This document shows positions 1 through 38,960 of a DNA stretch of 38,960 bases, in pieces. The stretch is from Runella sp. GTDB taxonomy: Bacteria; Bacteroidota; Bacteroidia; Cytophagales; Spirosomataceae. Position numbers and translations under genes: made by a program. A model generated the notes under the pieces. That model did not search any database. It was not told the DNA's origin and was given only the letters and a program-made list of their open reading frames with translations. The stretch is taken from assembly GCF_027484545.1 (NCBI RefSeq), contig NZ_JAIXST010000059.1, forward strand, positions 1 to 38,960, written 5' to 3'. Within the stretch, counting starts at the first letter, position 1. Each line of letters begins with the position of its first letter.

Positions 1-105
1 CTCTTAAAGCGAGAGCCGACTGAAATGAGTTTGGCTCGTAAGCGAAAGAAAGCCGCTCGCGACGATGCTTACCTTAAAACCCTGTTAAACCAACTTAACA
101 CTTGA
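1..105 (+). CDS. C-terminal end of a transposase, possibly ISAs1 family (partial)
   Basis: The first 34 codons of the window are open from base 1 to a TGA at 103-105. The peptide is basic and ends with RKRKKAARDDAYLKTLL and a short tail. From memory this resembles the C-terminus of ISAs1-family DDE transposases of Bacteroidota, which end with a lysine/arginine-rich stretch followed by a D-x-x-Y-L-x-x-L segment. The catalytic part lies outside the window, so the family is a guess. The bases just after the stop (TGCAATCACCCT, 106-117) could be the insertion-sequence end, because a gene fragment on the other strand begins exactly there. Alternative: the end of an unrelated basic protein. Confidence 0.4.
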   Translation, partial: LLKREPTEMSLARKRKKAARDDAYLKTLLNQLNT

Positions 106-115
106 TGCAATCACC

Positions 116-487
116 CTACTTGGCATGTGCTCCCATAAAGAATACCATTTTGGCGGTATCGGTCGGGTGCGTATTTTGGATGTTAAATTTCAACCAAGTT
201 CGTATCACCGTCACCTCGGAGTTGGTAGTGCGTTCATTGCGTTTTTCAGCGTAGGGGCGCAAGGCTTTTGCTCGCTGTACTTGATTCATTGTCAGTTCGT
301 TACGAGCTTTATCTTCATAAAAAAGTACGTTCCGGTCAATATCTTTCCCTTCACTCCAATCGGGTGTGCCATGGATGATGACGGGAGTTTGGGATTGGAC
401 ACTATGAAACGATGCAAGATAAAGGGGGAGGGTTACTATACTCCATAAACGAAACAGAGAAAATATAGGTCGTTGCAAAAAGGGCAT
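116..487 (-). pseudogene. Truncated 7TMR-DISM-type sensor protein (N-terminal fragment)
   Basis: The 123-residue product starts with a hydrophobic signal segment (about residues 8-32). It then shows the beginning of a periplasmic 7TMR-DISM extracellular-2 type domain, with words such as DRNVLFYEDKARNELT and WLKFNIQNTHP. Proteins of this class normally continue with a beta-sandwich, seven membrane helices and a histidine kinase or adenylate cyclase, 600 or more residues in all. Here the frame stops just after FFMGAHAK, within a few bases of the end of a probable transposase gene. I infer that the gene was cut by an insertion sequence or rearrangement and is not functional. The family call rests on remembered domain patterns. 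Confidence 0.6.
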
Positions 488-563
488 CGGTTAGTAGGTT
501 TTCAAGTTCTAAGGTAATCGAATAATAGGTACTTTGTGTGCTTTTATGGGGGAGCAGTGCATT

Positions 564-595
564 TTATTGAGGGAATTCAGAAAATTATTGAGGGA
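564..595. promoter_or_regulatory. Direct repeat pair, candidate operator
   Basis: TTATTGAGGGA occurs at 564-574 and again at 585-595, 21 bases apart, or two helical turns. The inverted half CCCTCAA lies at 654-660. All lie upstream of the cupin gene at 751. No regulator is identified, so this is only a candidate binding site. Confidence 0.25.
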
Positions 596-692
596 GTGAC
601 ATAACCCCAAACTTTATCTCATTTGTTTTACTCACTCAATAGAACCTTACCTTCCCTCAACGTTTCGCTTCATTCACCCCAAACCATTGGTT

Positions 693-719
693 TTGAGAAA
701 GTTTTAAAACATAGATTTG
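693..719 (+). promoter_or_regulatory. Predicted Bacteroidota promoter of the cupin gene
   Basis: TTG at 693-695 and TAGATTTG at 712-719 match the Bacteroidota sigma consensus (TTG near -33, TAnnTTTG near -7), with 16 bases between them. The start codon follows at 751, leaving a leader of about 25 bases. No other strong match lies in the 488-750 gap. Confidence 0.45.
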
Positions 720-750
720 GTAAAACTTCAATCCTAAACAACTCAAAACC

Positions 751-1362
751 ATGGAACGTCGAGATTTTATCAATGTCGGTTTATTGGCCGCTATCGGTGC
801 TGCCGCCACCACGCCTGCCGCACTCGCTGCTAATCCCTCAAGCGAATCGCTCAAACCCTTCTATTTGCCGCCTGCTGCTCCGTTGCAACCCGGTCCGGGC
901 GGTCTGGATATCCGCACGTGGGTCCGTTCTACCCAAACCAACAATCAATTTTCGTGCGTAGAAGCCGCCGTGGCTCCCAAATACATGGGGCCGCCACCCC
1001 ACATCCACAAAGAACTGGATGAAATTTGCTACGTTTTGGAGGGTACAGCTTCAGTTCTGGTAGGCAATAAGGTGTATGAAGTGGAAGCAGGTGGTTTTCA
1101 CATGCGACCACGGGGCATTGTACATACGTTTTGGAACGCAACCGACAAACCATTACGATTTATGGACCTGTATTTCAATCAGAACTTTGAAGATTATTTG
1201 GAAGAACTTTTTCATAAAATCTACGTGGATATGGCCAAGCAAAATCTCACACCCATGGATGCGGGAATTGGCAAGCGCATCACCGATTTGGATAAACGCT
1301 TTGGGGTTACGATGTTTCCCGAACAGCGACAAGCAATTGTGCAGAAATATGGATTGCGGTAA
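751..1362 (+). CDS. Exported cupin-domain protein (twin-arginine signal)
   Basis: The product is a 203-residue exported single-domain cupin. ERRDFINVG at residues 2-10 with a following hydrophobic stretch and AALAAN is a twin-arginine-type signal. Cupin motif 1 is clear at residues 80-98 (GPPPHIHKELDEICYVLEG) with H84, H86 and E91 as metal ligands. Motif 2 is near residues 115-129, with H125 as fourth ligand and N129. The C-terminus (about 135-203) is helical. Family members may be dioxygenases, isomerases or only binding proteins, and nothing here fixes the substrate. The gene stands alone between a broken sensor gene and a broken acyltransferase gene, with its own predicted promoter. Confidence 0.85.
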   Translation: MERRDFINVGLLAAIGAAATTPAALAANPSSESLKPFYLPPAAPLQPGPGGLDIRTWVRSTQTNNQFSCVEAAVAPKYMGPPPHIHKELDEICYVLEGTASVLVGNKVYEVEAGGFHMRPRGIVHTFWNATDKPLRFMDLYFNQNFEDYLEELFHKIYVDMAKQNLTPMDAGIGKRITDLDKRFGVTMFPEQRQAIVQKYGLR

Positions 1363-1451
1363 GATATGTCGTTTTTTTACCACTAAAACGCTGTAAATTA
1401 ATCACTTCTTGCGTACAAATACCCTTCTACTAAAAACCTTACTCTTGAAAT

Positions 1452-1806
1452 ATGAAACTCTCAACCCCCTACCTCTCCAATCTTACGCCCCTGCGCGGCA
1501 TTGCTGCCCTGCTCACCGTCATGTTTCACGTCGATCTGATGCTCGGCGGAGGAAATGTCCTTCTCAAATTCAAAGACTCGTTTCTTATCAACCGTATGTA
1601 TCTCATGGTGGATTTTTTCTTTGTCTTGAGTGGGTTTATCATGTGCCACGTATATGCAAATAGGTTTATCACCTCAGTGAGTAAAAATGAATTCAAACAC
1701 TTCACAATAGCCCGTTTTGCACGAGTCTATCCATTGCATTTGTTCACGTTGCTCTATTGTATTTTGCTTTATAGTTTCTTTTTATTGGCAGGAGGTGTCG
1801 ATACCA
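1452..1806 (+). pseudogene. 5' fragment of an acyltransferase-3 family gene
   Basis: From ATG 1452 the product begins LSNLTPLRGIAALLTVMFHV, continues with a VDFFFVLSGFIM membrane segment, then has FTIARFARVYPLHLFTLL. This is the classic N-terminus of acyltransferase-3 (OafA/NodX-like) integral membrane proteins that O-acylate surface sugars. Such proteins have about 350-400 residues and ten membrane helices. Here similarity ends after about 115 residues, near SFFLLAGGVD. The DNA then switches to susC sequence in another frame, and the original frame stops at 1863-1865. The gene is truncated and cannot make a full enzyme. The junction is at about 1795-1812. Confidence 0.75.
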
Positions 1807-3909
1807 ATATAATGACAGAAGTAACCTTACTTCCAACATCGGCGTTGAATTGGCAAAAGGTCTAAAATTCCGTTCGACAACGCAATTGGTTTATACCAAA
1901 AACACTGTCAATGGTAACCAAGGACTTGTATATCCTATTTTTAACAGCCGCGCATTTGCTGACTACAACGCAACTACGCCTGATGGTAATCCGGTCGTTT
2001 ATTTAGGTGATGCAGTGGGTGTAAACGGAAACAACCCGGTATATACTCAAAACTACTTAAAGCAAAATGATGTAAAAGTAGATGTGGTACAAAATTTCAA
2101 TTTGAACTACAATCTGAACAAATTTGTAGAGTTGGATGCCAAATATGGTCTCAATTATCGCAAAGAAGACTTCAAACGCATTGTTCAGAATCAATCCGAA
2201 AACCTGAACTCAAACGCTACCGAACACTGGGTAGGTAGTGATATTTCACCTGATAATACCGGTGGAATTGACCGTTATACGTACGGAACTACCTTTCAAA
2301 ACTTCCTCGCAACGGCTTTCATCCGTACCGATTTCAAAGAAGATTTCAATTTGAATATTCCAATCCGTACTTCTACGCAAGTATCATTTGACTATCGTAA
2401 CAACAAGTACTCGGTTTATAGCGCTGCCTCTGCTCAGTTGCTCAGTTGCCTACTTATACGCCTTTTACGAGTACTCAGGGTAGTTCTTTTAAAGTGACCA
2501 ACGATTACGTAGAACCTTTCATCACCTATGGTTATTTGGTTAACCAGCGGATTGAATTTGGTGATATCTTAGGGGTTACTGGAGGCTTCCGAAGCGATTA
2601 TTCTTCCGCATTTGGGGGTGGTTCCAAGCCCTTCACGTTCCCAAGAGGCGATGCCTACGTTCGTTTGTCAGAAATTAACTTTTGGAAAAACAGCGCCATT
2701 GCCAACGCAATTCCAGAATTCAAATTAAGAGCTGCTTATGGAGCGGCTGGGATTCAGCCAAAACCGTTTGACCGCTACGTAACTTTAAGTACCAAAGTGT
2801 TAGGAAACAGCAATGCTTTTTATTTTGACCCCAACCAAAACAATCCGGGATTGAACGTAGAAGTTTCCAAAGAACTTGAAATTGGTTCTGATATGACGTT
2901 CAATCTGGGCAAAAACGGCAATTGGCTTAATGATGTTCGTCTTTCAGCGACATATTGGAAACGTACCACAGACAACGCTATCGGGAACGTAGATGCTGCC
3001 CCGTCTTCAGGTTCAGGTACGCTGAAAACCAATGCATTTTCATTGGGTTCACACGGTATTCAGGCGAGTTTAAATCTGAGTGTCTATAAAAGCAGAGGTT
3101 TTTCCTGGAACATGACAACCAACTTCGGTAAACAAACTTCGCAGATTAACTCGGTAGTAGGTGATCAGGAAATTGTAGTGATTTCAAACGCAGGAAGTAC
3201 CAACTACGTGCTGAGAGCAGGCGAAAAAATCGGACAGTTGTATGGTTTCAAAATGTTGCATGACTTGAACGAGAAGAAGCCGGACGGTTCTTTGTTTATC
3301 CCCCAATCAGAGCAGAGCAAATATACCTTGGCAAGCAATGGCTATGTAGTGGATAAAGCCACTAAGTTCCCGTACGTAACTCCCGACAAATACAGCTTTG
3401 GAGACCCGAACCCTAAGTTCAACATGTCTTTCATCAATGATTTTACGTTCAAAAACTTCCTGACATTCTCCTTCCAGATTGATTGGGTAAACGGAAGCCA
3501 CCTCTATAACCAAACCAAAGAGTGGATGTATCGTGACGGTATCCATGCCGACTATGCCAAATCATTCTCAATTGATGGTCAACCGGGCGCATGGACTGCC
3601 TTTTACAGAGGTGTGTATGCAGCTGTTCAACGGAACGGCACCAAAGATTATTTCTACGAAAATGCTTCGTTTGCTCGCTTGAGAAATATTTCTGTAGCGT
3701 TGGATTTTGCAAAAATGACCAAACTTCCTGCTTTCAAAAGACTTCAATTGGTACTTTCGGGACGTAACTTAGTCACCATCACTAAATACACCGGAATGGA
3801 CCCTGAAATCAGTTCAGGTTCTGTTAACTCGGCTTGGGACAGAGGTACAGACCACAGTACCATGCCTAACTTTAAGTCGTACCAAGCTACTCTTAATTTC
3901 GGATTCTAA
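1806..3909 (+). pseudogene. SusC/RagA-family TonB-dependent transporter, 5'-truncated and frameshifted
   Basis: SusC-like outer-membrane barrel sequence begins abruptly near NDRSNLTSNIGVELAKGLKF and runs to a normal end (ATLNFGF, stop 3907-3909), about 700 residues. Full SusC proteins have about 1000 residues, with a signal peptide, a carboxypeptidase-regulatory domain and a plug, all missing here. The frame from about 1802 to 2437 breaks at 2431-2446, where TGCTCAGT is present twice in tandem. Removing one copy joins SAASAQL directly to PTYTPFTSTQG in the frame that continues to 3909. No start codon or promoter is seen for the fragment, although TTG 1850 or an internal site could start short pieces. 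It precedes its susD partner by 14 bases, as in intact pairs. In intact form it would import a glycan or other ligand bound by the SusD lipoprotein. Confidence 0.85.
2431..2446. repeat. 8-bp tandem duplication that frameshifts susC
   Basis: TGCTCAGT occupies 2431-2438 and 2439-2446. The extra copy adds eight bases and shifts the frame. Deleting it restores the reading frame with sensible SusC sequence on both sides. Confidence 0.85.
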
Positions 3910-3923
3910 TTTTGTAAAAACGG

Positions 3924-5555
3924 ATGAACATGAAAAAGACACAATTATTTTTATTGATACTGGTGCTGGGAGTGAGTTTTTCGTGCAAAGACCAATTGGA
4001 CGTAAAAAACCCTAACTCACCTACTACTGGCAGTGCCAACTCTGAAACGGGCCTGATTTCTTTGGCTCAGGGCGGCGTATACGTCAATGGTTTTATTACG
4101 CTCAAATACGGCGGTTTTACGGGTACTTTCTGGGGAGATCCTTTTTCGTATCATGATATTATGGGCGATGTTGTCGGTGTAGAAGCGGCCAACCAACGTA
4201 TCAACGAAATCGGCTGTCCTAACTACGTCATATTGGATGACGGCACCAAGGTAACCAACCCCAACTCACCAGCATTGCAGGCTGATATGATACGTCAGGT
4301 AAACATCAACAGCAACGCAAGTGATAACCCGCTCTATTACGAATGGGCATTCATGTATGCATTGAATACCGCCTGTAACAACGTTTTGGCGTTGGTTGAC
4401 GGTACTACTTTTACGGGAGATGCCACTACGAAGAAAAACACGTTGAAAGCATGGGCTTATTGGTGGAAAGGATATGCCTATTCAAGAATCGGTTCGATTT
4501 ACTACGCAGGCATCATCAACAATGAAGCCAGCGGAACCAATGCTAAATACGTCACCAAAGAAGATATCATTAAGGAATCAAACGCCAACTTTGACAAAGC
4601 AGCCACGCTTCTGGGTGGGCTTACTGCCAATGCTGATTATAATGCAGTGGTAAACAAACTGATTCCGGACTTCTTTCGAGTGGGAAAAGGCGGTTTGATT
4701 GATCCGGGCATGTGGGTTAGAAATATCAATACTATGAAAGCCCGTAACGTTTTGGTAAATACTACTTCCAAGACCATGTCGGCTGCTCAGTGGACTTCCA
4801 TTGTTGATTTAACCACCAATGGAATCAAAGCGTCTGACTATGTATTTACAGGACGCAACAACGCTACCAGCGACTTCTTTAATATTTCGCAAACACCCGC
4901 AGGTAACTCAGTGGGCCCTACTGCCGGCTATAAGATAAGTGAACGTTTGGTACAAGATTTCAAAGCTGGAGACAAACGTCTGGCTAACAACTTCGTAAAA
5001 CGTAAAAATGCCTGGATTGGAAACAACGACCGCGGTAATATTTTTAACACCAGTTGGGACTTACTTGACGGCGGCGCAGGTATGGCAGGTATTGTTTCAT
5101 TGGGTAGCAGAGCAGTAGGCGGTTATGAACTCTTCATGGCCGGCACTTACGAAGAAAACGAATTGACCAAAGCCGAAGCCTTGATTAACTCGGGCAAAAT
5201 CGAAGAGGGTCTTAAAATCATTGATGCCATTCGTACAGTACAGGGCGCAGGAATAGCCGCAGTAGCCGGCAAAAGCCTTACCCTTGCACAAGCCCAAGAA
5301 GAACTGCGCAGAGAACGTCGCGTAGTATTACCATTCCGAGGTTTGGCTTTCTACGATGCTCGCCGTTGGGGAGTTATTGACGACGTCGCCAAAGGTGGGG
5401 GCAGAACCAACTGCGTCGTCTTAGACAAAGAAGGGAAATTGAATACTAAGGCTACCATTAGCTACAACTATTTGGATTACTGGGATGTGCCTGATAATGA
5501 ATTGGCCTACAATAAACCTGACGCAGGAAGCGCTCCGGTAAAAAACCCTAAGTAG
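3924..5555 (+). CDS. SusD/RagB-family nutrient-binding outer-membrane lipoprotein
   Basis: The 543-residue protein has a lipoprotein signal, with LLILVLGVSFSC placing the lipid-modified cysteine at residue 21. It then has SusD features: an early helix-rich segment (NPLYYEWAFMYALNTACNNVL), the tetratricopeptide-like ALKAWAYWWKGYAYSR region, and the typical C-terminal EELRRERRVVLPFRGLAFYD box, which marks the RagB/SusD fold. SusD proteins sit on the cell surface, bind the substrate and cap the SusC barrel. Two ATGs are possible (3924 and 3930) and both keep the signal. The gene follows the broken susC by 14 bases and is itself intact, so it may now be an orphan. The substrate cannot be read from sequence. 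Confidence 0.93.
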   Translation: MNMKKTQLFLLILVLGVSFSCKDQLDVKNPNSPTTGSANSETGLISLAQGGVYVNGFITLKYGGFTGTFWGDPFSYHDIMGDVVGVEAANQRINEIGCPNYVILDDGTKVTNPNSPALQADMIRQVNINSNASDNPLYYEWAFMYALNTACNNVLALVDGTTFTGDATTKKNTLKAWAYWWKGYAYSRIGSIYYAGIINNEASGTNAKYVTKEDIIKESNANFDKAATLLGGLTANADYNAVVNKLIPDFFRVGKGGLIDPGMWVRNINTMKARNVLVNTTSKTMSAAQWTSIVDLTTNGIKASDYVFTGRNNATSDFFNISQTPAGNSVGPTAGYKISERLVQDFKAGDKRLANNFVKRKNAWIGNNDRGNIFNTSWDLLDGGAGMAGIVSLGSRAVGGYELFMAGTYEENELTKAEALINSGKIEEGLKIIDAIRTVQGAGIAAVAGKSLTLAQAQEELRRERRVVLPFRGLAFYDARRWGVIDDVAKGGGRTNCVVLDKEGKLNTKATISYNYLDYWDVPDNELAYNKPDAGSAPVKNPK

Positions 5556-5889
5556 TAAATGTCAATTTGATTTAGTTTAGATGGATTGATAATAAAACCG
5601 CTCTTCTATCTCGAAGGGCGGTTTTTTGTGTCTATATCCATCCACTATAATTTCTCAGGCAATATTTATTTTACATAATTGTAACCAACAGGCAATTTTT
5701 ACGCTAATATTACTGTTGTCATTACTAATAGACTACCCGGATCCCCTATTTTTCCTATTCGCTTCTGGTTATACGCTCTTTTCAGACAATTAATCTAAGT
5801 CATTAAAATTTAGTCGGGTATCTCCATTTATGTTTTTCAACTCCAAATTCACTTTAAGTAACACATTTAACGATTAAGAACAAGACAAT
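5556..5889. other. Intergenic region with terminator
   Basis: This 334-base gap holds the susD terminator at 5594-5626. The rest is AT-rich and shows no open frame of interest. A weak promoter-like TATGTTTT lies at about 5829-5836, upstream of the cold-shock gene, without a clear TTG element. Confidence 0.5.
5594..5626 (+). terminator. Rho-independent terminator after susD
   Basis: AAAACCGCTCTTC (5594-5606) pairs with GAAGGGCGGTTTT (5613-5625), with one G-T pair and a 6-base loop, and is followed by a T run. It lies about 40 bases past the susD stop. Confidence 0.85.
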
Positions 5890-6345
5890 ATGGCCAGTTC
5901 CCAAGAAACATTCAGTAAAAAAGAAAGAGAAAAGAAACGATTAAAGAAAAAAAAGGACAAAGAGGAAAAGAAAGAAGAGCGGCAGGCAAATTCTAAAAAA
6001 GGTCAAAGCCTGGATGAAATGATTGCTTACGTCGATGAAAATGGAAACCTTACCTCTACTCCACCCGACCCAAGAAAAAAGAAAATAGTAAAAAGCGAAG
6101 ATATCCAACTCGGTGCATCGAAACAGGAAGATGCCGAACCTGCTGAAATCATCAGAGAAGGTGTCATTACTTTTTTCAACGAGCAGAAAGGATATGGTTT
6201 CATCAGAGACCTTAAATCACAGGAAAGCATTTTTGTCCATATCAATGAATTGGCAACCCCTGTGAAAGAAAATGATAAAGTGACTTTTGAAATTGAAATA
6301 CGCCAAAAAGGCCCAAGCGCTGTAGCCGTCAAGAAAATGGGTTAA
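5890..6345 (+). CDS. Cold-shock-domain protein with lysine-rich N-terminal extension
   Basis: The 151-residue protein has two parts. Residues about 8-38 are almost entirely lysine, glutamate and arginine, forming a highly charged helix. Residues about 88-150 are a cold-shock domain. The RNA-binding motifs RNP1 (KGYGFI, 100-105) and RNP2 (IFVHI, 114-118) are intact. Such proteins bind single-stranded RNA or DNA and melt RNA structure. The basic tail probably adds nonspecific nucleic-acid affinity, a layout common in Bacteroidota. Simple Csp proteins have about 65-70 residues, so more than half of this one is extension and linker. It is monocistronic, with a strong terminator downstream. No cold-shock leader was identified. 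Confidence 0.92.
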   Translation: MASSQETFSKKEREKKRLKKKKDKEEKKEERQANSKKGQSLDEMIAYVDENGNLTSTPPDPRKKKIVKSEDIQLGASKQEDAEPAEIIREGVITFFNEQKGYGFIRDLKSQESIFVHINELATPVKENDKVTFEIEIRQKGPSAVAVKKMG

Positions 6346-6368
6346 GTGCCCGAACTCAACAAACGAAT

Positions 6369-6415
6369 AAAACGAAAGAGCCTCAAAACGGATAGTTTTG
6401 AGGCTCTTTCGTTTT
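6369..6415. terminator. Bidirectional terminator, perfect 21-bp stem
   Basis: A perfect 21-bp inverted repeat (6369-6389 with 6395-6415) surrounds the 5-base loop GGATA. The A-rich left flank and T-rich right end would let it act in both directions. It lies 24 bases after the cold-shock gene. Confidence 0.9.
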
Positions 6416-6432
6416 ACGAGCATTCCATAAAT

Positions 6433-6452
6433 GGGCTTCGCTCAGTATGACC
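6433..6452. repeat. Possible fragment of a dispersed repeat
   Basis: GGGCTTCGCTCAGTATGACC resembles a word seen in many bacterial intergenic repeats (the reverse reads GTCATACTGAGCGAAGC). This is from memory and only one copy is in the window. Confidence 0.3.
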
Positions 6453-6942
6453 TCAAGTAGGAGAAGTTTCATTGGCAATCTGATTGTTGCCATCATAGAA
6501 TGGTTGAAGTGTCATATCTTTGTTGAATAAAAGACACCTTGTCTTATTTTTAATTAAAATGGCTAAAAACTAATAGTAACTACAAAACAAAGCTGTTTTA
6601 ATTCCGTTAACTGAGTTAAGAATCAAAGAATTGAAGTAGTGCCAAAATCCAAAAACACCTCTAAAATTCGTCAAATTTTCAAGCCAAAACACTGACAACC
6701 AAATAGTTAATTTCACAAAAATGACAAAAATGACATTTATGAAAATCAGAATAATTGCCCAATAAGTATTGATTATGAGAGGGAAGGAAGGCAGATTTAA
6801 AGTTCATGTTTTCAAAAAACAATGACTTTCAAAAAGCTAAAACGATGTATCTTATTAAGGATTATTACGTACCAATGTTCTCTCAAGAACACATTTTTAT
6901 ACAGTTCTAAATAAATTTTTAATAGAAATGATTTTAATCTAT

Positions 6943-6971
6943 TTGACGCAAAACTAAAATCATTACCTTTG
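6943..6971 (+). promoter_or_regulatory. Predicted Bacteroidota promoter
   Basis: TTG at 6943-6945 and TACCTTTG at 6964-6971 are separated by 18 bases and match TTG/TAnnTTTG exactly. The start codon is at 7015, so the leader would be about 35-40 bases. Confidence 0.65.
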
Positions 6972-7014
6972 CCGTTGTTAATTTTTTGTTCTACCTTACT
7001 TCTGAGTTTTTACA

Positions 7015-7464
7015 ATGAAACAAAAGCAAATCAAATTCTTTTCTCAGGAAGATAATACCATTGAGAAAAAAAAAGCAGCTAAAGAAGAAGCTGTGGTTCC
7101 TTATGCCCACATTACTTCTAACGGTAAACTTACCTTGCCCCTTATTACTCTTCAATTCTTAGGCGTAGATACTGCCGGCGGTACCCGTTTTAAAGTAGGT
7201 ATTGATCAAAATAAAAAAGGATTTGTCGGTTTGTATTTAGTACCTATTCAATCAGCAGATGAACCCTCTTTTGAGTTGACCAGAATTGGCAGAGGTTACT
7301 CTTTATTATTGAAAGGCGTATTCCTAAAATTAGGATTGGATTTCAAAAACACTTATTACCGTTTTGTGCTTAAACCCGTTGATCTTGACGGAGTAGGGGA
7401 AGGCTTTTTTGCTAAACTTACGGAACAAAGTGTCAGAAAAGATTCAGAAGAAGACGGAGAGTAG
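7015..7464 (+). CDS. Conserved-looking hypothetical protein
   Basis: I do not recognise this 149-residue protein. It has a charged, lysine-rich N-terminus (residues 1-27), a beta-rich centre beginning PYAHITSNGKLTLPLITLQF, and an acidic tail ending EEDGE. There is no signal peptide or membrane segment, so it should be cytoplasmic. The ITSNGKLTLP phrase slightly recalls AbrB-type swapped-hairpin DNA-binding domains, but the rest does not follow that family and I do not assign it. A near-consensus promoter and a following terminator make it a complete single-gene unit, and its clean codon use supports a real gene. Confidence 0.8.
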   Translation: MKQKQIKFFSQEDNTIEKKKAAKEEAVVPYAHITSNGKLTLPLITLQFLGVDTAGGTRFKVGIDQNKKGFVGLYLVPIQSADEPSFELTRIGRGYSLLLKGVFLKLGLDFKNTYYRFVLKPVDLDGVGEGFFAKLTEQSVRKDSEEDGE

Positions 7465-7498
7465 ACATAAGCTCCAACAATTACTGATTAAGACATCG

Positions 7499-7534
7499 AA
7501 AGAGGCTGTTTCTAAAAAGAGACAACCTCTTTTT
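7499..7534 (+). terminator. Rho-independent terminator
   Basis: AAAGAGGCTGTTTCT (7499-7513) pairs with AGAGACAACCTCTTT (7518-7532) across a 4-base loop, with two wobble pairs, and runs into TTTTT. It lies 35 bases after the hypothetical gene. Confidence 0.85.
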
Positions 7535-7639
7535 ATTGAATACCAAGTAAGTACCCCAATTTTAATTCCATCAAAGTAAGAAAATCAATACCTAAACTTT
7601 AAATATGTAAACACACTATTTTTATGATACACTATCAGA

Positions 7640-7980
7640 TTGACTTTAATTTTTGCTTTTTTAACAGAAACCACCGGCGTCATTAGCTGTCAGTCCTTCT
7701 CACAAACGTCAGCAGAGAATAAAGAATTAATGCTTCCTCAACCAACAGTACAACCAGGTAATGGAATCGTTGTAAAGTATCAGTCAATAGCAATGTGTTA
7801 TTGTAAACTCTATGTATTTTTTCCCTTTGTAAACTTCTTAGACAGTACTGCTGACCGGTATAACTTGTAAAGGCAAAAAATAACATCCAACTCTACAAAG
7901 ACAGCAGAGGATATGGAAACTATCAAATACATTTTTTCGCCGAAAGTAGGCAGATGAATGTCAAAGTTCAAGCTATTTAA
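7640..7980 (+). pseudogene. Possible remnant of a small exported protein gene
   Basis: The first frame (TTG 7640 to TAA 7868-7870) begins with a hydrophobic segment and a cysteine, then CQSFSQTSAENKELMLPQPT. A second frame carries a coding-like stretch, NIQLYKDSRGYGNYQIHFF, ending at TAA 7978-7980. Together they could be one decayed gene with a frameshift near 7865. No family is recognised, and ordinary intergenic DNA is also possible. The rest of the 7465-8134 gap holds the terminator at 7499 and a weak promoter at 8068. Confidence 0.3.
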
Positions 7981-8067
7981 TCCTGAGTCTTTTTAAATTA
8001 AGCAATTTTCATTTGGCTTAATTGACATCTCCCGGCAATTTTGGCATTCTCTCTGCTCATTACAAAA

Positions 8068-8098
8068 TTGTCCATTAACAAGATATTTAATAACTTTA
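8068..8098 (+). promoter_or_regulatory. Candidate promoter of the dehydrogenase gene
   Basis: TTG (8068-8070) and TAACTTTA (8091-8098) are separated by 20 bases. The second element differs from TAnnTTTG only in its last base. The start codon is at 8135. Confidence 0.35.
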
Positions 8099-8134
8099 AG
8101 GAGATTTCCAAAAACCAAACCTGAATTTCATCTT

Positions 8135-10987
8135 ATGTATCTAAATCGTCTGATTGTACCTTTACTCGCTGTCCTTTTTTTTATCTCCCACAGCGGCAAC
8201 TCCCAACAACCTTCCAAAACGGACACTACTCGTTTTGATCGTGATTACGCGCTGGAAGCATCAATGGTTGGTTATTTCAGTCCTGATGGAGCACGCAATC
8301 CCACTCTTAAAGCCAATAAGGGTGACCGAGTACGAATCAAAATTACCAACGCCGAGTTGATGACTCATGACATTGCGTTGGAAAAAATGGGGATAAAAAG
8401 CAAAACCATTCTGGAAAAAGGAATGAGCACCACTCTTATTTTTACCGCTGACAAAAGTGACACTTATTACTGCTCCGTTCCAGGACACCGGGCTGCGGGA
8501 ATGGTAGGCAGCTTTGAAGTAGTGGAAGGTGTGATTTCGACGGCGATCATGCAGGGCCTAATACCCCAAAAGGACGGACAACCGGTAAATCTTAATTTTG
8601 AGGCAGGTTCACTACAAGACTGGACAGCCACAGGTACTGCTTTTAACAATCCTCTCATCACCGAAGACCCTTCCCCTATTCATGAGAAGGATATGAAAAT
8701 CGGCTTTGAAGGAAACTATTTTCTTAGCAGCGGTGGGACGGTTAATGCGAAATCAACCGGAACTTTAACTTCTGTTCCTTTTAAAGTAACTCAGCCCTTC
8801 GCGGCATTTCGTGTTTCGGGCGGAGCACTGGAAGATACGCGGGTAGAACTTTTGCTGGCCGGTACAAACGAAATCATTTTTCACATTACCGGGCAGGGCC
8901 GCGCTAATCTGCAACCGGTGGTAGTAGACCTTCAGCGGTATTTGAACAAAGATATTTACATCAAAATCATTGACAACGAAACGGGTATTTCGCAAATCCC
9001 GTACATTCCACATGATAAATGGGCGCACATCAATTTTGATGAATTTCTCTTCTACCCTACCCGTCCAGAGTTCCCCAACGAACTGAAACAAAAAGACATC
9101 ATTATCCTGCCACCGCTTGACCCCGTTCTGAATGCAGGCCTATCGGGCATAGAAGCGGCCAAAGCCATGACACCACCCAAAGGGTTCAAAATCACGCTGG
9201 CTGCGGCCGAGCCCGATATTATTCGCCCTATTTGCTTTACCATTGACGCCAAAAATCGACTTTGGGTTGTGGAAGGCCATACTTACCCCGTTCCCGCTCC
9301 CGAAGGACAGGGAAGAGACCGTATTTTGATTTTTGAAGATACTAACGGCGACGGTACCCTCGACAAACGGAAAGTATTTATGGAAGGCCTCAATCTGGTC
9401 AGTGGTATCGAAGTAGGTATGGGCGGTGTGTGGTTAGGAGCCGCTCCTTACTTATTGTTTGTACCGATAGATGCTAAGAATGACAAACCCGCTGGACCCA
9501 TCCAAAAACTGCTGGACGGCTGGGGAACGCAGGATACGCACGAAACTTTGAACAGCCTACGCTGGGGTCCTGACGGCTGGCTTTACGGAACGCACGGGGT
9601 ATTTACCCACTCCAACGTGGGAAAACCTGGTGCACCTGATTCCGAAAGAACAAAAATCAACGCGGGTGTATGGCGATATCACCCTACCAATCATCAATTT
9701 GAGGTATTTGCCGAAGGCACCAGCAATCCGTGGGGTATTGATTTCAACGATTACGGTCAACCTTTCATTACGGCCTGTGTAATTCCGCACATGTACCACA
9801 TTATTCATAATGCGCGATATCAGCGGCAAGCCGGAAAACATTTCAACCCGTACACTTACGACGACATCAAAACCGCCGCCGATCATGTACACTGGGTGGG
9901 CGAACGCGGGCCTCACGCGGGAAATTTCCGTTCGGCAGCCAAAGGAGGCGGTCATGCTCATGCCGGAGCAATGGTCTATCTCGGTGGCTCCTGGCCTGAA
10001 GAATACCGAAACGAAGTTTTCATGAACAACATCAACGGGGCGCGATTTAACCGAGATCATCCCCAACGGAACGGCTCCGGATATACAGTGCAGCACAGAC
10101 CGGATTTTATGGCCATGAACGATTCGTGGTCGCAGTGGCTCAATTTTAAATACGATGCAAGTGGTTCGGTATTTGCCATCGACTGGTACGATAAAAACCA
10201 ATGCCACAGCCCCAACCCGGATGTTCATGATAAAACCATGGGGCGTATCTTCAAAATCTCTCACGAAAATGACAAGTGGGTACAGGCTGATTTGAGCAAA
10301 GCTTCAGATATGGAATTGGTCAACTATCAGTTACACGCCAACGATTGGTACGTTCGTCAGGCCAGAACCCTTTTGCAGGAGCGCGGTCCCAATAAAAAAG
10401 TACACAAAGCGCTGAAAGAAATTCTTGCCAAAAATCCCGATGCCACCCGCAAACTCCGCGCTTTGTGGGCATTACACGTTACGAAAGGGCTGACGGAAAA
10501 GGAGTTAGTTGATTTATTGGCCTACGATAATGAATACGTCAGAAGTTGGAGCATTCAGTTTTTAGTCGAAAACAAAACAGTTTCACCCGAAACGTTGAAA
10601 CGCTTTGCAGAACTGGCCAAAAATGACAATTCCGCCATCGTGAGACTGTACCTAACCTCCGCTATGATTCGAATTGACCCATCGCTGAGATGGGATGTAC
10701 TGGAAGCTCTAACTCAAAAAACGGAAGACAAAGACGACCACAACCTGCCATTGATGTTATGGTACGCGTCAGAGCCATTGTCTGTGGTTGATACAAAACG
10801 GGCACTCCAAATGGCCGAAACGTCCAAAATGCCTAAACTGTTGCCTTATACTATTCAGCGGGTAACGGCGATTGGCACCGAGGATTCCAAAAAATTACTG
10901 AAAGACCTGAAAGACCGATTGGGAAAATCGCATTCGCATGAAACCCACGAAAGTATGATGTTATTGGACGAAGCTGTAGGAAAATAA
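8135..10987 (+). CDS. Periplasmic cupredoxin / PVC-type dehydrogenase / HEAT-repeat protein
   Basis: The 950-residue exported protein has a signal peptide at about residues 1-23 and four visible parts. Residues about 38-131 are a plastocyanin-like cupredoxin with a full type-1 copper set: H78, C113, H118 and M123 (CSVPGHRAAGM). Residues about 150-310 look like a jelly-roll domain (LNFEAGSLQDWTATG). Residues about 340-690 are a PVC-type membrane-bound dehydrogenase beta-propeller (KGFKITLAAAEPDIIRPICF, RLWVVEGHTYPVP). Residues about 730-930 are HEAT-like helical repeats. Related proteins often carry a cytochrome c domain, but no CxxCH haem motif is present here, so copper may do the electron transfer. 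The substrate is unknown; relatives are usually linked to sugar or polyol oxidation. The VCBS protein at 11135 probably shares its transcript. Confidence 0.85.
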   Translation: MYLNRLIVPLLAVLFFISHSGNSQQPSKTDTTRFDRDYALEASMVGYFSPDGARNPTLKANKGDRVRIKITNAELMTHDIALEKMGIKSKTILEKGMSTTLIFTADKSDTYYCSVPGHRAAGMVGSFEVVEGVISTAIMQGLIPQKDGQPVNLNFEAGSLQDWTATGTAFNNPLITEDPSPIHEKDMKIGFEGNYFLSSGGTVNAKSTGTLTSVPFKVTQPFAAFRVSGGALEDTRVELLLAGTNEIIFHITGQGRANLQPVVVDLQRYLNKDIYIKIIDNETGISQIPYIPHDKWAHINFDEFLFYPTRPEFPNELKQKDIIILPPLDPVLNAGLSGIEAAKAMTPPKGFKITLAAAEPDIIRPICFTIDAKNRLWVVEGHTYPVPAPEGQGRDRILIFEDTNGDGTLDKRKVFMEGLNLVSGIEVGMGGVWLGAAPYLLFVPIDAKNDKPAGPIQKLLDGWGTQDTHETLNSLRWGPDGWLYGTHGVFTHSNVGKPGAPDSERTKINAGVWRYHPTNHQFEVFAEGTSNPWGIDFNDYGQPFITACVIPHMYHIIHNARYQRQAGKHFNPYTYDDIKTAADHVHWVGERGPHAGNFRSAAKGGGHAHAGAMVYLGGSWPEEYRNEVFMNNINGARFNRDHPQRNGSGYTVQHRPDFMAMNDSWSQWLNFKYDASGSVFAIDWYDKNQCHSPNPDVHDKTMGRIFKISHENDKWVQADLSKASDMELVNYQLHANDWYVRQARTLLQERGPNKKVHKALKEILAKNPDATRKLRALWALHVTKGLTEKELVDLLAYDNEYVRSWSIQFLVENKTVSPETLKRFAELAKNDNSAIVRLYLTSAMIRIDPSLRWDVLEALTQKTEDKDDHNLPLMLWYASEPLSVVDTKRALQMAETSKMPKLLPYTIQRVTAIGTEDSKKLLKDLKDRLGKSHSHETHESMMLLDEAVGK

Positions 10988-11018
10988 AATTTGCAATAAT
11001 TACGGCGTCAAAAATAGG

Positions 11019-11112
11019 GGACACAGAGAACACTGAGTTTTGCACAGAGTTACTCAAAGTATTGAATTTACTTCGTGTTACTCTGTGCAAAACTTTGAGT
11101 AACTCTGTGTCC
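11019..11112. repeat. Large imperfect palindrome between two genes
   Basis: Two arms of about 36 bases face each other: 11019-11054 and 11077-11112. Both contain GGACACAGAG and TTTTGCACAGAGT when read inward, with mismatches between these blocks. Words of the type CACAGAGTTACTC are, from memory, frequent in intergenic repeats of related genomes. Here it separates the dehydrogenase and VCBS genes and could attenuate transcription. Confidence 0.7.
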
Positions 11113-11134
11113 ACAAAATTAAACTCATACATAA

Positions 11135-12367
11135 ATGAAAATTCAATACCTAAACTTTTTAACCACCCTACTATCCTTCGCCTGTGGCATGGCCTATAGC
11201 CAGCCCGTGACGACTATGTTGGAAAGCGGATTCCAAAAAACCAAACTGACTGGTGATTTCATTTCTGAAGGAGTCGCCGTTGCCGACTTGAACAAAGATG
11301 GAAAATTAGACATCGTGGCCGGTTATTATTGGTTTGAAGCTCCTTCCTGGACCAAACATGAAATGGCTCCCGCCCAACCCAACACCCGCTCCACGGAGGC
11401 CGTTGCGTTTGGAATGTCCAAGGTATTTAATCCCCGAAAAGAATACAGTAACTCATTCTTAAACTTAGGAATGGACGTAAATCTCGACGGTTGGGAGGAT
11501 GTCGTCATCATTGATTTTCCGGGAAAACCCGCCTTCTGGTTTGAAAACCCACACAATAAACCAGGCATTTGGGCAAAACACATCATTGCCGATTCGGTCG
11601 GTATTGCCAATGAATCGCCGGGTTTTATTGATATGGACGGCGACGGACGACTCGACATTCTTTGCGGGGATAAAGCTAAAAAGCAAATCGTTTGGCTGAA
11701 AGCCCCCGCCAAAAAAGGAGAAACAGAATGGAAACGTTACGCGCTAAGTGCCGAAAATGTACCGGGTACGGAGATTTTTTCCCACGGAATCGGGTATGGC
11801 GATGTAAATAAGGACGGTTTCAACGACGTGGTGGTTCGGGAAGGCTGGTTTGAAGGAACGTCCGATAAGACCTCGGGTAACTGGAAATTTCATCCAGCCA
11901 ATTTGGGCAAACCCTGCTCCCACATGCAGGTATTGGACGTGGATGGCGATGGAAAGAACGACGTCATTAGTGCCTCTGCCCACGCCTTGGGAGTTTGGTG
12001 GCACCAACAAATAACCGATGGCGAGGGAAATATCAATTTCAAAACCAACCTCATGAGCACAACCACCGCCCAAACTCACTCCTCTATTATGGCCGACTTG
12101 AACGGCGACGGGCGTAAGGAATACATTACCGGCAAGCGATTTTTGGCCCACCACGGCCGTGACCCCGGCGATGCGGATGCCTCGTATTTGATGTGGTTTG
12201 ACTTAACTCCAGGTAAACAACCTTATTGGACGGAGCATGTTATTGACAATGATTCCGGTGCGGGGCTTAATATTACGGTGCAGGACATGAACAAAGACCG
12301 TAAACCTGATATCATCATAGCTAATAAAAACGGGGTGTTTCTGTTTGAAAATAGGATGAAGAAATAG
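11135..12367 (+). CDS. Exported FG-GAP/VCBS-repeat protein
   Basis: The 410-residue protein has a signal peptide (about residues 1-22, ending AYS-Q). It is built from FG-GAP/VCBS blades with repeated calcium-binding loops: DLNKDGKLDI, DVNLDGWEDV, DMDGDGRLDI, DVNKDGFNDV, DVDGDGKNDV, DLNGDGRKEY and DMNKDRKPDI. Seven such loops suggest a complete beta-propeller that binds calcium and acts outside the cytoplasm. Proteins of this type often accompany PVC-type dehydrogenases and secreted sugar-active enzymes, probably as binding modules. The gene lies 147 bases after the dehydrogenase, with a palindrome between them, and ends before a convergent terminator. Enzyme activity is not apparent. Confidence 0.9.
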   Translation: MKIQYLNFLTTLLSFACGMAYSQPVTTMLESGFQKTKLTGDFISEGVAVADLNKDGKLDIVAGYYWFEAPSWTKHEMAPAQPNTRSTEAVAFGMSKVFNPRKEYSNSFLNLGMDVNLDGWEDVVIIDFPGKPAFWFENPHNKPGIWAKHIIADSVGIANESPGFIDMDGDGRLDILCGDKAKKQIVWLKAPAKKGETEWKRYALSAENVPGTEIFSHGIGYGDVNKDGFNDVVVREGWFEGTSDKTSGNWKFHPANLGKPCSHMQVLDVDGDGKNDVISASAHALGVWWHQQITDGEGNINFKTNLMSTTTAQTHSSIMADLNGDGRKEYITGKRFLAHHGRDPGDADASYLMWFDLTPGKQPYWTEHVIDNDSGAGLNITVQDMNKDRKPDIIIANKNGVFLFENRMKK

Positions 12368-12398
12368 GTTCTCTAAATTGGGGGTACCAGTAAAATAG

Positions 12399-12440
12399 TC
12401 CCGACTGCATGAATTTGAGCAATCATTTGTACAGTCGGGA
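12399..12440. terminator. Hairpin between convergent genes
   Basis: TCCCGACTG (12399-12407) and CAGTCGGGA (12432-12440) form a perfect 9-bp stem around a 24-base loop. It lies between the ends of the VCBS gene and yjdM. The T run is weak. Confidence 0.55.
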
Positions 12441-12447
12441 ACAATAC

Positions 12448-12804
12448 TTACGCTTTCCGTACAAATTCCGATTTCAATCCCATCGAACCAAAACCGTCAA
12501 TTTTGCAGTCAATATTGTGTCCGTCATTACTGTCGGAGAGACGTATGTTTTTCACCTTCATGCCCGTTTTAAGGGATTTTGGTGCTCCTTTTACGGCCAA
12601 ATCTTTGATTAATACCACTGTATCGCCGTTTTGGAGGACGTTACCCAGGGAATCAATTACTTTTAGACCCGTATTTTCCTTTTCAACTTCCGCTTCTGTT
12701 TCTTCAGGATTCCATTCGTAAAAACACTCAGGACAAACTAACAAATTATCACTTGGATAGGTGTACTCGCAATTACATTTGGGACAAGGAGGAAATTCAG
12801 ACAT
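12448..12804 (-). CDS. yjdM: YjdM/PhnA family zinc-ribbon protein
   Basis: The 118-residue protein has an N-terminal zinc ribbon with C7-x2-C10 and C24-x2-C27 ([21 protein letters not shown]). It is followed by the PhnA core, with [20 protein letters not shown] and [19 protein letters not shown]. The family is historically named for alkylphosphonate uptake, but no direct phosphonate role is established, and no phn genes are nearby. It is cytoplasmic. The length is normal and all motifs are intact. It lies 68 bases downstream of the AraC-family gene on the same strand and may be co-transcribed. Confidence 0.93.
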
Positions 12805-12872
12805 TTGAGTGTAATGTTTATAAGTTTGGTGCGAAACTAATCAAAACATTTACCAAAACACTCAACGGATGC

Positions 12873-13751
12873 TTACGTCCTGTCCTGTTGTCTGAATTCG
12901 ACCGGCGACATCCCTACGTATCGTTTAAACAATTTAGCGAAGTAGTTGGGGTATTCAAACTTCAATAAGTAGGCAATCTCCGAAACCGAATACGAAGTAT
13001 GTAAGAGGTATTTCTGCGCTTCTGCAATCAAGTTTTGATGTACCAACTGAATGGCCGATTTCCCCGATACTGACCGACAGATTCGGTTGAGATGTACAGG
13101 AGTGATATTGAGTTCATCGGCAAATTCAGGAATACTTTTAGGCTCATCGGCTTCTTTAATTTTCTTCTGAAATTTCCGAAAATGACTCATCGTTACGTCG
13201 TCCTTATTTTGTTCTTCTCCTTGCCTCACCATGCGGTGCAGTTTCACGAACAATTGCGTAAAATACGCTTTCAGCATCACATCCCTTTCGGAGTCTTCGC
13301 CAAATAATTCTTTTTCAATGGCTTTGATCAAATCAGTAAAGGCTTCAAAAGGCTCATTTGCGTCAAAATTATGGATTGTATGAATTTTGTTAAAGGACTC
13401 CCAAACAGCCGATGATGTTTGAAAAATAGCTTCTATTATTGTTTCTGATATAGTCAGGATATGTCCAAATATATCAGGCGAATAAATCAACCCATGAAGT
13501 GTGGTCGGAGGAATCAGAAAGATACACGGCCCCGCGTACGTCTTGATTTGGCCGCCATTTTGAAAGGTAACTTGCCCTTTTTCAACGATAAAGAGCTGAA
13601 AAAGATGGGTATGAATGTGCGGTTGAATCACCCAATCAAAAAGTTGGCTACGGGTAGTAATCAATTCCAGAAAAATGTATTCCGACGAATAACGGCTGTT
13701 AAGGTCGCCATACAGTCCCTCGAAATTGAGAATGGGTTTGTCGTTTCCCAT
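12873..13751 (-). CDS. AraC-family transcriptional regulator with cupin-type sensor domain
   Basis: The 292-residue protein has an N-terminal cupin-like effector domain (about residues 25-110, including QPHIHTHLFQLFIVEKGQV) and a C-terminal double helix-turn-helix (about 195-288). The latter shows IPEFADELNITPVHLNRICR for the first HTH and YSVSEIAYLLKFEYPNYFAK for the second. This layout is like PobR and other AraC regulators of aromatic catabolism. It is divergent from the operon starting at 13866, and only 114 bases separate the two start codons. Control of that operon in response to a phenolic ligand is therefore plausible, but it is inferred from position only. Confidence 0.9.
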   Translation of the reverse strand: MGNDKPILNFEGLYGDLNSRYSSEYIFLELITTRSQLFDWVIQPHIHTHLFQLFIVEKGQVTFQNGGQIKTYAGPCIFLIPPTTLHGLIYSPDIFGHILTISETIIEAIFQTSSAVWESFNKIHTIHNFDANEPFEAFTDLIKAIEKELFGEDSERDVMLKAYFTQLFVKLHRMVRQGEEQNKDDVTMSHFRKFQKKIKEADEPKSIPEFADELNITPVHLNRICRSVSGKSAIQLVHQNLIAEAQKYLLHTSYSVSEIAYLLKFEYPNYFAKLFKRYVGMSPVEFRQQDRT

Positions 13752-13865
13752 AACAATGTTTGATTTTTATCCACAATAGTAAAAATAATCTCCGATGAAC
13801 GCAGAATAAAAGGGTGAAATTTGCAGTTGAGAACAGAAATTGTTTTCATTTAAACTTTACTCGCA

Positions 13866-15035
13866 ATGCTTCGTAAAATCACCCTATCAGTTATCGGCGG
13901 TCTGCTGATGTGTTTCAGTATTCAGACTTTGGCTCAACCCGTATTGGACGCTGCCGACAAAGCTTATTCCATGCCGCTATTGACCCAAACCCCCAAAGGC
14001 GACGTGCTGCTTTCGTGGACCGAAAAAGATGCCGCCGGTTTGACGTCTTTCTGCCTGGCTACTTCTAAAGACAATGGCGCTACTTTTTCCGATAAAAAAA
14101 TAATCTTCTCCGGGAACGGCATCGGCAACAGTCGCCTGATGCGGGCCAAGGTATTGGCAAAAAAAGACGGGTCATTGGTCGCCGTTTTCCCCAACCGCGT
14201 AGAAACTGCTGATAAAAAACGGGCTTCCGATATCGTGTTTTGCGTCTCTACTGACCAAGGCACAACCTGGACGACACCCAAATCAGTAGATACTGACCCG
14301 ACCAAATGCACCAGAGGTTTTTTTGATGCCGTGGTACTATCCAATGACGAAATTGCAGTGGCTTATTTAAAAGATGTAGCTGGCAGCACCAAGTTTGAAG
14401 AGCGGGATTTACGCCTTGTACTGACAAAAAATGGCGTTTTTCAACCCGAAAGAGTCATTGACCCAGTGGTATGCGATTGCTGCAACATCAGCCTGTTGGT
14501 CGATGCCAAAGGAGAATTGAATGTGTATTACCGCGACAACAATGACAACATTCGCGACATGGCCAAAATGACCTCTACGGACAACGGTGCCACGTTTTCT
14601 ACTTCACAGATTTTGCACAACGATGGCTGGAAAATCAACGGTTGTCCTCACAGCGGTGCCACTTCAAGCATGTATGGTGGAAGCGCCTTAATCTCCTGGT
14701 TTTCAGGTACAACCAATGAGCCCGGTATTCGTTTGGTCACGGAAGAAGGCAAGAAATTACTGGTATTGGAAGCCGCGGCAAAAAATGCGTTTTTGACGTC
14801 CTCCCCTTCTGCTTCCGTGTTGTTATGGGAACAACTAAATCCCGAAACGAATACATCTCAAATTGCGCTCAAGAAGATAAAAGCAGATAAAGTGTCGGAT
14901 ACCGATTGGGTAAAAGAATCACAGAATGCAGCAAATGCCGCAGCAATAGTAGCTAATAACCAATTACTTGTGGCCTACGAAGTAAAACAGGCAAGCGGCA
15001 AAACTTCCATTAAAATCTCGAATCTCAAATTGTGA
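13866..15035 (+). CDS. Exported sialidase-like BNR/Asp-box protein
   Basis: The 389-residue protein has a signal peptide (about residues 1-23, ending TLAQ). It carries three clear Asp-box motifs (SKDNGATF, STDQGTTW, STDNGATF), which mark the six-bladed propeller of sialidases and other BNR proteins. A VCDCCN cluster and a CPH motif in the middle are seen, from memory, in Bacteroidota proteins annotated as exo-alpha-sialidase but of unproven activity. The arginine triad of true sialidases cannot be confirmed by eye. It is the first gene after the divergent AraC regulator and may be a sugar- or metal-binding surface protein rather than a sialidase. Confidence 0.8.
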   Translation: MLRKITLSVIGGLLMCFSIQTLAQPVLDAADKAYSMPLLTQTPKGDVLLSWTEKDAAGLTSFCLATSKDNGATFSDKKIIFSGNGIGNSRLMRAKVLAKKDGSLVAVFPNRVETADKKRASDIVFCVSTDQGTTWTTPKSVDTDPTKCTRGFFDAVVLSNDEIAVAYLKDVAGSTKFEERDLRLVLTKNGVFQPERVIDPVVCDCCNISLLVDAKGELNVYYRDNNDNIRDMAKMTSTDNGATFSTSQILHNDGWKINGCPHSGATSSMYGGSALISWFSGTTNEPGIRLVTEEGKKLLVLEAAAKNAFLTSSPSASVLLWEQLNPETNTSQIALKKIKADKVSDTDWVKESQNAANAAAIVANNQLLVAYEVKQASGKTSIKISNLKL

Positions 15036-15057
15036 TTTTTTCGTACCGAATAGCATT

Positions 15058-15083
15058 AATCAAAGCAAATTGATTCTTTGATT
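15058..15083. terminator. Weak hairpin between BNR and esterase genes
   Basis: AATCAAAG (15058-15065) pairs with CTTTGATT (15076-15083) around 10 bases. It is AT-rich and lacks a T run, so it is at most a weak pause or attenuation site. Confidence 0.25.
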
Positions 15084-15132
15084 AGGGTGCTCTTTGCCCC
15101 AAATAATTCTTAGTAGACTCTATCCATACAAA

Positions 15133-16605
15133 ATGATGAAACATCACGAATTTCTTTCCAAGCTACTTTTCGCTATTGGAGTCTTCTTTTTGAGTACTTC
15201 CTACGGTCAGTCGCCAGTCGCCCTTCGGTTTGACCCATCCAAATTTGTGGCTCAGTCGCAGGAATTGAACGGCAAAACCATCAAAGTCAGAGCTTACGAG
15301 AAAATAGTGTACGTGTCTAACCCCGTGGATACCGCATATCAGGTGATGAACATTTATATTCCGGAGGAGTACTTTAACGGCGGAAGTATCAATGGCTACA
15401 CGGCTCAGACCGCCCCGCTATTTTTCCCGAATAAAGTAGGCGGCTACACGCCTGCCCTGCCGGCTACCTTTAAAAATTCGCCACAAAGAGGTCCTATGCC
15501 AGGCGGCAATCAGATTTCCTCGGTTTTGGTGGCTTTGTCAAAGGGGTATGTGGTGGCTTCGGCTGGGGCAAGAGGAAGAATATCGCCACAGGGAAAAGCC
15601 CCTGCGGGTATTGTGGATTTGAAAGCGGCCGTCAGGTATTTGAAAGCCAATGATGCCACAATCCCCGGTGATGCCAACAAGATTATTTCAAACGGAACAA
15701 GCGCGGGTGGCGCCATGTCCACTTTATTGGGAGCCACGGGCAATCACCCTGACTATGAGCCGTATCTGAAAGCTTTGGGGGCAGCCAATGCCACCGACAA
15801 TATTTTTGCCGTTTCAGCCTACTGCCCCATTATCAACCTCGAAAATGCCGATATGGCGTACGAATGGCAGTTGAATAAAATTCACACGTTCAAATTTCGG
15901 GGCAAAGAAGGCACATTGGATGCCGTGGCCCTCAAAGTGTCGGAAGAATTGAAGAATGCCTTTCCGAAGTATGTCAATGGTTTGAACCTGAAAGATAATG
16001 CGGGCAAAAAACTGGAATTGAATGCGCAGGGGGAAGGCAACTTTAAAGAATATGTGAAATCGTTTTTGGCGGCATCGGCTCAAAAAGCCCTGACCGCCGG
16101 GGTTGATGTATCGAAGTATGGTTTTCTGCAAATAAAAGACGGGCAGGTTCAGTCAGTGGACTACGATGGCTACATGCAGTACTTGGAACGGATGAAAACA
16201 CCCCCTGCTTTTGATGCTCTTGATAATTCCTCACCTGAAAATCAACTGTTTGGCAGTGCCACTGTCGACAAGCGTCACTTTACTCCTTTTGCCCTACACT
16301 ATGCTCCGAACACCTTATCATCCATGGCCGATGCCCTGCAAATAAAAATGATGAATCCCATGAATTATATTGGAGCTAAAGGGGCTAAAACGGCTACCTA
16401 TTGGAGAGTTCGACACGGAGCAAAAGACAAAGATACCAGCTTTTCCATTCCCGTATTATTGGCTACTACACTGAAAAACAAGGGTTTTAAAATAAATTTT
16501 GCGTTGCCTTGGGACCGTCCCCACAGCGGCGATTATGACCTTGATGAACTATTTGAGTGGGCTGACAGCATTTGTAGCCCCCCCAGCCCCCATTGGGGGA
16601 GTTAA
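15133..16605 (+). CDS. Tannase (subtype B)-like alpha/beta-hydrolase, exported
   Basis: The 490-residue protein starts at the ATG that gives a normal signal peptide (KLLFAIGVFFLSTSYGQ). An upstream ATG at 15094 would bury the signal. The nucleophile elbow GTSAGG puts the serine at residue 190. Later, RHGAKDKDTSF and RPHSGDYDL carry the probable Asp and His. GARGRISPQGKAPAGIVDLKAAVRYL is typical of subtype-B tannase and related feruloyl-esterase-like hydrolases. Such enzymes release gallate or other phenolic acids from esters outside the cytoplasm. The last residues (SPPSPHWGS) and the stop codon come from a GC-rich palindromic repeat rather than from the family sequence. The next gene, an extradiol dioxygenase, would act on the released phenol. 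Confidence 0.82.
   Translation: MMKHHEFLSKLLFAIGVFFLSTSYGQSPVALRFDPSKFVAQSQELNGKTIKVRAYEKIVYVSNPVDTAYQVMNIYIPEEYFNGGSINGYTAQTAPLFFPNKVGGYTPALPATFKNSPQRGPMPGGNQISSVLVALSKGYVVASAGARGRISPQGKAPAGIVDLKAAVRYLKANDATIPGDANKIISNGTSAGGAMSTLLGATGNHPDYEPYLKALGAANATDNIFAVSAYCPIINLENADMAYEWQLNKIHTFKFRGKEGTLDAVALKVSEELKNAFPKYVNGLNLKDNAGKKLELNAQGEGNFKEYVKSFLAASAQKALTAGVDVSKYGFLQIKDGQVQSVDYDGYMQYLERMKTPPAFDALDNSSPENQLFGSATVDKRHFTPFALHYAPNTLSSMADALQIKMMNPMNYIGAKGAKTATYWRVRHGAKDKDTSFSIPVLLATTLKNKGFKINFALPWDRPHSGDYDLDELFEWADSICSPPSPHWGS
16576..16602 (+). repeat. C5/G5 palindromic element copy 1
   Basis: The sequence reads AGCCCCCCCAGCCCCCATTG then GGGGAGT. CCCCC-AT-GGGGG forms the hairpin. It is read in frame as the last nine residues of the esterase. 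Copy 2, inverted, lies 44 bases downstream. Confidence 0.85.
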
Positions 16606-16626
16606 ACGATAACTTGATTACAAAAA

Positions 16627-17619
16627 ATGAATGAATCTTTAAAAAATCCCCCCATTGGGGGCAAGGGGGCTCTTACTTGGGAACTTGCCCACTTGGCGCA
16701 TGTCGAACTGCTAACGCCTAAATTGGATGAAAGTATTCATTTTTTTACTGAACTGATGGGAATGTCGGTTTCCGAAATCAAGGGAAATTCAGCCTATTTG
16801 CGTGCGTATGACGACTACGAACATCATTCATTGAAACTAACTGCCCACAAACATTCGGGTATAGGTCATTTTGCATGGCGAACCCGTAGCCCCGAATCAC
16901 TTGAAGCAAGAGCAAAAGCAATTGAAGCGGCAGGATTAGGCATCGGCTGGGAAGACCATGAATGCGGCTATGGCAAAGCCTATAAATTTCGTTATCCCGA
17001 TGGACATATTTGCGAAATATACTTCGATACGCACAAATATAAAGCCGAAAGCGAAAACAAATCTGCCCTAAAAAATACCGCAAGCAAATTTCCTGGAAGA
17101 GGAATGAATGTCCGCAGAATTGACCACCTCAATCTGTTAGCAAAAGATATTGTGGCATTCAGAGATTTCCAGTTTGGTGTACTGGGAGGTAGAATGACCG
17201 AAACAATCATTTTCGATGACCAGCCCAAGGGTATTTGGGTATCGGTCAATTCAAAATCGTATGACTTGGCCATTACCGAAGACCATTCGGGATTAAACGG
17301 GCGTTTTCACCACCTTACGTATGCTGTCAATAGTCGAGAAGAAGTGCTTCTGGCAGCAGATATTGCTTTGGAAAATGGGGTATTTATCGAAACAGGCCCA
17401 CACAAGCATGCCATTCAACAAACCTTTTTCTTGTATCTCTACGAACCAGGCGGCAATCGCATCGAAATTGCCAATCCAACGGCAAGGTTGATATTAGACC
17501 CTGATTATGAAACAATTGTGTGGAACAAAGAAGAACGCATGAAAGGACAGGCTTGGGGGCTAAAAACCGTAGAAAGTTTTCATACCAGAGGCACACCCAT
17601 ACCTGATGAGCTGATGTGA
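16627..17619 (+). CDS. Type I extradiol (catechol 2,3-dioxygenase-like) VOC dioxygenase
   Basis: The 330-residue protein has two vicinal-oxygen-chelate repeats (about residues 22-136 and 162-290), as in XylE/BphC. The iron ligands are visible in the C-terminal half: H167 (RRIDHLNLL), the RFHHLTYAV histidine (H228/229) and E280 (GGNRIEI). H261 in GPHKHAIQQ and the tyrosine of FFLYLYEP match catalytic positions of XylE. It should cleave an aromatic diol next to the hydroxyls with O2. In this operon the likely substrate is gallate or a related phenol, although known gallate dioxygenases belong to an unrelated type II family. Residues about 7-16 (NPPIGGKGAL) are encoded by a palindromic repeat and are not part of the family sequence. 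Confidence 0.88.
   Translation: MNESLKNPPIGGKGALTWELAHLAHVELLTPKLDESIHFFTELMGMSVSEIKGNSAYLRAYDDYEHHSLKLTAHKHSGIGHFAWRTRSPESLEARAKAIEAAGLGIGWEDHECGYGKAYKFRYPDGHICEIYFDTHKYKAESENKSALKNTASKFPGRGMNVRRIDHLNLLAKDIVAFRDFQFGVLGGRMTETIIFDDQPKGIWVSVNSKSYDLAITEDHSGLNGRFHHLTYAVNSREEVLLAADIALENGVFIETGPHKHAIQQTFFLYLYEPGGNRIEIANPTARLILDPDYETIVWNKEERMKGQAWGLKTVESFHTRGTPIPDELM
16647..16671 (-). repeat. C5/G5 palindromic element copy 2
   Basis: This is an inverted copy relative to copy 1 (reverse strand AGCCCCCTTGCCCCCAATGG plus G and A). It lies in frame near the start of the dioxygenase gene. Confidence 0.85.
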
Positions 17620-17644
17620 GTGATGAATAAATAAATCCGTGAAA

Positions 17645-17698
17645 ATCTGTTTAATCAGTGTCATCCGTGTGCCATTATTTGACGCTGATTAAACAGAT
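17645..17698. repeat. Intergenic palindrome (TTAATCAG word)
   Basis: ATCTGTTTAATCAGTGTCA (17645-17663) and TGACGCTGATTAAACAGAT (17680-17698) are inverted copies with one mismatch. The centre includes TCCGTGTGCC. From memory, this is a common intergenic repeat word in many bacteria. It sits between the dioxygenase and M19 genes. Confidence 0.75.
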
Positions 17699-17713
17699 AT
17701 AAAAACAAGCAGT

Positions 17714-19354
17714 ATGAAATTAACACGAGAAGAATGGAGCCGGAGAACATTTATTCTCTCTTTAACAGGAACGGTAATGGTATTGAACCACACGTTATCA
17801 TGGGCAAATAATGCTCTCCCTGAGCTTGTCGAAGGGGAACTTGACCCAAGAGTAGCTAAGATTGTAGCCAAAACAATGGCAATAGATACGCATAATCACG
17901 TGGATGTGCGAATCTATCCGGACCAACCCCTGCCAAAATATGATTTGTTGAATGATTTTCAAAAATCGGGGTTGGCGGCTATTGTCATGACTTTTGCCGT
18001 TGACTACCAAAAACTGCAAAATGAAGGTGACGGCTATACTCGTTTTATCAATGGATTAGATTCGGCGGATAAACTGCTCAATGAATACGATTTGAAGCGT
18101 TCCCTGAATTTAGCTGACCTAAAATCAGCATTAACAAAGAAGGAACCTGCTATTATTCAAGCGGTTGAAGGTGGACATTTTTTGGAAGGGAAAATCGAAA
18201 GACTCAAAATAGCCTATGATCGTGGTTTAAGAGTCCTCGGATTATTACACGACAACGATGCTTCTGTTCCGTTGGGTGATATTTATACTATTTCTGGAAC
18301 GGCGTCAACCAGCGGAACAGCTGTTTTTCCACTTACTTTTGGTGGGCAATCTTGTTCTTTATCCTTAACCGTCAGTCCTACAGGATCCAGTACAACAAGC
18401 AGTGCCACCGTTTTTCCAGCCTTTACCGTTGGCAATGGTAACACTGCCCAAATAGTAGCTGCTGCCAATACATTTTTAGCTACTTTAGACGCAACGCAAA
18501 AAACTGCCGTATTACTTGATTTTACAAGTACCAAAAAATCGGTTTGGTCGAATTTCCCCATTTCAGATGTTACCCGAAATGGAATACTGACAGGTACAAT
18601 GACTGCGGCTCAACGGACAGCAGCCTACAACTTAGTTGCCATGCTTTGTAGCCAATACGGATATGAAGAATTAGGAAAAACAATGGTAGCTGACCAATAC
18701 TTGGTAGATACCACTAAACCAAGTTGGACTGGCGGAACGACTAATTATGCCATTGCTATTTTTGGAACACCTTCTACAACGGCTCCTTGGATGATTCAAT
18801 ATGGTGGGCATCACATGGCCATTAATGCTACTATTGTTGGCTCAAACAATGTCTTTACTCCCTCTCTAACTGGTGCTCAACCTACCTCATTTACGTCTAA
18901 TGGCACTACCGTTAGGGTGTGGGCGAATCAAACTGACAAAGGATTTGCACTCGTAAATGCCCTAACAGCTGCGCAACAAACTAAAGCAGTCTTAAATTAT
19001 ACCGTCAGTGATTTGGTATTAGGACCGGGCAATGATGGTAAAACGATTGTGCCAGAAGGAATAAAAGGCTCTGATTTAACAGCTGCTCAACAGACACAAT
19101 TGCTTGATTTGATCAGTGAGTGGACAAATATTGCTAATACTGCTGCCGCAACGGCCAAATTAGCCGAAATAAAAGTAAACATTGCCGACACTTATTTTGC
19201 ATGGAGTGGCCCGCTAACGGCTGGAAGTGTTGTTTACTTTCGTATTCAGGGTCCAACAGTAATTATTGAGTATTCATCTCAGCAAAAGAACGCTGCTCAT
19301 ATTCATAACATGTACCGTGATCCAACTAATGATTACGGCAAAAAACTATTGTAG
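17714..19354 (+). CDS. Chimeric ORF: N-terminal M19 dipeptidase fragment joined to a DUF3500 C-terminal part
   Basis: Residues 1-191 are an exported M19 (membrane dipeptidase) protein: a twin-arginine signal (WSRRTFILSL, residues 8-17), metal motif DTHNHVDV (58-65) and the bridging glutamate in QAVEGGH (E152). The match ends at VPLGDIYT, losing the distal histidine ligands. From about residue 192 the sequence becomes an extracellular-repeat piece (ISGTASTSGTAVFPLTFGGQ) and then a DUF3500 domain (MTAAQRTAAYNLVAML, APWMIQYGGHHMAINATIV, NDYGKKLL). The two parts are in frame, with the junction near 18282-18292, where TATACT would suit both. The dipeptidase half cannot be active. Residues about 34-42 (ALPELVEGE) come from another repeat word. 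The foreign part seems to continue through the next gene, to about 20010. Confidence 0.8.
   Translation: MKLTREEWSRRTFILSLTGTVMVLNHTLSWANNALPELVEGELDPRVAKIVAKTMAIDTHNHVDVRIYPDQPLPKYDLLNDFQKSGLAAIVMTFAVDYQKLQNEGDGYTRFINGLDSADKLLNEYDLKRSLNLADLKSALTKKEPAIIQAVEGGHFLEGKIERLKIAYDRGLRVLGLLHDNDASVPLGDIYTISGTASTSGTAVFPLTFGGQSCSLSLTVSPTGSSTTSSATVFPAFTVGNGNTAQIVAAANTFLATLDATQKTAVLLDFTSTKKSVWSNFPISDVTRNGILTGTMTAAQRTAAYNLVAMLCSQYGYEELGKTMVADQYLVDTTKPSWTGGTTNYAIAIFGTPSTTAPWMIQYGGHHMAINATIVGSNNVFTPSLTGAQPTSFTSNGTTVRVWANQTDKGFALVNALTAAQQTKAVLNYTVSDLVLGPGNDGKTIVPEGIKGSDLTAAQQTQLLDLISEWTNIANTAAATAKLAEIKVNIADTYFAWSGPLTAGSVVYFRIQGPTVIIEYSSQQKNAAHIHNMYRDPTNDYGKKLL
17816..17837. repeat. PELVEG-encoding palindromic word inside the M19 gene
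   Basis: CCCTGAGCTTGTCGAAGGG lies in frame between the twin-arginine signal and the mature domain. It encodes PELVEG. From memory this word is widespread as a short palindromic repeat in bacterial genomes, mostly between genes. Confidence 0.6.
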
Positions 19355-19355
19355 C

Positions 19356-20000
19356 ATGACTTTGAGAAGTATCCTATTGGTAGGTGTCTTATGTTGGTTT
19401 TTACCTGAATCAATATTGGCCCATCGTTTAGATGAGCTTCTTCAGTCATCCTACATCATGATTGCCCCTGATCAAATAAGTATTGAAATTATTTTAACTC
19501 CTGGGGCTACTATTGCCTCGGGCGTTTTTCAGGCAATAGACAATGACCATGATGGGAAGCTATCTGTTGATGAAAAAAGGATATATGCTAAAAAAGTATT
19601 GAACAATACCTATTTAAAAATTGATGGCAAAGAACAGAAATTAGTTTTGTTTGATGTGTCATGCTCACCCTTGCAGGATTTAAAAGAAGGTGTTGGAAAA
19701 ATTCGGTTGTTGGTTTCGGCAGAAATAAATGATGACCTATCAAAACATCAACTTTATTATATGAACACTTTTGAACCTATGATGAGTGTTTATACGATTA
19801 ATGCACTGATGCCTAACTCAAAAGAAATAAAAATTCTTAAACAAGAAAGAGAGCAAAATCAATTTGAAATTTATATTGACTATCAACAGTTAGTCAACCA
19901 TCCATTTCGATATAAAGTATGGTTGTTCTCAGGCGTGTTTATCATCTTATCGTTCCTACTTTTTCTTACGTTTAAACGCTCAAAAAACGTGGGTACTTGA
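19356..20000 (+). CDS. EF-hand-containing exported membrane-anchored protein of unknown function
   Basis: I chose ATG 19356, one base after the preceding stop, because it gives a good signal peptide (LRSILLVGVLCWFLPESILA). An upstream ATG at 19266 would overlap the DUF3500 domain. The 214-residue product has HRLDELLQSSYIMIAPDQIS, then an EF-hand-like loop DNDHDGKLSVDE (62-73), and a C-terminal membrane helix (about 186-204) followed by basic residues. Similar HRLDE... proteins with one calcium loop are uncharacterised. It is probably exported and anchored by its C-terminus. Tight spacing links it to the DUF3500 part, and I infer that both arrived together. Its AT-rich codon use looks different from galB and the esterase. 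Confidence 0.8.
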   Translation: MTLRSILLVGVLCWFLPESILAHRLDELLQSSYIMIAPDQISIEIILTPGATIASGVFQAIDNDHDGKLSVDEKRIYAKKVLNNTYLKIDGKEQKLVLFDVSCSPLQDLKEGVGKIRLLVSAEINDDLSKHQLYYMNTFEPMMSVYTINALMPNSKEIKILKQEREQNQFEIYIDYQQLVNHPFRYKVWLFSGVFIILSFLLFLTFKRSKNVGT

Positions 20001-20021
20001 AAGACTAACCTAAAAAACAAA

Positions 20022-20741
20022 ATGAAAAAGAAGTTATTAGTTTTAGGAGCACACTCCGCCGATTTTGTTTGGCGTTCGGCAGGCGTCATTGCCAAAAGCG
20101 TAGAAGAAGGAGCCGACACACTCGTCATTTGTATGTCGTACGGCGAGCGAGGCGAGTCGGGCGAACTTTGGAAAGAAGATCCAAAACGGACTATAGAAAG
20201 TGTAAAAGCCATCCGTCACGAACAAGCCCAAAAAGCCGCCGATATTTTGGGTACGCCCATTCAATTTTTAGATTGGGGCGATTATCCAATGTTGATTTCA
20301 AACGAGCGTATTGAACAACTCACCCAAATCATTGGCGATTTCGAGCCAACGGTTATTCTGACCCATACCGCCAAAGACCCCTATAATCCCGACCACCCCT
20401 TGGCGTATCAGGCTACGGAAAGAGCTAGGTTATTGTCGTGTGGCGCAGGCGTACCCAGTGCATTCAAAAACATAGACCCGCCTATGTGGTATTCATTTGA
20501 GCCACATCAACCTGAAATCTGCGAATTTTTGCCAGATACCTTTGTCGATATTTCGTCGGTTTTTGAGAAGAAACTGGCAGCAATGGATAGCATGGGCGCT
20601 CAAAAATACCTGAGAGATTACTACGCCGAATTGGCCTCCAGAAGAGCTAATCATGCCAGAAGAAATTCGGGTAAAACAGAAGTGAAGTATGCCGAAGCAT
20701 TCCAAAGTCATGTACCAAGGGTCATCAACTCGATTTTTTAA
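20022..20741 (+). CDS. galB: GalB-like 4-oxalomesaconate hydratase (PIG-L/LmbE family)
   Basis: The 239-residue protein belongs to the PIG-L/LmbE metal-dependent family, with the first metal motif as GAHSADFVWR (H11, D14) instead of the AHPDD of deacetylases. The HSADF form with a following W-R is, to my knowledge, characteristic of GalB, the hydratase that adds water to 4-oxalomesaconate in gallate breakdown. The second motif is DPYNPDHPLAYQ (D124, H125). The C-terminal ASRRANHARRNSG is also typical. It is cytoplasmic. RraA/CHA-aldolase-like and PrpF/GalD-like proteins are encoded just downstream, which supports the call. The upstream neighbour is probably an inserted foreign piece. Confidence 0.8.
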   Translation: MKKKLLVLGAHSADFVWRSAGVIAKSVEEGADTLVICMSYGERGESGELWKEDPKRTIESVKAIRHEQAQKAADILGTPIQFLDWGDYPMLISNERIEQLTQIIGDFEPTVILTHTAKDPYNPDHPLAYQATERARLLSCGAGVPSAFKNIDPPMWYSFEPHQPEICEFLPDTFVDISSVFEKKLAAMDSMGAQKYLRDYYAELASRRANHARRNSGKTEVKYAEAFQSHVPRVINSIF

Positions 20742-20887
20742 AAATGCAACGTCGAATATTTTGAATGATTGATAGATAAAAAAGGCTTATTCAAAGATTT
20801 AAAACTAAAAATCCGAAAAGTAGCCTCTATTTTAAGGTAGGATTGACTCTTCTATTCTTCACTGCAACCTTTAATACGATTCAAACT

Positions 20888-22546
20888 ATGAAAGCATCAA
20901 GACGTAATTTCATCCAATCTTTAGGGGTTGGAGTAACCGGCTTAGGAATGGCGCAGCAGGCAGCGGCCACTACTTTCGAGCCGCCCAAGTCAACAAAGCC
21001 AAATGGGGATGACCAAATTCTATTTGTAGGAGATAACATTGCCGTCTCCAACACCGAATTTGGCAAAGTAAGAGGTTTTGTCCTTCGAGGAATTACTACC
21101 TTCTTGGGCATTCCTTATGGAGCAGATACATCGGGCAAAAATCGTTTTATGCCACCTCAAAAACCTGCTCCTTGGTCAGACGTCAAACCCGCAGTGTGGT
21201 GGGGAAATACGGCACCTCAAATCATGGAAAAACGCTACTCCAATGTCTATGCCTCCTTTGTTGACCACTGGAACTACGACGATGTTTCGGAAGATTGCCT
21301 AAAAATCAACGTCTGGACACCAGCCTTAGATACCCAAAAACGTCCCGTAATGGTTTGGTTGCACGGTGGAGGTTTTGTGAATGGAAACGGCATTGAACAG
21401 GACGGTTATCATGGCGAAAACATCGCCCGCCTTGGCAATGTCGTATTCTGCTCGCTCAACCACCGACTCGGGTCATTGGGATATAGCCATTTAAAAGCGG
21501 CAGGTGGGCATCCTGCTTCGGGCAATGTGGGCAACTTGGATATGGTGGCTGCCCTCGAATGGGTAAAAAATAACATAGCCAACTTCGGAGGTGACCCTAC
21601 CAACGTGACCATCATGGGGCAGTCGGGCGGGGGTTCCAAAGTCACAACTCTGATGAATATGCCATCCGCGAAAGGACTTTTCCACAAGGCAGTTGTATTG
21701 AGCGGTGGCTCATTGGCCGGCGTCAATAAAGAGTATGCCGAAAAACTAGGATTGAAAATAATGGAGGAAGCGGGTCTGAAACCCGGAGAAATAGCAAAGT
21801 TGCAACAAATTCCGTGGCGCGAATACATAGACATCGCCGACAGAGCGGTTGCCAAAATGGCGGATGAAGCAAAGCGACTCAATATCCAAAGAGGCGGTTA
21901 TTCCCCCGTAGCCGATGGTGAGTACCTGAACGACGGTACGTTTTTTAGTGATGCAAACCACTTCTCGGCCGATATTCCATTGATGATATGCTCTACTTTC
22001 AACGAGCAAAGCCCCAGCCGTACCGATGCGACTTTAGAAAGTGTAACTTTAGCAGACGTAAAAGAAAAGATCAAAACTCGTTTTGGTGATAAATCGGGAG
22101 AAATCGTAGATGCTTATGCTAAAACATTCCCCAAAGCGCGCCCGATTGAACTGTGGACGATGATTCTTTCTAACCGTAAAAATGCCGTAGCCATTGCCGA
22201 TGCCAAAACCACTCAGAAAAAAGCTCCCGTCTTTTTAGCTTGGTTTGGTTGGCAACCGCCGCTTTTCGATAATAGAATGCGAGCATTTCATTGCAGTGAT
22301 ATTTGTTTTTGGTTATACAATACTGATTTGATGCTTACCCATACGGGCGGAGGCAAGCGTCCGCGGGCATTGTCTGAAAAGATGTCGAAATCGTTGATTG
22401 GTTTCATGAAAACAGGTAACCCCAACGGCGGCGGGCTACCCACTTGGAAAACCTATTCCACTCAAAATGGTGAAACGATGATTTTGGATGATGTACCGGC
22501 GCTCGCCAACGATCCCGACCGCGAAGCCAGAAAAGCATTAGCTTAA
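20888..22546 (+). CDS. Type-B carboxylesterase, twin-arginine exported
   Basis: I chose ATG 20888 because it directly precedes a twin-arginine signal (ASRRNFIQSLGVG); an upstream ATG at 20843 would add 15 residues. The 552-residue protein is a carboxylesterase type B. It shows FLGIPYG, SEDCLKINVWTP, the oxyanion loop WLHGGGFVNG and the nucleophile elbow GQSGGGSK (Ser246), followed by ALANDPDREARKAL at the end. The nucleophile motif has Gln and Gly where many relatives have Glu and Ala. It would hydrolyse esters in the periplasm or at the surface. Lying among aromatic-catabolic genes, it may act on phenolic esters, complementing the tannase-like enzyme. Confidence 0.9.
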   Translation: MKASRRNFIQSLGVGVTGLGMAQQAAATTFEPPKSTKPNGDDQILFVGDNIAVSNTEFGKVRGFVLRGITTFLGIPYGADTSGKNRFMPPQKPAPWSDVKPAVWWGNTAPQIMEKRYSNVYASFVDHWNYDDVSEDCLKINVWTPALDTQKRPVMVWLHGGGFVNGNGIEQDGYHGENIARLGNVVFCSLNHRLGSLGYSHLKAAGGHPASGNVGNLDMVAALEWVKNNIANFGGDPTNVTIMGQSGGGSKVTTLMNMPSAKGLFHKAVVLSGGSLAGVNKEYAEKLGLKIMEEAGLKPGEIAKLQQIPWREYIDIADRAVAKMADEAKRLNIQRGGYSPVADGEYLNDGTFFSDANHFSADIPLMICSTFNEQSPSRTDATLESVTLADVKEKIKTRFGDKSGEIVDAYAKTFPKARPIELWTMILSNRKNAVAIADAKTTQKKAPVFLAWFGWQPPLFDNRMRAFHCSDICFWLYNTDLMLTHTGGGKRPRALSEKMSKSLIGFMKTGNPNGGGLPTWKTYSTQNGETMILDDVPALANDPDREARKALA

Positions 22547-22557
22547 TTTTTTTAACT

Positions 22558-22593
22558 CCTATGAGGTTTGTTTTCATTCATAAACCTCATAGG
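22558..22593. repeat. Perfect 12-bp inverted repeat after the carboxylesterase gene
   Basis: CCTATGAGGTTT (22558-22569) pairs perfectly with AAACCTCATAGG (22582-22593). It lies within the operon between the esterase and aldolase genes. It may weaken read-through, or be a dispersed intergenic repeat. Confidence 0.75.
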
Positions 22594-22619
22594 ATGAATA
22601 CTGTAATCCACTGTAAAAC

Positions 22620-23252
22620 ATGGATTTAATAAAAGAACTTTCAAAATTTTCAGCCGCTACGATTTGCGAAGCCCTTGGAAACAAAGGCAATTTACCTTCA
22701 GGCATCAAACCTATCGCCGCCAACATGAAAGTCTGCGGCCCGGCCTATACGGTTCAAACCATGCCTCGTGATAATGTTTTGTTACATCGTGCGTATGCAT
22801 ACGCCAAAGCCGGCGATGTCTTAATCGTCCATTGTTCAGGGTTTTATGAGGCCGGTTATTGGGGCGACTTGATGAGTTTGGGGGCTAAAACCAAAGGAAT
22901 CAATGGGTTAGTTATTGACGCATGCGTGCGTGATGCCGATGATATTGAGGCGATGGGTTTTCCGGTTTTCTCAAGAGGTCTATGCATTCGCGGTACGTCA
23001 AATCACGGCGACGGAACGCTCAACGAGCCCATTATCATTGGCGATGTATTGATTCATCCGGGAGATATTGTGGTGGGTGACCGAGACGGTGTCGTGGTAG
23101 TTCCGTTCAATAAAATGGAAGAAACCATCGAAAAAGCTGCCGCCAGAGAAGCCAAAGAAGAACGAACACGAGCCGAACTCAGGAAAGGAAGAACTTCTAT
23201 TCAGATTTATGGGTGGGATAGCCCCCTAACCCCCGATGGGGGAACAACCTAA
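22620..23252 (+). CDS. RraA-family protein, likely 4-carboxy-4-hydroxy-2-oxoadipate aldolase (GalC/LigK-like)
   Basis: The 210-residue protein is of the RraA / HMG-CHA aldolase family. It shows SAATICEALG, CGPAYTVQ, GDVLIVHCSG, YWGDLMSLGAKTKGINGLVI and the substrate/metal motif DACVRDADDI (R104, D105), then GDIVVGDRDGVVVVP. Class II pyruvate aldolases of this fold split 4-carboxy-4-hydroxy-2-oxoadipate into pyruvate and oxaloacetate. The GalB-like and GalD-like neighbours support this rather than a ribonuclease E inhibitor role. The normal end seems to be near IQIYGWD. The last ten residues (SPLTPDGGTT) are encoded by a palindromic repeat, which also leads into the stop codon. Confidence 0.82.
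   Translation: MDLIKELSKFSAATICEALGNKGNLPSGIKPIAANMKVCGPAYTVQTMPRDNVLLHRAYAYAKAGDVLIVHCSGFYEAGYWGDLMSLGAKTKGINGLVIDACVRDADDIEAMGFPVFSRGLCIRGTSNHGDGTLNEPIIIGDVLIHPGDIVVGDRDGVVVVPFNKMEETIEKAAAREAKEERTRAELRKGRTSIQIYGWDSPLTPDGGTT
23219..23244 (+). repeat. C5/G5 palindromic element copy 3
   Basis: TAGCCCCCTAACCCCCGATG and then GGGGAA form the same hairpin unit as copy 1, in the same orientation, at the 3' end of the aldolase-like gene. It is read in frame. Confidence 0.85.
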
Positions 23253-23270
23253 TTATAATGTTATTGTTAT

Positions 23271-25214
23271 ATGAAACTTAAAAGTATAGAAAATCATAGC
23301 TCCCCCATCGGGGGCGGGGGGGGCTTGGCCGTTGCTGTATTGGGTTTGGGCGAAGCAGGTTCGCATTTTGCCAATGACTTAGCTGAGATGGGTGTTGAGG
23401 TAACGGGTTATGACCCTAATCCCATTCGAAAATTGCATCCTTCCATTGTTGTCAAAGAAAGTAATGCCGAAGCAGTACGAAAGGCGAATGTAATTTTCAG
23501 TGCCAATCTTTCTTCTGTTTCCATTGAAATTGCCGAAGAATTGGTGGGGGTCTTACAACCCCATCAGTTTTTCTGTGAAATGAATACGTCAGGCCCCGAA
23601 AAAAAGCAGAAAATAGCTTCTGTTTTAGCTCCATCGGGGGTAAAAATGATTGATTTAGCCATTATGGCTCCCGTGCCACCCAAAGGAATGATGACCCCCT
23701 TATTGGCATCGGGTGAACATGCGGCTGCGTTTTTGGAGAAAGTAAAACCGCTGAATCTCGACTTAAAACAAGTAGAAAACAGTCAAATTGGCGATGCCGC
23801 TACTCGAAAACTTCTGCGTTCGATTGTGTACAAAGGCATTGCAGCCGTCGTATGTGAGGCAATGGAAGCAGGCATAGCCTTCGGTATGGAAAGCTACATC
23901 CGAGGTCAAATCAGTTCATTGATTGGCGGCAACAACGACTTGATTGACCGTTTTGTGGAAGGCAGCAAAACCCACGCACTCCGCCGAATGCACGAAATGG
24001 AAGCTGTCATTGAGATGTTACGCCCCCTAACCCGCGCGGCGGACCGTCCCAATGGGGGAATTATGACCACTGCAACAAGAGATAATTTAAGAAGTTTAGC
24101 AAACATCAGAGAAAAAGAAACTCCCCCATTGGGGGTGGGGGGGGCTATTCCCTACATGCAATTTCGGGGCGGCAGCTCCAAAGGTCTTTTCTTCAAAGCC
24201 GAAGACCTTGCTACAGACGAAACCCGTCGAAATCAGGTCATTTTGGCGATCATGGACGGTGTCGTGGCGGGCGACCCGCGTCAGATTGACGGCTTGGGAG
24301 GAGCCAATTCGCTGACAAGTAAAGTGGCGATTGTCAGTCCATCACAAAGCCCGGATGCCGACTTAGATTATTTCTTCATTCAGGTCGTAGTTGGAAAAGG
24401 GCGCGTTTCAACCATTCAAAGTTGCGGCAATATTTTAGCGGGTGTGCTTCCTTTCGCCATCGAATCGGGAATGATTCCGGCGCAACACCCAACGACGTCG
24501 GCCCGAATTAACATTGTCAATACGGGCGGAATTTGTGAGGTGGTTGTTCAAACCCCAAACGGTCAGGTCGAATATGCTGGCAATGCCCGCGTAGCCGGTG
24601 TGTTGGGAACCGCCGCTCCGATTGTTTGTAACTACCTGAATACGGCTGGTTCTACCTGCGGCTCTTTGCTTCCCACGGGTCAAGTAAAAGATAGTATTGA
24701 TGGAGTTAAAGTCACCTGCATTGACAATGGGATGCCGTTGGTAGTGATGCGAGCCTCGGATTTTGGAATTAGCGGTTATGAAAGTAAGTCTGAATTGGAA
24801 GCCAACGAAGTGCTTAAAAAACAAATGGAAAGCATCCGTTTACAGGCGGGGGTCAAAATGAACTTAGGTGATGTCAGCGAGCAGACCATCCCTAAAATGT
24901 GCCTGATTGCTCCGGCCCAACAGGGCGGTATGGTTACCACCCGCATGTTTATCCCCCACGTCGTCCACGAAGCCATCGGCGTTTTAGCGGCGGTATCGGT
25001 TGCTACGGCCTGTGTTTTACCCGGCAGCGTCGCTGAAGGCATTGCCGCTTTTGAAAAGGGAGATACGTTTTTCTCGGTCGAACATCCATCGGGAGAATTT
25101 ACCGTAAACTTAGAATACGCCTTTCAAAATGGAGAAATCAGCATCAAAAAATCGGGAGTCATTCGCACTGCTCGTTTATTAAGCAAAGGAGAGGTTTTTG
25201 TACCTGCGATTTGA
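23271..25214 (+). CDS. Fusion of a 6PGDH-like dehydrogenase and a PrpF/GalD-like tautomerase
   Basis: The 647-residue protein has two enzymes in one chain. Residues about 20-282 are a 6-phosphogluconate-dehydrogenase-like NAD(P) protein with a DUF1932 C-terminus: GLGEAG (25-30), NTSGPEKK, KLLRSIVYKGIAAV and RRMHEMEAVIEMLR. Residues about 294-647 are a PrpF/diaminopimelate-epimerase-fold isomerase: PYMQFRGGSSKGLFF, IDGLGGANSLTSKVAI, IQSCGNILAGVLPF. This is the family of 4-oxalomesaconate tautomerase GalD and LigU. Three stretches (about residues 10-19, 251-262, 284-293) are encoded by palindromic repeats. The last lies exactly at the domain boundary and seems to have removed the stop and start between two once separate genes. 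The tautomerase fits the GalB and aldolase neighbours; the dehydrogenase substrate is unknown. Confidence 0.85.
   Translation: MKLKSIENHSSPIGGGGGLAVAVLGLGEAGSHFANDLAEMGVEVTGYDPNPIRKLHPSIVVKESNAEAVRKANVIFSANLSSVSIEIAEELVGVLQPHQFFCEMNTSGPEKKQKIASVLAPSGVKMIDLAIMAPVPPKGMMTPLLASGEHAAAFLEKVKPLNLDLKQVENSQIGDAATRKLLRSIVYKGIAAVVCEAMEAGIAFGMESYIRGQISSLIGGNNDLIDRFVEGSKTHALRRMHEMEAVIEMLRPLTRAADRPNGGIMTTATRDNLRSLANIREKETPPLGVGGAIPYMQFRGGSSKGLFFKAEDLATDETRRNQVILAIMDGVVAGDPRQIDGLGGANSLTSKVAIVSPSQSPDADLDYFFIQVVVGKGRVSTIQSCGNILAGVLPFAIESGMIPAQHPTTSARINIVNTGGICEVVVQTPNGQVEYAGNARVAGVLGTAAPIVCNYLNTAGSTCGSLLPTGQVKDSIDGVKVTCIDNGMPLVVMRASDFGISGYESKSELEANEVLKKQMESIRLQAGVKMNLGDVSEQTIPKMCLIAPAQQGGMVTTRMFIPHVVHEAIGVLAAVSVATACVLPGSVAEGIAAFEKGDTFFSVEHPSGEFTVNLEYAFQNGEISIKKSGVIRTARLLSKGEVFVPAI
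23298..23325 (-). repeat. C5/G5 palindromic element copy 4
   Basis: This is an inverted partner of copy 3 (AGCTCCCCCATCGGGGGCGG then six G, C and T) near the start of the fusion gene. It encodes SSPIGGGGGL. The pair spans the whole gap between the two genes. Confidence 0.85.
24021..24059 (+). repeat. C5/G5 palindromic element copy 5, carrying a nested GC cassette
   Basis: The unit CGCCCCCTAACCC ... CAATGGGGGA is split by extra GC-rich bases, with the 19-bp word at 24032-24050. It is read in frame as PLTRAADRPNGG near the end of the dehydrogenase domain. Confidence 0.85.
24032..24050 (+). repeat. 19-bp GC cassette, copy 1
   Basis: CCGCGCGGCGGACCGTCCC is identical to the reverse complement of 26618-26637 (offset one base) in the mnmE insert, although the surrounding repeat families differ. 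Confidence 0.85.
24120..24147 (-). repeat. C5/G5 palindromic element copy 6
   Basis: ACTCCCCCATTGGGGGTGGG followed by five G, CTA is the inverted partner of copy 5. It encodes TPPLGVGGAI at the junction of the dehydrogenase and tautomerase domains. Confidence 0.85.
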
Positions 25215-25271
25215 TATATTCATTGCTTCACGAATATTAATAAAAGGAATTCTATCCAGCTAAATTTTTCA

Positions 25272-25318
25272 TTAAACCCTGCAAATTTGGAATTAGATTC
25301 CGAATTTGCAGGGTTTAA
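25272..25318 (+). terminator. 22-bp inverted repeat at the end of the catabolic operon
   Basis: Arms 25272-25293 and 25297-25318 are inverted copies with one mismatch (TTAAACCCTGCAAATTTGGA and its reverse) around TAG. It lies 58 bases after the fusion gene. The GC content is modest and no T run follows, so it may be a dispersed repeat serving as a terminator. Confidence 0.65.
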
Positions 25319-25334
25319 ATACTTTTATCAGTAT

Positions 25335-25544
25335 TCATCGCCAGCCTTCTGGACGAATAGGCGTACAATCTTTGCTTAACACACAGGGGAAATTAGGAGC
25401 AGGAGATGCATCTAAGTTGATTTGATTTCCTAACAAAGTGGTAACAATTGGGCTGGGATAGCCCTCTCTTATCATCCAGTAAAGCCATTTTTTCTGCGGG
25501 TCTTTCACATTTTGAATGTTGCCAATAATACCGGGATACGAGCT
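25335..25544 (-). pseudogene. C-terminal fragment of an unrecognised gene
   Basis: The minus-strand frame ending at TGA 25335-25337 is coding-like for about 69 codons. It contains PGIIGNIQNVKDPQKKWLYW, REGYPSPIVTTLLGNQ and a CVLSKDCTPIRPEGWR end. An in-frame TAA precedes it at 25545-25547 and no start codon is evident. The two cysteines near the end faintly recall C-termini of DUF4249-type lipoproteins, but I do not assign it. It is probably debris left between the catabolic operon and mnmE. Confidence 0.45.
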
Positions 25545-25794
25545 TTAAAAAATTCCATGGTGCGAATGAAAACAAAATCACCTCAACAAACCTAACCTTG
25601 CGATTTTAAAGCCGTTTCATTCACCAAATTACACATACCAATGAAAAACTCCGTTTGAAAAAGAGAGCAAATTCCGACAATGGGTAATCTTCGACTATTA
25701 CTCTATTAGTCCAATTTTTCACAGTCGATTTTAACAAGATTTACCGTAAAAAAATAAGGCAAAAAGCCCTGATATATTGTTCATTTTAGCAGCC
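25545..25794. other. Intergenic DNA with possible coding debris
   Basis: On the minus strand two short frames read like protein (VIVEDYPLSEFALFFK and TEFFIGMCNLVNETALKSQG) but are broken by frameshifts. They may belong with the fragment at 25335. No terminator for mnmE is obvious. Confidence 0.3.
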
Positions 25795-27651
25795 TTACTT
25801 TCCAATACAAAACTTACTGAAGATATTGGCCAATAAATCATCATTAACTATTTGTCCGGTTATCTCCCCTAAATGATGTAATGCCAATCGGATATCCTGT
25901 GCCAGAAAATCACCCGTTATTCCTATTTCGAGGCCGTTGAGGGCATCCCTAAGCGCCTGTTGGGTTTTAACAAGATGTTCATAATGACGCAAATTAGTGA
26001 TGACCGTGTCACTCGCAGAATCCGCCTCTAACAAGGAAGCCGTAAGGAATTTTTTGAGAGTTTCTATTCCTTCACCTGTTTTAGCAGAGATGGCAATTTC
26101 ATTGCGCGGCGTACCCTCCCCAACACTTCTCTTAACAGGAGAAGTGTTGGGAGAAGTTATCGTTACAATCCTTCCCAATACTTCTTCTAAATTTTCAAAT
26201 AACTTTTCATTTCTAAAGCGAATAATCGTAATTCCATAGATGGATTTAAGCTCTTGGGTTCTTAATTCATCGTATTCAATTTGTTCTTTTCCTAAGTGTA
26301 CTCCTCCATCAAGTTCAATTCCCAAGCGATGTTCTGCACAATAAAAATCTAAAACAAACCCTTCCTGAACAGGATGTTGCCTCCTAAATTTCAACCCATT
26401 CAATTGGCGATTTCTCAAGATTTGCCAAAGAAACTCCTCTGCTGATGTTAGTGTTTGGCGAAGGTTACGTGCATTTTCCAAAATAGGGGGAGGTATTTTA
26501 TAATGCATTGGTTTATAACCGTCATAAATAAAGGCTTGCGCTTTAGGCTCAACCTCACCCAACCCTCTCCTTTCCGGAGAGGGCTTTTTACTCCCCTCGC
26601 CTGAAAAGAGAGGGGTTGGGGACGGTCCGCCGCGCGGTGAGGTTAAATCCGCCTTATTCCTCACCCAAATCACCCTTTTTTTCTCCTCCAATCCTTCCGC
26701 CAGCTTTTCTACTTCTGCTAAGGTTTCCTCACTGTCAAACAGCATCAATACCACATCGGCCTGTTCCATGGCTCGCATAGAACGCTTGATTCCCATTGAT
26801 TCAACCACATCTTCGGTTTCGCGAATACCAGCGGTGTCAATGATTCGGAACTTAATTCCGTCAATATAAAGTATATCTTCAATCACATCGCGTGTTGTGC
26901 CCGCAATAGCCGTTACAATGGCTTTTTCTTCGTTAAGTAGGGTATTGAGAAGCGTCGATTTCCCTACATTTGGTAAGCCAATAATCGCTACGGGTATCCC
27001 TTCTTTCAGTGCATTTCCAAAATCAAAGGACTCAATCAAGGGTTCAATCGTACTTTGAAGATTTATAATCAATGTTTTGAGATCGTCTCGATTGGCAAAT
27101 TCAACATCCTCTTCGCCAAAATCCAATTCCAACTCTACCATGCTGGCAAAGTGAATAAGTTCTTCACGAAGGGAGGCTAATTTTTTGGAAAAACCGCCGC
27201 GCAGCTGATTCAGAGCCGTTCGGTGACTTGCCGCCGAATCAGCCGCGATGAGGTCAGCAACCGCTTCGGCCTGTACCAAATCAAACTGACCGTTTAAGAA
27301 AGCCCGTTGGGTAAACTCCCCCGGACGCGCCAAACGGGCACCGTGTTTGACCAGTAGTTTTATAATTTGCCGAATGATATAATCAGAGCCGTGACAGGAA
27401 ATCTCAACGGTATCTTCTTTGGTAAATGATTTAGGACCTTTAAAAACAGCTACAAGCACCTCATCCACAATCACATTATTCTCCCGAATCGTACCGAAGT
27501 GTACCGTATGGGTCTCGACTTTTGTTAGGTCTTTCCCCTTAAAAATCTGATTAACAATCGAAAACGTTTGCTCTCCCGATATTCTAATCACTGCAATAGC
27601 CCCTACCCCCGACGGCGTAGCAAGCGCACAAATAGCTTCCTGTTGATACAT
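25795..27651 (-). CDS. mnmE: tRNA modification GTPase MnmE with an inserted DUF559 endonuclease domain
   Basis: MnmE works with MnmG in the cytoplasm to modify the wobble uridine of certain tRNAs. The tetrahydrofolate-binding N-terminal domain (about 1-120), the helical domain, the G domain and the terminal CIGK (catalytic cysteine) are all present. G1 is GLPNVGKST (225-233), G2 GTTRD (251-255), G3 DTAG (272-275) and G4 NKAD (332-335). G5 (ISAKTGEGI, 521-529) should follow G4 after about 20-30 residues, but about 180 residues (336-516) intervene. The protein has 618 residues against a usual 450-465. The extra part is repeat-encoded linker, a DUF559 nuclease-like domain and a second linker, all in frame. 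The gene starts at an ATG overlapping the DUF4177 stop by one base. Activity is plausible but unproven. Confidence 0.93.
   Translation of the reverse strand: MYQQEAICALATPSGVGAIAVIRISGEQTFSIVNQIFKGKDLTKVETHTVHFGTIRENNVIVDEVLVAVFKGPKSFTKEDTVEISCHGSDYIIRQIIKLLVKHGARLARPGEFTQRAFLNGQFDLVQAEAVADLIAADSAASHRTALNQLRGGFSKKLASLREELIHFASMVELELDFGEEDVEFANRDDLKTLIINLQSTIEPLIESFDFGNALKEGIPVAIIGLPNVGKSTLLNTLLNEEKAIVTAIAGTTRDVIEDILYIDGIKFRIIDTAGIRETEDVVESMGIKRSMRAMEQADVVLMLFDSEETLAEVEKLAEGLEEKKRVIWVRNKADLTSPRGGPSPTPLFSGEGSKKPSPERRGLGEVEPKAQAFIYDGYKPMHYKIPPPILENARNLRQTLTSAEEFLWQILRNRQLNGLKFRRQHPVQEGFVLDFYCAEHRLGIELDGGVHLGKEQIEYDELRTQELKSIYGITIIRFRNEKLFENLEEVLGRIVTITSPNTSPVKRSVGEGTPRNEIAISAKTGEGIETLKKFLTASLLEADSASDTVITNLRHYEHLVKTQQALRDALNGLEIGITGDFLAQDIRLALHHLGEITGQIVNDDLLANIFSKFCIGK
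26116..26153. repeat. Palindrome on the 3' side of the DUF559 insert
   Basis: CTCCCCAACACTTCTC (26116-26131) pairs with GAGAAGTGTTGGGAG (26139-26153) with one bulged base. On the coding strand it encodes SPNTSPVKRSVGEG, between the nuclease domain and the G5 region. Confidence 0.85.
26551..26644. repeat. 94-bp compound palindrome on the 5' side of the DUF559 insert
   Basis: Outer arms AACCTCACC and GGTGAGGTT enclose inner hairpins, including CCCTCTCC-TTTCC-GGAGAGGG. It encodes SPTPLFSGEGSKKPSPERRG and flanking residues. The 19-bp GC cassette lies at one end. The same type of CTCACCC-CAACCC-CTCTCC word is, from memory, a common dispersed repeat in Bacteroidota. Confidence 0.85.
26619..26637 (-). 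repeat. 19-bp GC cassette, copy 2
   Basis: The plus strand reads GGGACGGTCCGCCGCGCGG, the exact reverse complement of 24032-24050. It sits inside the outer arm of the mnmE palindrome and is read in frame (SPRGGPSP). Confidence 0.85.
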
Positions 27652-27857
27652 TACGAAAAAGTAGCGAGACGCTTGAAAATAAACATCACCTTGGACGTTG
27701 CACCGTGGCCGTGATTCACATCAACAGAATTAACCAATTCCCAACCTTGCTTCGCCATCTCATTCAATTGGGCTTCTATGCTCTCTGGAGCAAGAACAGT
27801 TCCCCAAAAACCTCCTGGTTTTACTTCTATTACTTTGTACTCGTAGTTAGTTGTCAT
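27651..27857 (-). CDS. DUF4177 small protein
   Basis: The 68-residue protein matches the DUF4177 pattern: YEYKVIEV at the start, IEAQLNEMAKQGWELVNSV in the middle and MFIFKR near the end. The function is unknown; members are small cytoplasmic alpha/beta proteins. Its stop codon overlaps the mnmE start by one base (TAATG arrangement), which suggests translational coupling. It follows the beta-barrel gene by about 15 bases. Confidence 0.88.
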   Translation of the reverse strand: MTTNYEYKVIEVKPGGFWGTVLAPESIEAQLNEMAKQGWELVNSVDVNHGHGATSKVMFIFKRLATFS

Positions 27858-27872
27858 AAAATCAATTTTTCG

Positions 27873-28562
27873 TTATGAGCGCAAAGGTAATGCTTTCCTC
27901 TTTTTTTGCACGAGAAGAATGCCAAGACTAAATCCCCCCGAGAGACTGATAATAGGCGCATAATTTCCCGGTCGCAAACTTCGAAGGTTGAACAAATTGG
28001 TCCTTCCCAAGTTGGTATTGGCTTGTCCCAAAGGAGCGTCATTGGTGACAATAAGTTTCCGAAAGCCACCACCTACATAAATTTCAATGGACATACGGTC
28101 AGGAACCAACCACTGGTAGCCAAATTTTCCATGCAGTGCCGAGACCCGACGGCGAGTCCGCAAAAAACCTTCCTCAAAATAAGCGCACGTTCCCGTTGCG
28201 GGATTACACTGATGCCCAATGGCTTGGTACTGTCTGATAAACACCTCTTTCCGAAAATACTCCAAGGCAAAATAACTTCCACTTAATTTTGAAGCTGATT
28301 TGGTTACATAATACCGCAGCTGTGTCCGAAAACGCCAGTTATTCTTGTCAGGATAACGCGAATGTTCATCCCAAAGATTAGTATAAGAATTCCCCCAACC
28401 CACTTCCTGCTGCACACTCCAACGAGTACCGAGTGGAATTTCGGCCCCCAACGTCAGCGTATTATCAGGGTCTAACAGCATGGAAGGTGTAAACTTTATT
28501 ATCGCTGCGGGGCGGATTGTATCTTGGGCTTGGAGTGAAGAGGTGAACAATAGCAACAGCAT
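27873..28562 (-). CDS. Outer-membrane beta-barrel protein, DUF3575-like
   Basis: I chose ATG 28562, which gives a compact signal peptide (MLLLLFTSSLQAQ); a TTG start at 28583 is possible. The 229-residue product is rich in alternating aromatic strands (TLGAEIPLGTRWSVQQEVGW, FRTQLRYYVTK, FGYQWLVPDRMSIEIYVGGG), as in small outer-membrane barrels. It resembles DUF3575 proteins of Bacteroidota. The C-terminus (LGILLVQKKRKALPLRS) is unusually basic for a barrel and may extend into the periplasm. It probably shares a transcript with DUF4177 and mnmE. Confidence 0.75.
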   Translation of the reverse strand: MLLLLFTSSLQAQDTIRPAAIIKFTPSMLLDPDNTLTLGAEIPLGTRWSVQQEVGWGNSYTNLWDEHSRYPDKNNWRFRTQLRYYVTKSASKLSGSYFALEYFRKEVFIRQYQAIGHQCNPATGTCAYFEEGFLRTRRRVSALHGKFGYQWLVPDRMSIEIYVGGGFRKLIVTNDAPLGQANTNLGRTNLFNLRSLRPGNYAPIISLSGGFSLGILLVQKKRKALPLRS

Positions 28563-28626
28563 CCATCTTGGGCAAAACAACAAATTTCGTCCAAGACGTT
28601 TTGTGAAAATACCTTATACTATCATA

Positions 28627-29388
28627 TTAGAGCTCAATTGAAATCTTACTTAATAACTCCATTTTGCCTTCATTTCGGTAGCTGTATTGCAGAAATCCAC
28701 CCTCACCCGTCACGAGCAACACTTTGTTGAGAGGAATCACGTCAAACGACTTTACGTCTCCCAACGTTTGCTGCAATTTAGGTTGCGTTGGCAGAGTAAT
28801 ATCAAATATTTTCAGGCCGTTATTGCCCTCACAAACAAACAACTGCGAACCATCCACGCCCAAACCGTAGGGACTTTGCATGTTTTGAGTATGAATCAAA
28901 CGAGGATTTTTCAAGTCTGAAATATCAACCACATCCAACGAGCTCATGGTAGCAAATCGCCGACAGGTCGCACCGCCCCTTAATGTAACATACGCATAAT
29001 TGCCCTGAACCACCACGGGGTCACAGCTTTGCATGTGGGTGTATTTGGCAAGCAAAGTCGGGCTTTCCGGTTGCTGATTATCAAAAATATACATCCCATC
29101 ATTGGCGCCGATAAACAGATTGGTCTTATAAGGGAAAATGGTTTCCAATCCCACACTTAAGCCAACCGTGTTTTTAGCAACAGGATTGTCGGGTTTACTG
29201 ATGTCATATACCTGCAATTTATCGGGTAAAACACAATAGAGAGAATTGCCTACAATGGCAAAACGCGCCATGGAGCCGCCCGTTCCCGTTTGACCGTTTG
29301 GATTCACATCCGCGCTTTTTTCGGCGGAGCAGCCGATAAAAAGGCTCCAAAAAGTCGCAATTACTAACGCTGTTAGAAAATTTCTCAT
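28627..29388 (-). CDS. LVIVD-repeat lipoprotein
   Basis: ATG 29388 gives a lipoprotein signal (LTALVIATFWSLFIGCS); an upstream start at 29478 would overlap the preceding gene. The 253-residue product has beta-propeller repeats of the LVIVD type: LQVYDISKPDNPV, MYIFDNQQPESPTL, LDVVDISDLKNPRLI and LKIFDITLPTQPKL. Such proteins are exported and probably bind partners or sugars. It lies 14 bases after a second LVIVD-type lipoprotein and may form a pair with it. Confidence 0.88.
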   Translation of the reverse strand: MRNFLTALVIATFWSLFIGCSAEKSADVNPNGQTGTGGSMARFAIVGNSLYCVLPDKLQVYDISKPDNPVAKNTVGLSVGLETIFPYKTNLFIGANDGMYIFDNQQPESPTLLAKYTHMQSCDPVVVQGNYAYVTLRGGATCRRFATMSSLDVVDISDLKNPRLIHTQNMQSPYGLGVDGSQLFVCEGNNGLKIFDITLPTQPKLQQTLGDVKSFDVIPLNKVLLVTGEGGFLQYSYRNEGKMELLSKISIEL

Positions 29389-29402
29389 GTCTATTTCAAG
29401 GT

Positions 29403-29948
29403 TTAGCGATAACACTTTGGCCGATTCATTTTGACTTTCTCCCAACCCACTACCACGCCTTTGGACGCATCCACGCACTCAAAATAGGTCTGAATAGATA
29501 GCGGGTACGATTGAACAGGAAACGCATTTTCGATGCGTTTTACCAGTTGAACATTCGTAGGATCGGCAATATTGAGTACCACAAAATCGCGCCCGTTATC
29601 AGCATAAAGAAGATTGCCCTTCACGGCAATGTCCACGTTTCCCGGGATTTTGATAAACGATAATTTACGCGGTGCGCGTGGGTCGGCATTGTCAATCAAG
29701 TGAAGTCCTTTTCCCTGCTCATTGATAAACAGGTAGTTGCCTCGCACATATATCTTGCCCAGTTTGCGCAGGGCCTGCGGAGCTTCGGTACTTACCTGCC
29801 TCATTTCGGCTTGAGACGAGTAAATCGGGCGATAGCCCTCTCCGCTGAATGTTGGAGCACCCGGAGGAGCAGTATCGGTGTCAATATTGGTATGACAGCC
29901 TACTAATCCAACCATCATCAAAAAACCCCAAGTAGCTATTTTTTTCAT
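29403..29948 (-). CDS. Lipoprotein with LVIVD-like repeats
   Basis: The 181-residue protein has a lipoprotein signal (WGFLMMVGLVGCH) and two LVIVD-type blades, LHLIDNADPRAPRKLSFI and FVVLNIADPTNVQLV. That is fewer than a full propeller, so it may complete a propeller with its partner or be a degenerate paralogue. The end (GWEKVKMNRPKCYR) contains a cysteine. It is first of the two-gene lipoprotein unit and follows the metallophosphoesterase gene by 35 bases. Confidence 0.85.
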   Translation of the reverse strand: MKKIATWGFLMMVGLVGCHTNIDTDTAPPGAPTFSGEGYRPIYSSQAEMRQVSTEAPQALRKLGKIYVRGNYLFINEQGKGLHLIDNADPRAPRKLSFIKIPGNVDIAVKGNLLYADNGRDFVVLNIADPTNVQLVKRIENAFPVQSYPLSIQTYFECVDASKGVVVGWEKVKMNRPKCYR

Positions 29949-29983
29949 AGTATTTGCTTTTTGCTTATTTGCCCACTTGCTCT

Positions 29984-31177
29984 TTATGTAGCCTCTTCTT
30001 TTGTCAAGATTCCGGAAGCCATCTCAATTTTCCATTTTTCACTTACCACCACCTTGTCCTCAATGTCACGGTATTCGATCTCCAAAATCTCATTCTGAAA
30101 ACTCAGCCACGCAAATCCATTGTACCCTACCCCTATTCGTCTCAATTTGATTCGTTCACGTTGGTCGTAAAAAATAATGGATTCATTATCAACGCGGGGA
30201 TTATCTATTTCTACCGGCATTCCTCCGTGGCCGATACAACGCCCCTCAATAGGCAATCCTGCCACCTCACGACGCTTATACCCCACCATTCGATGTTCAT
30301 GCCCCCATATCCATAACACAGGACGTAAAAAGTTGCCAAAGAATTGTCTCAACTGCCGGGCAGGTTTTGGATACCCCTTTCGAAACGCTGAAAAAGGGGG
30401 ATGATGGCTCAAAAAAACGATTCCGCGACGGTCTTCGGGGTTGTCTAAATGCAGTTGTTGACGCAACCAACGAACCTGTTCACGACGCAAATGACAATCG
30501 GGAGGAGAAATAATTTCGACAAAAGGTCGCTCTACGGAGGTATAACCCGTATCCAATCCTATGACCCGCCAATACTCATTTTCAAGACAGAAAAATCCCG
30601 CTTTTTGCTCACGCACATTATCACCTTCCCGTACTCCCATCGTAGGAAGTAATACTTTGAAGAAAGCATCGCCGTTGGAGTACATTTCATGGTTGCCCGA
30701 CAAAGCTAAACTTCCCAATTTACCTCTGGGCCAAGACGCCTTCGGACTGATAAAGTTGTCGTGAACTTCGGAAGGAGCGCCCACAAAATAGATATCTCCT
30801 AAATGAATGGAATAATCGGGTTTGTGAGAGGCTACCACCGCTCCTATTCGATCCGATTCGGGTGTGTCGGAAGCCCAGTCGGAGAGCAAAGCTATGTTTG
30901 TTGTAGTAGTACCAATCGGCATTTTGAAGATGCCGGTGTCATCACCTCTGGGATAAAATTGGTATTTATGGCGGCGGCCGAAACGGCTTTTGAGGTAATG
31001 ATACGCAAACCCAAATACATTAAACCACAGGAAATCAGTGAGTTTTCGAGCGGCATCAGCCGACTCTACATCTGCAGTTTGTTCAAGTTGGGCATTTTGG
31101 GTACGAAGGTGATTTTCGGCTTCGGAATGACCTACATTGACATACTCTTCTAAATCACGCTTTTGAGTTTTCGGCAT
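29984..31177 (-). CDS. Calcineurin-like metallophosphoesterase
   Basis: The 397-residue cytoplasmic protein has the metal motifs HLGDIY (D128), SGNHEMYS (N162, H163), LSHHPP and WGHEH. The first motif reads SDWAS (D100) rather than the usual D-x-H, so one canonical histidine ligand is missing, as in some purple-acid-phosphatase-like relatives. A helical N-terminal region (about 1-75) precedes the catalytic domain and a beta-rich tail follows (about 330-397). No signal peptide is seen, although WFNVFGFAYHYL (51-62) is hydrophobic. The substrate is unknown. A 7-bp-stem hairpin directly abuts the start codon. Confidence 0.88.
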   Translation of the reverse strand: MPKTQKRDLEEYVNVGHSEAENHLRTQNAQLEQTADVESADAARKLTDFLWFNVFGFAYHYLKSRFGRRHKYQFYPRGDDTGIFKMPIGTTTTNIALLSDWASDTPESDRIGAVVASHKPDYSIHLGDIYFVGAPSEVHDNFISPKASWPRGKLGSLALSGNHEMYSNGDAFFKVLLPTMGVREGDNVREQKAGFFCLENEYWRVIGLDTGYTSVERPFVEIISPPDCHLRREQVRWLRQQLHLDNPEDRRGIVFLSHHPPFSAFRKGYPKPARQLRQFFGNFLRPVLWIWGHEHRMVGYKRREVAGLPIEGRCIGHGGMPVEIDNPRVDNESIIFYDQRERIKLRRIGVGYNGFAWLSFQNEILEIEYRDIEDKVVVSEKWKIEMASGILTKEEAT

Positions 31178-31198
31178 CTGACTTTGTTTTGAAGTCAG
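31178..31198 (-). promoter_or_regulatory. Hairpin immediately upstream of the metallophosphoesterase start codon
   Basis: On the minus strand CTGACTT-CAAAACA-AAGTCAG ends exactly at the ATG. It has a 7-bp stem and a 7-base loop. It would cover the region where a ribosome binding site normally lies. Confidence 0.4.
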
Positions 31199-31223
31199 CT
31201 AATTAACTAAAAAAATACCGAAA

Positions 31224-33245
31224 TTACATTTTCAAAATTGTAAACTCTACCCGACGATTTTTTTTGCGGGTTTCTTCAATTTCATTGCTGGCAATCGGTT
31301 TGGTAGAGCCCCAACCTTTGATTTGAAGGCGGTTTTCGGAAATACCTCTACTCACTAAATATTTTTTCACTTCTTTTACCCGGTTTTCAGACAGTTCCAT
31401 GTTAAGATTGAAATCCCCCTGATTGTCCGTGTGGCCTTCAATGAGGACTTCCATTGTGGCGTATTTGAGCATCATGTCAGCGATTCGGTCCATATCGGGC
31501 AAGGATTGCGACAACAACTCAAACTTACTTTGGTCAAACATCACGTTGTTGGACGTGATTTTCTTGCCCTCTTTGATGGGAACGAGCAGAATATTGCGTT
31601 TTATGTCTCGAAAACGCTTGTCTTTGGATAAATCCACGATTTCGTCCAGCGGAAAAAAGCCATCCTTGATCGCACTCAAACGATATGATTCCTGCACGGG
31701 CAAAATGATTTTATATTCCCCCGTTTCGGGATCGTATTCCACTTTAGAAACGTTGGAATTGTCTTTCAACAAATTCGTCACAATTTCAGTAGTTACGGGT
31801 TTTTTGGTGTCAGCGTCCAACACACTGCCCGAAATAATCGCAACCGGCTCCGGTTTGATGGCTGAATACACCTTAAAACGGAAAATATCTTCGCCGCCCA
31901 ATGAATTTTGCATCGAGCTCATGTAAGCGTACTCGCCCGAAGCGGGAATACTCAAGAAGCCATCCCACTGAGGCGTATTCACGGCAGAACCCAAATTTTC
32001 GGGCTGACTCCACTTCGTCCATGACTCGTCCAAACGACGTGTCACAAAAATATCTCCACCGCCATAGCCCGCGTGGCCGTACGAAGTAAAATAAAGCGTT
32101 TTGTTATCGGTCGCAATAAAAGGAGCACTTTCTACATCAGCTGTATTGAGGATAGCCCCCATGTTTTGAGGCTTACTCCAAGAACCATCGTTTTTCAGGA
32201 AACTAACATACAAATCGCGGTCGCCGTTGGTATCCTGACGTTTGACCGACATTACCAACACATTTCCCTTGGGAGAGATCGCAAATTCCGTGTTATTCCG
32301 TTTATCAAGGTTATAAATATCTTCAATTTTACATTCAACGGGGTTATTCCAACCTGTTTTGTTACGGGTCGCTTTAGAGAGGCCAAACGTCATCGTTCCG
32401 TCGGGACGGTATACATTCATCAGGTACAGCGTTTTTCCGTCGGGTGAAATACTCACGATGGCATTATTGTCGGCGTTATTAATCGGAGTTCCCATGTTCT
32501 GCGCTCCGCTCCACCCCTCTCCCTGACGGGTCGCATACCAAACATCCTGATTTTCAGCACCACCGATGTTTTGCTCGTATTTTCCCCGGGTAAAATAAAT
32601 GGTTTTTCCATCGGGCGAAATGACAGGGGCTACTTCCTGCGCCTTTGTATTGACATTTGCCCCAAGATTTTCCTTTAAGACTTCTTTGGGGGCATCTTTA
32701 TAGACTCTGATTTTGAGGTCAAACGGTTTGGTAGAAGAGTTTAATCCAATAGCATCAATTTGGTTATAACCCTGCACGCGGGCCGGATTGAGAACTACCT
32801 TCACCGAGCTGATTACCATAGTTGAATCCGGCACATTCAATGATAGTACCCGACCGACATCAGAAACGACTGGTATCCCGTTTTCCAACACGGGCACTTC
32901 CTTACCCGCTGCATCGTACGCAAATACGTGTGTGATACAGCCTTGGTTAAAGTTTTCAACAATAAGAATTTGGCGCGCTTTTTGTGGGTTTTCAAAACCG
33001 ACCCGAATCCATTCTTCAACGTTGGAATCTGCATTGTAAGGCGACCATGCACAGGAACTCACGCCAAACGGAGGAATGGTATTGGGATGGCCTAAAGCTT
33101 GTATGGCACGAAACTCTTTGCCGTATTCTTCTTTACGAAATTCGGAAGAAAAACCCACTAATTTACTGGCCCACTGTACTTCTTGGGCATGACTCGCGCA
33201 GACCGATACTAAAATATACCAAAACCAACCGGTACGTTTGGTCAT
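31224..33245 (-). CDS. PD40 / OmpA-like peptidoglycan-associated outer-membrane protein
   Basis: ATG 33245 gives a signal peptide (GWFWYILVSVCASHAQ). The 673-residue protein has an N-terminal jelly-roll-like region (about 20-185), then WD40-like PD40 propeller repeats (PVISPDGKTIYFTRG, IVSISPDGKTLYLMNV and FAISPKGNVLVMSV, about 200-470). A carboxypeptidase-regulatory-like strand module (ISGSVLDADTKKPVTTEI) follows. The last 115 residues are an OmpA C-terminal domain (LIEGHTDNQGDFNLNMELSE, SENRVKEVKKYLVSRGI) that binds peptidoglycan. Such proteins tether the outer membrane or take part in surface complexes. The length and all modules are intact. Confidence 0.92.
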   Translation of the reverse strand: MTKRTGWFWYILVSVCASHAQEVQWASKLVGFSSEFRKEEYGKEFRAIQALGHPNTIPPFGVSSCAWSPYNADSNVEEWIRVGFENPQKARQILIVENFNQGCITHVFAYDAAGKEVPVLENGIPVVSDVGRVLSLNVPDSTMVISSVKVVLNPARVQGYNQIDAIGLNSSTKPFDLKIRVYKDAPKEVLKENLGANVNTKAQEVAPVISPDGKTIYFTRGKYEQNIGGAENQDVWYATRQGEGWSGAQNMGTPINNADNNAIVSISPDGKTLYLMNVYRPDGTMTFGLSKATRNKTGWNNPVECKIEDIYNLDKRNNTEFAISPKGNVLVMSVKRQDTNGDRDLYVSFLKNDGSWSKPQNMGAILNTADVESAPFIATDNKTLYFTSYGHAGYGGGDIFVTRRLDESWTKWSQPENLGSAVNTPQWDGFLSIPASGEYAYMSSMQNSLGGEDIFRFKVYSAIKPEPVAIISGSVLDADTKKPVTTEIVTNLLKDNSNVSKVEYDPETGEYKIILPVQESYRLSAIKDGFFPLDEIVDLSKDKRFRDIKRNILLVPIKEGKKITSNNVMFDQSKFELLSQSLPDMDRIADMMLKYATMEVLIEGHTDNQGDFNLNMELSENRVKEVKKYLVSRGISENRLQIKGWGSTKPIASNEIEETRKKNRRVEFTILKM

Positions 33246-33394
33246 TAGGAGTGAGGGGTAAAGATTAGGATATACTTTTATTCCCGTAAAAATAAGCAAA
33301 AATCATTCCAGAAGAAGCTATTCATTTGTTATTTGTTCTGCGGTATTTGATTTCTGCAAATCTGTCACCGAATTGTGTAATAACAGTCGACGCC

Positions 33395-34762
33395 TTATTT
33401 TCTTCCCACATTTCCAACCAACAACAACCAATCTTCATTGAGTGTAGGAGGTGTAAGTTCACGAACGCCCTTCGGTTTAAAATACCCTCCTATCCAGCGC
33501 TTATTCGTGCGAGGACTAATCCACAGAGCCCTGATGTTACTTCCTTTTATTTTTTCAACGTTAATCTTAACCGTGCGACTGGTTGGCAAATAAATAGCTG
33601 CCATCCGATAGTTTGGCAATACCGATACGGAGCCATAATCATTGCTTCCATAAGCGCCCCGGCCTTCCACTAAAATTTCATTGGAAGCGTCAGGGCGGAA
33701 CAAATACCAGGGAAGACCACTGAAAATTTTGTAAAATAACGATACCTGAGCTACTCCTGGCAGCAATAATTTTTCCTGCCAATTAGTACCAAATGCCCAA
33801 ATTGAACTTCCATAGCAATGACCACCTCCCCCGTTGAGTATCGTCCAATACGCTTGCCGGCGTATCATTTGGTCATTTCCTACATTCTCATCTTCGTATT
33901 GAGCTTCTCCCAGAATAAAAACTTTGCGCGGTATTTTTTGAGATTCAGCCATGGCAACTTCATACACTTGCGGCATTTCAGGTGTCCAAACACCCTGTTT
34001 TCCACGAAAATATGTATACACCATACTAAAATCCAACCAAGGTTCACTTCCAAATACATCCGTACTTGAATGTGAACTTGCTGCGTGATAGGTAATTAAA
34101 TGATGCGGGGCCGCCGATTTCAGCCCTTCGGCCATTGCTTTTTGTACGTGTTCTTCCCGAAGCGGGTCACGATCGCCGCCCATAATCCAAACAACATTCG
34201 AATATTTTTTGAAACGATTCCCCAAATAAGAACCATAAACACGGCATTTCTCAACTCCATTTTTGTATTGCACATCATACCAATTGCCACGACAGCAACC
34301 CAGCCAAGCGGGTACCAGCGCCACTACCATTTGCATCCTTGCCGCTTGTTTGATTACTTCTTCTACGTATTGAAAATATTTGTCATTAGGGGCAGAAAAG
34401 TCTTCTTTTGGATAAAAAGGAGCTTCACCATACGCATTGGTTTGATTTGGTTCCGGAGGCAATAATTGCAGAAATACAGTATTAAAATGTTGGGCATTGC
34501 GATTGGCAAGATAAACCTTAGCGTCTTCTATTCTTAGCTTTTGCAGTAATGTCCACCCCGCATCTGCATTCAGTAAAAAGGGACGATTGTAATAATCTGT
34601 CAGATAGCGGCCATTCTTACTGACTTTTAACGGAAAAATTCCTTGGTGAATGGTAACAACAGCGGTAGGTTTCTTTTTCGGAGTCGATTTCCTTCTTTTT
34701 TGAGCAAACAGGGAGGTAATTGCCAGCAATAACAATAAAAATATGCGTAGTAATCGGGGCAT
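33395..34762 (-). CDS. Exported DUF4038 glycoside-hydrolase-like protein (apiosidase/GH140-like)
   Basis: ATG 34762 gives a strong signal peptide (LLRIFLLLLLAITSLFAQ); a TTG at 34795 is the alternative. The 455-residue protein then has a basic linker (KRRKSTPKKKPT) and the DUF4038 core: NGRYLTDYYNRPFLLNADAG, FNTVFLQLLPPEPNQTNAYG, NVVWIMGGDRDP and RKVFILGEAQYEDEN. Its C-terminal beta domain (about 385-450) looks like the putative collagen-binding domain that follows DUF4038. Characterised relatives (GH140) cleave apiose from pectin side chains. Aspartate and glutamate in MGGDRDP and GEAQYE are plausible catalytic residues. The substrate is unproven. Confidence 0.85.
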   Translation of the reverse strand: MPRLLRIFLLLLLAITSLFAQKRRKSTPKKKPTAVVTIHQGIFPLKVSKNGRYLTDYYNRPFLLNADAGWTLLQKLRIEDAKVYLANRNAQHFNTVFLQLLPPEPNQTNAYGEAPFYPKEDFSAPNDKYFQYVEEVIKQAARMQMVVALVPAWLGCCRGNWYDVQYKNGVEKCRVYGSYLGNRFKKYSNVVWIMGGDRDPLREEHVQKAMAEGLKSAAPHHLITYHAASSHSSTDVFGSEPWLDFSMVYTYFRGKQGVWTPEMPQVYEVAMAESQKIPRKVFILGEAQYEDENVGNDQMIRRQAYWTILNGGGGHCYGSSIWAFGTNWQEKLLLPGVAQVSLFYKIFSGLPWYLFRPDASNEILVEGRGAYGSNDYGSVSVLPNYRMAAIYLPTSRTVKINVEKIKGSNIRALWISPRTNKRWIGGYFKPKGVRELTPPTLNEDWLLLVGNVGRK

Positions 34763-34803
34763 AAGCAAGGGTTCAAAGGGGTTAGGAAGAAGCAAAACTA
34801 ATA

Positions 34804-34838
34804 AAAAAGCCGCTGTTTGTACAAATCAGCGGCTTTTT
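34804..34838. terminator. Terminator-like hairpin between divergent genes
   Basis: AAAAAGCCGCTG (34804-34815) pairs perfectly with CAGCGGCTTTTT (34827-34838). A and T runs on both sides make it look bidirectional. It lies 42 bases upstream of the DUF4038 start and about 84 bases upstream of the divergent TIM-barrel gene, an unusual place for a terminator. Confidence 0.7.
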
Positions 34839-34921
34839 GACCTATTTTCCAACTTTCTACCCAAGAAAAAATACTATTTTTACCTGCTTTTATCTATTTA
34901 TGACCTTCTAAATCTTCCTTC

Positions 34922-35911
34922 ATGAAAGTCAATCGAAGAGAATTTTTGCGAAACACAGGCTTAGCAGCCGCTACTCCTTTATTGCTTAGTGAGTTAGTTG
35001 CCTGTACTTCTTCCTCTAAATCCGACGAAAACAAAGCAGATTTTACCGCGACGGCTGCGACCGTCGTTGCGCCATCCATCAACGAATTTGGAATTCAACT
35101 CTGGACTGTCAAAGAGGACGTAGCCAAAGATACCAAAGGGACGTTGAAAACTTTGTCAGATTATGGTTACAAATTCATTGAAAGTTTCAGCCACGAAGGC
35201 CCCGAAATTTTCTGCGGCATGAAACCTAAAGAGTTCAAAGCGTATTTAGAGTCCATTGGGCTTACTATTTACAGTAGCCACTGCGACCCCATTTACACCT
35301 TTGATTTGAAACGCGAAGACGAATTCAAAAAGTTAGTAGACGATGCCGCAAGCATCAGCATGACGCACCTTTTCAATCCTTACATGGGTGATAAAATCAA
35401 AACTTTGGATGATGTAAAAAAAGCAACCGAAGGACTGAATCGTTGCGGAGAAATCTGCAAAAAAGCAGGCTTAAAATACGGTTATCACAATCACCACTAT
35501 GCATTTCAAAAGATAGATGGGAAATATCCCGAAGACATTTTTCTAACGGAAAGCAATCCTGATTTGGTGGATTTTGAAATGGACATTTACTGGTTGACAG
35601 CCACGGGTCAAGACCCCATTGCACGGCTCAAAAAATACCCCAATCGATTCCGATACTGTCATGTGAAAGACATTTATCCCGAAGCAAAAGTAAAAGAGAT
35701 AACGGCAACCGAGAAAATAAACCCGCAGTTTCCTTACAATGCTTCGTGCAATCTGGGAACGGGTCGGATTGATTTTGCTAAAATACTGAAGGTAGCCGCC
35801 GACAACGGTGCACAGCATTTTGTGGTAGAACAGGGACGTTTTGATGCAGGGCCACCCATACAAGCTGCCAAAGCGGATGCCGACTACATGAAAAAATTGG
35901 CTTTTGCTTAA
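34922..35911 (+). CDS. Exported sugar phosphate isomerase/epimerase-like TIM-barrel protein
   Basis: The 329-residue protein has a twin-arginine motif (NRREFLRNTG) combined with a lipobox (LLSELVAC, C28), so it should be an exported lipoprotein. The rest is a xylose-isomerase-like AP-endonuclease-2 TIM barrel: FGIQLWTVKEDVAKD, LTIYSSHCDPIYTF, LKYGYHNHHYAF, DFEMDIYWLTATGQDP, YCHVKDIYP and HFVVEQGRF. The metal-ligand histidines, aspartate and glutamates look intact. Related exported proteins act on keto-sugars or inositol-like compounds, but the substrate is unknown. It is convergent with a second member of the same superfamily, only 10 bases away. Confidence 0.9.
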   Translation: MKVNRREFLRNTGLAAATPLLLSELVACTSSSKSDENKADFTATAATVVAPSINEFGIQLWTVKEDVAKDTKGTLKTLSDYGYKFIESFSHEGPEIFCGMKPKEFKAYLESIGLTIYSSHCDPIYTFDLKREDEFKKLVDDAASISMTHLFNPYMGDKIKTLDDVKKATEGLNRCGEICKKAGLKYGYHNHHYAFQKIDGKYPEDIFLTESNPDLVDFEMDIYWLTATGQDPIARLKKYPNRFRYCHVKDIYPEAKVKEITATEKINPQFPYNASCNLGTGRIDFAKILKVAADNGAQHFVVEQGRFDAGPPIQAAKADADYMKKLAFA

Positions 35912-35921
35912 CGAAGTTTCA

Positions 35922-36812
35922 TTACATCAAGGCTTTTCTTACTTCCTCAATAAATCGGGGGACTTTTTCTTTGGGGTCGCCTTTGCCGAGCGTTTCAACG
36001 GGGACGTAACCTCGGTATCCTGATTCTTTGATGAGTTTGAAAAGCCTTACCAAATCCGTTTTCACTTCTTTTCCGTCCACAAAAATATTTTCCTTCACCT
36101 GCCAATTAACCGCGTACGGAATCGTGCGGGCAATCTGTTCATAAGGGTCTCCGCTGCGATAACTTCCTGTATCCAAAATCAGTCCAAACCACTCCCTGTT
36201 CACCATTTTGATGATTTTGATGGCCTCATCAGCGGTTTTTATAAAATCATTATGGTTCTGAATCGCCACGATGACTCCATGTTTTTGGCCATATTCTACG
36301 CATTCTTGAATGTCTTTGACCATCCAAGCCGCAATTTGGTCCCACGAAAACTCTTTGGGAATTAGCACGCCCGCAAAAATTCTGATGACGGGTGCCCCCA
36401 ATTTTGAAGCACATTCAATCCAGTTCTTAATCAATTGAACATCTTCTTTTCGTTTGTTAGCATCTGGGTTGGTGAAATCGTTGCGAACTCCCGTTCCGCT
36501 GATAGAAACGCCCAACAAATGCGCCTTCCGCTTGATGTGGTAGATGTATTCGTCGGAAGGAACTTGCGGATAGCCTGGAAAATAATAACCGGTCAAATCC
36601 ACTCCGTCAAAATTTTGAGCCGCACAAAAATCCAGCAAATCGTCCAAATTCATGGTTTTTGCCATCAATGGATCATTGAAAGAATAAGCATTCAGGCTGG
36701 TTTTCAGCTTAGTGTGTTTTGATTTATCTTCTTGGTTGATGGCTCCCACGGAGAAAAGAGCCGGAGTTATCAGTAACGATTTGACAAAATTCCTTCTTGC
36801 GGTAGTTTTCAT
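35922..36812 (-). CDS. Exported sugar phosphate isomerase/epimerase-like TIM-barrel protein
   Basis: The 296-residue protein has a twin-arginine signal (TARRNFVKSLLITPALF). Its TIM barrel shows LKTSLNAYSFNDPLM, FDGVDLTGYYFPGYP, VIRIFAGVLIPKEFSW, VIVAIQNHNDFI, FGLILDTGSYRSGDPY, VNWQVKENIF and RGYVPVETLG. These positions fit metal-dependent isomerases or epimerases of the AP2Ec family. It is only distantly like its convergent neighbour, so the pair probably did not arise by recent duplication. The gene ends without a clear terminator; the 10-base gap means that the transcripts overlap. Confidence 0.9.
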   Translation of the reverse strand: MKTTARRNFVKSLLITPALFSVGAINQEDKSKHTKLKTSLNAYSFNDPLMAKTMNLDDLLDFCAAQNFDGVDLTGYYFPGYPQVPSDEYIYHIKRKAHLLGVSISGTGVRNDFTNPDANKRKEDVQLIKNWIECASKLGAPVIRIFAGVLIPKEFSWDQIAAWMVKDIQECVEYGQKHGVIVAIQNHNDFIKTADEAIKIIKMVNREWFGLILDTGSYRSGDPYEQIARTIPYAVNWQVKENIFVDGKEVKTDLVRLFKLIKESGYRGYVPVETLGKGDPKEKVPRFIEEVRKALM

Positions 36813-36878
36813 GATGATAAGAGTTTTTTTGAATGGATTATTCTCAAAAAACCTAATCAGCTAAATACTACTGTTGTT

Positions 36879-38069
36879 TTACATTTCAAACAACAAATTC
36901 ACGTCCGTTTGCAGGAAATCTTGCCATGGAATGCCGCTATTGCCGACCAATAGCACTTTGTCGTGGCGGACTTTTTTCTCAAAGGCTTGTACGCCTTTGG
37001 CGCTTTGACTTCTACCGCTTTTTACTTCCAGACCGATTACTTTATTGAATTTTTTCAACACAAAATCCACTTCGTCGTTGCCTTCTCGCCAGTAAAACAC
37101 CTCCGTGCGTTGGAGGCGTTGCGCCCTGATTAAATGTACGCCAATGGCTGTTTCGACGTATCTTCCCCACACATCGGGCTGTCGCAGGACTTCTTCAAAA
37201 CGATTCGACTGATACACCGACGCAAAAGCTGAGTTTTGGACTTGCCATTTAGGAATGGACATCCGCTGACGGGCCACGTCGGGGGCGTATTTTTCGAGGC
37301 CGACCAACAAGCCTGCTGAGTCTAACAATTCGAGGTAATGCGACAGCGTGGTGGTGTTGCCCACGTCTTGGAGTTGCCCCAAGAGCTTGGTCATGGACAA
37401 AATTTGCCCCGAATACCCGCAACCCAACTCAAACAATTGGCGCAGCAGCGAGGGTTTGTCCACCCGACTCATCATCAAAATATCTTTGGAAAGCGTGGTT
37501 TCTATCAAGCTGTGCAGCACGTACTCTCGCCAGCGTTCTTCGTCCTGAATCAGCGAAGCAGCCCCGGGATAGCCCCCAAAATAGATAAATTGCTCCACCG
37601 ACACATCAAAAGCCGCCTGCATTTCGGCAAAAGACCAGTGCGTGAGTTGTATCACCTCAAAGCGCCCCGCCAACGATTCACTCAGACCACGTTGCAAGAG
37701 TAAGCGTGCCGAACCCAACAAAATCACTTTGATGTTGCGCCCGTTGAGGCTGTCGGCATCCCATTCTTTTTTGATGACCTCCGCCCAGTTATCTATTTTC
37801 TGGATTTCGTCAATAATTAACACGCATTCCGCTACACCTGAGTTGAGCAATTGAAAGCGAGCCGTTTGCCATTGTTGACTTATCCAAACGCTATTGGCCG
37901 AGGGCACAGCATCGGCAGCCACAAACACCACGGGTACGGTAAGCGTACTGACCAACTGCCGCACCAAGGTAGTTTTGCCCACTTGCCGAGGCCCCATAAT
38001 CACCTGCATAAACTGCCGTGGGGCGGCCATTCTTTTTTGCAGAATAGATAGCTCTGATTTGACAAACAT
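36879..38069 (-). CDS. AAA ATPase with DUF4143 nuclease-like domain
   Basis: The 396-residue protein has Walker A GPRQVGKT (26-33), Walker B VLIIDE (83-88), the sensor-like LLGSARLLL and the FYFGGYPGA-like region seen here as IYFGGYPGAA. The C-terminal DUF4143 part (about 205-370) includes EVDFVLKKFNKVIGLEVKSG, which has the spacing of a PD-(D/E)xK nuclease core. Many such proteins occur singly in Bacteroidota; proposed roles include mobile-element or toxin-like functions, but none is established. Short repeats that look like an operator precede the gene, which suggests autoregulation. The more even codon use and isolation hint at horizontal gain. Confidence 0.9.
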   Translation of the reverse strand: MFVKSELSILQKRMAAPRQFMQVIMGPRQVGKTTLVRQLVSTLTVPVVFVAADAVPSANSVWISQQWQTARFQLLNSGVAECVLIIDEIQKIDNWAEVIKKEWDADSLNGRNIKVILLGSARLLLQRGLSESLAGRFEVIQLTHWSFAEMQAAFDVSVEQFIYFGGYPGAASLIQDEERWREYVLHSLIETTLSKDILMMSRVDKPSLLRQLFELGCGYSGQILSMTKLLGQLQDVGNTTTLSHYLELLDSAGLLVGLEKYAPDVARQRMSIPKWQVQNSAFASVYQSNRFEEVLRQPDVWGRYVETAIGVHLIRAQRLQRTEVFYWREGNDEVDFVLKKFNKVIGLEVKSGRSQSAKGVQAFEKKVRHDKVLLVGNSGIPWQDFLQTDVNLLFEM

Positions 38070-38072
38070 AGG

Positions 38073-38120
38073 TTTTACTCAATAGATTGAGTAAAATTAC
38101 TAAATATATTGAGTAAAATT
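38073..38120. promoter_or_regulatory. Repeated ATTGAGTAAAATT sites upstream of the ATPase
   Basis: TTTTACTCAAT (38073-38083) and ATTGAGTAAAA (38086-38096) form a perfect palindrome with a 2-base centre. ATTGAGTAAAATT recurs at 38108-38120, exactly 22 bases from its first copy (38086-38098). The set begins 4 bases before the ATPase start codon and is a good operator candidate. Confidence 0.5.
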
Positions 38121-38308
38121 AAAATTAAGGCAAAAAAGAGTTTGGACAGGCGTAATTAGTAGTAGATTGGGAAGGATCAATGAATGAAGTTAGCTTGACC
38201 TTATCGTGTTGGAAACACGCAATTTATTGTGAACCTCAGCCTCTTTTTAGATGAGCTATAAGTGGCTTATGGAAACACGAGGCCACGGTGATTCTTATAG
38301 ACCACGGT

Positions 38309-38872
38309 TTAGGGATTGTATTCAGCCATCAAACCTATTAATTCATCATTTGCAACTGGAACATAAGAATCTTTACCACCTGTACTTTTGGTACCATCAA
38401 AATTACCTTTATCTAGATATTTTGTTTTACCATCAGCTATCATAGTAGCAACTTCATTATTATAAAATATCACTTTTTCAATTTCACTCGCGCCATTTTG
38501 CCTTGCCTCTCTGTCACCTTGAAATTTACTTTTTGCCCTTTCTATTTCAACACCCAAACCGCCATCATGGTCAAATAAAAAATAATTAGGGTTGTTTCTA
38601 TTTTCTCTTTGTATTTGCTTAATCTCATCTTCTTCATTTCCTGTCAACCCACCACCACTTAAAATTCTTTCAAAATGCTCTTTAAACATTCTCTTTGCAT
38701 CTGGCGCCTTTTTAAGATTTTCTGCTAACGTTGCATATAATTCAACGATATCTTTTCTAACCTCAACGGAATCTAATTCAGTATCAAAAGTATTTTCTAA
38801 AGCCTTGTAAATTTTTTCACAATTGCCATCACAATCTTTGAATGGGTGTACGAATGTATGCAGGATTGCTTC
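38309..38872 (-). pseudogene. Unrecognised gene lacking its start
   Basis: The minus-strand frame is open and clearly coding-like from 38872 to its stop at 38309, about 187 codons. Phrases include HTFVHPFKDCDGNCEKIY, VRKDIVELYATLAENLKK, KEHFERILSGGG, FLFDHDGGLGVEIERAKSKF and YVPVANDELIGLMAEYNP. The first ATG is at 38689, which would give only 126 residues and leave well-formed upstream sequence untranslated. A TAG lies just upstream at 38873-38875. Charged helices dominate and there is no signal. I recognise no family; it could be the C-terminal part of a larger, possibly polymorphic protein cut by rearrangement. Confidence 0.55.
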
Positions 38873-38960
38873 CTAAGCGGCCATTCTGACCAATTGAATT
38901 ACCTCATCCCATTGATTACTAAGGTTTTTTGTTCTCAGATTTAAAACTTGCTGTGCTCCA
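38873..38960 (-). CDS. C-terminal end of an unidentified gene (partial)
   Basis: The frame enters the window at 38960 and ends at TAG 38873-38875. Its 28 residues include VLNLRTKNLSNQWDEVI and end VRMAA. It may be a separate gene, for example mobile-element related, or the same gene as the next fragment interrupted by an amber codon, since both share one frame. Too little is visible to choose. Confidence 0.4.
   Translation of the reverse strand, partial: GAQQVLNLRTKNLSNQWDEVIQLVRMAA

Follow-up and report, generated by a model that had tools for sequence, protein, structure and literature searches.

An in-Frame, Palindrome-Bounded DUF559 Nuclease in MnmE of Runella and in Unrelated Host Proteins: A Probable Non-splicing Mobile Element

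Introduction

To our knowledge, mobile DNA residing in essential coding sequence has so far been of two kinds: it is either spliced, as are inteins and introns, or consists of short repeats without a catalytic domain, such as the Rickettsia palindromic elements (RPEs) and the REPs. Inteins share with the DUF559 unit examined here the in-frame position in conserved enzymes, the endonuclease domain, and the patchy presence. They differ from it in that the unit has no splicing domain (Pfam), is bordered by inverted repeats, and has solo palindromes and scars which stay in the protein. MITEs with their autonomous partners are also comparable, as TIR-bounded short elements that resemble internal deletions of a longer coding element, but here the longer element encodes a single DUF559 nuclease, in frame, and no target-site duplication was seen. 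In the case of REPs, the respective RAYT protein is a Y1-type transposase. Intragenic REPs are described as palindromic repeats in genes, several of which function in replication or repair (e.g., uvrA and uvrB), and are similar to the DUF559 unit in this location (PMC3733652); in the unit, however, DUF559 is placed between the repeats and in the host frame. RPEs are likewise described as palindromic repeats located in frame in unrelated protein genes, as is the DUF559 unit, but they are about 150 bp long, encode a short conserved peptide and are not described there with a nuclease-bearing partner (PMC10969869).

As for the nuclease, one DUF559 gene has been assigned to the EDxHD family of homing endonucleases (PMC9403480), and DUF559 is known in a C-terminal fusion with a SPOUT methyltransferase (PMC1829167). 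VsrA of Caulobacter, described as a predicted PD-(D/E)XK endonuclease of Vsr-like repair, shares the DUF559 domain family with our unit; on the contrary, it is encoded by its own gene and is functionally linked to a cytosine methyltransferase (PMC12907096). The homing endonuclease I-Bth0305I, whose catalytic domain matches the nuclease found in MnmE (see below), has, according to its description, several domains and recognizes a target of around 60 bp (PMC3943268), whereas MnmE-DUF559 showed no intron and no additional DNA-binding family. No in-frame DUF559 or nuclease-bearing, palindrome-bounded, unspliced element was met among the titles and abstract openings listed from the open PMC literature, a scope outside which subscription journals and preprints lie.

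Results

The mnmE-DUF559 Gene

The window, that is, the whole analyzed stretch of 38,960 nucleotides from a Runella sp. contig, contains on its minus strand an ORF (25795-27651) encoding an MnmE of 618 aa. MnmE proteins without nuclease have open frames of 446-515 aa among the listed relatives. The Pfam domains of the long protein are TrmE_N (residues 7-122), MMR_HSR1 (221-333), MnmE_helical (125-615), and DUF559 (PF04480, 392-497), the last with 107 bits against a cut-off of 20.6 (E 5.6e-31). The ORF call and Pfam thus agree with the preliminary description of an overlong MnmE carrying DUF559 in frame between G4 (NKAD) and G5 (ISAKTGEG). As placed by the ORF, Pfam, and the MnmE alignment, the N-terminal part, that is, TrmE_N, the first helical part, and the G domain up to G4 (NKADL), lies at 26645-27651 (minus strand), and the C-terminal part, which starts just before G5 and includes the C-terminal helical domain, at 25795-26103 (minus strand). 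Between them, the nuclease domain (26161-26478, minus strand) is enclosed by two palindromes. A genome-wide profile search for TrmE_N found only one gene, mnmE-DUF559 itself, and no second, short MnmE. Because this is the only copy in the genome, the host MnmE presumably stays active despite the loop.

The claimed lack of intein and intron motifs held for both protein and DNA. A Pfam scan (E≤1) of the 618 residues showed no Hint/intein family, with splice-junction residues judged by eye, and the Rfam search of positions 25700-27000 showed no group I or II intron core at E≤1. Its three matches, to two miRNA families and IS009, were far below the gathering scores, and no known RNA or intron was found there. 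No additional DNA-binding family was detected in MnmE-DUF559 by Pfam. An assembly join was also rejected, since the same structure exists in independent genomes, including Runella zeae DSM 19591 (L095), whose nuclease is letter-for-letter identical to that of another genome of the genus (G008). This identity also points to Runella as the source of the window.

In the neighborhood of mnmE, a 647-aa ORF (23271-25214) reads as an NAD-binding dehydrogenase-like half joined to a PrpF-like half. A 22-bp inverted repeat with 95% complementarity and a 3-nt loop (25272-25318) is located between two ORFs downstream of mnmE and is perhaps a terminator.

Border Palindromes and Dispersed Repeats

The compound palindrome that had been placed at 26551-26644 was recovered by the repeat search and the comparison of relatives with exactly these limits. 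This 5′ border is a complete, MITE-like palindrome of 94 nt with the outer ends AACCTCACC...GGTGAGGTT, it is translated in frame as a Pro/Gly-rich linker, and it contains a nested GGACGGTCCGCCGCGCGG micro-palindrome. The 3′ palindrome, assigned earlier to 26116-26153, is in frame as claimed, with its limits slightly wider, approximately 26113-26157 (45 nt); its inner arms (26119-26131 and 26139-26151) are 100% complementary. When folded as single-stranded DNA, both were better than 200 out of 200 shuffles (z -4.8 for the 5′ and -5.3 for the 3′ palindrome).

The arm pattern CTCACCCN{1,4}CCCTCTCC has 15 copies in the same genome and none for the reversed control. Based on these counts and on the folds, chance palindromes were rejected. 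Of the 15 strict-pattern copies, six are situated within open frames of 598-929 aa, that of MnmE among them, which is the in-frame location known from RPEs, and a seventh (L208) is found just 5′ of a likely start codon. Like MITEs, the border palindromes are short and dispersed and have terminal inverted repeats. Close paired arms were found in 26 of 42 MITE loci (some loci counted twice), mostly of 79-88 bp with outliers of 97 and 116. With an 82-nt solo copy as query, counting both strands and ignoring kinship, the six genomes of the genus whose MnmE or UvrA contains an embedded copy gave 12-48 matches each, compared with 0-10 in the remaining seven.

A smaller palindromic unit (GGACGGTnCGCCGCGCGG or alike) is nested in the MITE hairpins at 26551-26644, L008, and L193-L195. 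From its sequence, it looks as if a micro-element entered the MITE-like element.

One Site, Several Allelic States

The genus was represented by 13 genomes, 12 of them with MnmE, and 28 of the 30 MnmE loci were aligned (L031 and L034 were left out). The alignment showed full, solo-palindrome, remnant, and empty alleles at one site. In detail, palindrome-nuclease-palindrome is found in four of the 12 (G000, the genome of the window, G005, G008, and G010), one palindrome in two (G006, TSPNPLLSGEGFNPPSPVRRGAGDEV, and G012), a short remnant in three (G001, G004 with TSPNGGLGEVE, and G007), and nothing recognizable in three (G003, G009, and G011). The preliminary description had set against its own reading the case in which every close relative has the long MnmE and its linkers are not repeats. 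This case does not apply, as only these four of the 12 are long and the linkers are dispersed repeats. In two further genera of the family (G036 and G130), the nuclease occupies the same position of MnmE. The two borders in G010 are nearly identical full MITEs, and recombination between them would leave the solo palindrome of the relatives.

MCM gave matches in 35 of 36 genomes from the genus of G179: one has the full unit, 33 match on both sides without the nuclease, and one is partial. Out of 29 nuclease-less alleles fetched, 28 were readable (L215 was not joined); two carry a solo MITE at the same codons and the others have remnants or nothing. The full unit in UvrA is present in two of the 13 genomes of the genus, and G010 lacks the nuclease there, its UvrA being 98-99% identical outside the insert. 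The UvrA insertion site in the genome of the window (L179, G000:C214) reads AACCCCACTGAAGGGGTT and looks like bare element ends, a scar or a target.

At the HisF loop (L311-L324), one MITE type is found in G010 and G007 and another in G001 and G004, both at one codon boundary in sister genomes; elsewhere this loop has other repeat-like sequence (GTGAGGAGTGAGG / CTGTGAACTGTGAACTG). Judging from these alleles, the loop is a hotspot for in-frame repeats, and permissive loops seem to be used repeatedly, which may explain shared sites without targeted homing. No target-site duplication was readable in UvrA, SCOT, MCM, or HisF, because the landing loops are very variable, and no insertion or excision event was observed among the alleles compared.

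Hosts and Taxonomic Distribution

A second embedded DUF559 exists in the same genome, where the A and B subunits of 3-oxoacid CoA-transferase meet. The genome also has one free-standing copy, and a helicase-like protein, identified by reading, gave a weak match of 27 bits. PF04480 was found in 79 of 200 genomes of the family (E≤1e-10) and in at least 126 of 296 genomes of the phylum (E≤1e-15). By hand count, the family-wide matches number 110, of which 34 are in open frames of at least 400 aa; one of these (G138) has no known host, and L073, a tandem-repeat locus with a 505-aa frame and no known host, is included in the 34 and was left out of trees and tests. Internal stops occur in six of the 110, all short frames. 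A frame of 1326 aa in G030 was rejected, as closer reading gives 135 aa.

The search for DUF559 in other proteins resulted in many unrelated in-frame hosts. Eleven families are above the NCBIfam cut-off, that is, MnmE, UvrA, IleRS, LeuRS, MetH, methylmalonyl-CoA mutase, IcmF, CoA-transferase A/B, RecG, HsdR, and TsaC, with two insertion sites each in LeuRS and MetH. Three hosts are below it (AddA/RecB-like, AddB-like, and HsdM). N-terminal fusions were found with HisF and GuaA (above the cut-off) and with HMG-CoA lyase (below), and a type ISP host (L039 and L294) was named by reading, L039 having no host match. The claim of a mobile unit that tolerates insertion in essential coding sequence gains from these kindred in-frame units and from the linkers in MnmE, which are dispersed repeats. 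A single ancestral fusion was rejected on the grounds of the patchy presence within the genus at MnmE and of the many unrelated hosts.

The taxa with in-frame DUF559 are mostly Bacteroidota. Elsewhere the loci are exclusively contigs of MAGs, for which binning errors are possible: HsdR of Acaryochloris (L134) and of a Methanophagales archaeon (L173), HsdM of Akkermansiaceae (L163) and Omnitrophota (L132), and TsaC of Peribacteria (L130).

One MetH ORF of 1645 aa (L059, G019:C65) carries two DUF559 inserts from different nuclease clades. Further rearrangements concern 3-oxoacid CoA-transferase and Pedobacter. In three genomes (L193-L195), a palindrome remnant lacking the nuclease joins subunits A and B of this CoA-transferase into a fusion, and on this reading of the sequence the element may have made a lasting gene fusion. 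In Pedobacter sandarakinus (L107:4483-5940), three DUF559 ORFs of 134 aa each are placed in tandem.

The Ends of the Unit

When the MetH and MCM copies of G179 (nuclease ±110 codons) were compared, only the nuclease aligned (184/260 nt), together with one block at each border (31/34 and 31/39). The two blocks, 34 and 39 nt long, repeat each other in inverted orientation. The left end is ACCCCACCCCCGGCCCCTCCCC-loop-GGGAGGGG, the right end is its mirror, and the ends of the UvrA copy have the same layout. Each TIR thus combines an outer arm with an inner hairpin.

The best inverted repeat between the left and right flanks was compared with 834 control placements from the respective loci. It exceeded their 99th percentile in 42 of the 53 embedded copies and in 42 of the 86 free-standing ones, where embedded refers to frames of at least 340 aa, including N-terminal fusions and the N-masked frame L041, and the later 40 loci of the phylum were left out. 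The 11 embedded copies that do not exceed it include the archaeal HsdR (L173), L158, L167, and four HisF fusions of Pedobacter. Compared with insertion sequences, which have TIRs around a known transposase, the inverted repeats are present, but the sole domain between them in MnmE is DUF559.

Phylogeny and Divergence of the Nucleases

In the tree of 66 nucleases, 26 embedded copies (MnmE and N-terminal fusions excepted) and one free copy form one clade (99/97) with mixed host labels, and the MnmE nucleases form one group (93/75). Nuclease stretches below about 75-90 aa were left out of the trees as well as of the GC3 and active-site counts. A quick tree of 186 rows requires 16 changes of the embedded label, six of which are forced by starred branches. 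Among the embedded copies of the 57-row tree, starred clades join SCOT with MetH (97/91) and MCM with MetH (98/89). In the same tree, G130 (genus g49, L071) has an MnmE nuclease that is separated from the rest of the MnmE copies and placed with nucleases of HsdM (98/89), which suggests that it reached this MnmE loop independently. The host label changes 20 times, the least possible number being 15. In the 66-row and 186-row trees, nucleases of IleRS, SCOT, AddB, and RecG cluster by host, as vertical descent would give. The TIR type changes eight times on the nuclease tree versus a shuffled mean of 16.1 (42 typed rows; 15 of 57 untyped).

Silent-site divergence was compared in 15 hand-chosen pairs sharing a site. 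The nuclease was below every host window in seven, above in four, and within the range in four. For instance, it is less diverged than the host in UvrA (0.13 vs. 0.23-0.70) and in all six SCOT pairs, an indirect hint of homing into element-free alleles, and more diverged than every host window in MetH2 (L059/L061), MCM (L055/L058 and L058/L068), and IleRS (L038/L070). The nuclease has a lower GC3 than the host mean in 76 of 83 copies, and in 55 of the 83 it is lower than in any host window; this richness in A/T may by itself lower a saturated silent divergence, which weakens the SCOT pairs more than UvrA. Within the genus, nuclease and host agree at MnmE (two pairs tested), which fits vertical inheritance with repeated loss. 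The evidence for movement comes from UvrA, SCOT, MetH, MCM, IleRS, and the single MnmE copy of another genus, and not from the MnmE of the same genus.

Active Site, Selection, and Fold of the Nuclease

The residues D435, E446, and D448, named as catalytic in the preliminary description, are invariant together with H452 in an alignment with 38 relatives, which were fetched by a motif requiring E, D, and H, so that D435 is the unbiased one. D-E-D-H is kept in all 94 copies within frames of at least 340 aa, of which 76 were found without a motif filter and 18 by the motif requiring E, D, and H; the design of the search partly accounts for the open frames of these copies, and shortened ones are excluded by length. 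Where dS could be estimated, dN was well below it (SCOT pairs, dN 0.15-0.29 and dS 0.92-1.89; UvrA, 0.02 and 0.14). Judged by these substitutions and residues, the nuclease is under purifying selection and its active site is intact.

The model of the nuclease alone (mean pLDDT 84) matches 3hrl, a putative endonuclease-like protein, and 3r3p, the catalytic domain of I-Bth0305I (Foldseek E 4.8e-4). The profile search agrees (E 3.4e-5 for 3r3p), and thus the predicted fold is the catalytic fold of EDxHD/Vsr-like homing endonucleases. Among solved structures, the model places I-Bth0305I as the nearest functional relative. In the full-length AlphaFold model (mean pLDDT 64), residues 391-500 reach 82-97 in blocks, the linkers (335-371 and 503-514) are below 50, and the MnmE part is poor.

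Discussion

Comparison of the sequences documents in-frame residence in many hosts, TIRs with inner hairpins, polymorphism at single sites, and changes of host gene by nuclease lineages. That the DUF559 unit is mobile over evolutionary time is well supported. We further consider it probable that the unit is a non-splicing mobile element, present in frame as a tethered nuclease loop, with homing or transposition driven by the nuclease and with decay to solo palindromes.

The element would have the form TIR-DUF559-TIR′, with a full MITE-like palindrome at each side in MnmE. Since the unit has no stop in the frame of its host, it can sit within coding sequence and be translated as a loop, namely a folded nuclease on two Pro/Gly-rich, probably disordered linkers encoded by the palindromes, which would stay in the protein unspliced. 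We infer that DUF559 itself drives the mobility: the nuclease, Vsr/EDxHD-like with a putative PD-(D/E)XK fold, would cut target or TIR-like DNA, and the break would be repaired from the element-bearing copy, resulting in homing into the same permissive loops or in copying into a new site. Palindromes without nuclease may be deletion products of the nuclease-bearing element or may be mobilized by it in trans. Residence in an essential gene would supply the element with a promoter and a ribosome-binding site and shield it from imprecise deletion. Loss through recombination or slippage between the border repeats would first produce a solo palindrome, still in frame, and later a short scar.

The main rival to nuclease-driven mobility is that the palindromes are ordinary MITE or REP repeats moved by another transposase, and that DUF559, whose own role would be in repair or defense, was caught between two of them. 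MITEs do outnumber nucleases in the genus, in 44 of the 86 free-standing DUF559 copies no inverted repeat exceeds the control threshold, and the MnmE nuclease lies between two complete MITEs in the fashion of a composite transposon. However, the TIR type tracks the nuclease lineage and the active site is intact in 94 of 94 copies. Moreover, the only clear far-apart double MITE among the 42 MITE loci is the one around the MnmE nuclease, as seen with a loose arm pattern that also gave several extra single arms. We regard this explanation as unlikely. It is far less probable that MnmE acquired the nuclease a single time, passed it on by descent, and uses it as a working domain, for example on tRNA or DNA. 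Such a gain would agree with the concordance of the same-genus MnmE copies with their host and with an amino-acid change well below the saturated silent change, but eight of the 12 MnmE of the genus have no nuclease, the family is also located in unrelated hosts such as IleRS, MetH, and UvrA, and the borders are dispersed repeats.

The recurrence of HsdR and HsdM among the hosts could suggest that the nuclease is a hidden defense module, which senses phage or DNA damage from within an essential protein. Nevertheless, its best PADLOC match is 16-20 bits (mREase_II), so that no strong match to a known defense protein was obtained, many hosts are housekeeping enzymes, and the solo palindromes would be left unexplained; this too appears very improbable. 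Marginally less credible still is an intein or intron of novel chemistry, through which the insert would be removed from the protein or the RNA. The in-frame position, the homing-endonuclease-like domain, and the conserved enzymes as hosts are what such an element would have, but neither a Hint/intein family in the protein nor an Rfam intron (E≤1) in 25700-27000 was found, and the solo palindromes and scars are likewise in frame.

The DUF559 unit lacks what defines inteins and introns and exceeds RPEs and MITEs, with a precedent for each of its ingredients. A wider proposal, made tentatively and with slightly less than even confidence, is that it represents a new class of autonomous elements. 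Their sole gene would be a DUF559 nuclease, residing permanently as an unspliced in-frame loop of essential enzymes in bacteria and, if the MAG is trusted, in an archaeon. They would home and transpose by acting on their own hairpin-bearing inverted repeats and would be the missing mobilizer of the CCTCACCC...GGGTGAGG palindromic repeats.

Aminoacyl-tRNA synthetases, repair proteins, and a tRNA-modifying GTPase appear to contain whole nuclease domains that are not spliced out. If the proposal is true, orphan palindromic repeats would have a candidate mobilizer, the odd fusions of DUF559 would be explained, and natural loops that tolerate a folded domain would be marked, which would be useful for protein engineering. 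The entry of palindromes into reading frames would also become directly testable.
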